Of a stretch of DNA of 47,964 nt, positions 1 to 47,964 are shown one piece after another (position 1 is the first letter of the stretch; each line of letters begins with the position of its first letter). The notes under the pieces are model-generated. The model made no database searches. It saw nothing but the letters and a program-made list of their open reading frames with translations, and was not told the origin of the DNA. This DNA comes from Gemmatimonadaceae bacterium (GTDB taxonomy: Bacteria; Gemmatimonadota; Gemmatimonadetes; Gemmatimonadales; Gemmatimonadaceae), in NCBI GenBank assembly GCA_025930755.1, contig JAICOJ010000017.1:1-47964 (forward strand), written 5' to 3'. Both the position numbers and the translations under genes were made by a program.

Positions 1-506
1 ACGAGGATGTCGCGGTCCGACGCGCCGGCGTTGTTCAGCCCCTCGTAGGACAGCCCGCAGGTGAGCGCACCGTCGCCGACGACGGCGACGACCTTGAACT
101 TCTCCCCGCGGATGTCGCGTGCCGCCGCCATGCCCAGCGCGGCGGAAATTGCGGTGGCGGCGTGGCCAGCGCCGAAGGTGTCGTACTCGCTCTCGGCACG
201 CTTGAGGAAGCCGGAGATCCCACCTTCCTGGCGCAACGTCTCCATGCGATCGCGTCGGCCAGTGAGGAGCTTGTGCGGGTAGCCCTGGTGCCCGACGTCC
301 CACACCACTTGATCGAGGGGCGTGTCGAACACGTGGTGCAGCGCCACCGCGAGCTCGACGACGCCGAGTCCGGCACCGATGTGTCCGCCGGTGCGCGAGC
401 ACGTGTCGATGAGCTGCTCGCGGATCTCCACGGCGAGGGTGCGAAGCTCGTCACGAGAGAGGGACTTCAGGTCGGCGGTCGAGTGCAGGCGAGCGAGGAT
501 CGACAT
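1..506 (-). CDS. dxs: 1-deoxy-D-xylulose-5-phosphate synthase (N-terminal part, runs off the window)
   Basis: ThDP-dependent enzyme that joins pyruvate and glyceraldehyde 3-phosphate in the first step of the MEP isoprenoid pathway; cytoplasmic. Only the first ~168 residues lie here; the 3' part is beyond the left edge. Seen: GGHIGAGLG near residue 40, [11 protein letters not shown] near 70, [10 protein letters not shown] near 115 and the ThDP motif GDGAL near 150, all in DXS order. ATG at 506 gives the usual N-terminus. It is last in the infC...ispA run, downstream of ispA, whose product extends the same pathway. A repeat-filled 315-bp gap separates it from ispA. A weak TAGATT -10-like box at 537-542 could be its own promoter. 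Confidence 0.93.
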
Positions 507-585
507 GGGTGACGTCGCGTCTGGGATCGTGCGTGAAATCTAGTGTTCTGACCATTGGAACCGCAGCGGTCTGGAACGAGACTCC

Positions 586-788
586 GAACTGCGAAGTGCG
601 AACTGCGAAGTGCGAACTGCGAACTGCGAACTGTTGCGAGCCGCGAGCTGCGATGTCAGCCCTACGGCTCCACCAGCGATCGAGTGTCGGTGTTCAAGGG
701 AGGCGGCGTCCTCGCCGTGCGGTTCGCAGTTCGCAGTTCGCATCAGCTCGCAGTTCGCAGTTCGCAGTTCGCAGTTCGCAGTTCGCAG
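586..788. repeat. Array A: inverted heptamer array (GCGAACT family) between ispA and dxs
   Basis: The 315-bp gap 507-821 holds no gene. Its left arm (586-651) has about nine copies of GAACTGC and variants (GAAGTGC, GAGCTGC). Its right arm (723-788) has about nine copies of the reverse complement TTCGCAG, interrupted once by a trinucleotide. A non-repetitive 70-bp spacer lies between the arms. RNA from the ispA side could fold into a long imperfect hairpin. Because 7 is not a multiple of 3, all frames of the array are open and translate as a seven-residue repeat (R-T-A-N-C-E-L), which creates spurious reading frames. Confidence 0.9.
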
Positions 789-821
789 CCTTCTTTTCCA
801 CATGCCCCGGTTCAAAGTGTC

Positions 822-1721
822 TCAGCTTCGTCTGGAGACCGAAAATCGAGCGAGATGCTCCAGCTCAGGTGTCAACAAGCGCACCGGCTCGAGCGCCCGG
901 CAGGCCTCGTCCGCCAACTCGCTCGCCCTCGCGATGGCACCCTCGACGCCGAGCACGGCGGGATACGTGACCTTTCCGAGCGCGGCGTCACGCCCGGCGG
1001 TTTTGCCGAGCTGCTCCGAGGTCGCGGTGGCGTCGAGCACATCGTCGGCGATCTGGAAGGCCAGCCCGACGGACTCCCCATAACGATCGAGCGCTTGCGC
1101 ATGAGGGCCGCTCGCGCCGGCTGCCGTGGCGCCAATGCGCACTGACGCGGCGATGAGGGCGCCCGTCTTCGCGCGGTGAATGCGCTCGAGATCGGCAAGG
1201 GACAGCGCCTTCCCTTCACCCTCGAGGTCCAGTAGCTGGCCACCCACCATCCCTCCGGCGCCCGATGCCCGCATCAACTGTCGAACGATGCTGCCGCACG
1301 CTTCCAGAGGCAACCCGAGCGCCTGCGCGCCCTCGAGTGCCGTACGAGCGGCGAATGGGACCATGGTCACACCAGCGATGGTCGCGACCGTCACCCCGAA
1401 GACACGGTGCAGTGTCGGACGGCCTCGGCGCACGCTGTCGTTGTCCATGCACGGCAGGTCGTCGTGCACGAGCGAATATGCGTGCACGATCTCGACGGAG
1501 GCGGCCAGCAGGCTCGCGTCTCCCGTCCCGCCGGCGGCCCGATAGACGGCGAGCACCAGCTGAGGCCGGAGCCGCTTTCCGCCTCCGAGCATGCTGTAGC
1601 GAACGGCGTCGGCAATCGGCGCCGAGACGTCGAGGAGCCCCCGATCGCAGACGTGAACGAGCGCCTCCTCGATCGCGCGCTGCGCTGTCGCCAGCGATGC
1701 GGGAACGTCGTCAGCCGCCAA
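822..1721 (-). CDS. ispA: Polyprenyl synthetase (farnesyl/geranyl diphosphate synthase)
   Basis: Condenses isopentenyl diphosphate onto allylic diphosphates to give C15-C20 prenyl diphosphates in the cytoplasm. Seen: GGGKRLRP (IPP binding), first Asp-rich motif DDLPCMDND, second DDVLDAT, and the conserved GQLLDLEGEG segment. About 299 aa, normal for IspA. The start is uncertain: the frame stays open into xseB, and no ATG lies at the expected place. TTG at 1721, just inside the xseB end, is my choice; it gives about 25 residues before the first conserved helix. It is coupled to xseB, as in many bacteria where xseB-ispA-dxs are adjacent. Its stop is 33 bp from array A. Confidence 0.9.
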   Translation of the reverse strand: MAADDVPASLATAQRAIEEALVHVCDRGLLDVSAPIADAVRYSMLGGGKRLRPQLVLAVYRAAGGTGDASLLAASVEIVHAYSLVHDDLPCMDNDSVRRGRPTLHRVFGVTVATIAGVTMVPFAARTALEGAQALGLPLEACGSIVRQLMRASGAGGMVGGQLLDLEGEGKALSLADLERIHRAKTGALIAASVRIGATAAGASGPHAQALDRYGESVGLAFQIADDVLDATATSEQLGKTAGRDAALGKVTYPAVLGVEGAIARASELADEACRALEPVRLLTPELEHLARFSVSRRS

Positions 1722-1923
1722 GCGGATCGAGTCGGAACGTGCCGTCGGATTGCTCGAGCAGCTGCTGTACCTGTGCCTCGGCCTGGGAGAGCTGATTCGA
1801 GGCGCTCCGCACGCAAGCGACACCCTCCTCGAACAGCTTGAGCGCCCGATCGAGCGGGAGGTCGCTGTGCTCGAGCTCGGCGACGATGGCTTCGAGCCGC
1901 GTGAGATCGGAGTCGAACGTCAT
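1711..1923 (-). CDS. xseB: Exodeoxyribonuclease VII small subunit
   Basis: Small helical subunit (70 aa, normal size) that binds the C-terminal region of XseA to form exonuclease VII, a single-strand DNA nuclease. Seen: the XseB pattern LEAIVAELE...LPLDRALKLFEEGV, followed by a coiled segment rich in Gln and Glu. The ATG at 1923 overlaps the xseA stop as ATGA (1920-1923), so translational coupling is likely. The 3' end overlaps the probable ispA start. Confidence 0.95.
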   Translation of the reverse strand: MTFDSDLTRLEAIVAELEHSDLPLDRALKLFEEGVACVRSASNQLSQAEAQVQQLLEQSDGTFRLDPLGG

Positions 1924-3236
1924 CGGTCAGGGTGCTCGGGGTCCTCGGGGGCCTCGCGGTCCTCAGGGGAACGGCGAGTGACGTTCTGGGCTCGAGCATC
2001 CACTTCGCCGTCGCGCACACGCAACGTGAACGGTTGACCGATCGTGAAGTCGTCCACTCTCGACAGCATTCGACCATCCCCGTCGCGCGCGACGGCGTAG
2101 CCTCGTGCGAGCGTCGACAGTGGGCTCAGCGCCTCGAGGCGCGCCGTCACGAGTTGCAATTGCGCACGTCGTCGCTCGAGGGAGATCTGCGCCGTTCGGC
2201 GCACGTCGCGCGCGACACGGGTGAGTCGAGCGCGCGCATCGAGGAGCGACCGCTCAGCCGTACTGCGTAGCGCCAACGTCGCGCTCTCCAGTGCGGCGCG
2301 CATGTCGTCCAGCACCGGCACCGCCGCTTCGGCGGCAGCCGACGGCGTCGCCGCACGAAGATCCGCGACGAGATCGCAGAGCGTGATATCCACTTCGTGA
2401 CCGACTGCCGAAATAGTCGGCACCGGGCACGCCGCGAGCGCGCGTGCGACCCGCTCGTCGTTGAACGCCCAAAGATCGTCGCGGGCACCACCCCCGCGCC
2501 CGATGATCAGGGTGTCGCAGTTCTTCCAGCGCGATGCGCGCTCGATGGCGGCCACCAGCTCTTCGACCGCGCCGTCGCCCTGGACTTTGGCCGGGACCAC
2601 GACGAGCTCGACCGATGGACACCGGCGCCGCGCGACGGCGATGATGTCCCGCAACGCCGCGCCGTCGGGGCTGGTCACGATCGCCACACGACGGGGATAG
2701 CGCGCGAGTGGTCGCTTCCGCTCGGGCGCGAGCAGACCGTCGCCCCGAAGACGCGCGATCGCGACGTCGAGCGCCTTCCGCCACAGTCCATCGCCCTCCG
2801 CCGCCATCTTCGTGACGACGAACCGCATGTCACCGCGCGACGGGTAGACCGTGAGGCGCCCGAACGCCAGCACCTGCATTCCCTCGTCAGGCGGCGCCGG
2901 AATCCGGTACTGATGCGTGTTCCACACGACGCATCGCACCTGAGCGCTCGCGTCGCGCAGGCAGAAGTACCAATGGCCGTTGCGGTGCGCCTTGAAGTCC
3001 GTGACCTCGCCGCGGATCCAGAGCGGGACGAACGCGCCCTCGACGATCTCACGCGCCAGGTTGGTGAGCGTGCTGACACTGATCGCGAGGTGCTCGACGT
3101 CCTCGCGCAGGCGACCGGGCGTGCGGCGGCTGGGTGTCGGCGAACGCGACGGCGCCGGGAGGGCATCCCCGAACAGGGACGGCTCGGTCCCCGGCTCGGC
3201 GACGCGGGCGGGGGCACGCCGATGGTGCGGCTTCAC
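1920..3236 (-). CDS. xseA: Exodeoxyribonuclease VII large subunit
   Basis: Catalytic subunit of exonuclease VII (438 aa). Order of domains: N-terminal OB fold with WIRGEVTDF and HWYFCLRD, then the nuclease domain with [29 protein letters not shown] and [27 protein letters not shown], followed by a long helical region and the LARGYA C-terminal motif. All are typical of XseA. The last ~15 residues are low complexity, rich in E, D and P, and encoded by a 9-mer tandem repeat (1925-1975), so the tail probably arose from repeat expansion. The 5' end overlaps the folD stop by 4 bp. Confidence 0.96.
1925..1975. repeat. Array L: 9-mer repeat inside the xseA 3' end
   Basis: About five degenerate 9-bp units read on the minus strand as CCCGAGGAC or close variants, ending at the xseA stop. 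The period of 9 keeps the reading frame, so the repeat is translated as an E-D/P-rich tail that normal XseA proteins lack. It uses the same period as intergenic arrays I, J and K, but here it sits within coding sequence. Confidence 0.7.
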
Positions 3237-4117
3237 GCGTGCCTGCGCTCGGCGGCGCGGAGGGTGTTCGACAACAGCATGGCGATCGTCATGGGTCCAA
3301 CTCCGCCGGGCACGGGCGTGATCCTCGACGCGACCTTGCGCACCCCCTCGAAGTCCACGTCGCCGACGAGCGAATAGCCCTTCTTCGACGAGGGATCATC
3401 CACGCGGTTGACCCCGACGTCGATCACGACCGCACCCGGCTTCACCATGTCGGCGGTCACCATGCGCGGACGCCCGATCGCCACGATGAGGATGTCGGCG
3501 CGTTTCGCGTGCTCGGCCAGGTCGCGCGTGTGCGAGTGGCACACGGTCACCGTGGCGTTCCCACCGGGCCCGTTCTGGACCATCAGGGAGGCCATCGGTT
3601 TGCCGACGATGTTGCTGCGCCCGATGATGACGCAATGCTTGCCGGCCGTATCGACCGAGCTGCGAAGCAGCAGCTGCTGTACCCCCGCCGGGGTCGCGGG
3701 AGAAAACCCGTCGCGCTCTCCGATGAACACCTTCCCTACGTTGATGGGATGGAACCCATCGACATCCTTCTCCGGACGAATGCGGCGCACCACGGCGTCG
3801 GCATCGATCTGCTTCGGGACGGGCATCTGCACCAGGATACCATGCACGAGGGGATCGGCGTTGAGCGCATCGATCTCGGTGAGCAGCTCCTCCTGCGACG
3901 TCGACGGATCGAGCCGCATCGTGACCGAATGCATCCCCGCTTCCTCACATGCCTTCCCTTTCATCCGTACGTACACCTGACTCGCGGGGTCGTCGCCGAC
4001 GAGGATGACCGCGAGCCCGGGCCGCACGCCCCGCGCGCCTAGCGCCTTGACCTTGCGTGCCACGTCGGCGCGGATCGACGCGGCGATCGCGGCGCCGTCG
4101 ATGATCTCAGCGGGCAA
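3233..4117 (-). CDS. folD: Bifunctional methylenetetrahydrofolate dehydrogenase / methenyl-THF cyclohydrolase
   Basis: Interconverts 5,10-methylene-THF and 10-formyl-THF using NADP+, supplying formyl groups for purines and initiator tRNA. 294 aa, standard length. Seen: [14 protein letters not shown] (catalytic Lys), [17 protein letters not shown], the Rossmann segment [11 protein letters not shown] and the C-terminal [11 protein letters not shown]. The chosen start is TTG at 4117, which overlaps the rny stop by 11 bp; no ATG or GTG fits better. It is part of the tightly packed rny-folD-xseA-xseB segment. Confidence 0.95.
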
Positions 4118-5693
4118 AATCCACCGCCCGCGTCTCGCGGATCACCACGACCTTGATTTGACCGGGATACTGAAGCTCCGACTCGATGCGCCGAGCGATC
4201 TCCTCGGACAGGGACGTCATCCGGACGTCGTCGACCTCGTCCGGCCGGACGACGACACGAACCTCGCGGCCCGCCTGGATGGCAAAGACTTTCTCCACCC
4301 CGCGGTAGCTGCCGGCGATCTTCTCGATCCCCTCCAGACGCTTCACGTACGTCTCGAAGGCCTCGCGCCGCGCGCCCGGACGCGAACCGGAGATCGCATC
4401 GGCAGCCTGCACCAGCACGGAGATTTCGCTCTCGTGCGGGACGTCGTCGTGGTGAGCCGCGATGCAGTTCACGACCAGCGGATTCTCGCCGTATTTCGTC
4501 GCGACCTCGACGCCGAGCTGCACGTGCGTCCCCTCGTGCTCGTGGGTGAGCACCTTGCCGATGTCGTGCAGGAGGGCCCCACGCCGCGCCATCACGGCGT
4601 CGAGCGCGAGCTCCTGCGCCATGATGCCGGCGAGGTGCGCGACCTCCTTGGAGTGCAGCAGGATGTTCTGGCCGTAGCTCGTACGATAGTGCATCCGGCC
4701 CACGAGCTTCACGAGCTCTGGGTGCAGCCCGTTGACCCCGGATTCATAGGCCGCCTGCTCGCCCATCTCCTGAATCGACTGCTCGACTTCCTTGCGCGAC
4801 TTCGCGACGACTTCCTCGATGCGCCCGGGGTGGATCCGCCCGTCGGCGACGAGCTTCTGAAGCGACAGGCGCGCGATCTCCCGGCGCACCGGGTCGAATC
4901 CCGAGACGACCACCGTGTCAGGGGTGTCATCGATGATCACGTCGACACCGGTCGCCAGCTCGAACGCGCGGATGTTGCGACCTTCGCGGCCGATGATCCG
5001 CCCCTTCATTTCATCGTTGGGCAGCGCCACCGACGACACGGTGATCTCCGCTGTGTGATCGGCGGCAACACGCTGGACCGCCAGGGCGACGATCTTCTTG
5101 GCCTCCCGTTCGGCATTGCGGCGGGCGCTCTCGCGAATTTCCCGGAGGCTGTTGGCGGCGTCGGCGCGGGCCTGCTCCTCCAACCGTCCGATGAGCTCCG
5201 CCTTCGCCTGCTCCGCCGACATCCCGGCCAACGCTTCGAGGCGTCGCCGCTCGTCGGCCAGCATGCGGTCAAGCTCGGCATCCCGCTCCGAAACCGTCTT
5301 CTCCTTTCGACCCAGCTCGCTGGCGCGGCGTCCGATTTCCTTGTCGCGCTGCTCGAGGATGTCGAACTTCCGGTCGAGCGCCGTCTCTCGCTCCTGAACG
5401 CGCTTCTCGGCCCGCTCGATCTCCTCGCGCCGGCGTGAGGCCTCGCCTTCCCACGATTCGCGAAGCCTGATCGTCTCCTCCTTCCCGGCCACCACCGCCG
5501 ATTTGCGCAGCGTATCGGCTTCACGCTGCGCCTCGTCGAGGATCCGCTTCGCCGTCTCCTCCGCCCCCGCGCGGGCCGTTGCCGCCGCCTTGCGCTCCGC
5601 CGTCCGCCCGGCCGCCCGTCCCACAAAGAAAAAGGCCGCGGAGGCGAGGATGACGAGCACGCCCAACGCGGCATAGATCGCGATTTCGTTCAT
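4107..5693 (-). CDS. rny: Ribonuclease Y
   Basis: Membrane-anchored endoribonuclease that starts mRNA decay. 528 aa from ATG 5693 (the frame is open upstream, but this ATG gives the family's N-terminal membrane anchor). Domains: transmembrane helix ~4-24; long charged coiled coil ~25-200; KH domain with [15 protein letters not shown] near 220; HD domain with LLHDIGK and the downstream AAHHDD; conserved C-terminal [12 protein letters not shown]. It lies downstream of zapA and a 6S-like RNA, an order I recall from some deltaproteobacteria. Confidence 0.96.
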
Positions 5694-5699
5694 GTATGT

Positions 5700-5872
5700 A
5701 TGCTCCAACGCGGCAGTAACCCGCCGCGGAGTCAGGAAGAACACCGTTGGGCCGACCCAGTCCCTCGGAAGTGCGTCGCTCGATCGAGCGCCGGCGAAGG
5801 GCGCGTGACGGAACGGCTAACTACAAAGGGCGCTTGGGCCTACGCCAAACGCGGTGACTGCGGAGAAACTAC
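5700..5872 (-). ncRNA. ssrS: Candidate 6S RNA (ssrS) between zapA and rny
   Basis: The 207-bp gap between zapA and rny has no gene but can fold as a long rod on the minus strand. The closing helix pairs 5857-5865 with 5713-5717 plus 5703-5706, interrupted by a 6-nt bulge. It is followed by a 2/6 internal loop and a CCGCG/CGCGG helix (5724-5728 partner). At the exact centre (5777-5790) is the perfect palindrome CGCTCGATCGAGCG, which would form the apical hairpin. About 165-175 nt, rod-shaped and next to zapA are all 6S hallmarks. No covariance search was possible, so the family name is inference and the ends are approximate. Confidence 0.55.
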
Positions 5873-5885
5873 GTCCCGGCGGGAC
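5873..5885 (-). terminator. Short GC hairpin after zapA
   Basis: Palindrome GTCCCGCCGGGAC (5-bp arms, 3-nt loop) lies 15 bp past the zapA stop and just ahead of the 6S-like RNA. It lacks a U-tract (TAGTTT follows), so it may be a weak terminator, a processing site or the base of the RNA structure. Confidence 0.35.
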
Positions 5886-5900
5886 AAAAGGCAACGCGCG

Positions 5901-6215
5901 TCATCGTTCAGCGGTTTCCCCGCTTACGCGCTTCGCCGGCGGGAGCCGGCGCCGGATCTCGGAGCTGAGCTGCTGCATCCCTTCCGCGATCTCCTCGGAC
6001 TGCGCGCGCGCCTGGAAGAGATCGTCGGTAATCTGAAGGGCGGCCAGGATGGCGGCCTTCCGAGTCTCGGCGACCGCTCCGCTGTTCATGATCTCGCGAA
6101 TCGCACGATCGACGTGCTCGGCCACGGCGCGCGTATGCTCGGGTGAGGCATCGCTCCGAATGGTGTATTCCTCGCCGACGATCGTGACACGCACGCTGCT
6201 CTTCCGGCCGTTCAT
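5901..6215 (-). CDS. zapA: Cell division protein ZapA
   Basis: FtsZ-ring-associated protein that bundles FtsZ filaments. 104 aa, normal size. Seen: N-terminal SVRVTIVGEEYTIRSD beta hairpin, then EHTRAVAEHVDRAI and a helical C-terminal half. ATG 6215 overlaps the stop of the preceding coiled-coil gene (ATGA, 6212-6215); the frame is open far upstream, but the conserved domain starts here. The zapA-6S RNA adjacency is a known synteny. Confidence 0.9.
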   Translation of the reverse strand: MNGRKSSVRVTIVGEEYTIRSDASPEHTRAVAEHVDRAIREIMNSGAVAETRKAAILAALQITDDLFQARAQSEEIAEGMQQLSSEIRRRLPPAKRVSGETAER

Positions 6216-6505
6216 CGGGTCGCCCCCTTCTCTCCCTGCTGGCGCAGGAACCGGGTCCGATCGAGAAGGTGCTGCACGCGGTCCCGGGCCGCATCGAGGC
6301 GGGCGCGCAGCTCCGCGTTTTCCTTTTCGAGGGAGGCGGTGTGCCTGGTGCCCTTGGTCTGCGGTGCCGCCGACTCGAGCTCCTTCACGCGCGCTTCCGC
6401 CGTTTGTGCACGGCGGCGCCATCCCGCCATCTCTTCGCCGAGCTGCCCGATGAGATGAGCAAGCTCGCGAAACGCGACCAGGTCAGGCCGTTCGCTGTCG
6501 GACAC
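6212..6505 (-). CDS. Small coiled-coil protein of unknown function upstream of zapA
   Basis: 97 aa with GTG start at 6505, overlapping the pheT stop by 23 bp and the zapA start by 4 bp. Nearly the whole protein is predicted helix with heptad-like Leu, Ala and Glu spacing (residues ~10-90); no signal peptide or catalytic motif. Its position between pheT and zapA and its coiled-coil nature suggest a division-related partner (ZapB- or DivIVA-like role), but I recognise no family. Function is not assigned. Confidence 0.75.
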   Translation of the reverse strand: MSDSERPDLVAFRELAHLIGQLGEEMAGWRRRAQTAEARVKELESAAPQTKGTRHTASLEKENAELRARLDAARDRVQHLLDRTRFLRQQGEKGATR

Positions 6506-9110
6506 CCAATTCCTCCTCGAGCGCGCGCAGCAGCTTCTCCCTGCGACCGGAGACTTCCTTGTCGCGAAGGGTGCGCTCGGGATGACGGAACGTCAACCGC
6601 CAGGCCACGCTCCGCATGCCCGTCGGAAGGCCGGCACCGCGGAATTCGTCGAAAAGAGCAAGTCGCTCGAGCAGTTCCCCCGCATTCCTGCGGATGACTT
6701 CCTCGACTTTCGCGGCGGGCATGTCATTCGGTACGAGAAGCGCGAGATCGAACTCGGCTGCCGGCGTTACCGGAAGCGAGCGGAACGGCGTTACAGGCGC
6801 AGGGCCGCGCGCCGCGTCCTCGCGCCCGTACGCCGCGCGCCCCGGAGCCGCCACGTCGGCCGACGCGACCGTCTCGAGCGCCACCTCGATGCCGAACGCC
6901 GGCGATGCCCATACCGGCGCGTCGAGCCGCACTCGAGTCACGTCGCCCACGCGGCGACCATCCAGCTGCGCCTCCCACAGCGTATCGCCCTCGCCGGGAA
7001 CGAGGGTGAACGAGCGACCGCGGAACGCGGTCTCCCCGATGACCTCGGCGATTGCCTTCGCATCCCACTCATCGAACGCGGGAGGCTTGGGCTCGGTGAA
7101 ATGCGGGGGGCGTCGCGCGCCCATGATCAACGCGCCGACGCGCACCTCCTCGTGAGGCAGGCGTCCACCCGAGGGCGAGAAGACGTTGCCGATCTCGAAC
7201 AGGCGAATGTTGCCCTGCATGTGCGACAGGTTATGCTCCGCGCGTCTGGCCAGAGACTCCATGACCGCCCGCCGCAGAAATGCCTCGTTTTCGGCAAGTG
7301 GGTTACGCACCCGCACGTAGCCCTCCCCCCCGCTCACGAACGGCATCGGGCGCACCTCGTACAGTCCCGCGTTGGCGAGCACGCTGCGCAGGCGACTGGC
7401 GACCAGCTCGATCGGCGCATCAGGCACCGTACCGATCCGGAAGGGCCGCAGCTCGCTCGAGAACGCGTCATAGCCGTGGAGACGGGCGACCTCCTCGATG
7501 AGATCGACCTCGTGCCCGATATCGAGGCGCCACGACGGCGGGATGACGTGCAGCTCCTGGTCGCCGTGGAGCATCTCCGTACCGGGCACCCATTCCACGA
7601 CGAACCCGATCGCGCGAAGCAGCGAGAGGGTTTCCTGAGCGGTGATCGGCGCACCGAGGAGTTGCGCAATCCGCGCCACGCGCAGCTTCAGCGGCGCCGG
7701 TGTCCGCGGCTCGGGATACAGGTCGACGTCCTCCTCGGCGCTGCCGCCCGCGAGACTCGTGATGAGCGCAACGGCATGCGAGAGCCAGAACGGAGCCCAT
7801 TCGATGTCGACGCCGCGCTCGAAGCGATAGCTCGCATCGGTCGACAGACCTAACGCGCGCCGAGCCGCGCGAGTCGCGCGCGGATCGAAGTTTGCGACCT
7901 CGAGGAAGATGTCGGTCGTGGTCTCGGTTACTTCGCTGTCACGCCCACCCATGATGCCGGCGAGGGCCTGGGCGCGCTCGGCGTCGGCGATCACGGTGGT
8001 CGAAGGATTGAGGGTCCGCTCGACGCCATCGAGCGTCACCAGACGCTCACCGGGGCGTGCTCGCCTGACGATCACCGAGCTGCCCGCCAGCTTGTCGACG
8101 TCGAAGGCGTGCATCGGTTGTCCGAACCCGTGCAGCATGAAGTTCGTGGCATCGACGACGTTGTTGATCGGACGCCCGCCAACGGAGGTGATCCGGTCGA
8201 CGAGCCATTGTGGGCTGGGCGCGATCTTCACGCCCCGGATGACGACACCGCAATAGCGGGGCGCCCCCTCCGCATCCTCGAGGACAACGCGCACGTTGCC
8301 GGTGTTCCCTTCCGTAACGCCCTTGTGGCGCGGTCGGTCGGGCATGCTTCGCACGGCGTCGATGAGCGACGCCGCAACTCCGCTCTCGTCGCCGACGACG
8401 GTCGTGACGGCCTCCGCGATCGCTGTAGCGTCGAAGCGCTCGCCGGCAATCGCCGTCGGCAGCTCATCGAGGAGGCGGCGTGTCATCGACTCCTGCTCGG
8501 GCGATGGTGCGCCGAGGAAATCGTGAGCGCCGGTCCAGATGAGCGGGCGGATGTCTTTCCCGAGGGCCGCGGCGATCTCGCGAGCGACCCCCAGGTGGGA
8601 GAGAAGGTCCGGTCGACTGGGTGACACGTCGAGCACGAGCCGCGTGTCTCCGACCGGATAGACGTCGAGAAAGCGGGTGCCAGGCGTCGCCTCGATGTCG
8701 AGCTCCATGATGCCTTCGTGCTCGTCGCCGAGCCCAAGCTCGCGCGCGGAGCAGAGCATCCCCGCGCTGACGGCGCCCCGGATCTTCCGCCGCTCGATTC
8801 TCATCCCGCCAGGCATCGTGGTGCCGACCGGCGCGAACGGATAGAATTTTCCGGCCCGCACGTTCGGTGCGCCGCACACGACATCGAGCAATTCCCCAGT
8901 GCCGGCATCGACCTTCGTGACGCTGAGGTGATCGGAGTCCGGATGGCGGGCGCACTCCACCACGCGACCGATGACGATCGGCGCGAGGTCGGGTCGGAGT
9001 GGCAGCACCTCGTCGACCGTCACGACCCGCTGGGTCAGCAAGTCGCGCAGCGCATTCGGCTCGAGATCGAAGTCGACGAACGTCTTGAGCCAGGCGTACG
9101 AGGCGTTCAT
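6483..9110 (-). CDS. pheT: Phenylalanyl-tRNA synthetase beta subunit
   Basis: Beta chain of the (alpha-beta)2 enzyme that charges tRNA-Phe; cytoplasmic. 875 aa, longer than the usual ~800. Domains in order: tRNA-binding EMAPII-like region (~38-150, with HPDSDHLSVTKVD), B3/4 editing domain (VVDATNFML near 320), B5, and C-terminal FDX-ACB anticodon-binding domain ending in HPERTLRDKEV. About 70-80 extra residues lie between roughly 190 and 270, before the B3/4 domain. ATG 9110 overlaps the pheS stop (ATGA). Confidence 0.96.
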   Translation of the reverse strand: MNASYAWLKTFVDFDLEPNALRDLLTQRVVTVDEVLPLRPDLAPIVIGRVVECARHPDSDHLSVTKVDAGTGELLDVVCGAPNVRAGKFYPFAPVGTTMPGGMRIERRKIRGAVSAGMLCSARELGLGDEHEGIMELDIEATPGTRFLDVYPVGDTRLVLDVSPSRPDLLSHLGVAREIAAALGKDIRPLIWTGAHDFLGAPSPEQESMTRRLLDELPTAIAGERFDATAIAEAVTTVVGDESGVAASLIDAVRSMPDRPRHKGVTEGNTGNVRVVLEDAEGAPRYCGVVIRGVKIAPSPQWLVDRITSVGGRPINNVVDATNFMLHGFGQPMHAFDVDKLAGSSVIVRRARPGERLVTLDGVERTLNPSTTVIADAERAQALAGIMGGRDSEVTETTTDIFLEVANFDPRATRAARRALGLSTDASYRFERGVDIEWAPFWLSHAVALITSLAGGSAEEDVDLYPEPRTPAPLKLRVARIAQLLGAPITAQETLSLLRAIGFVVEWVPGTEMLHGDQELHVIPPSWRLDIGHEVDLIEEVARLHGYDAFSSELRPFRIGTVPDAPIELVASRLRSVLANAGLYEVRPMPFVSGGEGYVRVRNPLAENEAFLRRAVMESLARRAEHNLSHMQGNIRLFEIGNVFSPSGGRLPHEEVRVGALIMGARRPPHFTEPKPPAFDEWDAKAIAEVIGETAFRGRSFTLVPGEGDTLWEAQLDGRRVGDVTRVRLDAPVWASPAFGIEVALETVASADVAAPGRAAYGREDAARGPAPVTPFRSLPVTPAAEFDLALLVPNDMPAAKVEEVIRRNAGELLERLALFDEFRGAGLPTGMRSVAWRLTFRHPERTLRDKEVSGRREKLLRALEEELGVRQRTA

Positions 9111-10135
9111 TGCGCCAGCTGCTCCAGGAAGCGGACGTCCGAGTCGTACAGCAATCGGATGTCGGGAATGCCCCAGCGACTGAGCGCGACGCGCGCCGGT
9201 CCCATGCCGAATGCCCAGCCGGTGTACCGCTCGCTGTCGACTCCACATGCCTCGAGCACGGCGGGATGCACCATGCCAGAGCCGAGGATCTCGACCCATC
9301 CCGTCTGCTTGCACGTTGGGCAGCCCGATCCGCCGCACACCCCGCACTGCACATCGAGCTCGGCCGATGGCTCGGTGAAGGGGAAATAGCTCGGCCGAAA
9401 GCGCGTCGGCCGTCTTCCGAAGAAGCGGTTCGCGAAATTCACGAGCGTCGCCTTGAGGTCGACGAAGCCGATACCCTCGTCAACGGCGAGCCCCTCGATC
9501 TGGGAGAACATGGGCGCGTGCGAGGGGTCGAAGAAGTCGCGGCGGTACACGTTGCCCGGCACGATCACCCGCACGGGTGGGGGATACGATTGGAGCGTGC
9601 GAACCTGAACGGGCGACGTGTGCGTGCGGAGCAGCGTGTCGTCGCTCAGGTAGAGCGTGTCGTGCATGTCCATCGCCGGGTGATCCACGGGAAAGTTCAG
9701 GGCGCCGAAGTTGTACCACTCCGTCTCGGCCTCCGGCCCCACGGCGACGGTGAAGCCGAGCTCACGGAAGATGTCGCGGATCTCGTCGATCACGCGCGTG
9801 ACCGGGTGGACGGCGCCGCGCCATGTGCGGCGCGCGGGCATGGTCAGATCGAGCCGCGGTTCAGCGGGGGCGGTGTGTCGCAGCTCCGCCTCACGAGCGT
9901 CGAGCGCAGCCTCGAGGGCTTCCTTGGCGCGATTGACGGCGGCCCCCGCCTCACGACGCGCGTCGGGAGCGAGCGCGGGTAGCGCTTTCATGAGCTCCGT
10001 GAGGCGGCCACTCTTGCGACCGACCAGCGTGGTGCGCGCCGTCGCGAGCTCGTCGCCCGACGAGGCGCGCGCGATGAGGTCGCGGCCCTCGCGCGCGAGA
10101 GAGCGGGCTGCCTCCACCAATTCGTCCAGCGTCAC
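9107..10135 (-). CDS. pheS: Phenylalanyl-tRNA synthetase alpha subunit
   Basis: Catalytic alpha subunit (342 aa). Seen: N-terminal coiled coil (~1-90), class II motif 2 (VYRRDFFDPSHAPMFSQIEG near 205), a Cys-rich loop (CGVCGGSGCPTC) common in bacterial PheS, and motif 3 (GWAFGMGPARVALSRWGI) near the C-terminus. GTG start at 10135. A 103-bp leader with a strong hairpin separates it from rplT; pheT follows with a 4-bp overlap. Confidence 0.96.
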   Translation of the reverse strand: MTLDELVEAARSLAREGRDLIARASSGDELATARTTLVGRKSGRLTELMKALPALAPDARREAGAAVNRAKEALEAALDAREAELRHTAPAEPRLDLTMPARRTWRGAVHPVTRVIDEIRDIFRELGFTVAVGPEAETEWYNFGALNFPVDHPAMDMHDTLYLSDDTLLRTHTSPVQVRTLQSYPPPVRVIVPGNVYRRDFFDPSHAPMFSQIEGLAVDEGIGFVDLKATLVNFANRFFGRRPTRFRPSYFPFTEPSAELDVQCGVCGGSGCPTCKQTGWVEILGSGMVHPAVLEACGVDSERYTGWAFGMGPARVALSRWGIPDIRLLYDSDVRFLEQLAQ

Positions 10136-10164
10136 GTGCGAGTGGGGGTAGGAGTGAAACGAAG

Positions 10165-10208
10165 CGGGCGACGGCTGCGCCTTCCGAAGAGTGCGCGGCC
10201 GTCGCCCG
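10165..10208 (-). promoter_or_regulatory. Hairpin in the rplT-pheS gap
   Basis: An 11-bp perfect inverted repeat (CGGGCGACGGC at 10165-10175 with its complement at 10198-10208, 22-nt loop) lies 30-70 bp upstream of the pheS start. On the RNA it is followed by a pyrimidine-rich stretch rather than a clean U-run. It could be a partial terminator that lowers pheST relative to infC-rpmI-rplT, or a pheST attenuator. I see no leader peptide with a run of Phe codons. Confidence 0.5.
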
Positions 10209-10238
10209 TGTCGAGCATCGCCCCGATGGGGCGGGGAC

Positions 10239-10601
10239 TCACGCCGCGTTCAGCGCGGACCGCGCCTTGTCGGCGAGCTCGCCAAACGCCTGCGGGTCGC
10301 GCACGGCGAGATCGGCCAGAATCTTCCGGTCCACCTCGATGCCCGCCTTCCGCAGTCCGCTGATCAGCGCGTTGTAGCTCATCTCGTGCTGCCGAGCGGC
10401 GGCATTGATCCGGATGATCCACAGCCGCCGGAAATCGCGCTTCTTGTTTTTGCGGTCGCGATAGGCGTAGCGCCAACCGCGCTCGACGGTCTCCTTGGCC
10501 GCCTTCCACAGCTTGCTGCGGCCGCCGAACGCGCCGCGAGCGGCCTTCATGACCTGCTTTTTGCGCTTCAGGCGCGCGACGTTCGATCTGACGCGAGGCA
10601 T
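10239..10601 (-). CDS. rplT: 50S ribosomal protein L20
   Basis: Early-assembly 23S rRNA-binding protein; in several bacteria it also represses its own operon. 120 aa. Seen: N-terminal [15 protein letters not shown] basic tail, [13 protein letters not shown] and the C-terminal [21 protein letters not shown] strong Shine-Dalgarno (AAGGAGAT) precedes ATG 10601. It is the third gene of infC-rpmI-rplT. Confidence 0.98.
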
Positions 10602-10613
10602 GGGACGATCTCC

Positions 10614-10811
10614 TTACGCCGAAAGCAGGCGCTTGATGTTCTTCGCTTCGCCACGGGTGCTGATCAGTCCGGGACGACGCAGGCGGCGCTTCCGCTTCGC
10701 GCTCTTCTTGGTGAGGATGTGACTCTTGTTCGCTTTATACCGCTTCACCTTGCCGGAGCCGGTGATCTTGAAGCGCTTCACGGCGCCGCGGTGGGTTTTC
10801 ATCTTCGGCAT
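10614..10811 (-). CDS. rpmI: 50S ribosomal protein L35
   Basis: Small basic ribosomal protein, 65 aa, full length. Seen: [15 protein letters not shown] start and [16 protein letters not shown] centre, diagnostic of L35. It sits 12 bp before rplT and 27 bp after infC in the standard order. Confidence 0.98.
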
Positions 10812-10838
10812 GCGATTCCACTCGTTATGGTCGAGCCG

Positions 10839-11354
10839 TTATTTCGGCGCGAGGATCATGGTCATGTTCTTCCCTTCCAGCTTCGCGTCCGTCTCGATCT
10901 TCCCGATCTCGGCAAGCTCGTTGGCGACGCGGTCGAGCACTTCCTTGCCCAGCTCGGGGTGGGCGACCTGCCGGCCACGAAACATCATCGTGACCTTCAC
11001 CTTGTTTCCTTCCTCGAGGAAGCGCCGGGCGTGGCGCGTCTTCGTGTCGAAGTCGTGGTCATCGATGCCCGGGCGATACTTGACTTCCTTGAGCAGGATG
11101 ACGTGCTGCTTCTTCTTGGCGAGGCGCGCCTGCTTGGCCTGCTCGAACTTGAACTTCCCGTAATCCATGATGCGAACGACGGGGGGGCGCGCCGTGGGGG
11201 CCACTTCGACCAGATCCAACCCTTCTTCCTGAGCCCTGGCGAGCGCGACATCCACTTCGAGAATGCCGAGCTGCGAGCCATCTGGAGCGATCACGCGCAC
11301 CGGGCTAATGCGAATTTGCCGATTCACGCGGACTCGCTTGGTACTGTCCTGAAT
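10839..11354 (-). CDS. infC: Translation initiation factor IF-3 with an ATT start codon
   Basis: Binds the 30S subunit, prevents premature 50S joining and proofreads initiator tRNA and the start codon. 171 aa from ATT 11354. Seen: VNRQIRISPVRVI, IMDYGKFKFEQAK linker region and the C-terminal FRGRQVAHPELGKEVL. Start choice: the Shine-Dalgarno GGAGGAG lies 8 nt before ATT, no ATG, GTG or TTG lies nearby in frame, and ATT gives exactly the usual ~10-residue lead before NRQIR. An ATT (AUU) start is the known basis of infC autoregulation in E. coli, because IF-3 rejects such starts. GTG a few codons later is the alternative. Confidence 0.93.
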   Translation of the reverse strand: MQDSTKRVRVNRQIRISPVRVIAPDGSQLGILEVDVALARAQEEGLDLVEVAPTARPPVVRIMDYGKFKFEQAKQARLAKKKQHVILLKEVKYRPGIDDHDFDTKTRHARRFLEEGNKVKVTMMFRGRQVAHPELGKEVLDRVANELAEIGKIETDAKLEGKNMTMILAPK

Positions 11355-11386
11355 AGTTGGTGCTCCTCCGAGAAGGAAAACGAAAA

Positions 11387-11410
11387 TCGCGGACCCTCTG
11401 GAGTCCGCGA
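11387..11410 (-). terminator. Attenuator-like hairpin in the infC leader
   Basis: Perfect 8-bp arms TCGCGGAC/GTCCGCGA (extendable by CC/GG) close a small loop. On the minus strand it is followed at once by TTTTCGTTTT, then by the infC Shine-Dalgarno. This is a textbook intrinsic-terminator shape placed between promoter and first gene, so it probably attenuates the operon. In other phyla the infC-rpmI-rplT leader is controlled by L20; that role here is inference. Confidence 0.7.
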
Positions 11411-11531
11411 TGGGAGCACGCGCCCCCACTCGTGGGCTCGTGCCTCTCTCAGGAACTCCTACAGCACGCCCGCCTGCGCGGGGCCGAAGGGTGAGGGCGG
11501 GTTCGCCCTACTTAGCTAGTTGTCGGAGCGA

Positions 11532-11560
11532 AACTTAGCGGTGCCGGGGTGAAGCGTCAA
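11532..11560 (-). promoter_or_regulatory. Promoter of the infC operon
   Basis: Minus-strand -35 TTGACG (11555-11560), 17-bp spacer, -10 TAAGTT (11532-11537). The predicted transcript start near 11525 gives a structured ~170-nt leader before infC. The leader contains a GGGCG/CGCCC hairpin and the attenuator-like stem. Confidence 0.65.
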
Positions 11561-11587
11561 CCGTACCGGCAACTGCAACGGCGAAGT

Positions 11588-11760
11588 GCTGCGACCTGCG
11601 AACTGCGACCTAAAACCCTCGGGATGCTACTGTTGGCGGTAGTAGCTTCCCCGAGGTTCTAGGTCGCCGTTCGCAGCTCGCAGCTCGCAGTTCGCAGTCC
11701 GCAGTTCGCAGTCCGCAGCTCGCAGTCCGCAGTCCGCAGTTCGCAGTTCGCAGTCCGCAG
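11588..11760. repeat. Array B: heptamer array directly after a stop codon
   Basis: Thirteen consecutive 7-bp units (TTCGCAG, TCCGCAG or CTCGCAG on the plus strand) fill 11670-11760 with no gap. The last unit ends at the base next to the TGA of the metallo-hydrolase gene (stop 11761-11763). A short opposing arm (about three units, 11588-11611) and an inner hairpin (GCTACT...AGTAGC around 11625-11646) lie further downstream. The infC promoter starts 28 bp beyond. Confidence 0.88.
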
Positions 11761-12639
11761 TCACTCTCCCTCGAGCCTGTAGGACTTCCCATCGTGCACC
11801 ACCCGTCCCCACGACACGGCGGCATCGTGCTCGAAGACGAGAAGCCACCCCTCGTCCGCGGCGAGCCGGAGGTATTTCCGCTTCGTCTCCAGCGTGACGA
11901 GCGGCTCCACGTCGTAGCCCATGATCCACGGAAGGGGCAAGTGCGCCGCCGTCGGGACGAGGTCGCCAAGGAAGAACGCGATTTCGCCATGTGACTCGAG
12001 CACGATGCTCTGGTGATGCGGGGTGTGCCCCGGCGTGCGGACAACGCGGATCCCGGGAACCAGCTCCCGGTCGCCCTCGACGAGGTCGAGCAGCCCCGCC
12101 GCCTTCACCGGCTCGAAGTTGTTCGGGAAATAGCTCGCCGCGGTGCGCTCGTTCGTGCGCGTCGCCCACTCGTATTCTCCGCGCTGCACGATGTAGCGCG
12201 CGTTGGGAAATGCCGGCAGGATCCGCCCCTCGGCATCGCGATACGTGTTGCCGCCGGCGTGATCGAAATGCAAGTGCGTGTCGATCATGAGCGCCACCTC
12301 CTCCGGCCGGTGCCCCAGCGATCGGAGACCATCCTCGAGCAACGTGCGTCCGTCGGCTCCGGCGTTCTCGATGCCGTAGATGTCGAGGAACTTCGCGCTC
12401 TCCTTGTTGCCCGCGCCGTTGTCGATCAACACGAGCCCAATGTCGTGCTCGACGAGCAGACAGCGCATGCCGAGCGGGATGCGGTTGCGGGCGTCGGCGG
12501 GGATGCGGCGCTCCCAGAGCGGCTTTGGAACGACGCCGAACATCGCGCCCCCGTCGAGCGCCTGCCCCCCCGCTTGAATCGCGTGCACGGTCCACGCGCC
12601 CAGCGTTCGCGTTTCGACCAGCGGTTGTGGGACGGTCAC
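11761..12639 (-). CDS. Metallo-beta-lactamase-fold hydrolase
   Basis: 292 aa from GTG 12639, which overlaps the exonuclease stop (GTGA). Seen: the metal-binding signature THLHFDHAGG near residue 100, a downstream metal His in TPGHTPHH, an Asp in FFLGDLVPTA and a late His in VFEHDAA. This matches the class of soluble MBL hydrolases that includes lactonases and glyoxalase II-like enzymes, with two zinc ions expected. No signal peptide. The substrate cannot be told from sequence; a lactonase role is a guess. Paired with the exonuclease gene upstream. Confidence 0.88.
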   Translation of the reverse strand: MTVPQPLVETRTLGAWTVHAIQAGGQALDGGAMFGVVPKPLWERRIPADARNRIPLGMRCLLVEHDIGLVLIDNGAGNKESAKFLDIYGIENAGADGRTLLEDGLRSLGHRPEEVALMIDTHLHFDHAGGNTYRDAEGRILPAFPNARYIVQRGEYEWATRTNERTAASYFPNNFEPVKAAGLLDLVEGDRELVPGIRVVRTPGHTPHHQSIVLESHGEIAFFLGDLVPTAAHLPLPWIMGYDVEPLVTLETKRKYLRLAADEGWLLVFEHDAAVSWGRVVHDGKSYRLEGE

Positions 12640-13580
12640 GCCGTCGTGTCTCGATCGACGGGACGCGGCATCGCGCTTCGGCGGCGCTTGCGCGATCGCA
12701 CGATCAGGCGGCCCAGGAGCGCCTCGAGATCGGGCCAACAATGGCACTCTCGGGACCGCGCATCCCGGAGGAGCCTGACGAGAACCTCCGCCGTCGCGAC
12801 CGCGTCTCCGCCGGCGCGGTGACGTGCGGTAATGGTGACCCCGTAATGCATCGCGAGGTAGTCGAGCCGTCGGGAGCGCAAGTGCGGGAGCAGCTTGCGC
12901 GCGAGGCGGACCGTGCACAGGCGGCGGCCGTCGAGCTGGCGTCCCGTCGCTCGCTCCACCTCGGTCGTGACGAAGCGCCAATCGAACTGCGCGTTATGCG
13001 CGACGAAGATCGCGCCATCCATCGCGCGCACGACATCGTCGCAAATGTCCCGGAAGCGGGGCGCGTCCTTGACCATGTCCCATGAGATGTTGGTGAGCCT
13101 GCTGATCCACGGCGGGATCGGACGCTCGGGATTCACCAACGTCTCGAACGTGTCCGCGACGACGCCGCCTCGCACGGCGACCACCGCGATCTCCGTGATA
13201 CGATCGCCTGCCCAGCAGCGCGTACCCGTGGTTTCGACGTCGACCACGGCATAGTCGAGGGACAGGAGATCGGGATGCGGAACGACCGGCGCATCGTGTC
13301 GCGGTAGGACGTCGACCGCGTAGGGGGCTGGCGCTCGATCCGCCAGTCGCCAGCGACCGTCGACGTCGCGGACGAACTCCGTGCGTTCCCCGAGCAGCGC
13401 CCGCGCCATGTGCTCGGCGACGACCCGCGGCGCGCCCGGGATCTGACACACGTGCTCGATGAGCGGTACCACGTCGGCCGGGCCGGCGGCCAGGAAGTCG
13501 CGCGCCCGCGAGGCCAGGAACGTCTCGGCGGGTCGAAGCACGACGCCACCATCTCTGCGAAACGATGCCGGGGCAGTCAT
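12636..13580 (-). CDS. DEDDh 3'-5' exonuclease (DNA polymerase III epsilon-like)
   Basis: 314 aa. An N-terminal ~100-residue region of unknown fold precedes an exonuclease domain with YAVVDVETTG (ExoI: Asp, Glu), VAHNAQFDWRF (ExoII: Asp) and HRAGGDAVAT (ExoIII: His, Asp). All catalytic residues are present. Related to DnaQ and PolC proofreading domains, but as a stand-alone protein with its own N-terminal domain, so it may act in repair rather than in the main replicase. It starts 4 bp after the arginine deiminase stop and overlaps the MBL hydrolase. Confidence 0.85.
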   Translation of the reverse strand: MTAPASFRRDGGVVLRPAETFLASRARDFLAAGPADVVPLIEHVCQIPGAPRVVAEHMARALLGERTEFVRDVDGRWRLADRAPAPYAVDVLPRHDAPVVPHPDLLSLDYAVVDVETTGTRCWAGDRITEIAVVAVRGGVVADTFETLVNPERPIPPWISRLTNISWDMVKDAPRFRDICDDVVRAMDGAIFVAHNAQFDWRFVTTEVERATGRQLDGRRLCTVRLARKLLPHLRSRRLDYLAMHYGVTITARHRAGGDAVATAEVLVRLLRDARSRECHCWPDLEALLGRLIVRSRKRRRSAMPRPVDRDTTA

Positions 13581-13584
13581 CCCG

Positions 13585-14820
13585 TCAGCTCCACGGATCG
13601 TCGCGCGAGATCGGGAGCGTCATGCATCGCGGCCCGCCGCCGCCGCGCACCAGCTCCCCACCCTCGAAAGTGATCGCGGCGCGCTCCCCTTCCCGAATCG
13701 GAGCGTCGCCGGTGAGAAATTCGTTCGCGGGAATGACGCGAAACCCCATCTTCTCCAGCTCCCGAAGCGTGGCCTCATTGCGGCCATATGACGTGACGAC
13801 TCCCGGCCGCATCGCACAAAAGTTACAGCCGGAGGACCATTGCTCCCGTTCCTGGTAGACTCGACGCTCACCGCCGCAGAAGATCGGCTCCAGGGGCAGA
13901 TTCACCGCCTGCAGTGCCGCGAACACGTTCGGCATCTCGCGCATTTGCGCCTGCCCTTTGCGGCGATGCAGCACCGCGAGCCGCTCCGGGCCGACGAAAT
14001 GCGGCGGGTATACGACGCAGAGCTCGTGATCCACCTGCGTGAAAATCATGTCGAGATGGATCGCGGTGTTCTCCTTCGGCATCACGACGATGATCACATC
14101 CTCGATCGGCGTGTGCTCGAACAACAGCGACGTCAGGTGATCGATCGCGGCCGGGCTCGAGCGCTCGCTGAACCCGATCATGACGAGGTCGCGCCGCAGC
14201 GGGTGGATGTCACCGCCCTCGAGCGTGTAATTGAGTCGTCGCTCCGCCGACCCGTCGTACAGCAGCCCGTTGTTGGCGAGCTGCGGATGATGGAGAAAGA
14301 GCGCCTTCATGATGAGCTCCTCCGACCACCGCGCGCCGTATCGCATCGAGCCGATCATCACGTGCTGTCCGATCGCCATCGCGACGTCGCGCGTGAAGTA
14401 GAGATTCGGGAGCGGCGGCAGCTCGTAGCCCCACTCGTTGAGCGTGAGCGCGAGCGGACCCTGCTGCTCCTCTTTTCCCTCGATCAGCATCCGTACGATG
14501 GTCTCAGGCGGCTCTTCGCCCAGGCTCCGCGCCAGTGGCGTGGAGGGAACGACGTCCATCGTCTCCTGGATCAACAGCTTGCGGACCGCATCGCTCTGCA
14601 CGACCTCACCGAGCAGATCGCGGACGTAGTAGACCTGGGCGAACCGCTCGAGGATGGCAACGAACCGCCGGTGCTCCCGCTGCGCGATCTCGACGTCGAT
14701 GATGTCGTCGTAGAGGTAGTCTTCGCGTGTGGAAGGCGTTACGGCGAGGAGCTCGGGGCCGGGCGTGTGCACCAGGACGGAGCGCAGCCGGCCGATTTCG
14801 GAGGTGACGTTGACCGGCAT
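13585..14820 (-). CDS. arcA: Arginine deiminase
   Basis: Hydrolyses L-arginine to citrulline and ammonia, the first step of the ATP-yielding arginine dihydrolase pathway; cytoplasmic. 411 aa, full length. Seen: N-terminal EIGRLRSVLVHTPGPEL, PNLYFTRDVAM, TLEGGDIH (catalytic Glu and Asp), AIHLDMIF (catalytic His and Asp) and C-terminal GGGGPRCMT (catalytic Cys ~399). No arcB or arcC lies in the window. The gene is divergent from rex, with array K between them. Anaerobic expression is plausible but not shown. Confidence 0.93.
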   Translation of the reverse strand: MPVNVTSEIGRLRSVLVHTPGPELLAVTPSTREDYLYDDIIDVEIAQREHRRFVAILERFAQVYYVRDLLGEVVQSDAVRKLLIQETMDVVPSTPLARSLGEEPPETIVRMLIEGKEEQQGPLALTLNEWGYELPPLPNLYFTRDVAMAIGQHVMIGSMRYGARWSEELIMKALFLHHPQLANNGLLYDGSAERRLNYTLEGGDIHPLRRDLVMIGFSERSSPAAIDHLTSLLFEHTPIEDVIIVVMPKENTAIHLDMIFTQVDHELCVVYPPHFVGPERLAVLHRRKGQAQMREMPNVFAALQAVNLPLEPIFCGGERRVYQEREQWSSGCNFCAMRPGVVTSYGRNEATLRELEKMGFRVIPANEFLTGDAPIREGERAAITFEGGELVRGGGGPRCMTLPISRDDPWS

Positions 14821-14837
14821 GATACCGAAAGGTGGTC

Positions 14838-14895
14838 AGGGAGGCCAAGGTTGTCGAGGTCGCCGAGGTCGTCGACGTCGTCTGGGGAACCGCAA
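14838..14895. repeat. Array K: degenerate 9-mer array between arcA and rex
   Basis: About six 9-bp units related to GACGACCTC on the minus strand, 20-70 bp upstream of the arcA ATG. They have no clear inverted partner of the same length, though TCGAGG-type words recur at 14915-14935. It fills part of the 201-bp divergent gap; the remainder carries the rex operator and promoter region. Confidence 0.6.
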
Positions 14896-14984
14896 CGGCC
14901 CGGATCGTCTGCCTCGACACCCTCGACTACCGGGACGGCATCGATGACCTCAGCTCGAGGCTTCGCGAACCAACCCAGGCCGAT

Positions 14985-15007
14985 TAGGATTGTGAAGGAA
15001 TTCACAA
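14985..15007 (+). promoter_or_regulatory. Rex operator and -10 region of rex
   Basis: TTGTGAAGGAATTCACAA (14990-15007) is a perfect palindrome with 7-bp half sites and a 4-bp spacer. It matches the Rex consensus TTGTGAA-N4-TTCACAA. A TAGGAT -10-like box (14985-14990) abuts it, so bound Rex would cover the transcript start. The site lies 14 bp before the chosen rex start, which indicates autoregulation by the NADH/NAD+ ratio. Confidence 0.85.
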
Positions 15008-15021
15008 GCCAGTCTGCCCAC

Positions 15022-15657
15022 GTGAAACGGATCGCTGAATCCACCGTCCGCCGTCTGTCGCTCTACCTTCGCTTCCTCGAGGATTTCGAGGAGCGCGGAC
15101 TCGCCACCATCTCGAGCGATGAGCTCGCCGCGCGCGGAGGCACCACCTCGGCGCAGGTCCGGAAAGACCTCTCCTTCTTCGGCTCGTTCGGGAAGCGCGG
15201 CCTCGGATACGCCGTCCCCGAGCTCGCCGCGCGCCTCCGCGACATCCTCGGCCTCGGCCGCGAATGGCGTGTGATCATCATCGGCGCCGGCAAGATCGGA
15301 AGCGCCCTCGCCCAGTATCGAGGGTTCACGCAACGCGGCTTTCACGTCGTGGGCGTCTATGACAGCGATCCGGGAAAGATCGGGAAGCGGATCGACGGCT
15401 TCACCGTTCGCGATCTCTCCACCCTGGAGAAAGATGTCGCGCGCGAGGAGGTCGACATCGCGGTGTTGACGGTGCCCGCGGAGGCGGCGCAGCAGGTCGT
15501 GACGCGGGTGGTGAAGTCGGGGATTGCCGCGGTGATGAACTTCGCTCCCGTGCAGCTTCAGGTGCCCGACCACATCGCGCTCAAGAACGTGAACATGGCG
15601 ATGGAGCTGGAGGGGCTGTCGTTCGCGCTCGCCAATCGTACGGGACTCGACGAATAA
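15022..15657 (+). CDS. rex: Redox-sensing transcriptional repressor Rex
   Basis: NADH-responsive repressor of fermentative and respiratory genes. 211 aa, standard length. Domains: N-terminal winged helix (RRLSLYLRFLEDFEERG, then SSDELAARGGTTSAQVRKDLS with the Rex hallmark QVRKDLSFFG), Rossmann NAD(H) domain with IIIGAGKIGSAL near 91, and C-terminal domain-swap helix. GTG 15022 is chosen because the operator overlaps an earlier in-frame GTG (14992). It converges on rsmA, and its stop is followed at once by array F. Confidence 0.95.
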   Translation: MKRIAESTVRRLSLYLRFLEDFEERGLATISSDELAARGGTTSAQVRKDLSFFGSFGKRGLGYAVPELAARLRDILGLGREWRVIIIGAGKIGSALAQYRGFTQRGFHVVGVYDSDPGKIGKRIDGFTVRDLSTLEKDVAREEVDIAVLTVPAEAAQQVVTRVVKSGIAAVMNFAPVQLQVPDHIALKNVNMAMELEGLSFALANRTGLDE

Positions 15658-15776
15658 GGGGTCAGGAGTCAGGAGTCAGGGGGATCAGGGTCGAGGTGTC
15701 AGGATATCGGCGCGGCATTCTCCTCTCACCCAGCCCCCGACGCCCCCTGATCCCTGACCCCTGATTCCCGCCCCCT
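15658..15776. repeat. Array F: GTCAGGA inverted array between rex and rsmA
   Basis: Directly after the rex stop come repeats of GTCAGGA/GTCAGGG (15661-15703). The complementary arm, built of CCCTGATCCCTGACC-like words, lies at 15740-15776. The right arm is inside the rsmA coding end and encodes its last ~15 residues. The pair of arms would act on both converging transcripts, as a bidirectional terminator would. Confidence 0.8.
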
Positions 15777-16577
15777 AAGCAGGGCCGCGAACTGTCCCGC
15801 CGTAAGCGTCTCGGGCCTCGCCTCCGCCTCGATTCCCGCCCCCGCCAGCAACTCTTCCGCGCGTTCCGGCGAAACCGAGAGAATGGACCGTACCACGCGG
15901 CGCATCTGCTTGCGGCGCATCCCGAACGCCTGCTGCACGAAGACCCGGAAGCGCTCCTCCTCGTCGGAGGTCACGACGGGTTCGGCTCGCGGCGTAATGC
16001 GCACGACCGCGGAATCGACGGAGGGCGGTGGTGAGAACGCTCCGGGAGAAACGCGGAACAGCGTCTCGGCTGACGCGAGCGCGTTCACGTTCACCGTCAG
16101 CGCACCATAGGCCTTCGTGCCGGGGGACGCCGACAGGCGGTCGGCGACCTCCTTCTGAACGAGATACACCGCCCGCGTGGGCCGTGGCGGCCGGAGTGCA
16201 TGAAAGAGGATCGGCGTCGTGATGTAGTACGGCACGTTGCCGACGAGCGCGAAGTCCTCGCCCGCGAGCACACCCAGATTCGTCTCGAGCACATCGCGCT
16301 CGACGACGTCCAGTCGCGGGTCGCCGGCGTGACGCTCTCGCAGCCTCGCCGCGAGCATGCGATCGACCTCGATCGCGATCACCCGCCCCGCGCGCGAGAG
16401 AAGCTGTTCGGTGAGGCCACCTCGTCCCGGACCGATCTCAATGACCGTCTCGTCGCTCCTGAGATCGAGCGCGTCAGCTATTCGCGCGAGAATGCGCGGG
16501 TCACTGAGAAAGTGCTGCCCGAGGCTTTTTCGCACCGGCGGGAAGGCACGGGCATTGCCCTTCTGAGGGCCGCTCAT
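15726..16577 (-). CDS. rsmA: 16S rRNA (adenine1518-N6/adenine1519-N6) dimethyltransferase
   Basis: Dimethylates two adenines in the 3'-terminal hairpin of 16S rRNA late in 30S assembly. 283 aa from ATG 16577. Seen: KSLGQHFLSDP, SAM motif EIGPGRGGLTEQLL, VDRMLAARL, and the catalytic NVPYYITTP (NLPY-type). The C-terminal ~12 residues (after AALLRG) come from repeat array F and are not part of the family. The frame is open upstream, but the conserved start fits ATG 16577, which leaves a short divergent gap to the BON/LysM gene. Confidence 0.94.
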   Translation of the reverse strand: MSGPQKGNARAFPPVRKSLGQHFLSDPRILARIADALDLRSDETVIEIGPGRGGLTEQLLSRAGRVIAIEVDRMLAARLRERHAGDPRLDVVERDVLETNLGVLAGEDFALVGNVPYYITTPILFHALRPPRPTRAVYLVQKEVADRLSASPGTKAYGALTVNVNALASAETLFRVSPGAFSPPPSVDSAVVRITPRAEPVVTSDEEERFRVFVQQAFGMRRKQMRRVVRSILSVSPERAEELLAGAGIEAEARPETLTAGQFAALLRGRESGVRDQGASGAG

Positions 16578-16598
16578 TTCAGGAATCGGAGCTCCCGC

Positions 16599-17033
16599 AT
16601 GCGTCTCCCCTGGCAGCCGAAGGAACCCCCACTCGCGCTCCGGATTGCCCGCACCCTCGAGCGCCGGGGCGTGGGCATCGAAGGACTCGCGGTCGAGACG
16701 CACGGCGGTCGCGCGACGCTCCGCGGTGTGGTGACGAGCGACCTCGCGCACGACCGCGCCATCGAGATCGCGCGAACCGTGGACGGGGTGGAGAGCATCG
16801 ATGATCTGCTCTCGGTCATCGACCCGCAAACGGTGCGTCCGCGCCGCATCATCCGCAACGAGGATTGCACCGCGATCTACATCTCCCGCGCCGGCGACAC
16901 GCTGCCCGTCATCGCGGAACGTGTGCTGGGCGACCGGACTCGATGGCGCGAGATTCGGGACATGAATCGCGGGGTGGTGAGTCGCGGCGTAATGGCTCCG
17001 GGGCTGCGGATCAAGATTCCGAAGAGCGAATGA
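16599..17033 (+). CDS. BON/LysM-domain protein
   Basis: 144 aa from ATG 16599 with GGAG 7 nt upstream. The N-terminal half has a BON-like fold (ALRIARTLERRGV...VETHGGRATLRGVV...ARTVDGVESIDDLLSV, ~15-75). The C-terminal half is a LysM domain (YISRAGDTLPVIAERVLGD...APGLRIKIP, ~95-140). This pairing resembles the YgaU/Kbp family, a cytoplasmic potassium-binding protein, but no signal peptide or lipobox decides its location. It is divergent from rsmA, with a 21-bp gap, and convergent with the PP2C gene. Confidence 0.82.
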   Translation: MRLPWQPKEPPLALRIARTLERRGVGIEGLAVETHGGRATLRGVVTSDLAHDRAIEIARTVDGVESIDDLLSVIDPQTVRPRRIIRNEDCTAIYISRAGDTLPVIAERVLGDRTRWREIRDMNRGVVSRGVMAPGLRIKIPKSE

Positions 17034-17115
17034 GGACAGAGGAACGAGGAAGTGCGGCTAGGGCAAGCGCGCCGGACCATGCGTGCCTCTTCCTCGTTCC
17101 TCGTTCCTCGTTCCA
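17034..17115. repeat. Array G: CTCGTTC heptamer inverted array
   Basis: The 84-bp convergent gap between the BON/LysM gene and the PP2C gene is one imperfect hairpin. The left arm reads GAGGAACGAGGAAGTGC (17046-17055 region) and the right arm is (CTCGTTC)n, about three units at 17090-17114. Convergent placement suggests a bidirectional terminator built from a private 7-mer. Confidence 0.75.
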
Positions 17116-17117
17116 GT

Positions 17118-18710
17118 TCAGCTCCTCACCAGCACCATCGTGAGATCGTCTCTCCGCACCGCGCCCGCGGTATGCTCTTCCACCGTTGCGAGCACACGCT
17201 CGAGGATCGCGCTCGGCTCCTCTTTGCGATGCTCCACGATTACCTCGATGATACGCGGCTCTCCGAGTCGGGTGTCGCGACGGTCGCGGGCATCGCTCAC
17301 GCCATCCGTAAAGAGCACGAGCAGATCGTTGTTGCGGGTCCAGCGAACGGTGCGCGCGGCGGGAGGCTCGTCCACCATACCGAGCGGTGGGTCGAGCGCT
17401 GCCAGACGCTTCATCGTTCCCTCGGTCGTGATGATGTACGCGTGCGGATGCCCGGTGTTCGCGTACCGGAGCGTGCCCTTTTCGCGATCGATCACCCCGT
17501 AGAACGCCGAGATGAACATCTCCGTCGACTCGAGCTCCTCGGTGAGCGAAGCGAGCAGCGCATTGAGCACTTCCCCCGGATCGTTGGATGTCTGGGCGTG
17601 AATCGCCGTGGCGCTCATGGCCAGCGCCATGATGAGCGCGGCGCGGTAGCCGTGACTGGACACGTCGGCGATCATGACGCCGGTTCGGCCGGCACCCAGC
17701 CGAAAGAGATTGTAGAAATCGCCCCCCACACTCTCGGCCGGGACGACGCGAGCCGCCACGATGGCGTCGGGCGCAACGATCTCGGCGCGCGGGAGCAGCC
17801 GCATCTGAAGATCGTGGGCCAGCTCCATCTCGTGAACGAGCCGCTGCTGGGTCAGCGACTCGCGCACGAGCCGTGCGTTCTGGATGGCGGAACCGATTTG
17901 CGTCGCGATGGCGGTGATCAGCTTCTGGTCGCCGGCGGTGAAGGGTTGTCTCGACGCCCGGTCCGAGAGGTTGACGACGCCTAACGGCTGCATGCCCCCG
18001 CCGGGAGGCGTCCACATGATCGGGACGGACAGCATGGTGCCGCGGCGATACATCTCCTCCTCGCGGCAGGGGCTTACGCCGTCCTCGACGATCAGCGCTC
18101 GACGCTCGCGAAAGACCCTCGCCGATACGCTGCAGGCATCCGCCACCGTGATCGCGGGCACCGTCGCTTCGCCGACGCCGAGCGAGGCGACGGGGTGCAG
18201 CACGTCCCGCTCGGGGTCGTGCACGAGGATGGACGCGCGGCGCGCGCCGACCGTCTCCGAGATCTCCTTCAGGATGAGCCCCGCCGCCGCCTCCATGGAG
18301 ACCGTGCGGCCGAGGATCTCGCTGATCGTGTAGAGAAGATTGATCTCCTCGTAGCGCTCGGCAAGCTCACTCGCCGCGTGCTCGACCTCGAGCGAGGCCT
18401 GCAGCGAGTGTGTGACGACGGGCAGGAGGAACTTGAGAAAGATTTCGAGGGGCGGATCCGGTCGGGTGCAAGGTCCAACGACCACCCAGGCGCGACGTGC
18501 TCCCGCGATCGGCTGCACGAGGACGGGGCCGCCGGGCGACGTGGCACGGCCGGGGGGGCCCTCGAGGGGAGGCGTCCATGTCGCGAGCACCGAGTCGTCA
18601 CGTGAGACCGTCTCGAGGGTTGCGGGACCGTTCGGCTCGCTTGCCCAGAGACCAGCATCGCATCCCGTCGCGGTCGTGAATGCCCGCAGGACCTCCAGCA
18701 GGTCGCTCAC
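17118..18710 (-). CDS. GAF-domain PP2C-type protein phosphatase (RsbU/SpoIIE family)
   Basis: 530 aa from GTG 18710, overlapping the kinase gene by 4 bp. An N-terminal sensory region (~1-110) is followed by a GAF domain (~125-280, ERYEEINLLYTISEIL onward), a short coiled linker, and a SpoIIE/PP2C domain (~320-528) with ESVGGDFYNLF, MIADVSSHG, YANTGHPHAYI and FTDGVSDARD, whose Asp residues bind Mn/Mg. It should dephosphorylate the STAS anti-sigma antagonist encoded two genes upstream, switching the partner-switch module on. No sigma factor gene is adjacent. Confidence 0.9.
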   Translation of the reverse strand: MSDLLEVLRAFTTATGCDAGLWASEPNGPATLETVSRDDSVLATWTPPLEGPPGRATSPGGPVLVQPIAGARRAWVVVGPCTRPDPPLEIFLKFLLPVVTHSLQASLEVEHAASELAERYEEINLLYTISEILGRTVSMEAAAGLILKEISETVGARRASILVHDPERDVLHPVASLGVGEATVPAITVADACSVSARVFRERRALIVEDGVSPCREEEMYRRGTMLSVPIMWTPPGGGMQPLGVVNLSDRASRQPFTAGDQKLITAIATQIGSAIQNARLVRESLTQQRLVHEMELAHDLQMRLLPRAEIVAPDAIVAARVVPAESVGGDFYNLFRLGAGRTGVMIADVSSHGYRAALIMALAMSATAIHAQTSNDPGEVLNALLASLTEELESTEMFISAFYGVIDREKGTLRYANTGHPHAYIITTEGTMKRLAALDPPLGMVDEPPAARTVRWTRNNDLLVLFTDGVSDARDRRDTRLGEPRIIEVIVEHRKEEPSAILERVLATVEEHTAGAVRRDDLTMVLVRS

Positions 18711-19255
18711 GAGCGCCGCAGCGTCATCCGGATGACGTTGCCTCGGTCATCGAACCGTTCCACCGAGTCCATGAGACGGCGCATCAGGAACAGCCCGCGG
18801 CCGTCCTCGCGCAGGAGGTTCTCGGGACTCGTGGGGTCGATCTCGGAGGTCTCGAGATCGAAGCCGGTGCCCTCGTCCGACACCTCGACGACGAGCCGTT
18901 CGCGATCCACCTCAGCGCGGACGTGGACGTGTCGATCGGGGCGCTCGCGATTCCCGTACAGGATGGCGTTCGACAGCGCCTCGGTGAGCGCCACCGGCAC
19001 GTTCAGCGCGAGCTGGCGCGGCGCATAGGAGAGTTGCGCACATTGCCGCGTGACCATGGCGACAATGTCTTCGATGTATCGAACGTCGCTGGGGATGTCC
19101 AGCTCGACCGCCAGGCGCACGTGCTCCACGGAAAGGGTTTCGTCGCCTGGAACTGGGACGCTGGCGTTTTCTTCGACGCGCTGAACGTGCGCGGGGGTCG
19201 AGGCAACCGCGTTCCGACGGCGGGCCGCGCCGCCACGACCGCCACGCGCAGGCAC
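18707..19255 (-). CDS. Anti-sigma factor serine kinase (RsbW-like ATP-binding protein)
   Basis: 182 aa, GTG start 1 bp after the STAS stop. GHKL ATPase of the HATPase_c_2 type: ALTEALSNAILYGN (N box), VVEVSDEGTGFD (G1), REDGRGLFLMRRLMD (G2). The first ~40 residues are low complexity and may not be native. Expected role: phosphorylates the STAS protein and binds a sigma factor when the STAS protein is phosphorylated. It lies between STAS and PP2C genes, the classic partner-switch arrangement. Confidence 0.88.
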   Translation of the reverse strand: MPARGGRGGAARRRNAVASTPAHVQRVEENASVPVPGDETLSVEHVRLAVELDIPSDVRYIEDIVAMVTRQCAQLSYAPRQLALNVPVALTEALSNAILYGNRERPDRHVHVRAEVDRERLVVEVSDEGTGFDLETSEIDPTSPENLLREDGRGLFLMRRLMDSVERFDDRGNVIRMTLRRS

Positions 19256-19256
19256 G

Positions 19257-19589
19257 CTAGAAGCTCTCGAGAGCGCGCTCGCGCGTGTCGGCGATTTGGA
19301 AGAGCGTGTCTAGCTTCGTGAGCTCGAAGAGCGTCTTCAGGTCGTCGTTGAGATTCGCGAGCCGAAGCTCCCCGCCCTGTTCGCGAATCTTCTTGGAGAG
19401 CGAGACGAGGACACCGAGGCCCGAGCTGTCGATGTATCCGGTCTGGCTGAAGTCGATCAGGAACTTGCGCTCCCCCTTCTCCAGCTCGTCGAGGACCTTC
19501 TGCTTCAACTCCTGTCGGTTGCCGACGATGAGCTGCCCCTCCACATCCACCACGACGACATCGCCCTGCTTCCTGATCGAGAAGCTCAT
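19257..19589 (-). CDS. STAS-domain anti-sigma factor antagonist
   Basis: 110 aa, one STAS domain. Seen: FLIDFSQTGYIDSSGLGVLV, with the phosphorylatable Ser in the IDSSG loop (~residue 54-55), and the C-terminal ALESF helix. A clear Shine-Dalgarno (GGAGAA) precedes ATG 19589. In the family, the unphosphorylated form captures the anti-sigma kinase and frees sigma. Positioned after pta and before the kinase and phosphatase genes. Confidence 0.93.
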   Translation of the reverse strand: MSFSIRKQGDVVVVDVEGQLIVGNRQELKQKVLDELEKGERKFLIDFSQTGYIDSSGLGVLVSLSKKIREQGGELRLANLNDDLKTLFELTKLDTLFQIADTRERALESF

Positions 19590-19626
19590 GTGTGGTTCTC
19601 CAGAAGGATCACGTCTGAATCAGCCG

Positions 19627-20616
19627 TCATGCCGCCGCGGCCTGCAACGCGGTTATGGCGGCGACATTGATAATGTCATCCACGGACGCGCCGCGCGAGA
19701 GATCGGAGCAGGGTCGCGCCAGCCCTTGGAGAATCGGGCCGACGGCGCTCGCGCCAGCGAGCCGTTCGACGAGCTTGTAGCCGATATTGCCGGCGTCCAA
19801 CGAAGGAAAGATGAGGACGTTCGCGCGCCCAGCGACGGAGCTGCCCGGAGCCTTGCGCATACCCACCGCTGCGATGAGCGCAGCATCACTCTGCAATTCT
19901 CCGTCCACCGCCAGGGCGGGATCGCGGCGGCGGACCTCGTCGAGCGCCTCACGCATCTTTTCCACAGAGGGTCCGGATCCACTGCCCTTTGTGCTGAAGG
20001 AAAGCAGCGCAACGCGTGGCTCATCCCCGACAATACGCCGACGGTCGCGCGCCGCCGCCACCGCGATATCTGCAATCTGGGTCACAGTCGGCTCGGGGAT
20101 GACCGCGCAATCGGCGAAGGTGAGTACCTCGGGCGACGCACCTCGAAAGGGCGGGATCGTCATGTAGAACGCGCTCGAGACGGTCGTCACCCCGGCCGCC
20201 GGTCCCACCGTCCAGAAGGCGGCGCGCAAGACGTCGGCAGTGGTGGTCGCGGCGCCGGCGACGCAGGCATCTGCCTCGCCCAACGCGAGCAGACCATCGG
20301 CGAAGTAGAGCGGCTGGGTCGAGAGCGCTCCGGCACGTGAGGGCTCCAGTCCCTTCGCCCGCCGCCTGACGAGCAGGTGCTCGGCGATACGCGGAGCACG
20401 GGGATCATGTGCGGGATCGACCACGGGAACTCCGATGGCGCGCGCCGCCGCGTGGGAGCCCGGGCGCTCCGAATCGAGGATGAGGATGGGGTTGGCAATA
20501 CGATCGTGATCGAGGACCCGCACCGCTTCGAGCGTGCGGGCGTCCCATGACTCTGGAAACACGATCCGCATCGGCGTCGCGGCGGCACGGCGCCGCACGC
20601 CTTCGAGAAAGGTCAC
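19627..20616 (-). CDS. pta: Phosphate acetyltransferase
   Basis: Interconverts acetyl-CoA and acetyl phosphate. 329 aa, the short Pta/PTA_PTB form. Seen: [74 protein letters not shown] and [17 protein letters not shown], all typical. GTG start at 20616 overlaps the coaD stop (GTGA). No ackA is seen in the window. Pairing with coaD links it to CoA supply. Confidence 0.95.
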
Positions 20617-21098
20617 TTCCGTGCGAACCGGGCGCGGAGGGCGGCCTCGACCGTCGGATGCACCAGATCCGAGGTGGCTCCGCCGAACCGCGCGACCTCA
20701 CGCACCAGGCTCGAGCTCACGAAGGTGAGATCGATCGAAGGCACCATGAAGAGCGTTTCGAGCACGGGGTGGAGGTGGCGGTTCATGAGCGCCATCTGAT
20801 ACTCGTACTCGAAGTCACTCACCGCCCGCAACCCACGAATCGCGACGGTCGCACCCACGGTGCGCGCAAAGTCGACGAGAAGCCCTTCGAACTCGCGAAT
20901 CTCGATGCGCGGGTCGTCCCCGACCGCGGCGCGAATGAAGTGTTTGCGCTCCTCGATGGTGAACAAGGGTTGCTTCGCGACGTTGATCGCCAGCGCCACG
21001 ATGAGTCGATCGACGAACCCGAGACTCCGCCGGATGAGATCCTCGTGACCGCGAGTGATCGGGTCGAAGGACCCTGCGTAGAGCGCGATTCTGGACAT
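20613..21098 (-). CDS. coaD: Phosphopantetheine adenylyltransferase
   Basis: Penultimate step of CoA synthesis: 4'-phosphopantetheine plus ATP gives dephospho-CoA. 161 aa, normal. Seen: [19 protein letters not shown] (nucleotidyltransferase TxGH variant), [11 protein letters not shown] and [12 protein letters not shown] 21098 is chosen because it gives the family start; the frame is open upstream into the inverted repeat. Often follows rsmD, as here. Confidence 0.96.
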
Positions 21099-21162
21099 GG
21101 TGCGGGAGTTTGGCGGCCTCTGGAGAATGACGCAAGTAATCGCGGGGAAGAACGGCAAAGAA

Positions 21163-21298
21163 GAACGGCAACGATGACGGAATTCAGAATACAGACTTCA
21201 GAATGCAGAAACCACGACGGGGAGCCAGCTTGGGCTCCCCGTTCCGGGTTTTCTGCATTCTGAAGTCTGTATTCTGAATTCCGTCATCGTTGCCGTTC
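21163..21298. repeat. Array M: 49-bp perfect inverted repeat between rsmD and coaD
   Basis: Arms 21163-21211 and 21250-21298 are perfect reverse complements over 49 bp. The 38-nt loop holds a further 9-bp stem (21218-21226 with 21233-21241). Inside the arms the word CAGAATNCAGA recurs. The right arm contains the last 12 bp and stop of rsmD, so the end of that gene has been copied in inverted form downstream. On the RNA the hairpin is followed by a pyrimidine-rich tract (TTGCCGTTCTTCTTTGCC), consistent with a terminator. Confidence 0.95.
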
Positions 21299-21817
21299 CC
21301 GGAGGGCGTGATAGAACGTGATCGCCGTGTCTCCGTACTTCCTCAGGTCCCCTCCCTCGGGCATGTGCTCCTTCGCCCCGTGCTCCACTCCGAGGACGTG
21401 AGCGAACGGAACCGCCAGCCATCGCTCGGCGATACGGGTCGCCAGGTTCAAGCCATAGGGCGGATCGGCGAAGGCGATATCGTACGCGTCGCGCTCGAGG
21501 CGTTCGACGAACTTGAGCGCGTCCCCGCGAACGATGCGGGCGGCGTCCTCCGCCCCGAGCTTGTCGACGTTCGCGCGCACCGCGGCGAGGCTCTTCGCGG
21601 CGATCTCGACGAAGTCACAGTGCGCCGCGCCGCGCGACAGCGCTTCCAGACCGAGCGCGCCAGAACCGGCGAAGAGGTCGACCACGCGGGCGCCAGGGAT
21701 GAGTGGCTGGATGATGCTCATCCACGCTTCGCGAACGCGATCGGCCGTGGGACGCACGCGATCGTCCGGAGGTGCCTTGATGGTGCGACCGCGCCATTGC
21801 CCCGCGACTATGCGCAC
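21284..21817 (-). CDS. rsmD: 16S rRNA (guanine966-N2)-methyltransferase
   Basis: Methylates G966 of 16S rRNA. 177 aa, GTG start at 21817. Seen: MRIVAGQWRGRTIKAP start, RPTADRVREAWMSI, SAM motif VVDLFAGSGALGLEALSRGA and catalytic FADPPYG (DPPY). The last four codons lie inside the 49-bp inverted repeat. Upstream of coaD as in many bacteria. Confidence 0.95.
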   Translation of the reverse strand: MRIVAGQWRGRTIKAPPDDRVRPTADRVREAWMSIIQPLIPGARVVDLFAGSGALGLEALSRGAAHCDFVEIAAKSLAAVRANVDKLGAEDAARIVRGDALKFVERLERDAYDIAFADPPYGLNLATRIAERWLAVPFAHVLGVEHGAKEHMPEGGDLRKYGDTAITFYHALRERQR

Positions 21818-21853
21818 GCGTGAGCTGTCATTCGCGCGAGGAGTCTATGAAAC

Positions 21854-21980
21854 AACTGCGAACTGCGAACTGCGAACTGCGAACTGCGAGCCACTCCTGG
21901 CTGAGCACAGTGCCGGTTTTCGCATAGTTTTTTTCGCAGTTCGCAGTTCGCAGTTCGCAGTTCGCAGTTCGCAGTTCGCA
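21854..21980. repeat. Array C: GCGAACT inverted array between recJ and rsmD
   Basis: Left arm: five exact AACTGCG units (21854-21888). Right arm: six exact CGCAGTT units plus a partial one (21935-21980). The loop is ~46 nt with a T-run. The right arm starts 5 bp after the recJ stop. These are the cleanest copies of the shared word in the window and would give a near-perfect stem of about 35 bp. Confidence 0.93.
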
Positions 21981-21985
21981 TCACT

Positions 21986-23713
21986 TTAGACGTGTCGACG
22001 AATATCCGCGATCTTCGCCTGGAGCCGCGGTTGCCCGTTCCACTCGTCGCGCTCGAGACGAAACGCGACGTCGAGCGAGCCCCAATTCTCCAGCTCCGGG
22101 ATGAGCGACCCCATTCCCCAGCCGATCGCATCGATGTGCGTGTCATCGTGGCTGAGCCAGAGCTTCAAGTGGCCCTGACCAACCATCCGTGGAGTAGCTC
22201 CTAACCGGGCGTCGGTAATCGCGAAGACCGGCGACGCATTCCCGATGCCGTGGGGCTCGAAGTGCCGAAGCAGTGTTTCGAGATCGCCATTGAGCGCGCT
22301 CAACGGCACCACGACGTCCACCTTCACCTCGGGCACCAGGTCGTCGATCGTCAGTCGCTCATGGGCGACAGCGTCGAACCGCTGCTCGAACTCCTCCAGC
22401 CGCGAGCGCTCGATGGTGAGGCCGGCCGCGGTGCGGTGCCCCCCGAATCGGACGAAGAGATCGCGGCAGGCGAGCAGCCCGGCGTGCAGGTCGAACGCCG
22501 GGATCGAGCGGCCCGAGCCTTTCCCCTCGTGGCCATCCAGGGAGATCATCACTACCGGCCGGCATGTCTCCTCGACGATGCGCGACGCAACGATACCGAT
22601 CACCCCCGGATGCCAGCCTTCCTGCGCGAGGACGAGCCCCCACCGTACATCGAGGTCCGTCTGCTCGAGGAGCTTGCGGGCATCGGCCAGCGTTGCACGA
22701 TCCACTTGCTGCCGCTGCTGATTGAGCTCCTCGAGCTCGCGCGCAATCGCGTTCGCCTCGTGCTCATCCTCGGTCGTGAGCAGCTGCACACCACGTAACG
22801 CGTGGCCCAGGCGGCCGGCGGCATTGAGGCGCGGCGCGAGCGTGAAGCCGACGCGACCCGCTGTCAGCGGTTTCCCCGCCAGGCCGGCAGCGCGAATGAG
22901 CGCACGGAGCCCGAGCGTCGGCGAGTTCATCATCAGGCGAAGCCCGTATCGCGCGAAGATCCGGTTCTCCCCGCGGAGTGGGGCGACGTCGGCAATCGTC
23001 GCCATCGCCACCAGGTCGAGCATGTTGTGCACGACGTTCACGTCGCCGCCGAGCCGCTTCGCCAGCGCGATCGCGATCTTGTACGCGATCCCTGCCGCCG
23101 CCAGGTCCTTGTCCGGGTACTCGCACCCGGATTGTTTGGGATTGATCACCGCCAGGCAATCGGGCAGCGGGCCGCCGGGAAGGTGGTGGTCGCTGACGAT
23201 CACGTCGATGCCCGCGGCGCACGCCGCCGCGACCGGCTCGCGTGCGCTCGTCCCGCAATCGCACGTAATGATCACACGTGCGTGCTCGTCGATCGCCGCG
23301 CGCACGCCGGCCATGGTCAGATCGTATCCATCCTCGAGCCGCCGGGGAATGAACGGCACGACCGTTCCACCGAGCGAGCGAATGGTGCGAACGAGAATCG
23401 TCGTCGAGCAGATCCCGTCGACATCATAGTCGCCGTGCACGAGGATGGTCTCACCATCGGTGATCGCGCGCGCCAGGCGTTCGACGGCGACGGGGAGGCC
23501 GAGCAGCCGCTCCGGATCGTGGAGCTGATCGAGGCGCGGGCGCAGATAGCGCTTTGCGGGATCGACGTCGAGATACCCCCTGCGGCAGAGGAGCTCGCAG
23601 ACGATCGGCGGAAGGTGCAGCTCCGCCGCGAGGGCGGCGATGACGGCGGGATCGACGGGGGTGGGCATGACCCACCGCGCCTGCGGGCGCGCGCGTGCTA
23701 CGGGTGCGGTCAC
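21986..23713 (-). CDS. recJ: Single-stranded-DNA-specific exonuclease RecJ
   Basis: 5'-3' ssDNA exonuclease of recombination and mismatch repair. 575 aa, full length. Seen: HGDYDVDGICST (motif I), ITCDCGTSA, SDHHLPGG (DHH motif III), PRLNAAGRLG, and in the DHHA1 domain GGHRTAAGLTIE, followed by a C-terminal OB domain. GTG start at 23713; a weak -35/-10 pair sits directly upstream. Downstream of the zinc-ribbon gene by 38 bp. Confidence 0.96.
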   Translation of the reverse strand: MTAPVARARPQARWVMPTPVDPAVIAALAAELHLPPIVCELLCRRGYLDVDPAKRYLRPRLDQLHDPERLLGLPVAVERLARAITDGETILVHGDYDVDGICSTTILVRTIRSLGGTVVPFIPRRLEDGYDLTMAGVRAAIDEHARVIITCDCGTSAREPVAAACAAGIDVIVSDHHLPGGPLPDCLAVINPKQSGCEYPDKDLAAAGIAYKIAIALAKRLGGDVNVVHNMLDLVAMATIADVAPLRGENRIFARYGLRLMMNSPTLGLRALIRAAGLAGKPLTAGRVGFTLAPRLNAAGRLGHALRGVQLLTTEDEHEANAIARELEELNQQRQQVDRATLADARKLLEQTDLDVRWGLVLAQEGWHPGVIGIVASRIVEETCRPVVMISLDGHEGKGSGRSIPAFDLHAGLLACRDLFVRFGGHRTAAGLTIERSRLEEFEQRFDAVAHERLTIDDLVPEVKVDVVVPLSALNGDLETLLRHFEPHGIGNASPVFAITDARLGATPRMVGQGHLKLWLSHDDTHIDAIGWGMGSLIPELENWGSLDVAFRLERDEWNGQPRLQAKIADIRRHV

Positions 23714-23719
23714 GCCTGA

Positions 23720-23748
23720 AAGTTACCGGCGTACCGCATGGCCAACAA
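23720..23748 (-). promoter_or_regulatory. Possible recJ promoter
   Basis: TTGTTG (23743-23748), 17-bp spacer, TAACTT (23720-23725), then 6 bp to the recJ GTG. If real, the mRNA would be leaderless. Both boxes are weak matches, so this rests mainly on spacing and on similarity to the hrcA and hldA cases. Confidence 0.3.
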
Positions 23749-23751
23749 GCA

Positions 23752-24456
23752 TCATCCTGATGCGTAGAGGAGCACTCCGCACCCCTCGCAGGCGTCGATC
23801 GTCAACCCGGACATGATCTGGTTTCGGCGCTGCATGGGGATGGCCGTGTTGCAGGCGCTGCACGACGCGCCTCGAATCTCCGCGAGCGGCGTTCCACGCC
23901 CGCGACGACGCAGGCGATCGTAGGCCGTGAGAAGGCGAGGACTCACCTCCCGCGACGACGCCTCGCGCTTGGCCTGCGCCGCCGCGATTTCCCGCTCGAT
24001 GATCTCCCGCTCGCCGGCCGTGCTCGCCCGCGTATCCCGAATCCGCTCATCGACCTCCAGCAAGACGAGCTCGCGAGCCACGACCTGGTCACGCAGCGAA
24101 CGCGCACGCTGCTCGGCGGTCTGGAGGTCGTTTTCGTCCTGCATCAATGCGCGTCGGGTGATGTCGATCTGGGACATCGCCGCCGTGGCCTCGCGCGCCT
24201 TCTTCACGGCGTCGAGCTGCGCGAGGTTTTTTTCCTGCAGCTGCTTGTGCTCGGAGAACTTCGACTGCAGCTCGCGTTGGCGCTTCTCTTCCCCCGCCAG
24301 GTCGGCGCGCGCCTTGTCGAGGTTCGCCGCCGCTTCCGCGCGCTCCCGCTCGAGCGCGCGCACTCCCGCATCAAGATCGTGTAATCGACGATTGAGCCCA
24401 TCCAGCTCCGCGTCGTCCCGCTGCAGTGTCAACAACCGTTCAATGTCCGGGTTCAC
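23752..24456 (-). CDS. Coiled-coil C4 zinc-ribbon protein
   Basis: 234 aa, GTG start at 24456. Residues ~1-165 form a long antiparallel-type coiled coil (NPDIERLLTLQRDDAELD start); the C-terminus has a C4 zinc ribbon, CSACN...CEGCG, with LLTAYDRLRRRGRGTPLA before it. This matches the widespread zf-RING_7/CdsZ-like family, proposed to bind nucleic acid. Frequently next to DNA repair or replication genes, as here between dnaG and recJ. Confidence 0.88.
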   Translation of the reverse strand: MNPDIERLLTLQRDDAELDGLNRRLHDLDAGVRALERERAEAAANLDKARADLAGEEKRQRELQSKFSEHKQLQEKNLAQLDAVKKAREATAAMSQIDITRRALMQDENDLQTAEQRARSLRDQVVARELVLLEVDERIRDTRASTAGEREIIEREIAAAQAKREASSREVSPRLLTAYDRLRRRGRGTPLAEIRGASCSACNTAIPMQRRNQIMSGLTIDACEGCGVLLYASG

Positions 24457-24467
24457 TCATCCTCCCT

Positions 24468-26324
24468 TTACGATCGCGATTTACCGAAGTGTCGAAATCC
24501 CTGGCCGCCGAGCGCTTGCACGTCGCGTCGCAGCTTGATCTTTTCGACGATGAGAACGTCCTTTTCCTCCCCGGCTGCCAGCGGCAGCAGCCGGTCGATC
24601 TCCGCCAGCCTGGTCTCCATCTCCCGCACACGAAGTGCCGCCAACGAATCGTCGATCGTACGGCGGATGTCCACCAGGGCCTCGGGCTCCTCGAGCAACG
24701 CCTGCATTTCCTCTACCGCGGCCGGCGTCAGGGCGCTGGACACGTCTTCGATGGTGGCGCCATCGCCGAGCTGAACCAGCGTCTGAAAGATCTCGCGTAA
24801 CTCGGCATTGCGAAACTCCGCCGGGTCCACGCGCTCCGCCAACCCGTCCACCTCGCCGCGCTCGTGCACCATGACTCGCACGAGCTCTCGCTCTGCACTC
24901 TCCCCCCGCGCCCGGTTTCGGCGGTCTCGCGTGCGCCGATCGCGCGTTCTCGGCCGACTCGGCTCCTCGGTCGAGGGAGGAGCTTCCCGCGCATCACGAC
25001 GCGCCGGAGGCCCGGCGTAGCGGGTACGGCCGCTCGCGGCACCGGTGGCGGCATCGACCTCCCTCGCCAGCAAGTCCTTGGCGACCCCCGCCGCGTCGCT
25101 CGCCCGGGTGAGGTACATGTCGCGCGTGAGTGCATCGGCCGTCGCGCGAATCGTCGGCAGGAGGCGATCGAGCGCCCGGCGCTTCCTGCTCAGATCCCCG
25201 AACCACCCCGCGCGATCCAGCAATTGAACCTTTCGCTCGAAGACATCGACCGACCGATCGAGCTGCTCACGCAGCGCATCGGCGCCGTGCGTATCGACGA
25301 AGCTGTCGGGATCCTCCCCTTCGGGTAGGGTCACGACCTGCACGGCGAATCCGTGCCGCAGCAGCTCATCGCCAGCGCGGAAGGTCGCCTTGAGACCGGC
25401 GCGATCGCTGTCGTACAGCAGGAATGCCGTTCGCGTGTATCGACCGAGAAGTGCGGCCTGCTGCTCGGTGAGCGCGGTCCCCAACGGAGCCACCACCGGC
25501 TCGAGGCCCGCCGACCAGAGCCGCACGGCGTCGAAGTATCCCTCGACGACGACGACACGGTCCTCGCGGCGAATCGCGTGCTTCGCCCAGTTCAATCCGT
25601 AGAGAAGCCGCGACTTCGAGAAAATGGGCGAATCGGCCGAATTCAGATACTTGGGCTCGCCGGGGCCGAGCAACCGACCGCCAAATCCGACGTGATGACC
25701 GGACGCATCGTGAATCGGGAAGATCAGGCGGTTCCGGAAGCGCGGCCGCTGCTCGTTCGTCTCTTCGCGAGTGACGAGGAGGCCCGCTTCGGCGAGGCGC
25801 GCGTCGGGATAGCCTAACGCGTTCAGATGCTCGCGCATCGCGTCGAGATCGCGGGGGGCATAGCCAAGCCCGAAGCGATCCGCGACCTCGCGCGAGACGC
25901 GCCGCAATGCGAGGTAATCGCGCGCCGGCTTTCCGAGGTTCTCGTCCCACAGCATGTCGCGAAAATACGCGGCCGCGGCCGCATTCAGCTCCCAGAAGGG
26001 CTCGCGCGCGTCCTTTTCCTGCGTGCGTGTCTCGACCTCTCTGACCTCGATGCCAACGCGGTCGGCGACGAGTCGCACCGCCGCGGGCCACTCCATGCCC
26101 AACCGCTTCTGCAGGAAGGTGAAGACGTCGCCTCCCTCGTGGCAGACGAAGCAGTAATAAATTCCCTTCTTCGGAGACACGGAGAAGTTCCGGTGCGTGC
26201 CCTGATGGAACGGACAGGGCCCGCGGAAATCGGCGCCGGATCGCTTGAGGTTCACGTGCTCCCCGATGATCTGCACGATGTCGGCGGCTTCGCGCACGCG
26301 CTCGATCGTCTCGTCGCTGATCAT
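24468..26324 (-). CDS. dnaG: DNA primase
   Basis: Makes RNA primers at the replication fork. 618 aa. Domains: zinc-binding domain with C37-x2-H40 and C58-x2-C61, RNA polymerase domain with Toprim signature VVVEGYFDAVRLW (~260) and YDSDRAGLKA (~310), and a helical C-terminal DnaB-binding region. ATG 26324 starts 5 bp after mutS2. A low-complexity Arg-rich linker (~430-480) sits between core and C-terminal domain. Confidence 0.96.
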   Translation of the reverse strand: MISDETIERVREAADIVQIIGEHVNLKRSGADFRGPCPFHQGTHRNFSVSPKKGIYYCFVCHEGGDVFTFLQKRLGMEWPAAVRLVADRVGIEVREVETRTQEKDAREPFWELNAAAAAYFRDMLWDENLGKPARDYLALRRVSREVADRFGLGYAPRDLDAMREHLNALGYPDARLAEAGLLVTREETNEQRPRFRNRLIFPIHDASGHHVGFGGRLLGPGEPKYLNSADSPIFSKSRLLYGLNWAKHAIRREDRVVVVEGYFDAVRLWSAGLEPVVAPLGTALTEQQAALLGRYTRTAFLLYDSDRAGLKATFRAGDELLRHGFAVQVVTLPEGEDPDSFVDTHGADALREQLDRSVDVFERKVQLLDRAGWFGDLSRKRRALDRLLPTIRATADALTRDMYLTRASDAAGVAKDLLAREVDAATGAASGRTRYAGPPARRDAREAPPSTEEPSRPRTRDRRTRDRRNRARGESAERELVRVMVHERGEVDGLAERVDPAEFRNAELREIFQTLVQLGDGATIEDVSSALTPAAVEEMQALLEEPEALVDIRRTIDDSLAALRVREMETRLAEIDRLLPLAAGEEKDVLIVEKIKLRRDVQALGGQGFRHFGKSRS

Positions 26325-26328
26325 CGCA

Positions 26329-28707
26329 TCAGTCCAGGTGGGCGACTGTCACGCCATTCCCGCCCTCGTTCCAGGCGCCGAGGCGAAACTCCCGCACGCG
26401 ACCGTCGGACTTGAGCATTTCTGCCACGCGCTGGCGCAGCGCGCCGGTGCCCTTTCCATGGATGATGCGAAGCTGCTTCAGCTCGGCTCGCACCGCGCTG
26501 TCGAGCGCGGGGAGCAGCACGGCGTCGATTTCGTCGGCGCGCATGCCGCGGAGGTCGATTTCGCTCGCGGCCTCGACCTCGGGAAGGTCGCCGCGGATCG
26601 GGATCACGACCTCGGGCGTGGGATCCTTTCGCGTCGATCGACGAAGGGATGCGAGCTTTACCGCCAGCTTCATCGCGCCGACGCTGACGATTCCTTCGTC
26701 GCCGCGGACGTCGAGCAATCGCCCGAGACGGCCGCCGAGCGTATCCACCTCGACGACGTCGCCTTCAGCCAGTGGCGCCGCGCCCGCTCCTCCGTTCTCC
26801 CGCGCCTCCTCGGCCTCGATCGCCGAAAGCGCGTCGGCCTGCTCCTGGGCCAGAGCTTCCACGCGACGCCGAGCGTCCCGCGCCGCGTCCGCCGGATCTG
26901 CGGCTCCCTGCCGCAGCGACTTGATCGTCTCCTCGATCTCGGTGCGTGCATCGAGGAGGAACCGTCGCGCGTCCTGGCGTGCGCGCTTCTCCTGGGTGCG
27001 CTCGGCCTCGCGCATCGTCCGTTCGCGCGCTTCGACGGACTCCCGCCGCGCATCGAGATTCTCGCGATCGAGCGCCGCGTGCCGCTCGCGCTGGGTGAGC
27101 TCCGCCTCACGACGCTCGATCTCGGCGAGCAGCACGGCGAGGTCGCGCTCCTGCGTTGGCACGCGCTGCTCCGCGCGCGCCAGGACGTGCTCCGGCAACC
27201 CGAGCCGTCGCGCGATGCCCAGCCCATAGGACCGCCCGGGAATGCCCTTGATCAGGCGATACGTCGGCGCGAGCGCGACAGCGTCGAACTGGAGCGAGGC
27301 GTTGACGATGGCGGGATTCTCCGTCGACAGCTGTTTGAGCGCACCCAGATGCGTCGTCGCGATGGTGAGCCCGCCGCGCGCGGTCAACTCCTCGAGGATG
27401 GCGCCTCCGAGCGCCGCTCCCTCCGTGGGATCGGTGCCGGCGCCGAGCTCATCCATCAGGACGACTGACTGGCTCGTCGCGCGCTCGAGGATCTCGGCGA
27501 GGTTTCGCAGATGCGCGCTGAACGTCGAGAGACTCGCCTCGATCGACTGCTCATCGCCGATGTCGGCGAAGATGTCGTCGAACAGCGCGATTCGACTCTC
27601 GGGTCCAACAGGAGCGGGGATGCCACATTGCGTCATCGCCGCGATGAGGCCAAGCGCCTTGAGCAGGACCGTCTTGCCACCGGTGTTGGGGCCGGAGATG
27701 AGGAGCGTGCGCTCCTCGCCGCCAAGCTCGAGATCGAACGGGACGACGGCGCCGCCGCGCGCGAGAAGGAGCGGATGCCGGCCGTCGCGAATCGCGAAGC
27801 CCGCACTCGGCGTCGCGAGGGCCGCCGGCGCGCAGCGGAACTCATCGGCGAACCGCGCGCGCGCGAAGAGGGCGTCGATCTCGATCAGGGCCTCGAGCGC
27901 AGCGGCGATCTCCTCCCGGAGGGGGCGAATGGTGTCGGTGAGCTCGCGGAGCACCCGCAGGACTTCGCGCGCCTCGTCCGCCTCGAGCTCGCGGATGCGA
28001 TTCCCGAACTCGATCGCCGCCGGCGGCTCGACAAAGAGCGTATTCTTCGTGGCGGACTCGTCATGCACGATTCCGCCGATCGCTCCGCGTGCCTCACGAC
28101 GGATCGGAATGACGTAGCGCCCATTGCGCACGGTGACCGACATGTCGGGCACGCGCTGATGCGCATCGAGCCGCGCCATGTGGCGCTCGAGGAGCGCGAC
28201 AAGCTCGCCTTCGGCGCCACGCAGGTCGCGTCGGATCCTGCGCAGTGCCGGAGAGGCTTCATCCTTCACCAGACCCTCGTCGTCGATGGCGCGCTCGATC
28301 GCGGTCTCCTGCGGACGAGCGACGACGAGCTGCTCGACGAGCGGATCCAGGACGGCGGTAGCCACATCACGGCGCTCCCCGCTCCCCAGCGCTTCGTGCG
28401 TGCGGCGAGACGATCGAAGCAGCTTGCACGCCGCCAGCAGCTCTGCGGCCATCCACACGGTTCCTTCCACACGCAGCTTCGGGAGCGAGTCGCCCATCTC
28501 GGGGATGGGCTCGGGACGAAAGCCGTCGTTGCCGGCGGTCAGCGCGCGCATGGCCGAGACGCGCATGAGCTCCCGCTCGATCCAGCCGCGGTCGGTCGTG
28601 GGCGTCAATGCGCGAACGCGTTCGGCGCCGGGCGCGGTGGCGGCTCGGCCCGCGACGACGGCAAGCACCTCAGGCAGCTCGAGAACGCGGAGGGCGTGGG
28701 TGTTCAT
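26329..28707 (-). CDS. mutS2: Endonuclease MutS2 with Smr domain
   Basis: Dimeric MutS-like ATPase implicated in suppressing recombination and in ribosome-collision rescue. 792 aa. Seen: Walker A SGPNTGGKTVLLKALG, Walker B VVLMDELGAGTDPTEGAAL, TTHLGALKQL, a long coiled coil, KOW-like region and C-terminal Smr domain with IDLRGMRADEI and IIHGKGTGALR. No N-terminal mismatch-recognition domain, as expected for MutS2. The hairpin array H sits immediately upstream of the start. Confidence 0.96.
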   Translation of the reverse strand: MNTHALRVLELPEVLAVVAGRAATAPGAERVRALTPTTDRGWIERELMRVSAMRALTAGNDGFRPEPIPEMGDSLPKLRVEGTVWMAAELLAACKLLRSSRRTHEALGSGERRDVATAVLDPLVEQLVVARPQETAIERAIDDEGLVKDEASPALRRIRRDLRGAEGELVALLERHMARLDAHQRVPDMSVTVRNGRYVIPIRREARGAIGGIVHDESATKNTLFVEPPAAIEFGNRIRELEADEAREVLRVLRELTDTIRPLREEIAAALEALIEIDALFARARFADEFRCAPAALATPSAGFAIRDGRHPLLLARGGAVVPFDLELGGEERTLLISGPNTGGKTVLLKALGLIAAMTQCGIPAPVGPESRIALFDDIFADIGDEQSIEASLSTFSAHLRNLAEILERATSQSVVLMDELGAGTDPTEGAALGGAILEELTARGGLTIATTHLGALKQLSTENPAIVNASLQFDAVALAPTYRLIKGIPGRSYGLGIARRLGLPEHVLARAEQRVPTQERDLAVLLAEIERREAELTQRERHAALDRENLDARRESVEARERTMREAERTQEKRARQDARRFLLDARTEIEETIKSLRQGAADPADAARDARRRVEALAQEQADALSAIEAEEARENGGAGAAPLAEGDVVEVDTLGGRLGRLLDVRGDEGIVSVGAMKLAVKLASLRRSTRKDPTPEVVIPIRGDLPEVEAASEIDLRGMRADEIDAVLLPALDSAVRAELKQLRIIHGKGTGALRQRVAEMLKSDGRVREFRLGAWNEGGNGVTVAHLD

Positions 28708-28718
28708 GAGGAGCTCGC

Positions 28719-28807
28719 GCGCTGAAAAAGCGCTGGAGAAGCGCTGAGGGCGCTGAACGTCATCGTAGTTCAGCGCCCCCGGCGCTTCTCCAGCGCTTTT
28801 CCGGCGC
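28719..28807. repeat. Array H: AGCGCTGGA-type inverted array between yqeY-like gene and mutS2
   Basis: Arms of ~40 bp (28719-28758 and 28768-28807) are complementary except at four positions, with a 9-nt loop (GTCATCGTA). Each arm is built of repeated GCGCTGRAR units. The differences between arms are all transitions. The hairpin begins 12 bp upstream of the mutS2 ATG, so on the RNA it could block or shield mutS2 initiation as well as end the upstream transcript. Confidence 0.9.
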
Positions 28808-28814
28808 CTCGGCC

Positions 28815-29258
28815 TTACGCACGCCCCGCGAGCTCCTCTCGAGCGATGGCGTTGATCGTTCCCCCCTCGGCGCGCCCCTTGAACTGAGGCATCACCTTCC
28901 CCATGACCGCGCCGATGTTGGCAGCGCCGGCCGCGATGGCGGCTCGGACCGCCGCGCGAATCTCATCGTCCCCCACCTGGGCTGGGAGATACTGCTCGAG
29001 CGCTGTGACCTCAGCGCGCTCCTTGGCCGACAAGTCGGCGCGATTCCCTTTGTCGTACGCTTCGATGGACTCGCGCCGTCGCTTGATACCCTTCCGCAGG
29101 ACCTCGATGACATCCTCGTCGGTGGGATCGCGGCGGAGCTCGATCTTCCGATTCTTGATGTCGGCCAGAATCGTCCCGAGAAGCAGCGTTCTCGGCTTGT
29201 CCTGGGCCTTGCGAGCGGTTGTGAGATCGGCCTGAAGGCGGACGAGGAGAGCGGACAC
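28815..29258 (-). CDS. GatB/YqeY domain protein
   Basis: 147 aa from GTG 29258, which gives the family start (SALLVRLQADLTTARKAQDK); TTG 29270 is an alternative. Seen: TLLLGTILADIKNRKIE, DEDVIEVLRKGIKRRRESIE, ALEQYLPAQVGDDEI and GAVMGKVMPQFKGRAEG. YqeY is homologous to the tRNA-binding tail domain of GatB, but the function of the free protein is not established. Often encoded near dnaG, as here with mutS2 between. Confidence 0.88.
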   Translation of the reverse strand: MSALLVRLQADLTTARKAQDKPRTLLLGTILADIKNRKIELRRDPTDEDVIEVLRKGIKRRRESIEAYDKGNRADLSAKERAEVTALEQYLPAQVGDDEIRAAVRAAIAAGAANIGAVMGKVMPQFKGRAEGGTINAIAREELAGRA

Positions 29259-29332
29259 AGAGTCAGGCAAGGCGGCGGGTCTCGAGCCGTACGGGGTCCA
29301 TGAACAGTATCAGGGAAACCCTCGCTTCGGAA

Positions 29333-30544
29333 TCACACAGACGCTCCTTGCGCCTCCATTCGGCGCGCCACCGCCGTGGGTCGAGCCCACCTCGAGAAGA
29401 TCTCGTGCATTCCCTCCACCTGCTGCGTGACGCTCAACTCGGCGTGGGCCCGCTCGAACGCCGCATGGCCCATCGAGTCCCGGAGAGTCGGGTTCGCGAG
29501 AGCCTGGGCGATGGCGTCGCGCAGAGCCCCGACGCTACCCTCCGGAACCACGACGCCGGCTTCGCCGACGAGCTCCGGGAGCGCGCCGCAGTTGGAGGTT
29601 ATGACCATCCTGCCGCAGGCCATGGCCTCCGGGGCAACGCGGCCATACTGCTCCTTCCACGCGGGGTTGGACTCGGACGGGACGACCACGATGTCCGCCG
29701 CATTCATGAACATCGGCATCTCGTCGTGTCTGGCGTCGAAGTACACGATACGGTCCGCGAGGCCGACCCGCCCGATCTGCTCCCGGATCTGTCGCACGTA
29801 CGGGTGGTCGTACTCCTTGAACTCGTCGATCATCATCTGCCATCGCTCGTTCTTGAGCTCGGCGAGTGCATCGATCAGATGATGCACGCCCTTTTCCGGA
29901 ATCAGACGACCGAAGTAGGCAACGGTCGTTTCGCGAAGTCCCAGCGATTCCCTCACACGACGTCGAGCAGCTGGATCCGGACGGAACAGCTTGGGGTCGA
30001 AGCCTAACGGGATCACCGAGACGCGGTCGCCGAATCCCACCGTTTTCATCACCGCCTCGATGTCGTGGCTGATGGCGAAGACGTGATCGACCACGCCCCG
30101 AGCCGCAGTTCCGAGAGCACGCGTGACGAGGAACCGGGCCGCGCTTCCGGGTGACCGTTTCAGCTCTCCCCGAAGCGTCCGCGGCATGTTGTCGCACGAG
30201 AGGCAAGCGAGCCGTCCGCCGTTGCGCTTCGCCCACCATCCGAGCTGCAGCGCGAGACGGCTGCCGGGATCGACATCGGTGTAAAGGATGCGCGGGCGTC
30301 GCTGATCCAGCAGCTCATCCAGCCCGTCGTACGTCCACAGCCGCGGGTGACTGCTGCGAATGGGCAGAAAATGAATGGGCGGATCCTCGCTGGTACGAGG
30401 GTCTGCCGGCCGATCGAATCCCGCCGCCCGAAACCGGGTGGGCACGACGAGCTCGACATTCCATCCCAGGTCGCGGAGCAGTCGAAACGGCACGCGGTTT
30501 ATCGCGGTCAGGCAGGACTGCGAGACGACCAATACGTCGATCAC
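29333..30544 (-). CDS. Glycosyltransferase, GT4-type
   Basis: 403 aa, two Rossmann-like halves (GT-B fold). Seen: N-terminal VLVVSQSCLTAINRVPFRLL, mid-protein HVFAISHDIEAVM, VAYFGRLIPEKGVHHLI (donor-domain start) and ESNPAWKEQYGRVAPEAMACG (E-x7-E signature for nucleotide-sugar binding). The ATG overlaps the nucleotidyltransferase stop (30541-30544). With the two genes upstream it forms a small cassette, probably for a cell-surface glycan. Donor and acceptor are unknown. Confidence 0.87.
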   Translation of the reverse strand: MIDVLVVSQSCLTAINRVPFRLLRDLGWNVELVVPTRFRAAGFDRPADPRTSEDPPIHFLPIRSSHPRLWTYDGLDELLDQRRPRILYTDVDPGSRLALQLGWWAKRNGGRLACLSCDNMPRTLRGELKRSPGSAARFLVTRALGTAARGVVDHVFAISHDIEAVMKTVGFGDRVSVIPLGFDPKLFRPDPAARRRVRESLGLRETTVAYFGRLIPEKGVHHLIDALAELKNERWQMMIDEFKEYDHPYVRQIREQIGRVGLADRIVYFDARHDEMPMFMNAADIVVVPSESNPAWKEQYGRVAPEAMACGRMVITSNCGALPELVGEAGVVVPEGSVGALRDAIAQALANPTLRDSMGHAAFERAHAELSVTQQVEGMHEIFSRWARPTAVARRMEAQGASV

Positions 30545-31233
30545 GGCCGCGCCTCAGTCGCCGGCTGACCGTTCAACAGGTTCAGCTGATCGACAGTGTC
30601 GACCGAAATCCATGTCTTGGGATATACCGACGACACCCTCAGCATCCGTTGGTCGATGAGCTGGGACCACACGGAATAGAAGTCTCCTTCATCGCGCGTG
30701 AGCTCGTTGACTCGCCGCGGATTCAGGACCTGGATGCCCGAGCAATAGATGTCAGCGGGCCGGTGTCGATTCACTTCGGTGACGACCTGTGCTTCGTGGA
30801 AGATGTAGTCGCCCTCCAGACCAGCCACGGGCCGCACGGGGACGAGCATACAGGGAGGATTGCCGAGGGATTGATAGTCACTGTCGAGCCGGTCGAAGTC
30901 GAGCTCGATGATGTTGTCGCACGTGAGGACGCACACGGGCTCGTCGAGCGTCCTCAGGAGCGTGTTGTAGATCCACCACGAGTTCGAGTGACCTTCCGTG
31001 TTGAACACCGAGCTGGCCCCGTGCTCGATCACGTGCTGGGCCAGCATGGCCTTCTTGTACCCGACCGTGATGTGCACGCTCTCGAGGTGCGACTTCAGCT
31101 TCTCGATCCCCTGAGCGATCAGGGTAGTGGCGCCGAACGGCGCCATCGGCTTCGGGACGTGCTCCGTCAGCGGCATCATCCGCTGGCCACGACCTGCGGC
31201 CATGATCAGCGCATGCCGAATTCCACGCATCAC
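30541..31233 (-). CDS. Sugar-phosphate (NTP) nucleotidyltransferase
   Basis: 230 aa. Seen: ALIMAAGRGQRMMPLTEHVPKPMAPFG (split signature G-x-G-x-R-x11-P-K), CVLTCDNIIELD (metal Asp) and a second metal site region (SVDTVDQL). Its small size resembles LicC-like or MurNAc-1-P-type transferases rather than RmlA. It overlaps both neighbours by 4 bp, so the three glycan genes are translated together. Confidence 0.85.
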   Translation of the reverse strand: MMRGIRHALIMAAGRGQRMMPLTEHVPKPMAPFGATTLIAQGIEKLKSHLESVHITVGYKKAMLAQHVIEHGASSVFNTEGHSNSWWIYNTLLRTLDEPVCVLTCDNIIELDFDRLDSDYQSLGNPPCMLVPVRPVAGLEGDYIFHEAQVVTEVNRHRPADIYCSGIQVLNPRRVNELTRDEGDFYSVWSQLIDQRMLRVSSVYPKTWISVDTVDQLNLLNGQPATEARP

Positions 31234-32183
31234 CGTTCCTCGGGAGGCGGATTCTCGATCAGCTCGATGATCTGCTGCTCGGTGAGCCGGACGGCGTTCT
31301 CGGACGAAAGCGCTTCCGTGAGCGGCTTCTCCGAGCGGCGGTTGAAGGCAATCGCGTAATGCGGCACACCGTCATATTCGATTTCGTATGCGTGCGGAAG
31401 CTCCAGGTCGCCAACGAGAAACTCGTCGTTGCGCTCGCCGGGACGCCCTTCCATCCGCTCCCATTTCCCTCCCTTTCGCTTCACCCAGATTTCCAGGATG
31501 TCGCGAATGAGCGCAGAGCGCATTTGACGCGAAACGACCTCACCGTGATGCCGTTCGATATTGTCGAGCAGCGTGACGATCAGCTGCACGGCCTCGTCGA
31601 CCGTGAAGAAGAAGCGCCGCATCTCGGGTCCGGTGGTGCGAATGACGCCCGTCGTCTGATGCATCTTGTTCCACATCGGAAGCACGGAGCCCGTCGACCA
31701 CGCGACGTTGCCGTACCGGGCACAGGCGAATCGCGTCTGGGTTTTTCCGTCCATGCCGCAGAACACGCGCTCCATCAGGGCTTTCGACAGGCCGTACGTA
31801 TTCCTCACGGGAGGCGTGGCCTTGTCGGTCGAGATGCCGATCACCGTCTCGACGCCCTTCTCGACCGCCACGCGGGCGACGTTTTGTGACCCAACCACGT
31901 TGACGTCGACGCACTCCATCGGCTGTCGTTCCGCCAGATCGACGAACTTGGTGGCGGCGGCATGGATGACGACACTCGGCCGCGTCTCGGTGAACGTGTC
32001 CCGCACGGCCTCGATGTTCGCCACGTCCATCGGCAGCACCCGGCATCCCGAGAACTGCTCGGCGTGCATGTTCTGCTTGTTGTTGCGTCCCGTGAGAACG
32101 ACGTCGTACTGATCGCGCAGGGTGACGCCCAGGCGTTTGCCGAGAAACCCGGTCCCGCCGGTGATGAGGAGCGTTTGCTTCAC
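31230..32183 (-). CDS. Polysaccharide-biosynthesis SDR (CapD/PseB-like nucleotide-sugar dehydratase)
   Basis: 317 aa from GTG 32183. Extended SDR: NAD(P) motif TGGTGFLGKRL, AATKFVDLAE, GISTDKATPPVRNTYGLSK (active-site Y-x3-K with the STDKA hallmark of UDP-GlcNAc 4,6-dehydratases) and RYGNVAWSTGSV. No membrane segment, so it resembles the soluble PseB/CapE type. Likely makes the precursor used by the nucleotidyltransferase/GT pair downstream; the exact sugar is inference. Confidence 0.85.
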   Translation of the reverse strand: MKQTLLITGGTGFLGKRLGVTLRDQYDVVLTGRNNKQNMHAEQFSGCRVLPMDVANIEAVRDTFTETRPSVVIHAAATKFVDLAERQPMECVDVNVVGSQNVARVAVEKGVETVIGISTDKATPPVRNTYGLSKALMERVFCGMDGKTQTRFACARYGNVAWSTGSVLPMWNKMHQTTGVIRTTGPEMRRFFFTVDEAVQLIVTLLDNIERHHGEVVSRQMRSALIRDILEIWVKRKGGKWERMEGRPGERNDEFLVGDLELPHAYEIEYDGVPHYAIAFNRRSEKPLTEALSSENAVRLTEQQIIELIENPPPEER

Positions 32184-32238
32184 GGGCGCGTCCGGGCGCC
32201 CTTCAACTGGCGGCTACTCGAGTCGGGCGTAGTCATTT

Positions 32239-32366
32239 CCAGGGTGGATGTCGGTAAAAGGGCGGGCGCGAGGCGACGTGGGCACTGACCAGAGGTCCAT
32301 GCCGGCCATCAACGTCTCCGTCCGCGATCGCGGTTTGCAACCCTCATGCCCGCCCTTACCCTGGTG
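32239..32366. repeat. Imperfect inverted repeat 3' of the HIT gene
   Basis: GCCCGCCCTTACCCTGG at 32350-32366, which spans the HIT stop codon (32356-32358), is found inverted at 32239-32268 with a 10-bp insertion and an extra AA. The arms are ~80 nt apart. The rest of the gap 32184-32355 shows no gene. It resembles the rsmD case: the end of a gene re-appears in inverted form downstream. Confidence 0.5.
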
Positions 32367-32697
32367 GCCAGCCCATGCCGCGCCCGCCGAGCAGGTGCAT
32401 GTGGATGTGAAAGACGGTCTGCCCCGCGTCGGCGTTGGTATTGATGACCGTGCGATACCCGCTGTCGGCGATCCCCTCCTGCTTGGCGATCTCCGCGGCG
32501 AGCATGGCCATGCGACCCACGACGTCGGGATCGCGGAGCTGGTTCAGCGAGGGCACGTGCTCTCGTGGGATGATCAGCACGTGCGACGGCGCCTGCGGGT
32601 TGATGTCGCGAAACGCGATGCAGTCGTCGGTCTTCGCCACGACCTTCGCGGGAATCTCGTTGCGGATGATGCGGCAGAACAGACAATCGTCAGCCAC
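32356..32697 (-). CDS. HIT family protein (Hint-type nucleotide hydrolase)
   Basis: 113 aa from GTG 32697. Seen: DDCLFCRIIRNEIPAKVV with the Cys pair typical of Hint proteins, DINPQAPSHVLIIPREHV, and the histidine triad HIHMHLLGG near the C-terminus. Expected to hydrolyse purine nucleoside phosphoramidates; biological role uncertain. It overlaps rsmE by 8 bp and is last in the hemW-hrcA-dnaJ-prmA-rsmE run. Confidence 0.93.
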   Translation of the reverse strand: MADDCLFCRIIRNEIPAKVVAKTDDCIAFRDINPQAPSHVLIIPREHVPSLNQLRDPDVVGRMAMLAAEIAKQEGIADSGYRTVINTNADAGQTVFHIHMHLLGGRGMGWPPG

Positions 32698-33442
32698 GTG
32701 TGCTCTCCACGTTGGCGGCGAACGCGGCGCGCGCGATGGCGAGCGCCGCCGTGCCGGCGGTTTCGAACCGTAAGGTAGTGACGCCGAGCGAAACGGGCAT
32801 CCAGGCGGCCGCCACGAGGCGTTCGCGCTCATCGTCGGCGAGGCCGCCCTCCGGTCCCATCGCGATGGTGAGAGGAGCGCTGACCGGCACGGTCAGGATC
32901 GGTTCGCCGGTCACATCGAGCAGGAGATGCAGACCGGGCTCCGCGGTCTCACAGACGTCCTCACCGGTCGCATCGGGAAGAATTGCGGGTAACCATGCGC
33001 CCCCGGACTGCGTGAGCGCGGCGATCATGCGCGCACGCACCCTGGCCCGGAACGACTCGCCTTCCCCGCGTGGCGATACCCCGCGAGACCGTCGCCATGA
33101 GACGGCCCGCCAACTCGTTAGGCCGAGCTCGGTCGTCTTTTCGGCGAGCCAGAGCATGCGGTCCCGGTCGGCAACCGGGGCGAGCAGGTGCACCGGTGGC
33201 AGCGGCGCGACGCGCGAGACCGCGTGGACGTCGACGGTAGCGCCGCCCTTCGTCAGACGCGTGAGGGTTCCCGCCGCGACGCTGCCGGCGCCGTCCACCA
33301 GCCGCACGCTTTCACCCGGCTCCAATCGGCGGACGCGCGCGTGATGCGCCTCGCCCTCGCCAAGCGCCGCAGCGCGGCCCGGCTCGAGCGCCTGCTCGCA
33401 GAAGAAGGTCGCTATGACGGACGAGCGACTACCGTCCACCAC
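32690..33442 (-). CDS. rsmE: 16S rRNA (uracil1498-N3)-methyltransferase
   Basis: SPOUT-class enzyme that methylates U1498. ~250 aa. Seen: EAHHARVRRLEPGE, WLAEKTTELGLTSW, and the knot motif TIAMGPEGGLADDERERL plus LGVTTLRFETAGTAAL. The start is unclear: GTG 33442 or 33439 lie inside the prmA end; the conserved part begins about 15 codons later. Pairing with prmA is common. Confidence 0.92.
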   Translation of the reverse strand: MVDGSRSSVIATFFCEQALEPGRAAALGEGEAHHARVRRLEPGESVRLVDGAGSVAAGTLTRLTKGGATVDVHAVSRVAPLPPVHLLAPVADRDRMLWLAEKTTELGLTSWRAVSWRRSRGVSPRGEGESFRARVRARMIAALTQSGGAWLPAILPDATGEDVCETAEPGLHLLLDVTGEPILTVPVSAPLTIAMGPEGGLADDERERLVAAAWMPVSLGVTTLRFETAGTAALAIARAAFAANVESTRG

Positions 33443-34239
33443 GCGTCCTCGATGTCTTCCCGCTCCACCCGCCATCCGGCGGCGGCCAGGGCCGACATGA
33501 AGGCCTCACGCTCCTCGCGCAGGATTCCCGAGAAGATCGCGGCGCCATCCGGCGTGAGTGCAGACCGAACCTCCGGAAGCAGCGAGATCAGCACCGAGGA
33601 GATGATGTTCGCGACCACCACGCGCACCGGGGCGACGTGCGGGAGGAGTGTCTCCGCGTCACCTTCGATGACGACGACGCGATCGCTCACTCCATTCACG
33701 CGGACATTCTCCTCCGCGTTCCCGATGGCGTCGGCATCCATCTCGATTGCAGCGACTCTCGACGCACCGAGCATCGCCGCTCCGATGGAGAGTACCGCAC
33801 TCCCCGCGCCCAGGTCGGCCACACGATCGCCCGGCGTGACGACCTGGGGCATGAGGCGGAGCACTCCGCGCGTCGTCGGGTGCTCGCCCGTGCCGAAGGC
33901 CATCGCGGGATCGATGACGATCACCAGGTCGCCGTCGTTGCCCGGCGCGTCGAGCCAGGGCGGCACGACCACGAAGCGGCCTGCACGCGAGGCGCCGACC
34001 GTCGATGGCCAGGGACGGTCGATCTCGGTCGCGGCGGCCTCACGCACCTCGAGAATCGCCGCGTCATCCTCGGCGACGGCGTTTCGCACCCCGTCGAGCG
34101 CTGCGTCGTCAGGCAGGTAGGTCACGAGGGCTTCACGCTCTTCCTGGACGCACGCGGCGCCCGCCTCGATGAGCGCCGCGGCGATGGCATTGCGTGTCGT
34201 CTCGTTCGCGCCGGCCACGCGTATCGCGAGCCACGACAT
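33412..34239 (-). CDS. prmA: Ribosomal protein L11 methyltransferase
   Basis: Trimethylates L11. 275 aa. An N-terminal substrate-recruiting domain (~1-95) is followed by a class I MTase domain with DPAMAFGTGEHPTT, VADLGAGSAVLSIGAAMLGA, IEMDADAIGNAEEN and VVANIISSVL (N-I/L motif). ATG 34239 shares a base with the dnaJ stop (TGATG), so coupling is tight. Confidence 0.94.
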   Translation of the reverse strand: MSWLAIRVAGANETTRNAIAAALIEAGAACVQEEREALVTYLPDDAALDGVRNAVAEDDAAILEVREAAATEIDRPWPSTVGASRAGRFVVVPPWLDAPGNDGDLVIVIDPAMAFGTGEHPTTRGVLRLMPQVVTPGDRVADLGAGSAVLSIGAAMLGASRVAAIEMDADAIGNAEENVRVNGVSDRVVVIEGDAETLLPHVAPVRVVVANIISSVLISLLPEVRSALTPDGAAIFSGILREEREAFMSALAAAGWRVEREDIEDAWWTVVARPS

Positions 34240-35372
34240 CAGGCGCCGAGGGCCTCCTTCACCTTCGACCAGAAGCCCTTCTCCCGGGAGGCGGGTGGTT
34301 TTGCCCCCTGCTCAGCGAGCTGCCGAACCAGGGCCAGCTCCTCCGCCGACATCTCCTGCGGTGTCCAGAGCTGCACGCGCACGTTCAGGTCGCCCACGCC
34401 CGACGCGTTCACACGGGGGAGGCCGCGGCCGCGAAGCTTGAAGACCTGACCGCTTTGCGTTCCCGCAGGGAGACGCAGACTCACGGCACCGCTGACGGTC
34501 GGGACCTGGACGTCGCCGCCGAGGACAAGCTGCGGATAAGCGACCAGGGCCTCGGTGAAGAGATCCTCGCCGTCGCGCTCGAACCGCGGATCTTCCTCGA
34601 CATCGAAGACGACGAGGATGTCACCGCGAGCTCCGCCTCGCGGTCCAACGCTGCCGGCTCCCCGCAGTGTCATGTACTGACCCGTCGACACTCCGGGAGG
34701 GACGCTCACCGGAATGCTGTGCTCGCCGCGCACGCGCCCCTCACCCTTGCACTTCTTGCACGGCTGGGCGATGACCTTTCCCTGGCCTGCGCACGTGGGA
34801 CAGGGCGCGACACTCACGAATTGTCCGAAGAAGGACTGTTGCGCGCGGCGCACCTCTCCGCTGCCATGACAGGTGGGGCACCGTGTCGGCGCGCTTCCCG
34901 CCTCCGCGCCACTGCCGCGGCACTTGTCGCAGGGATCGAGCAGCTTCGCGACGATCGTCTTCTCGACGCCCGTCGCCACCTCGGCGAGGGTCAACGAGAT
35001 CGTAACTTTGACGTCGGCGCCGGTGCGCGGCGTCCCGCGTGCGCGTCCGCCGCCGAATAGCTCCTCGAAGCCGCCGAGCCCACCGATGTCGCGCATGAAA
35101 ATGCTCAGCGCCTCGGAGAGATCGACGTGATGGAATCCACCCATGCCGCCACCGCGAAGCCCGGCCTCCCCGTACCGGTCATACATGGCGCGCTTGTCCG
35201 GATTGCGGAGAACGTCGTACGCCTCGGTGATTTCCTTGAACTTCTCTTCCGCGTCCTTGGACCCGTTGTTCCGGTCCGGATGGTACGTCATCGCCAGCTT
35301 CCGATAGGCCTTCTTGATTTCCTCATCGGAGGCCGAGCGGTCCACACCGAGCGTTTGATAGAAATCAGACAT
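34239..35372 (-). CDS. dnaJ: Chaperone protein DnaJ
   Basis: Hsp40 co-chaperone of DnaK. 377 aa, type I: J domain with HPD (MTYHPDRN) at ~33, a short G/F region, four CxxCxGxG zinc motifs ([32 protein letters not shown]) at ~140-200 and C-terminal peptide-binding domains. It follows hrcA directly, separated by array D. The usual grpE and dnaK are not between them and are absent from the window. Confidence 0.97.
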
Positions 35373-35400
35373 GGATCAATTTGGACGACGGGTCAGTCTT

Positions 35401-35474
35401 GAACTGCGAACTGCGAACTGCGAACTGCGAACCCTAAGGAGTCGAGCTCGGGTCGCAGCTCGCAGTTCGCAGTT
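35401..35474. repeat. Array D: GCGAACT inverted array between hrcA and dnaJ
   Basis: Left arm: four GAACTGC units (35401-35428). Right arm: about three reverse-complement units (35453-35474). Loop of ~24 nt. It starts 12 bp after the hrcA stop and ends 28 bp before the dnaJ ATG. Same word as arrays A, B, C and E. Confidence 0.9.
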
Positions 35475-35486
35475 GTCTCCAGCCAT

Positions 35487-36530
35487 TCAATCAAGGAGCT
35501 CCGTCAACATTCGCGAGGTGTGATTCACGAGCGAAACAACCTTGTCGTACGGCATCCGCGTGGGACCGATCACGCCGATCACGCCCGACAGAGCCCCCGC
35601 GTGATACTCCGACGTCACGACCGTGAACGACGCCAGCGCCGGGTCATTGTGCTCGTTGCCGATCGTGATCGTCAGGCCGGGCGTTTCACTTCGGCCGCGG
35701 AGCAGCATCGCCAGCTCACCGGGCATGTCCGTCAGCTGAAGCAGGCGGCGCATGTTCTCGCCGCTGGCGAATTCGGGCTGCTCGACGAGCTTCGATGTCC
35801 CGCTCAGGAGCACGCTCTCCGGACCGGACGTCCCGGCAACGTCGAAGAGGTGATCTCCTTCCTGCACGAAAATGTTGAGGAGCTCGCGCGCTTCCGCCGG
35901 CGTCGGCGCGTCCCGCAAGCGATCGGGGATCGTTTGGCGGATCTGGCGCAACGTGAGGCCACCCAGCCGCTCATTGAGAACCAACGCCACCGCGGCAAGG
36001 GCGGTTTCGGCCATCTCCGACCGGACCTCGACGAAGATGCTGTGGACGGCCCCACCGCGAAGACGCAACACCAGCAGCATGCGCTCCGACGACACGCGAA
36101 TGAGCTCGAGCCGCTCGAGAACCGCTTCCTCGATTCTCGGACCGACCGCCACTCCGAGCTCTTGCGTGAGTACACCGAGCATCTGCGCGGCGCGTCGGAG
36201 GATCGACTCGATGGCCGTACCGCCCGAGGAGACGTGCTCGTAGAGCCGATCCTTCTCCTGCGTCGAGACCGGCGACACGCGCATCAGCGAATCGACGTAG
36301 ACCCGATACGCCATGTCGGTCGGGACTCTGCCGGCAGACGTGTGCGGGTGGAAGAGATAACCCTTCTCCTCCAGGTCGCTCATCGTATTCCGGATGGTCG
36401 CGGGGGACACGCCAAGCCCAAACCGCCGCGAGATCGTGCGAGAACCCGCGGGCTCGGCGGTCTCGACGTACGATTGAATCACCGCTTCCAGTACGCGGCG
36501 CTCCCGTTCCGTAAGCGGCTGTTGTGCCAT
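35487..36530 (-). CDS. hrcA: Heat-inducible transcription repressor HrcA
   Basis: Binds CIRCE operators upstream of groE/dnaK operons. 347 aa. Seen: LTERERRVLEAVIQSYVETAEPAGSRTIS winged helix, SPATIRNTMSDLEEKGYL recognition helix, HTSAGRVPTDMAYRVYVD, and C-terminal GPTRMPYDKVVSLV. No CIRCE (TTAGCACTC-N9-GAGTGCTAA) lies upstream of this gene or elsewhere that I could find. A strong promoter sits directly against its ATG, so it may be transcribed as a leaderless mRNA. Confidence 0.96.
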   Translation of the reverse strand: MAQQPLTERERRVLEAVIQSYVETAEPAGSRTISRRFGLGVSPATIRNTMSDLEEKGYLFHPHTSAGRVPTDMAYRVYVDSLMRVSPVSTQEKDRLYEHVSSGGTAIESILRRAAQMLGVLTQELGVAVGPRIEEAVLERLELIRVSSERMLLVLRLRGGAVHSIFVEVRSEMAETALAAVALVLNERLGGLTLRQIRQTIPDRLRDAPTPAEARELLNIFVQEGDHLFDVAGTSGPESVLLSGTSKLVEQPEFASGENMRRLLQLTDMPGELAMLLRGRSETPGLTITIGNEHNDPALASFTVVTSEYHAGALSGVIGVIGPTRMPYDKVVSLVNHTSRMLTELLD

Positions 36531-36537
36531 AAGTTCA

Positions 36538-36566
36538 AATATCGTAATAACTTGCCGTCAGGTCAA
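36538..36566 (-). promoter_or_regulatory. hrcA promoter, probably leaderless
   Basis: TTGACC (36561-36566), 17-bp spacer, GATATT (36538-36543), then 7 bp (TGAACTT) to the ATG at 36530. The predicted +1 falls at or within a base or two of the start codon, and no Shine-Dalgarno fits. The -35 lies inside the last codons of hemW. Confidence 0.6.
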
Positions 36567-37676
36567 GGCGGCGGCCAGTGTGTCCAGCCGCAGCCAGCCC
36601 TCCGGGGTAAGCCGGAGCATGTCGCCGTCCAGCGAAGCCCAGCCTTCCTCCACCCAGCGCCCCGCCTTCGACCGCTCGGCCGCGGTCGCGGCGAGACCAG
36701 ATGACGTTCGCAAGCCGAGATACACGCGCTCGGCATCCCGGTTCTCCTCGGTCAGTAGTTCTTCCCCCGCCACCGGGTCCCGGCCGGCGCCAACGAGCGC
36801 GAGCCATTGGGCATAGGGGCCGACGTTCCACCGCCGTCGAACGCCGTCGAACTCGTGAGCGGCCGGACCGACCCCCGCCCATGGCCGGCCCGACCAATAG
36901 CTGGCGTTGTGCCGAGAGCGCGCGCCCTGCCGTGCGTAGCTCGACACCTCGTAGTGATCGAAGCCTGCGCTCGTCAGCGCGGCGTGCGCGACCAGGAACT
37001 CGGTAGCGTAGGTCTCGTCCGGTGCCTCGGCGACATCGCCGCGATCCCTCCATCGCGCAAGCGGCGTTCTCTCGTGTACGGTCAGCCCGTACAGGGAAAC
37101 GTGCGAGGGCTCCAGCGCGATCGCCCGGTGCAGGTCGTCATTCCACTCGCGACCGATCGCGGGGGGAAGCGCGAAGATGAGATCGATCGAGATGTTCTCG
37201 ATGCCGGCACGGCGTGCGGCGTCGAAGGCGGTGACGACTTGTTCGCTCGTGTGCGTCCGATGCATCCATGCGAGCGCGTTCGGATCGAAGGACTGCGCGC
37301 CTAACGACAGGCGGCTGATGCCGGCGTTCCGCCACACCCGAGCCGCGCCGGACGAGACGTCATCGGGGTTCGCCTCGATGGTGACCTCGGCGTCGTCCGC
37401 GAGGCGCAGTCGCCGTCGGAGCGCCTCCATGAGCGACGCGATTCCCCCAGCTCCAAGTCGCGAGGGAGTGCCGCCGCCGAGGTAGAGCGTGTCGACTGTC
37501 CAACGCTCCGGCGTGCTCCCCGGGAAACGCAGATCGAGCTCGCCGAGAAGCGCCCGGGTGAACCCCTCGACAGGGACCTCACGACGAACGGCAATCGAGA
37601 AGTCGCAGTACGAGCATCGTCGCGCGCAGAAGGGGACGTGGATGTAGAGGTGACGCGCGAATTCATGACCAGCCAC
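36558..37676 (-). CDS. hemW: HemW-like radical SAM heme chaperone (coproporphyrinogen III oxidase-like)
   Basis: 372 aa from GTG 37676. Radical-SAM cluster motif CARRCSYC (C17-x3-C21-x2-C24) after YIHVPF; LYLGGGTPSRL, EANPDDV, RLSLGAQSFDPNAL and DLIFALPP follow in the family order, with a C-terminal HemN-like domain (HNASYWSGRPWAGVGPAAHEF). HemW proteins bind heme and lack coproporphyrinogen oxidase activity. It begins 4 bp after the methyltransferase stop and runs to within 28 bp of hrcA. Confidence 0.93.
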   Translation of the reverse strand: MAGHEFARHLYIHVPFCARRCSYCDFSIAVRREVPVEGFTRALLGELDLRFPGSTPERWTVDTLYLGGGTPSRLGAGGIASLMEALRRRLRLADDAEVTIEANPDDVSSGAARVWRNAGISRLSLGAQSFDPNALAWMHRTHTSEQVVTAFDAARRAGIENISIDLIFALPPAIGREWNDDLHRAIALEPSHVSLYGLTVHERTPLARWRDRGDVAEAPDETYATEFLVAHAALTSAGFDHYEVSSYARQGARSRHNASYWSGRPWAGVGPAAHEFDGVRRRWNVGPYAQWLALVGAGRDPVAGEELLTEENRDAERVYLGLRTSSGLAATAAERSKAGRWVEEGWASLDGDMLRLTPEGWLRLDTLAAALT

Positions 37677-37680
37677 TGCG

Positions 37681-38418
37681 CTATCGCACCGCCACGGCGA
37701 GAAGGTTCTGCGTAAAGATAGCCGAGCCTCCCGAGTTTCCGGTTTCCGCCGCAAGGTAGAAGCGCAGCATCCCCCGAATGACTTTCCACGCCGCGAACCT
37801 GAAGCCGCTGGCCAGGCCGTGTATCACCGGAGTGTCCTCATAACATTCGAGCGATCGAAACCCGGACGAAAGCAGGAGCTGCCCAAGAGAGGTTCGTGTG
37901 AACGCTTGCTCGTGCGTGAGATCCCCGTAGCGGATGCGGTTGGACATTGGGGACTCGCCGTTGGGAGTGTGAATGATCCAGCGTCCGCCCTCCTTGAGCA
38001 CGCGCCGCACCTCGTCCACGAACGGCAGGAGCTCATCCCGCGTGAAGTGCTCGATGACGTCGAAGCTGATAACGACATCCTGACTCGCGTCCGCGACTGA
38101 GTCGAGGTACTCGAGGATGTCCCCCTCCACGATTCCCTCAATGCCTAACCGCTGAGCCTCGACCAGCTGTTGAGGGGATCGGTCCACGCCGACGACGTTG
38201 ACGTAGCCGGCCTGACGAGCGTGGTAGATGAGCGAACCGTACCCACATCCGAGATCAAGGATGGTCGCATTGCGATTCTCGGGAAAATGCCGCTGGACGA
38301 CGCGGCGAAGATAGGCGCCCCCACGACGGATGGATTCCGTATCGGCTGGAGCCAGCGACTCGAGCCGCGAGTGGACGTAGTAGTCGTAGATGCGAGATCG
38401 ATAGTCCGACGCCGGCAT
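37681..38418 (-). CDS. Class I SAM-dependent methyltransferase
   Basis: 245 aa. Methyltransf_23-like: ILDLGCGYGSLIYHARQAG (motif I), VVGVDRSPQQL, DVVISFDVIEHF (motif IV region with the VIEH hallmark) and GGRWIIHTPN. Proteins of this look often act in glycan or lipid modification, but the substrate cannot be assigned. A C-terminal amphipathic or hydrophobic stretch (KVIRGMLRFYLA) may bind membrane. It heads the run to hemW. Confidence 0.82.
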   Translation of the reverse strand: MPASDYRSRIYDYYVHSRLESLAPADTESIRRGGAYLRRVVQRHFPENRNATILDLGCGYGSLIYHARQAGYVNVVGVDRSPQQLVEAQRLGIEGIVEGDILEYLDSVADASQDVVISFDVIEHFTRDELLPFVDEVRRVLKEGGRWIIHTPNGESPMSNRIRYGDLTHEQAFTRTSLGQLLLSSGFRSLECYEDTPVIHGLASGFRFAAWKVIRGMLRFYLAAETGNSGGSAIFTQNLLAVAVR

Positions 38419-38490
38419 GTCGATTCAGTGTGTAGGGAGCAATCAATTTCGTCCCGAGCGCCGGAAAATCCAATGCGTCGGTGGTGTGCC

Positions 38491-39339
38491 CTAAAACCGG
38501 CGACGAATCTCGCCGGTGAGCGCACATTCTATCGCGCCGTTGAGCTCGAGCGTCGTCACTGCCGCCAGGCAGTCCCGCGCCGGCAACCCCGCACGGGCGG
38601 TGAGAGTATCGACGTCGAGCGCGCCATCGCGGAGCGCCATCCAGACCGCCAGCTCCGCCGTGCTCGTTACATCCGGATCGGGGGTCCGCGCCGGCCGGGT
38701 GAGGCCGGCAAGCTGGAGCGCATCCGCAACCTCCGCGATCAGCGTCGCCCCGTCTCGCAACAGCGCGTTGGTTCCCGCACTCTGCGGCGCGTCGATCGGG
38801 CCCGGTACGGCCGCCACCGTGCGGCCGAGCTCGAGCGCATGGTTTGCGGTAATGAGCGCGCCGCTCTTCACGCCGGCCTCGACCACGAGCGTGATCGATG
38901 CCAGCGCGGCGATGAGCCGATTCCGCTTCGGGAATGATCCTGGCCCCGCGTGCGCCCCGGGCAGCTCCTCGGACAGCAGTAGCCCGTGCTCACGAAGGCG
39001 CGCATGCAGCGGACGGTGACCGGCGGGATAGGCAACGTCGACACCGGTGCCCAGCACGGCGGCCGTTCGGCCGTGAACGTCGAGCGCGGCGGTGTGGGCG
39101 ATCCCGTCGATCCCGCGGGCCATGCCACTCACGATGCACGCGCCCGCACGCGCGAGCGCGCCCGCAATTTCGTGCGTCGCGCGAGCCCCGTACGGCGTCG
39201 CCTTACGCGTTCCGACGATCGCGACGACCGGGGGTCGGAGCGCGCCGAGGTCTCCGATCGCCCACAGGACGCGCGGCGGGGACCGAAGGTCGAGCAGCGC
39301 TGTGGGATAGCACTCGTCGCCAAGTTCGATACGACGCAT
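38491..39339 (-). CDS. dprA: DNA processing protein DprA
   Basis: Loads RecA onto incoming single-stranded DNA in natural transformation. 282 aa: Rossmann core with VAIVGTRKATPYG, IVSGMARGIDGIAHTAAL, TAAVLGTGVDVAYP, SEELPG and KRNRLIAALASITLVVEAG, then a C-terminal winged-helix DML1-like domain (~220-282). It lies 12 bp after obgE. The 72-bp gap downstream (38419-38490) shows no clear feature. Confidence 0.95.
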   Translation of the reverse strand: MRRIELGDECYPTALLDLRSPPRVLWAIGDLGALRPPVVAIVGTRKATPYGARATHEIAGALARAGACIVSGMARGIDGIAHTAALDVHGRTAAVLGTGVDVAYPAGHRPLHARLREHGLLLSEELPGAHAGPGSFPKRNRLIAALASITLVVEAGVKSGALITANHALELGRTVAAVPGPIDAPQSAGTNALLRDGATLIAEVADALQLAGLTRPARTPDPDVTSTAELAVWMALRDGALDVDTLTARAGLPARDCLAAVTTLELNGAIECALTGEIRRRF

Positions 39340-39351
39340 CGGCGCTCTCGC

Positions 39352-40371
39352 TCACGGCAGCGGAGCTTCGGCCGCCCGACGGCGCTCTTCCTTTTTCATG
39401 TCGAGCAGGCGCGCCCACAGGCCCGCCTTGAGCTCCTCCAGACCCTCACGACTGGCGGCGCTGATCGCGAACGTCGCGAATGCCTCACTCGCCTCGAGCG
39501 GCGGTGGCTCGAGGTCGCCCATGAGATCCATCTTCGTGAACACCACCGCGTGTGGCTTTCCGGCCAGCTCCTCCGAGTAGCTTCGCACTTCGCGCCGCAA
39601 CGTGTCGTACTCGGCCTGCCAATCCATCGAATCGACGGGAATCAAGAACGCCAGCACTCGCGTGCGTTCGATGTGCCGCAAGAACTGCAGGCCCAGCCCA
39701 CGCCCTTCGTGTGCACCCTCGATAATCCCCGGAATGTCGGCGACCACGAATGTGCGGTGGTCGGTGAGCTGCACGACTCCCAGGTTGGGGGAAAGCGTGG
39801 TGAATGGGTAGTCGGCGATCTTGGGACGGGCGGCGGAGATCACGGACAGGAGCGTCGACTTTCCCGCGTTAGGCTGGCCGACCAGACCCACATCCGCGAT
39901 GAGCTTGAGCACCAGCTCGAGGTTCCGCCGCTCGCCTTCCTCGCCGGGTTGCCATTCTCGTGGTGCCTGATGCGTGGCCGATGCGAACGCCGCATTGCCC
40001 CGACCGCCACGGCCGCCGCGCGCGACGAGAATCTCATCGCCCTCCTGGAGAATCTCGCCAAGGAATTCCCCGGTGTCCGCATCGCGAATGACGGTCCCCG
40101 GAGGCACCGGGAGCACGACGCCCTGACCTGAGCGCCCGGTCTTGTTGGATCCCATTCCGTGCTCGCCGCGCTCCGCCTGCCAGAAATCGCGATAGGTGAA
40201 ATCGAGCAGCGTCGCGAGATTCGAGTCCCCTCGCACGATCACGTCACCGCCGCGTCCCCCATCGCCGCCGTCGGGACCGCCCATGGGAACGAACTTCTCG
40301 CGACGGAACGACGACGCCCCGGAGCCGCCGGTGCCGGCTTCCACTTTCACCACGACGCGATCGATGAACAT
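39352..40371 (-). CDS. obgE: GTPase Obg
   Basis: Ribosome-associated GTPase involved in 50S maturation and stress responses. 339 aa. The glycine-rich Obg fold (FIDRVVVKVEAGTGGSGASSF, GGPDGGDGGRGGDV) covers ~1-158; the G domain has GQPNAGKSTLL (G1), DIPGIIEGAHEGRGLG (G3) and TKMDLMGD (G4). It lacks a long acidic C-terminal tail. Inverted array I sits just upstream. Confidence 0.97.
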   Translation of the reverse strand: MFIDRVVVKVEAGTGGSGASSFRREKFVPMGGPDGGDGGRGGDVIVRGDSNLATLLDFTYRDFWQAERGEHGMGSNKTGRSGQGVVLPVPPGTVIRDADTGEFLGEILQEGDEILVARGGRGGRGNAAFASATHQAPREWQPGEEGERRNLELVLKLIADVGLVGQPNAGKSTLLSVISAARPKIADYPFTTLSPNLGVVQLTDHRTFVVADIPGIIEGAHEGRGLGLQFLRHIERTRVLAFLIPVDSMDWQAEYDTLRREVRSYSEELAGKPHAVVFTKMDLMGDLEPPPLEASEAFATFAISAASREGLEELKAGLWARLLDMKKEERRRAAEAPLP

Positions 40372-40381
40372 GCTGATCCCC

Positions 40382-40470
40382 TTGGAGAGGTGATCGAGGG
40401 TGTCCAGGTGGTCGAGGGGAGCAACGACGGTCCCTCGACCACCTCGATCACCTGAACACCCTCGCTACCT
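40382..40470. repeat. Array I: GGTGATCGA nonamer inverted array upstream of obgE
   Basis: The left arm (40385-40420) and right arm (40431-40470) pair along most of their length; the right arm carries one extra 9-bp unit (ATCGAGGTG). Units alternate around GTGRTCGAG. The array spans the 93-bp gap from obgE to the stop of the next gene. The one-unit difference between arms points to slippage in 9-bp steps. Confidence 0.85.
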
Positions 40471-41112
40471 CTGTCTCACCCGCGACCACAAGTGCATGAC
40501 CCGCTCCCGCGCCCCGTCGGCCAGCATTTCGTGAACGACGGCGAGCGTGTCGTCGACCTCACCCTGGGTCGCCCCGGCGTTGAGGGCCCCATGCAAATGC
40601 GAGTGGAGCTGGCGCTCCTGCTCGAGCACCGCACACGCCGCGACGACGCAGAGCTCACGGCGCTTCAAGTCGAGCCCCGAACGCGACAGCACTTTCCCGT
40701 ACCCCTCGACGATCATCCACGTATCCAGCGCCGGATGCAGTGCCCGAATGTTGAGTCGGAGGCGGTCATACATCGCGCCATACACAGTGCGGCAGGTGCG
40801 CTCGCCCTGCTGCATCCATTCGGCCGTTGCGTCGAGCCGTTCGCCATCGTCGCTCGCCGGCGCCGGTTGGCCCGATACCCGTCGCCATTCTCGCATGGCA
40901 TTCAGCCCCCGGGGGAAGCCGGCGAACAGGTACGTCTGAAGGATGAGCTCCTCGATCCAGATCGCCGGCACCGACCCATCGGCCACCTGCGCCATCGCGG
41001 CGCGGATCTCCGACTCCGTCCCCGACGATATCACGGCGGCGAGACGCACCAGCGCGCGAGTCGCCTCGTCCAGCGCCGGCACGGTACTCGTGAGGCGCGC
41101 GCGTTCTGCCAT
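40465..41112 (-). CDS. Carboxymuconolactone decarboxylase-family protein
   Basis: 215 aa from ATG 41112 (the frame is open upstream into the asparaginase gene). All-helical; conserved AhpD/CMD segment ELCVVAACAVLEQERQLHSHLHGALNAGATQGEV near residues 155-190. It lacks the CxxC of AhpD (Cys residues are five apart), so peroxidase activity is doubtful. An N-terminal helical region (~1-90) has no recognised function. 34 bp after the asparaginase gene. Confidence 0.8.
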   Translation of the reverse strand: MAERARLTSTVPALDEATRALVRLAAVISSGTESEIRAAMAQVADGSVPAIWIEELILQTYLFAGFPRGLNAMREWRRVSGQPAPASDDGERLDATAEWMQQGERTCRTVYGAMYDRLRLNIRALHPALDTWMIVEGYGKVLSRSGLDLKRRELCVVAACAVLEQERQLHSHLHGALNAGATQGEVDDTLAVVHEMLADGARERVMHLWSRVRQR

Positions 41113-41146
41113 CAATGTGTTTCGCGGGAGGCCGGACCGTTGCAAT

Positions 41147-42175
41147 TCACGCGAGCGGCGCGAGCTCGCCGACCGTTTCACCACGCGTGTTCACGACTGG
41201 AGTCCGCGCGAACGCAGCGAGTCTGGCCGGCAGGTCCTCCGGAAACACGCCGAGGACCTGGAGGAGCCGAATGACCGCCACATGCTGTGCTCGTTGCCCG
41301 CCATCCTCGACCTTGATCGCCAGCCCGAGCCCGCGCGCCGGCACAGCCACCGAATGCATTCCCTCCGCACCCACCTTGGCAATGACGGCGCCGCCAGTCT
41401 CTTCGAGCACGACCGTGTCGAATCGATCCGTTCCGCCAATCAGGAAGGGGCGGCTACGCATCGCGGCGAAGATTCGAGCTGGAACCTCCTCCCCACGCTC
41501 GGCGGCGATGGCGAAGCGAGCGAATGCCGTCGCCATCGCATCCAGGGGGAGGCCGAAAGTCGTCACTCCGCACCCGTCGACGGCGACGAGCACGCGCTGC
41601 GCGGGGATCCCCGCCCATCGCGAGACCGTCGCGAGCACCGCGCGTTGCACCATATGCTCCGCTCGCTGATATCCGAGCGCGCCTTCACCGCAGCGGACCG
41701 CATAAGCGAGCATCGCGGCATGCTTGCCCGAACAGTTGTTGTGAAGGCGCGTCGGGTGCAGTCCGGATTCGCGCAGAAGCTTCGAGCCACGTTTCGAGAG
41801 AGGCTCATGCGGCCCGCACGCAAGGTCTCCTTCCTCCAGCCCGAGGGACTCGAGCATGCGCGATGCGATGGCCACGTGCTCCGGCTCTCCGGCATGCGAG
41901 GCACACGCGAGCGCCACCTCGTCATCGCCCCAGCCGACCGCGTCGGGAATCCCGGCCTCGACGAACGGCGCCGCCTGCATCGGCTTCGCGCCGGAGCGCC
42001 ACGCGGTGATGAGGGATGGGTCTCCCGCGATGCCGATCAGCTCACCGCGACCATCGACGACCGCTGCATGCACGCGGTGCCGCGATTCCAGGATACCGCC
42101 TCGCGTGACCACCACATCGAGCTCGTACTGCACGGCGCGGCGTGCGCCTGAAGGACTTCTCGTCGGGGCCGACAT
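41147..42175 (-). CDS. L-asparaginase, Rhizobium-type (Asparaginase_II family)
   Basis: 342 aa. Matches the family of thermolabile Rhizobium etli-type asparaginases rather than the E. coli AnsA/B fold: RSGAKPMQAAPF, ASHAGEPEHV, NNCSGKHAAMLA (Ser-Lys catalytic region), VDGCGVTTFGLPL and a C-terminal hydrophobic segment. Hydrolyses Asn to Asp and ammonia. It lies 9 bp after the EamA transporter gene, which could move amino acids, though that link is a guess. Confidence 0.87.
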   Translation of the reverse strand: MSAPTRSPSGARRAVQYELDVVVTRGGILESRHRVHAAVVDGRGELIGIAGDPSLITAWRSGAKPMQAAPFVEAGIPDAVGWGDDEVALACASHAGEPEHVAIASRMLESLGLEEGDLACGPHEPLSKRGSKLLRESGLHPTRLHNNCSGKHAAMLAYAVRCGEGALGYQRAEHMVQRAVLATVSRWAGIPAQRVLVAVDGCGVTTFGLPLDAMATAFARFAIAAERGEEVPARIFAAMRSRPFLIGGTDRFDTVVLEETGGAVIAKVGAEGMHSVAVPARGLGLAIKVEDGGQRAQHVAVIRLLQVLGVFPEDLPARLAAFARTPVVNTRGETVGELAPLA

Positions 42176-42184
42176 GCTTCAACG

Positions 42185-43078
42185 CTAACTAGGTGCCTCC
42201 CGTCGCGGCAGCGCCATCAGAATGCCCGCGATGACGACGGTCCCCGCGACCAGCACGGCAACGCTCGGGATCTCCTGAATCCCCGGGAGCAGCGCTCCCA
42301 GCAGGATGGCGCCGACCGGCTCGCCGAGCACCGTGATGTTCACTACGTACGCGGGCAGGTGACCGAGTGCCCAGTTCATCCCGGTGTGGCCGAGCAGCAT
42401 GGGTCCAAGGGCGAGGCCGGCGAATATGGACCACTCGCGTGCGGGCTGCGGCAGGAGCGGGGCGTCGACAACGAACGCGATCACGAGCAGGGAGACGAGG
42501 CAGGCACCGTACACGAGCGTGACGTATGGCAGGACATCGAGCTTCGTTCGCAACCGGCGCCCGCTCAGGTAATACAGCGCCGCGGTGATGGCGCCGACGA
42601 GTGCGAGGCCGTTTCCGAGGAGTGGGAGGGCGCCGCGCCCCGCGGCGTTCGCTCCACTGGCGAATGCGACGCCGGCGGCGCCACCCATCGCCACCGCGAT
42701 GCCAAGCCACTGCCGCCGCGTCGGCGTCTCCCGAAGCCAGACCGAGGAAAGGACGGCCACGATCGCCGGCTGCAGGTTCACGAGAATCACGGACGCGGCG
42801 ATGCTCGTGTACAGCAGCGACGTGTTCCACGACCAGAAGTGAATCGCGAGCATGGCGCCGGCGGCCACCGCGAGCCCCACGTCCCGCGCGGAGAGAGTGC
42901 CCCACGCGCGCCACCCTCGCGTGATGGCAAGCGCCGCACCGAGCAGCACGAGAGCGATGACGACGCGCCAGACCGCGATCGCGACCGGATGCGCACTCGA
43001 TAGGCGAACGAGCGGCGCGGCGAAGGAGATGCCGACGATCGCGAGGAGGAGGACGAGACCGGGACGCGCTCGTGGCAT
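42185..43078 (-). CDS. EamA/DMT-family transporter
   Basis: 297 aa with about ten predicted membrane helices in two EamA repeats (first ~5-140, second ~150-290). Characteristic PxxxxxWR motif (HPVAIAVWRVVIAL) and the second-repeat GEPVGAILLGALL. Inner-membrane drug/metabolite exporter family; substrate unknown. Its ATG is 10 bp from nonamer array J. Confidence 0.87.
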   Translation of the reverse strand: MPRARPGLVLLLAIVGISFAAPLVRLSSAHPVAIAVWRVVIALVLLGAALAITRGWRAWGTLSARDVGLAVAAGAMLAIHFWSWNTSLLYTSIAASVILVNLQPAIVAVLSSVWLRETPTRRQWLGIAVAMGGAAGVAFASGANAAGRGALPLLGNGLALVGAITAALYYLSGRRLRTKLDVLPYVTLVYGACLVSLLVIAFVVDAPLLPQPAREWSIFAGLALGPMLLGHTGMNWALGHLPAYVVNITVLGEPVGAILLGALLPGIQEIPSVAVLVAGTVVIAGILMALPRREAPS

Positions 43079-43087
43079 GTGCAGTTC

Positions 43088-43168
43088 AGCGCCTCCAGCG
43101 CCTCCAGCGCCTTCAGCGCCTTCAGCGCCTCCAGCGCCTTCAGCGCCTTCAGCGCCTTCAGCGCCTTC
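43088..43168. repeat. Array J: nine nonamers (AGCGCCTYC) directly after the mlaD stop
   Basis: Nine tandem 9-bp units, AGCGCCTCC or AGCGCCTTC, without gaps. The last unit shares its final C with the mlaD stop codon (43168-43170). There is no inverted arm. It fills the whole gap to the EamA gene, so it is transcribed as a purine-rich GAAGGCGCT repeat. Confidence 0.92.
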
Positions 43169-44145
43169 TAAAAGACCTTGATCATCCCCTTCGTGTACTT
43201 CCCCGGGTCCGCCCGCACGTCCTCGAGAATGGCCGACAGATCGGTGAGCGTCTTGTTGAGGCGGTCGTACAGTGCCTGGTCATTGAGCATCCGCGCCGCA
43301 AACCCCTGACCCTGCGTCATGAGCCGCAGGGCCGAGTCGGCGCTGGCCGCGATGCTCGTGAGGCGCACGTACAGGGTGTCATCACGCATCAGCTTGCCCA
43401 GGGTACCCTCCGACGACGCCATCGCGCGGGTGAGGGTGTCGAGCGACCCCGTGAGGCGGACCATGCGCTCGTAGAGTGCGGGATCGTCGAGGAGTCGGCC
43501 GAACGTCCCGTTAGGCTGCTGCAGGCGTGTCAGAAGCGTATTCGTTCGGGTCAACGTGCCGGCGAGCTCGTCGTACAACGTGCGATTCGAGAGCAGCTGC
43601 CCCATCGTGCCCTCGCCGCGCACCAGCCCCCCCGTGATCGCCCGAAGGTCGGCGGTGAGCTGCACCATGTCGCCGACGGCGCCCGCCGCCTGCGCGAGGA
43701 CCTGCTCGTAATCGAGCGACGGCTCGACCTCGAGTGTGTCCCCTGGCTCGAGGATGGCATTCGGTACCGTCCCCGGCGTGATGTCGAGCGTCTTGTCCCC
43801 GAGCAGTCCCATCGTGCGCACCTTGACGCGGGAGTCGGAGCGGATCTGCTCGCGAATCCGCTCGTCGACTTTCATGGTCACCTTCAGATTCTGCGTCGTA
43901 TCGCCGTCGGCCGGGAGGAAGTCGATGCTCTCGACGATCCCCGAGAGCTGACCTGCGACCATCACCGAGCCGCCTTCCCGCAGGCCGCCGGCGTTCGGCA
44001 GCAACGCGACGAGCTCGTACCGCTCCGTGAACAGGTTCGCGGCCTGACCGAGCTTTACCGCGGCCACGCCGAGCACCACGAGCGACAGCAGAATCAACAG
44101 CCCGACCTTGAGCTGATCCCACGTAATGAACGTTGAACGTTTCAT
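43168..44145 (-). CDS. mlaD: MCE-domain lipid transport protein (MlaD-like)
   Basis: 325 aa. N-terminal membrane anchor (~12-33), one MCE domain (~40-140, with LLPNAGGLREGGSV and RTMGLLGDKTLDITPG), then a helical region. This region holds four repeats of G-T-x-G-x-L-L-x-D-x-x-L-Y near residues 179, 213, 247 and 281, an exact period of 34. Periplasmic substrate-binding part of the Mla-type phospholipid transporter, with mlaF and mlaE directly upstream. E. coli MlaD is much shorter (~183 aa). Confidence 0.92.
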   Translation of the reverse strand: MKRSTFITWDQLKVGLLILLSLVVLGVAAVKLGQAANLFTERYELVALLPNAGGLREGGSVMVAGQLSGIVESIDFLPADGDTTQNLKVTMKVDERIREQIRSDSRVKVRTMGLLGDKTLDITPGTVPNAILEPGDTLEVEPSLDYEQVLAQAAGAVGDMVQLTADLRAITGGLVRGEGTMGQLLSNRTLYDELAGTLTRTNTLLTRLQQPNGTFGRLLDDPALYERMVRLTGSLDTLTRAMASSEGTLGKLMRDDTLYVRLTSIAASADSALRLMTQGQGFAARMLNDQALYDRLNKTLTDLSAILEDVRADPGKYTKGMIKVF

Positions 44146-44169
44146 AGGCGAGCCCCCAACGGCCGCACG

Positions 44170-45057
44170 TCAGAATCCACCGAGAAAATCGCGAATGTAT
44201 TCGTTGTCGCTTCCCGCCATCTCTTCCGGCGTGCCAAAGAACACGATGTGGTGCTCGTAGAGCAAGGCGACTCGCGTCGCCATGCGGAAGGCCGAGCGAA
44301 TGTCGTGCGACACGACGAGGCTCGTGACGCCGAGCTCGCGCTGGAGCTTCATGATGAGGCGAGTGATCGTCCCCGTCGTGAGCGGATCGAGGCCCGACGT
44401 CGGCTCGTCGTAGAGCATGAGCTCCGGATTGTTCGCCATCCCACGCGCAATACCAACGCGCTTCCGCATCCCGCCCGACAACTCAGCGGGCATCTGCTGC
44501 ATCACCTTGTCCGGCTCGAGATCCACGAACTCCAGCTTTTCGCGTACGCGCGCCTCGATCTCCTCCTCGTTCAGATCGGTGTGCTCGCGCAGCGGGTAGG
44601 CGATGTTCTCGAAGACCGTCATCGAGTCGAACAGCGCCGCCCCCTGAAACACCATGCCCATCTTCTGCCGAACCTGGAGCGCCTCCTCGAACGAGAGGTG
44701 CGTGATGTCCTCCCCGTCGATCAGGACGCGGCCTTTGTCGGGGACGAGAAGGCGCAGGATGAGCTTGAGGATGGTGGACTTTCCCGTCCCCGACTCGCCC
44801 ACGACGACCACGGTTTCTCCTTCGTTGGCGGCAAAGGAGATCTCCTCGAGCACCGGCTCGTCGAAGGCAAGCGAGACGTGGTCGAGCTCGATGACGGGCG
44901 TGCCCGCATTCTCGCGGCGCACCCGCATCTCCGTCGTCGTGGGAGCGTCGGCGGCGATCTCGCTGCGGATGGCCTCGCGCACGGCCGTCCTGGTCGTGAC
45001 GCGGTCCCCCGCGCGCCGCGGCTGCCCGCGCCGGTCCGCGGTATCGTCGCTCGTCAT
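44170..45057 (-). CDS. mlaF: ABC transporter ATP-binding protein MlaF
   Basis: 295 aa. Walker A GESGTGKSTIL (~90), Q-loop FQGAALFDSMTV, signature LSGGMRKRVGIARGM, Walker B LMLYDEPTSGLDP and switch His (SHD). The first ~50 residues are a variable extension absent from E. coli MlaF. ATG 45057 overlaps the mlaE stop (ATGA). ATPase of the lipid transporter formed with MlaE and MlaD. Confidence 0.95.
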   Translation of the reverse strand: MTSDDTADRRGQPRRAGDRVTTRTAVREAIRSEIAADAPTTTEMRVRRENAGTPVIELDHVSLAFDEPVLEEISFAANEGETVVVVGESGTGKSTILKLILRLLVPDKGRVLIDGEDITHLSFEEALQVRQKMGMVFQGAALFDSMTVFENIAYPLREHTDLNEEEIEARVREKLEFVDLEPDKVMQQMPAELSGGMRKRVGIARGMANNPELMLYDEPTSGLDPLTTGTITRLIMKLQRELGVTSLVVSHDIRSAFRMATRVALLYEHHIVFFGTPEEMAGSDNEYIRDFLGGF

Positions 45058-45866
45058 TCCGCGAACACCGCCAGCATCACCTGCGTCATGAAGTAGTCGA
45101 TGATCAGGATCAGGATGCTTGCCGTCACCACGGTCCGTGTCGTCGCCTGGCCCACGCCTTCTGTCCCCCCGGTCGTCTTCAGGCCATAGTGGCAGGCCGT
45201 GACCGCGATGATCCCGCCGAAGACGAAGGGCTTCGCGATCCCCTGGATGAAGTCGTTCGGGATGTAGCGGAAGGTGAATCCGCCAGCCGCGATCTGCTCC
45301 CACACCGTTCGCCAGTAGAGCGACGTCGGCAGACCGACGTAGGCGCTGGCGATGACGTTGCCGCCGATGATGCCGACCAGATCGTTGATGATGGTCAACA
45401 CCGGGAGCATGATGAGCGCGGCGAGCACGCGCGGGGTCACGAGCTTCTTGATCGGGTCGGTGCCGAGCGTATTCAGCGCGTCGATCTGCTCGGTGACCTT
45501 CATGGAGCCCAGCTGGGCGGCAATGCCGGAGCCCACCCGCCCCGCAACCATGAGACCGGCAAGCACCGGTCCGAGCTCGCGGATCATGGACGCCGAGACC
45601 AGGCGTCCGATGTAGATCGTCGCGCCAAACGTCTTCAGCTGCACCGACGACTGAAGCGCCAGCACCATCCCGGTGAAGAATCCCGTGAGCAACACGATGC
45701 CGAGCGACTGCACACCGATGGCGTCCATCTGCTGAGCCAGATCCGAGCCATAGAAGGGGCGGGCAAAAATGAAGCGGATCGCTTTCCAGGCGAGCGTGAA
45801 ATACTCCTGGATGGCCAGGACGATACCCTTCGCCCAGTCGTTAAACCGCTGGAGAACGTTCGCCAA
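45054..45866 (-). CDS. mlaE: Lipid ABC transporter permease MlaE
   Basis: About 270 aa with five or six membrane helices. Seen: LLTGFFTGMVLALQSSVQL, ELGPVLAGLMVAGRVGSGIAAQLGSMKVTEQIDAL (MlaE hallmark) and LITTIINDLVG-like segments. No ATG or GTG fits; TTG 45866 is the best start I can see, and no Shine-Dalgarno supports it. The upstream gap (45867-46058) contains heptamer array E and the hldA promoter. Confidence 0.9.
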   Translation of the reverse strand: MANVLQRFNDWAKGIVLAIQEYFTLAWKAIRFIFARPFYGSDLAQQMDAIGVQSLGIVLLTGFFTGMVLALQSSVQLKTFGATIYIGRLVSASMIRELGPVLAGLMVAGRVGSGIAAQLGSMKVTEQIDALNTLGTDPIKKLVTPRVLAALIMLPVLTIINDLVGIIGGNVIASAYVGLPTSLYWRTVWEQIAAGGFTFRYIPNDFIQGIAKPFVFGGIIAVTACHYGLKTTGGTEGVGQATTRTVVTASILILIIDYFMTQVMLAVFAE

Positions 45867-45936
45867 TCGGATCGGGGTGGAGAGATCGTCGGGCCGGAAA
45901 CCTACGGGAAAGGCAAGGCTTATGCCTTGGACCAGG

Positions 45937-46016
45937 CTGCGAACTGCGAACTGCGAACTGCGAACTGCGAACGGCGAACGGCGAACTGCGAACGGCGAGC
46001 TGCGAATGGCCGAGCT
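45937..46016. repeat. Array E: one-way heptamer array in the mlaE-hldA divergent gap
   Basis: About eleven 7-bp units (GAACTGC, GAACGGC, GAGCTGC, GAATGGC) in one orientation only, without an inverted partner. It lies between two divergent genes rather than 3' of one, and stops 4 bp before the hldA -35 box. Same core word as arrays A-D. Confidence 0.9.
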
Positions 46017-46019
46017 GCG

Positions 46020-46048
46020 TTGACCGCTGTCACTGAGGCCTCTAGCTT
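46020..46048 (+). promoter_or_regulatory. hldA promoter, near-leaderless
   Basis: TTGACC (46020-46025), 17-bp spacer, TAGCTT (46043-46048), then 10 bp to ATG 46059. The predicted 5' UTR is only ~4 nt. The promoter begins immediately after the heptamer array. Confidence 0.55.
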
Positions 46049-46058
46049 CCCGCGCCGA

Positions 46059-47057
46059 ATGCCCAACCACCTTTCGAGGGAACGACTTGTCGCGCTCCTC
46101 GATGCGGCGCGCGGCAAGCGCGTCGTAATCGTAGGCGATGCAATGCTCGACGTCTACCTGCGGGGCGACGTAGAGCGCATTTCGCCGGAGGCGCCGGTGC
46201 CGGTCGTCCGGGTGCGCGAGCGGCGCGATGCGCTGGGCGGGGCGGCCAACGTCGCGCAGAACGTTTCGGCGCTGGGAGGGACTCCGCGACTCGTGGCCGC
46301 GGTGGGCCGCGATGCCGCCGGCCTCCGCCTTCACGGCATGCTCAACGACATCGGCGCCGGGACGGACCGGCTGGTGGAGGTCGACCGCCCGACCACCACG
46401 AAGACGCGTATCCTCGCCCGGGTGCAGCAGGTCGTACGGGTGGACGAGGAAGAGGACGAGGATCTTCCCGCGACCGACGCCGATCGCATCGCCACGGCGG
46501 TCGAGGAGGCTCTCACCGATGCCGACGCGCTGGTGCTCGAGGACTACAACAAGGGCGTCCTGACCACCCCGGTGATCACCCGAGCCATCGCGCGCGCGCG
46601 TGGACGCCAGCTACCGGTGGTCGTCGATCCCAAGTATCGCAACTTCTTCGCGTACCAGGGGGCGACGATCTTCAAGCCCAACCGTCGCGAGCTCGAGGCC
46701 GCGTTGGGAGCCGCGATGGACCTCGACCATCCCGAAACGCTGCCGGCAACCGTGGCCCGGCTCGAGGTCGAGCACCTGCTGTTGACGTTAGGCGAGCGCG
46801 GGATGCTGCTGATCCCGGCGCGAGGCGAGGTTACACGCGTTCCGACGACGGCGCGGGAGGTGTACGACGTGGTCGGTGCGGGGGACACGGTGACGGCGTA
46901 TCTGGCGGCGATGCTGGCGGCGGGGTCGACGGCTCGTGAGGCGGCGGTGATCGCGAACTTCGCGGCCGGGGTGGAGGTCGGGAAGCTCGGGGCGGCGACG
47001 GTGGCTCGCGACGAGGTCCTCGACGCCTTCGATCGGCTCGCCCGGGAGCCCGCCTGA
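46059..47057 (+). CDS. hldA: D-glycero-beta-D-manno-heptose-7-phosphate kinase (RfaE1/HldE kinase domain)
   Basis: PfkB-family sugar kinase of the ADP-heptose route for lipopolysaccharide core. 332 aa, kinase domain only; the adenylyltransferase half of E. coli HldE is absent. Seen: VVIVGDAMLDVYLRGDVERISPEAPVPV, GGAANVAQNVSALG, VLEDYNKGVL, DPKYRNFFAYQGA, KPNRRELEAA and YDVVGAGDTVTAYLAA (anion hole and catalytic Asp). Separate hldA and hldC genes occur in other bacteria. Implies heptose-containing surface glycans and an outer membrane. Confidence 0.92.
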   Translation: MPNHLSRERLVALLDAARGKRVVIVGDAMLDVYLRGDVERISPEAPVPVVRVRERRDALGGAANVAQNVSALGGTPRLVAAVGRDAAGLRLHGMLNDIGAGTDRLVEVDRPTTTKTRILARVQQVVRVDEEEDEDLPATDADRIATAVEEALTDADALVLEDYNKGVLTTPVITRAIARARGRQLPVVVDPKYRNFFAYQGATIFKPNRRELEAALGAAMDLDHPETLPATVARLEVEHLLLTLGERGMLLIPARGEVTRVPTTAREVYDVVGAGDTVTAYLAAMLAAGSTAREAAVIANFAAGVEVGKLGAATVARDEVLDAFDRLAREPA

Positions 47058-47107
47058 AGAGGGACGCGCTTCCTCTCGTCGCGGGCCCATTGTACCCTTA
47101 GAGCCTC

Positions 47108-47181
47108 GGGCCCTTAGCTCAGCCGGTTAGAGCAGCGGACTCATAATCCGACGGTCGCAGGTTCGAGCCCTGCAGGGCCCA
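47108..47181 (+). tRNA. tRNA-Ile2 (anticodon CAT, lysidine-modified) or elongator tRNA-Met
   Basis: 74-nt cloverleaf: acceptor GGGCCCT/AGGGCCC, D arm GCTC...GAGC, anticodon loop CTCATAA (CAT), T arm GCAGG-TTCGAGC-CCTGC. CCA is not encoded. C4-G69 and C5-G68 are present, pairs recognised by TilS in E. coli, and the stretches CTTAGCTCAG and GACTCATAATC resemble tRNA-Ile2, so I prefer Ile2 over elongator Met. Confidence 0.9.
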
Positions 47182-47236
47182 TTGCGACGTTCCACTCCAC
47201 ATCGAGGATCGGCGCGATTAAGTTGAGGGCTGTCCT

Positions 47237-47310
47237 GGTCGCGTAGCTCAGCTGGTTAGAGCGCTGGTCTCACATACCAGAGGTCCGGGGTTCGAGTCCC
47301 TGCGCGACCA
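47237..47310 (+). tRNA. tRNA-Val (anticodon CAC)
   Basis: 74-nt cloverleaf: acceptor GGTCGCG/CGCGACC, D arm GCTC...GAGC, anticodon stem CTGGT/ACCAG with loop CTCACAT (CAC), T arm CCGGG-TTCGAGT-CCCTG. Discriminator A; CCA not encoded. It lies 55 bp after the CAT tRNA and is probably cotranscribed. Confidence 0.95.
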
Positions 47311-47314
47311 TGCC

Positions 47315-47353
47315 AATCGCCCTCACACTCGGGACGCCAGTGTGAGGGCGATT
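47315..47353. terminator. Bidirectional hairpin between tRNA-Val and wecB
   Basis: Perfect 15-bp stem (AATCGCCCTCACACT at 47315-47329 with its complement at 47339-47353) and a 9-nt loop. It begins 4 bp after tRNA-Val and contains the wecB stop codon, so it can end both converging transcripts. It is A/T-flanked on both sides (AAT...ATT) but lacks a long U-run. Confidence 0.8.
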
Positions 47354-47964
47354 CGTTCCGCGGCCTTCCCGTCCCACCCGGCCGGGCGCCGCCCCTTCCC
47401 GTTAGGTCGGATCTCGAGCGCCAGCCGGGCGAATTCCTCGGGATCGGCGGCGAGACGATTCGTACCCTCGGTGATCGTGACCGGCCGCTCCGTGTTCTCG
47501 CGAACGGTCAGACAGGGAATCCCCAGCGCGGTCGTCTCCTCCTGCAAGCCTCCCGAATCGGTGATGATGATCCGTGCACCCGCCGTCAGATCGAGCATCG
47601 CGTGATACGGAAGCGGATCGAGCAGCCGAACCTCACCGAGCGCACTCCGGTCACGCGCCGTGAGCCGGCTCCTGGTGCGCGGATGAATCGGGAAGACCAC
47701 CGGCATCGCCTGCGCGATTCGTCCCAGGGCTGACGCGATCGCGGTGAGACGGTCGGGCGAGTCGACGTTCGATGGCCGATGCAGCGTGACTAACGCGTAC
47801 GCGCCCCTCTGCACGTCGACCTGCTCCAGCATTCGCGCTTCACGAGCGCGTGCCAAGCCGTGAAGCAGGGTGTCAACCATCACGTTGCCGACGAACACGA
47901 TCTTGTCGTGCTCTATGCCTTCGCGGCGCAGATTATCGTCGGCATCGGTGGAGGGCGTGAGCAA
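47323..47964 (-). CDS. wecB: UDP-N-acetylglucosamine 2-epimerase (C-terminal part, runs off the window)
   Basis: Non-hydrolysing epimerase making UDP-ManNAc for surface polysaccharides. The last ~213 residues are present; the 5' end is beyond the right edge. Seen: TPSTDADDNLRREG, VGNVMVDTL, TLHRPSNVD, FPIHPRTRS, ITDSGGLQEETTALGIPCLTVRENTERP and GTNRL, in family order. The stop lies in a 15-bp hairpin shared with tRNA-Val. Fits the glycan theme of the heptose kinase and the three-gene cassette. Confidence 0.95.
   Translation of the reverse strand: MLTPSTDADDNLRREGIEHDKIVFVGNVMVDTLLHGLARAREARMLEQVDVQRGAYALVTLHRPSNVDSPDRLTAIASALGRIAQAMPVVFPIHPRTRSRLTARDRSALGEVRLLDPLPYHAMLDLTAGARIIITDSGGLQEETTALGIPCLTVRENTERPVTITEGTNRLAADPEEFARLALEIRPNGKGRRPAGWDGKAAERIALTLASRV

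Follow-up and report, generated by a model that had tools for sequence, protein, structure and literature searches.

Sequence analysis of the inverted repeat at the end of rsmD shows that this hairpin is one copy of a dispersed stem-loop repeat, named here family D, that lies closely behind many genes, probably acts as an RNA 3'-end hairpin and would be homogenised by exchange between its copies. Comparison with a sister species shows what appears to be a concerted turnover of this site-conserved family: the sites at gene ends are kept, while the sequence is replaced across the copies of each genome. The analysed stretch of DNA (the window, 47,964 nt) belongs to a 275-contig draft genome of a Gemmatimonadaceae bacterium (G000), a placement to which the named relatives of its RsmD also point. 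It has been compared with 40 relatives, among them the sister species G001, the sole genome of the same genus in the set searched.

Structure of the rsmD inverted repeat

The left arm (21163..21211) and the right arm (21250..21298), both unstranded, pair over 49 bp with zero mismatches, exactly as the first-pass annotation had placed them, and they lengthen to 21163..21216 and 21245..21298 (54 bp at 96%). The additional GC stem reported in the loop (GGGGAGCC/GGCTCCCC) also exists, with 10 pairs instead of the 9 described (minus strand, 21242 to 21217). This core stem-loop, ACGGGGAGCC-CAAGCT-GGCTCCCCGT at 21217..21242 on the minus strand, is present in about half of the family-D copies and is terminator-like, with a weak U-tract. 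The RNA of the rsmD-sense strand folds with −120.6 kcal/mol, compared to −50.3 ± 4.5 for shuffled sequences (z = −15.8), and when the window was shuffled twice with an order-1 Markov model, neither version contained an inverted repeat of score ≥16. The structure at rsmD is real and far beyond chance. Its arm is the longest perfect one in the 1.10 Mb of G000 examined, where the perfect-arm lengths form a continuous series (49, 43, 43, 41, 41, 40, 39) with the rsmD site on top.

The rsmD gene (PF03602; 21284..21817, minus strand) is followed by coaD (PF01467; 20613..21098, minus strand), the start of which lies about 65 nt past the hairpin. As noted at first pass, the stop and last codons of rsmD lie inside the right arm, where they make up the outer 15 nt. 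The left arm opens with the tail GAACGGCAACGATGACGG, followed by TTCAGAA-type heptads. A partial additional tail (GAAGAACGGCAAAGAA; family consensus AACGGCAAAGATGAC; 21147..21162, unstranded) abuts the left arm on its outer side and shares a 13-bp direct repeat with the arm start; it may be what is left of an older copy that a newer one has replaced or inserted into. A second heptad hairpin (21854..21976, unstranded), built of GAACTGC units of family A, occupies the recJ–rsmD gap and is missing from that gap in G001.

A misassembly of the contig might be suspected in a 275-contig draft. It is extremely improbable, as the rsmD–coaD gap of the independent G001 assembly also contains a hairpin, family-D tail copies are found on many G000 contigs, and the hairpin class also occurs in the 4-contig assembly G017. 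The loss of SbcCD has been rejected as the cause of the palindrome's survival; an SbcD-like match was found in 41/41 genomes, mostly below the curated cut-off.

Family D and the origin of the rsmD C-terminus

The hairpin and the end of rsmD have the sequence AACGGCAACGATGAC in common, which forms the outer tail of the lineage-specific, multi-copy family D. Whole-genome searches with the tail AACGGCAANGATGACNGAATTC (≤2 mismatches) gave 57 matches in G000, one each in G001 and G014 and none in the 38 other relatives; reversed controls gave 0. Altogether 24 paired copies have been recovered, with the layout tail – heptads – (core) – heptads – tail. A copy comprises the outer 15-nt tail, a short array of 7-nt units and often the GGGGAGCC-loop-GGCTCCCC core, then the reverse complement. 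At rsmD, the copy follows immediately on the stop codon. Family D has the characteristic features of stem-loop sequence repeats: many copies, a common sequence and fold, and an intergenic location. No Rfam covariance model matched at the gathering score in five loci including the rsmD site (L031), and a literature search with the repeat sequences themselves returned nothing relevant.

The first-pass annotation had taken the left arm to be necessarily copied from coding sequence. This does not hold, as the tail that arm and gene have in common is a repeat dispersed over the genome. The rsmD of most relatives stops near residue 171 (e.g. ..GITFYRV*), ahead of the tail and usually about five residues earlier than in G000, where the protein ends in ..ITFYHALRERQR* and reads into the repeat. 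Since the tail is dispersed and the rsmD of relatives stops before it, the coding end of rsmD was recruited from the repeat and not the reverse. Copying of this coding end into the gap by a recent template switch would fit the perfect arms with their coding bases. It is very improbable and has been ruled out by the dispersed tail, the shorter rsmD of relatives and the hairpin in the same gap of G001. For gene callers, rsmD is a warning that the called end of a gene may lie within a repeat of this kind.

The arms of most family-D copies in G000 have diverged; identity is 83.5% between the arms of one copy and 80.1% between copies. Such divergence fits decay as well as function. Mirrored arm changes within G000 numbered 23, versus 8.0 expected with permuted arms (maximum 18 in 2000 permutations), next to 126 changes in one arm only. 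Because mirrored changes are in excess and yet one-arm changes are many, the pairing of the arms seems to be renewed rather than constantly enforced. These mirrored changes, together with the two-sided columns at rsmD described below, lend some support to the earlier suggestion of an ongoing correction between arms.

Hairpins with 7-nt units in the genome

The window contains eight inverted repeats of this kind, mostly with arms of 7-nt units (GAACTGC, GAGGAAC, TTCAGAA), and more such arrays. In 1.10 Mb of G000, 167 hairpins have been found, or about 15 per 100 kb, a density that could be biased, as the stretches were picked partly for containing repeat matches; G001 stretches picked irrespective of hairpins gave 15.9 per 100 kb. 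The strongest arm period among the 167 G000 hairpins was 7 in 95 cases, 9 in 22 and 14 in 4. The left arm (5' side) is purine-rich in 162/167 hairpins of G000 and 49/50 of G001.

Several further elements have been observed. Other hairpins with 7-nt-unit arms of the GAACTGC and GAGGAAC families lie in the window at 589–788, 11588–11684, 17028–17113 and 35409–35474. Long tandem arrays are located at 11664–11761 (14 × TCGCAGT), 45937–46006 (10 × CTGCGAA) and 43085–43168 (nine copies of the 9-mer TTCAGCGCC). Hairpins of a TCAGGAG family (L061, 14172–14333; L065, 12345–12489; L075, 17699–17853) share a conserved core, formed by two hairpins around the palindrome CTCATCAGATGAG; the cores of these three loci had no Rfam match, and they are possibly a structured RNA element of their own. 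The GAACTGC triple repeat has 145 matches in G000 and 80 in G003, a member of another genus, and is almost missing from the 393 remaining genomes searched in the phylum, indicating a patchy spread.

Position relative to genes and proposed role

The context numbers below are approximate, as genes were called with a simple home-made caller. Family-D copies mostly lie 0–16 nt past a stop codon, and on both sides where genes converge. For all families in co-directional gaps, the upstream stop is a median of 7 nt and the following start a median of 36 nt away, with the hairpin nearer the stop in 51/73 gaps. Among gaps of at least 60 nt, the share with a hairpin is 38% where genes converge, 29% where they are co-directional and 15% where they diverge (Fisher p = 3.6e-4). 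This is the placement of terminators: behind stops, enriched in convergent gaps and depleted in divergent ones. The neighbouring genes of family-D copies are unrelated housekeeping genes, and no obvious regulon has been recognised.

The most likely role, judged from sequence, is that of an RNA 3'-end hairpin, either a terminator or an mRNA stabiliser. The copies stand behind stops, are few in divergent gaps, have a terminator-like core and keep their site, features that fit a hairpin at transcript 3' ends serving as terminator, attenuator or stabiliser. The hairpin would act in RNA at the 3' end of the upstream mRNA, and bidirectionally between converging genes; there it would end or blunt transcription and/or shield the transcript from 3' exonucleases.

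The first-pass proposal of a very strong terminator fares well on position and less well on strength. The core stem has only a weak U-tract on the rsmD strand (CGTGGTTTCT), one such terminator having been found against a shuffle mean of 1.0, and elsewhere the distances to downstream starts are short. Several co-directional family-D copies have the next start merely 15–33 nt off, as in prs-[D]-rplY (L161). Complete termination is unlikely in such tight gaps, because 15–33 nt leaves little room for a new promoter. Both species have a family-D hairpin in the prs–rplY operon gap (L161, 1410–1522, in G000; L286, 1499–1616, in G001); in G000 it lies 29 nt ahead of rplY. No sigma-70 promoter was recognisable in the 65 nt between the rsmD hairpin and coaD, although the promoters of this phylum may differ. 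A wobble test on the transcribed strand of co-directional hairpins counted 60 G-U against 42 A-C pairs, a weak trend.

By analogy with NEMIS elements (reviewed in PMC2229807), the duplex could instead be an intercistronic processing hairpin, cut by RNase III so that rsmD and coaD are parted within one transcript. The very long, near-perfect duplex and the many copies in operon-like gaps, 15–33 nt from the next start, would suit such processing; nevertheless it is unlikely, as many hairpins lie between convergent genes, where a cut separating cistrons has no meaning.

Site conservation and sequence turnover in the sister species

On the syntenic contig of G000 and G001, most neighbouring proteins are 76–99% identical. 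The rsmD–coaD gap of G001 contains a hairpin with different, TCAG-type heptads, and that of G021, from another genus, one with CTAGGGG heptads. A single recent origin at this site, as considered at first pass, is at odds with these long hairpins; since the gap of G001 also has a hairpin, the site is old. The G001 heptads belong to a family D' with 146 matches in G001 and 25 in G000, mostly from a shared subfamily.

Sites have been compared from about 1.1 Mb of G000 and 0.31 Mb of G001. Where a G000 family-D site had its orthologous gap in unselected G001 DNA, a hairpin was present in 7/7 cases and was D-type in 5/7. In the reverse direction, 7/9 D' sites of G001 face a family-D copy in G000, in DNA that was enriched for D sites; the other 2/9 had no syntenic pair there. 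The non-D families are less site-conserved, with any hairpin in 7/13 orthologous gaps, and a pairing test over all hairpin families in orthologous gaps was not significant (p = 0.40). The site-conservation signal is specific to family D.

These data also bear on a neutral or selfish element of the MITE or REP kind, which would spread and convert without a role, its post-stop place reflecting selection against insertion into genes and promoters. Orthologous gaps often lack the lineage-specific families A and C, most D copies have decayed arms, and hairpins sit in co-directional gaps that are tight in relatives, all of which agree with such an element. Set against this are the family-D sites kept in the sister species and the flanks of the 24 family-D copies, in which no target-site duplication is evident by eye. 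A RAYT-driven REP element has been rejected, as Y1_Tnp genes do not track the hairpins (one in G000, none in the hairpin-bearing G001, G017 and G021). The selfish reading is possible but rather doubtful.

For family D, the arm sequences tell of replacement. Arm identity between the species is 0.589 at orthologous and 0.588 at non-orthologous sites, while among copies within a species it reaches 0.726 in G000 and 0.922 in G001, the latter inflated by a pattern search that took the best matches first; the genome-wide tail and D' match counts give the same species split without this bias. One site of the shared subfamily (s7) has an identity of 0.931 between species. At the rsmD site, 10/29 arm columns differ in both arms between the two species, with pairing kept. 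The concerted turnover is read from these values because orthologous arms are no more alike than non-orthologous ones and copies within a species are 73–92% alike.

Homogenisation needs exchange between copies. The dispersed copies would be kept alike by conversion or re-copying, which would also renew the perfection of the arms. With somewhat less than even confidence, we propose that fixed gene-end hairpins are replaced genome-wide, species by species, with position and pairing kept, through conversion or re-copying by some machinery that makes purine-first 7- and 9-nt units; this would be a bacterial counterpart of concerted evolution, in a dispersed regulatory repeat. A gene search identified no enzyme for the homogenisation.

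Comparison with known repeat systems

The usual explanation of dispersed stem-loop repeats is insertion followed by decay. Here, the same gene ends hold a hairpin across species while its sequence changes in step genome-wide, with pairing intact. If confirmed, this would offer a natural system for studying the homogenisation of dispersed non-coding repeats in a bacterium, and would allow one to ask what fixes the 7-nt unit and the purine-to-pyrimidine order. Neither several unit families in a single genome, nor long perfect arms bearing cores and tails, nor sequence replacement at kept sites is reported in the literature searched.

The REP/BIME/REPIN elements with their RAYT transposases are likewise many-copy extragenic palindromes behind genes; in contrast, the hairpins described here have no RAYT link, and their arms are longer and built of heptads. 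The heptamer STRR repeats of cyanobacteria are dispersed, lineage-specific 7-nt arrays, but direct repeats, unlike these hairpins. The TAACTGA repeats of Beggiatoaceae, arrays located upstream of starts, are also dispersed and lineage-specific 7-nt arrays, and differ in being direct repeats that are not paired as hairpins behind stops (PMC4679880).

The wider class is that of stem-loop sequence families and MITE-like repeats (NEMIS/Correia, RUP, RU-3 and others), short dispersed intergenic palindromes which, like the present hairpins, are RNA-foldable and in places fused to gene ends (PMC2267715, PMC2229807). Unlike MITE-like repeats, the hairpins are not A+T-rich, show no evident target duplication, have arms of 7-nt units and lack the 5'-TA-3' terminal dinucleotide of the MITE definition (PMC2229807), family D ending in AACGGC...GCCGTT.

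The nearest precedent is provided by the paired GGGAATC heptameric repeats of Xanthomonas, with 70–75 pairs per genome, convergent (i.e. inverted) and intergenic (PMC4692102). These arrays lie 28 nt from the 5' gene versus 160 nt from the downstream one and are rare between divergent genes (PMC4692102); the tandem 7-nt units, the inverted pairing, the position nearer the 5' gene and the rarity in divergent gaps are thus common to both systems. However, the Xanthomonas arrays represent one heptad family, studied as a G-quadruplex (PMC4692102), whereas about ten unit families with periods of 7 and 9 occur here, with long perfect arms, cores, tails and a species-wide replacement of sequence at kept sites.
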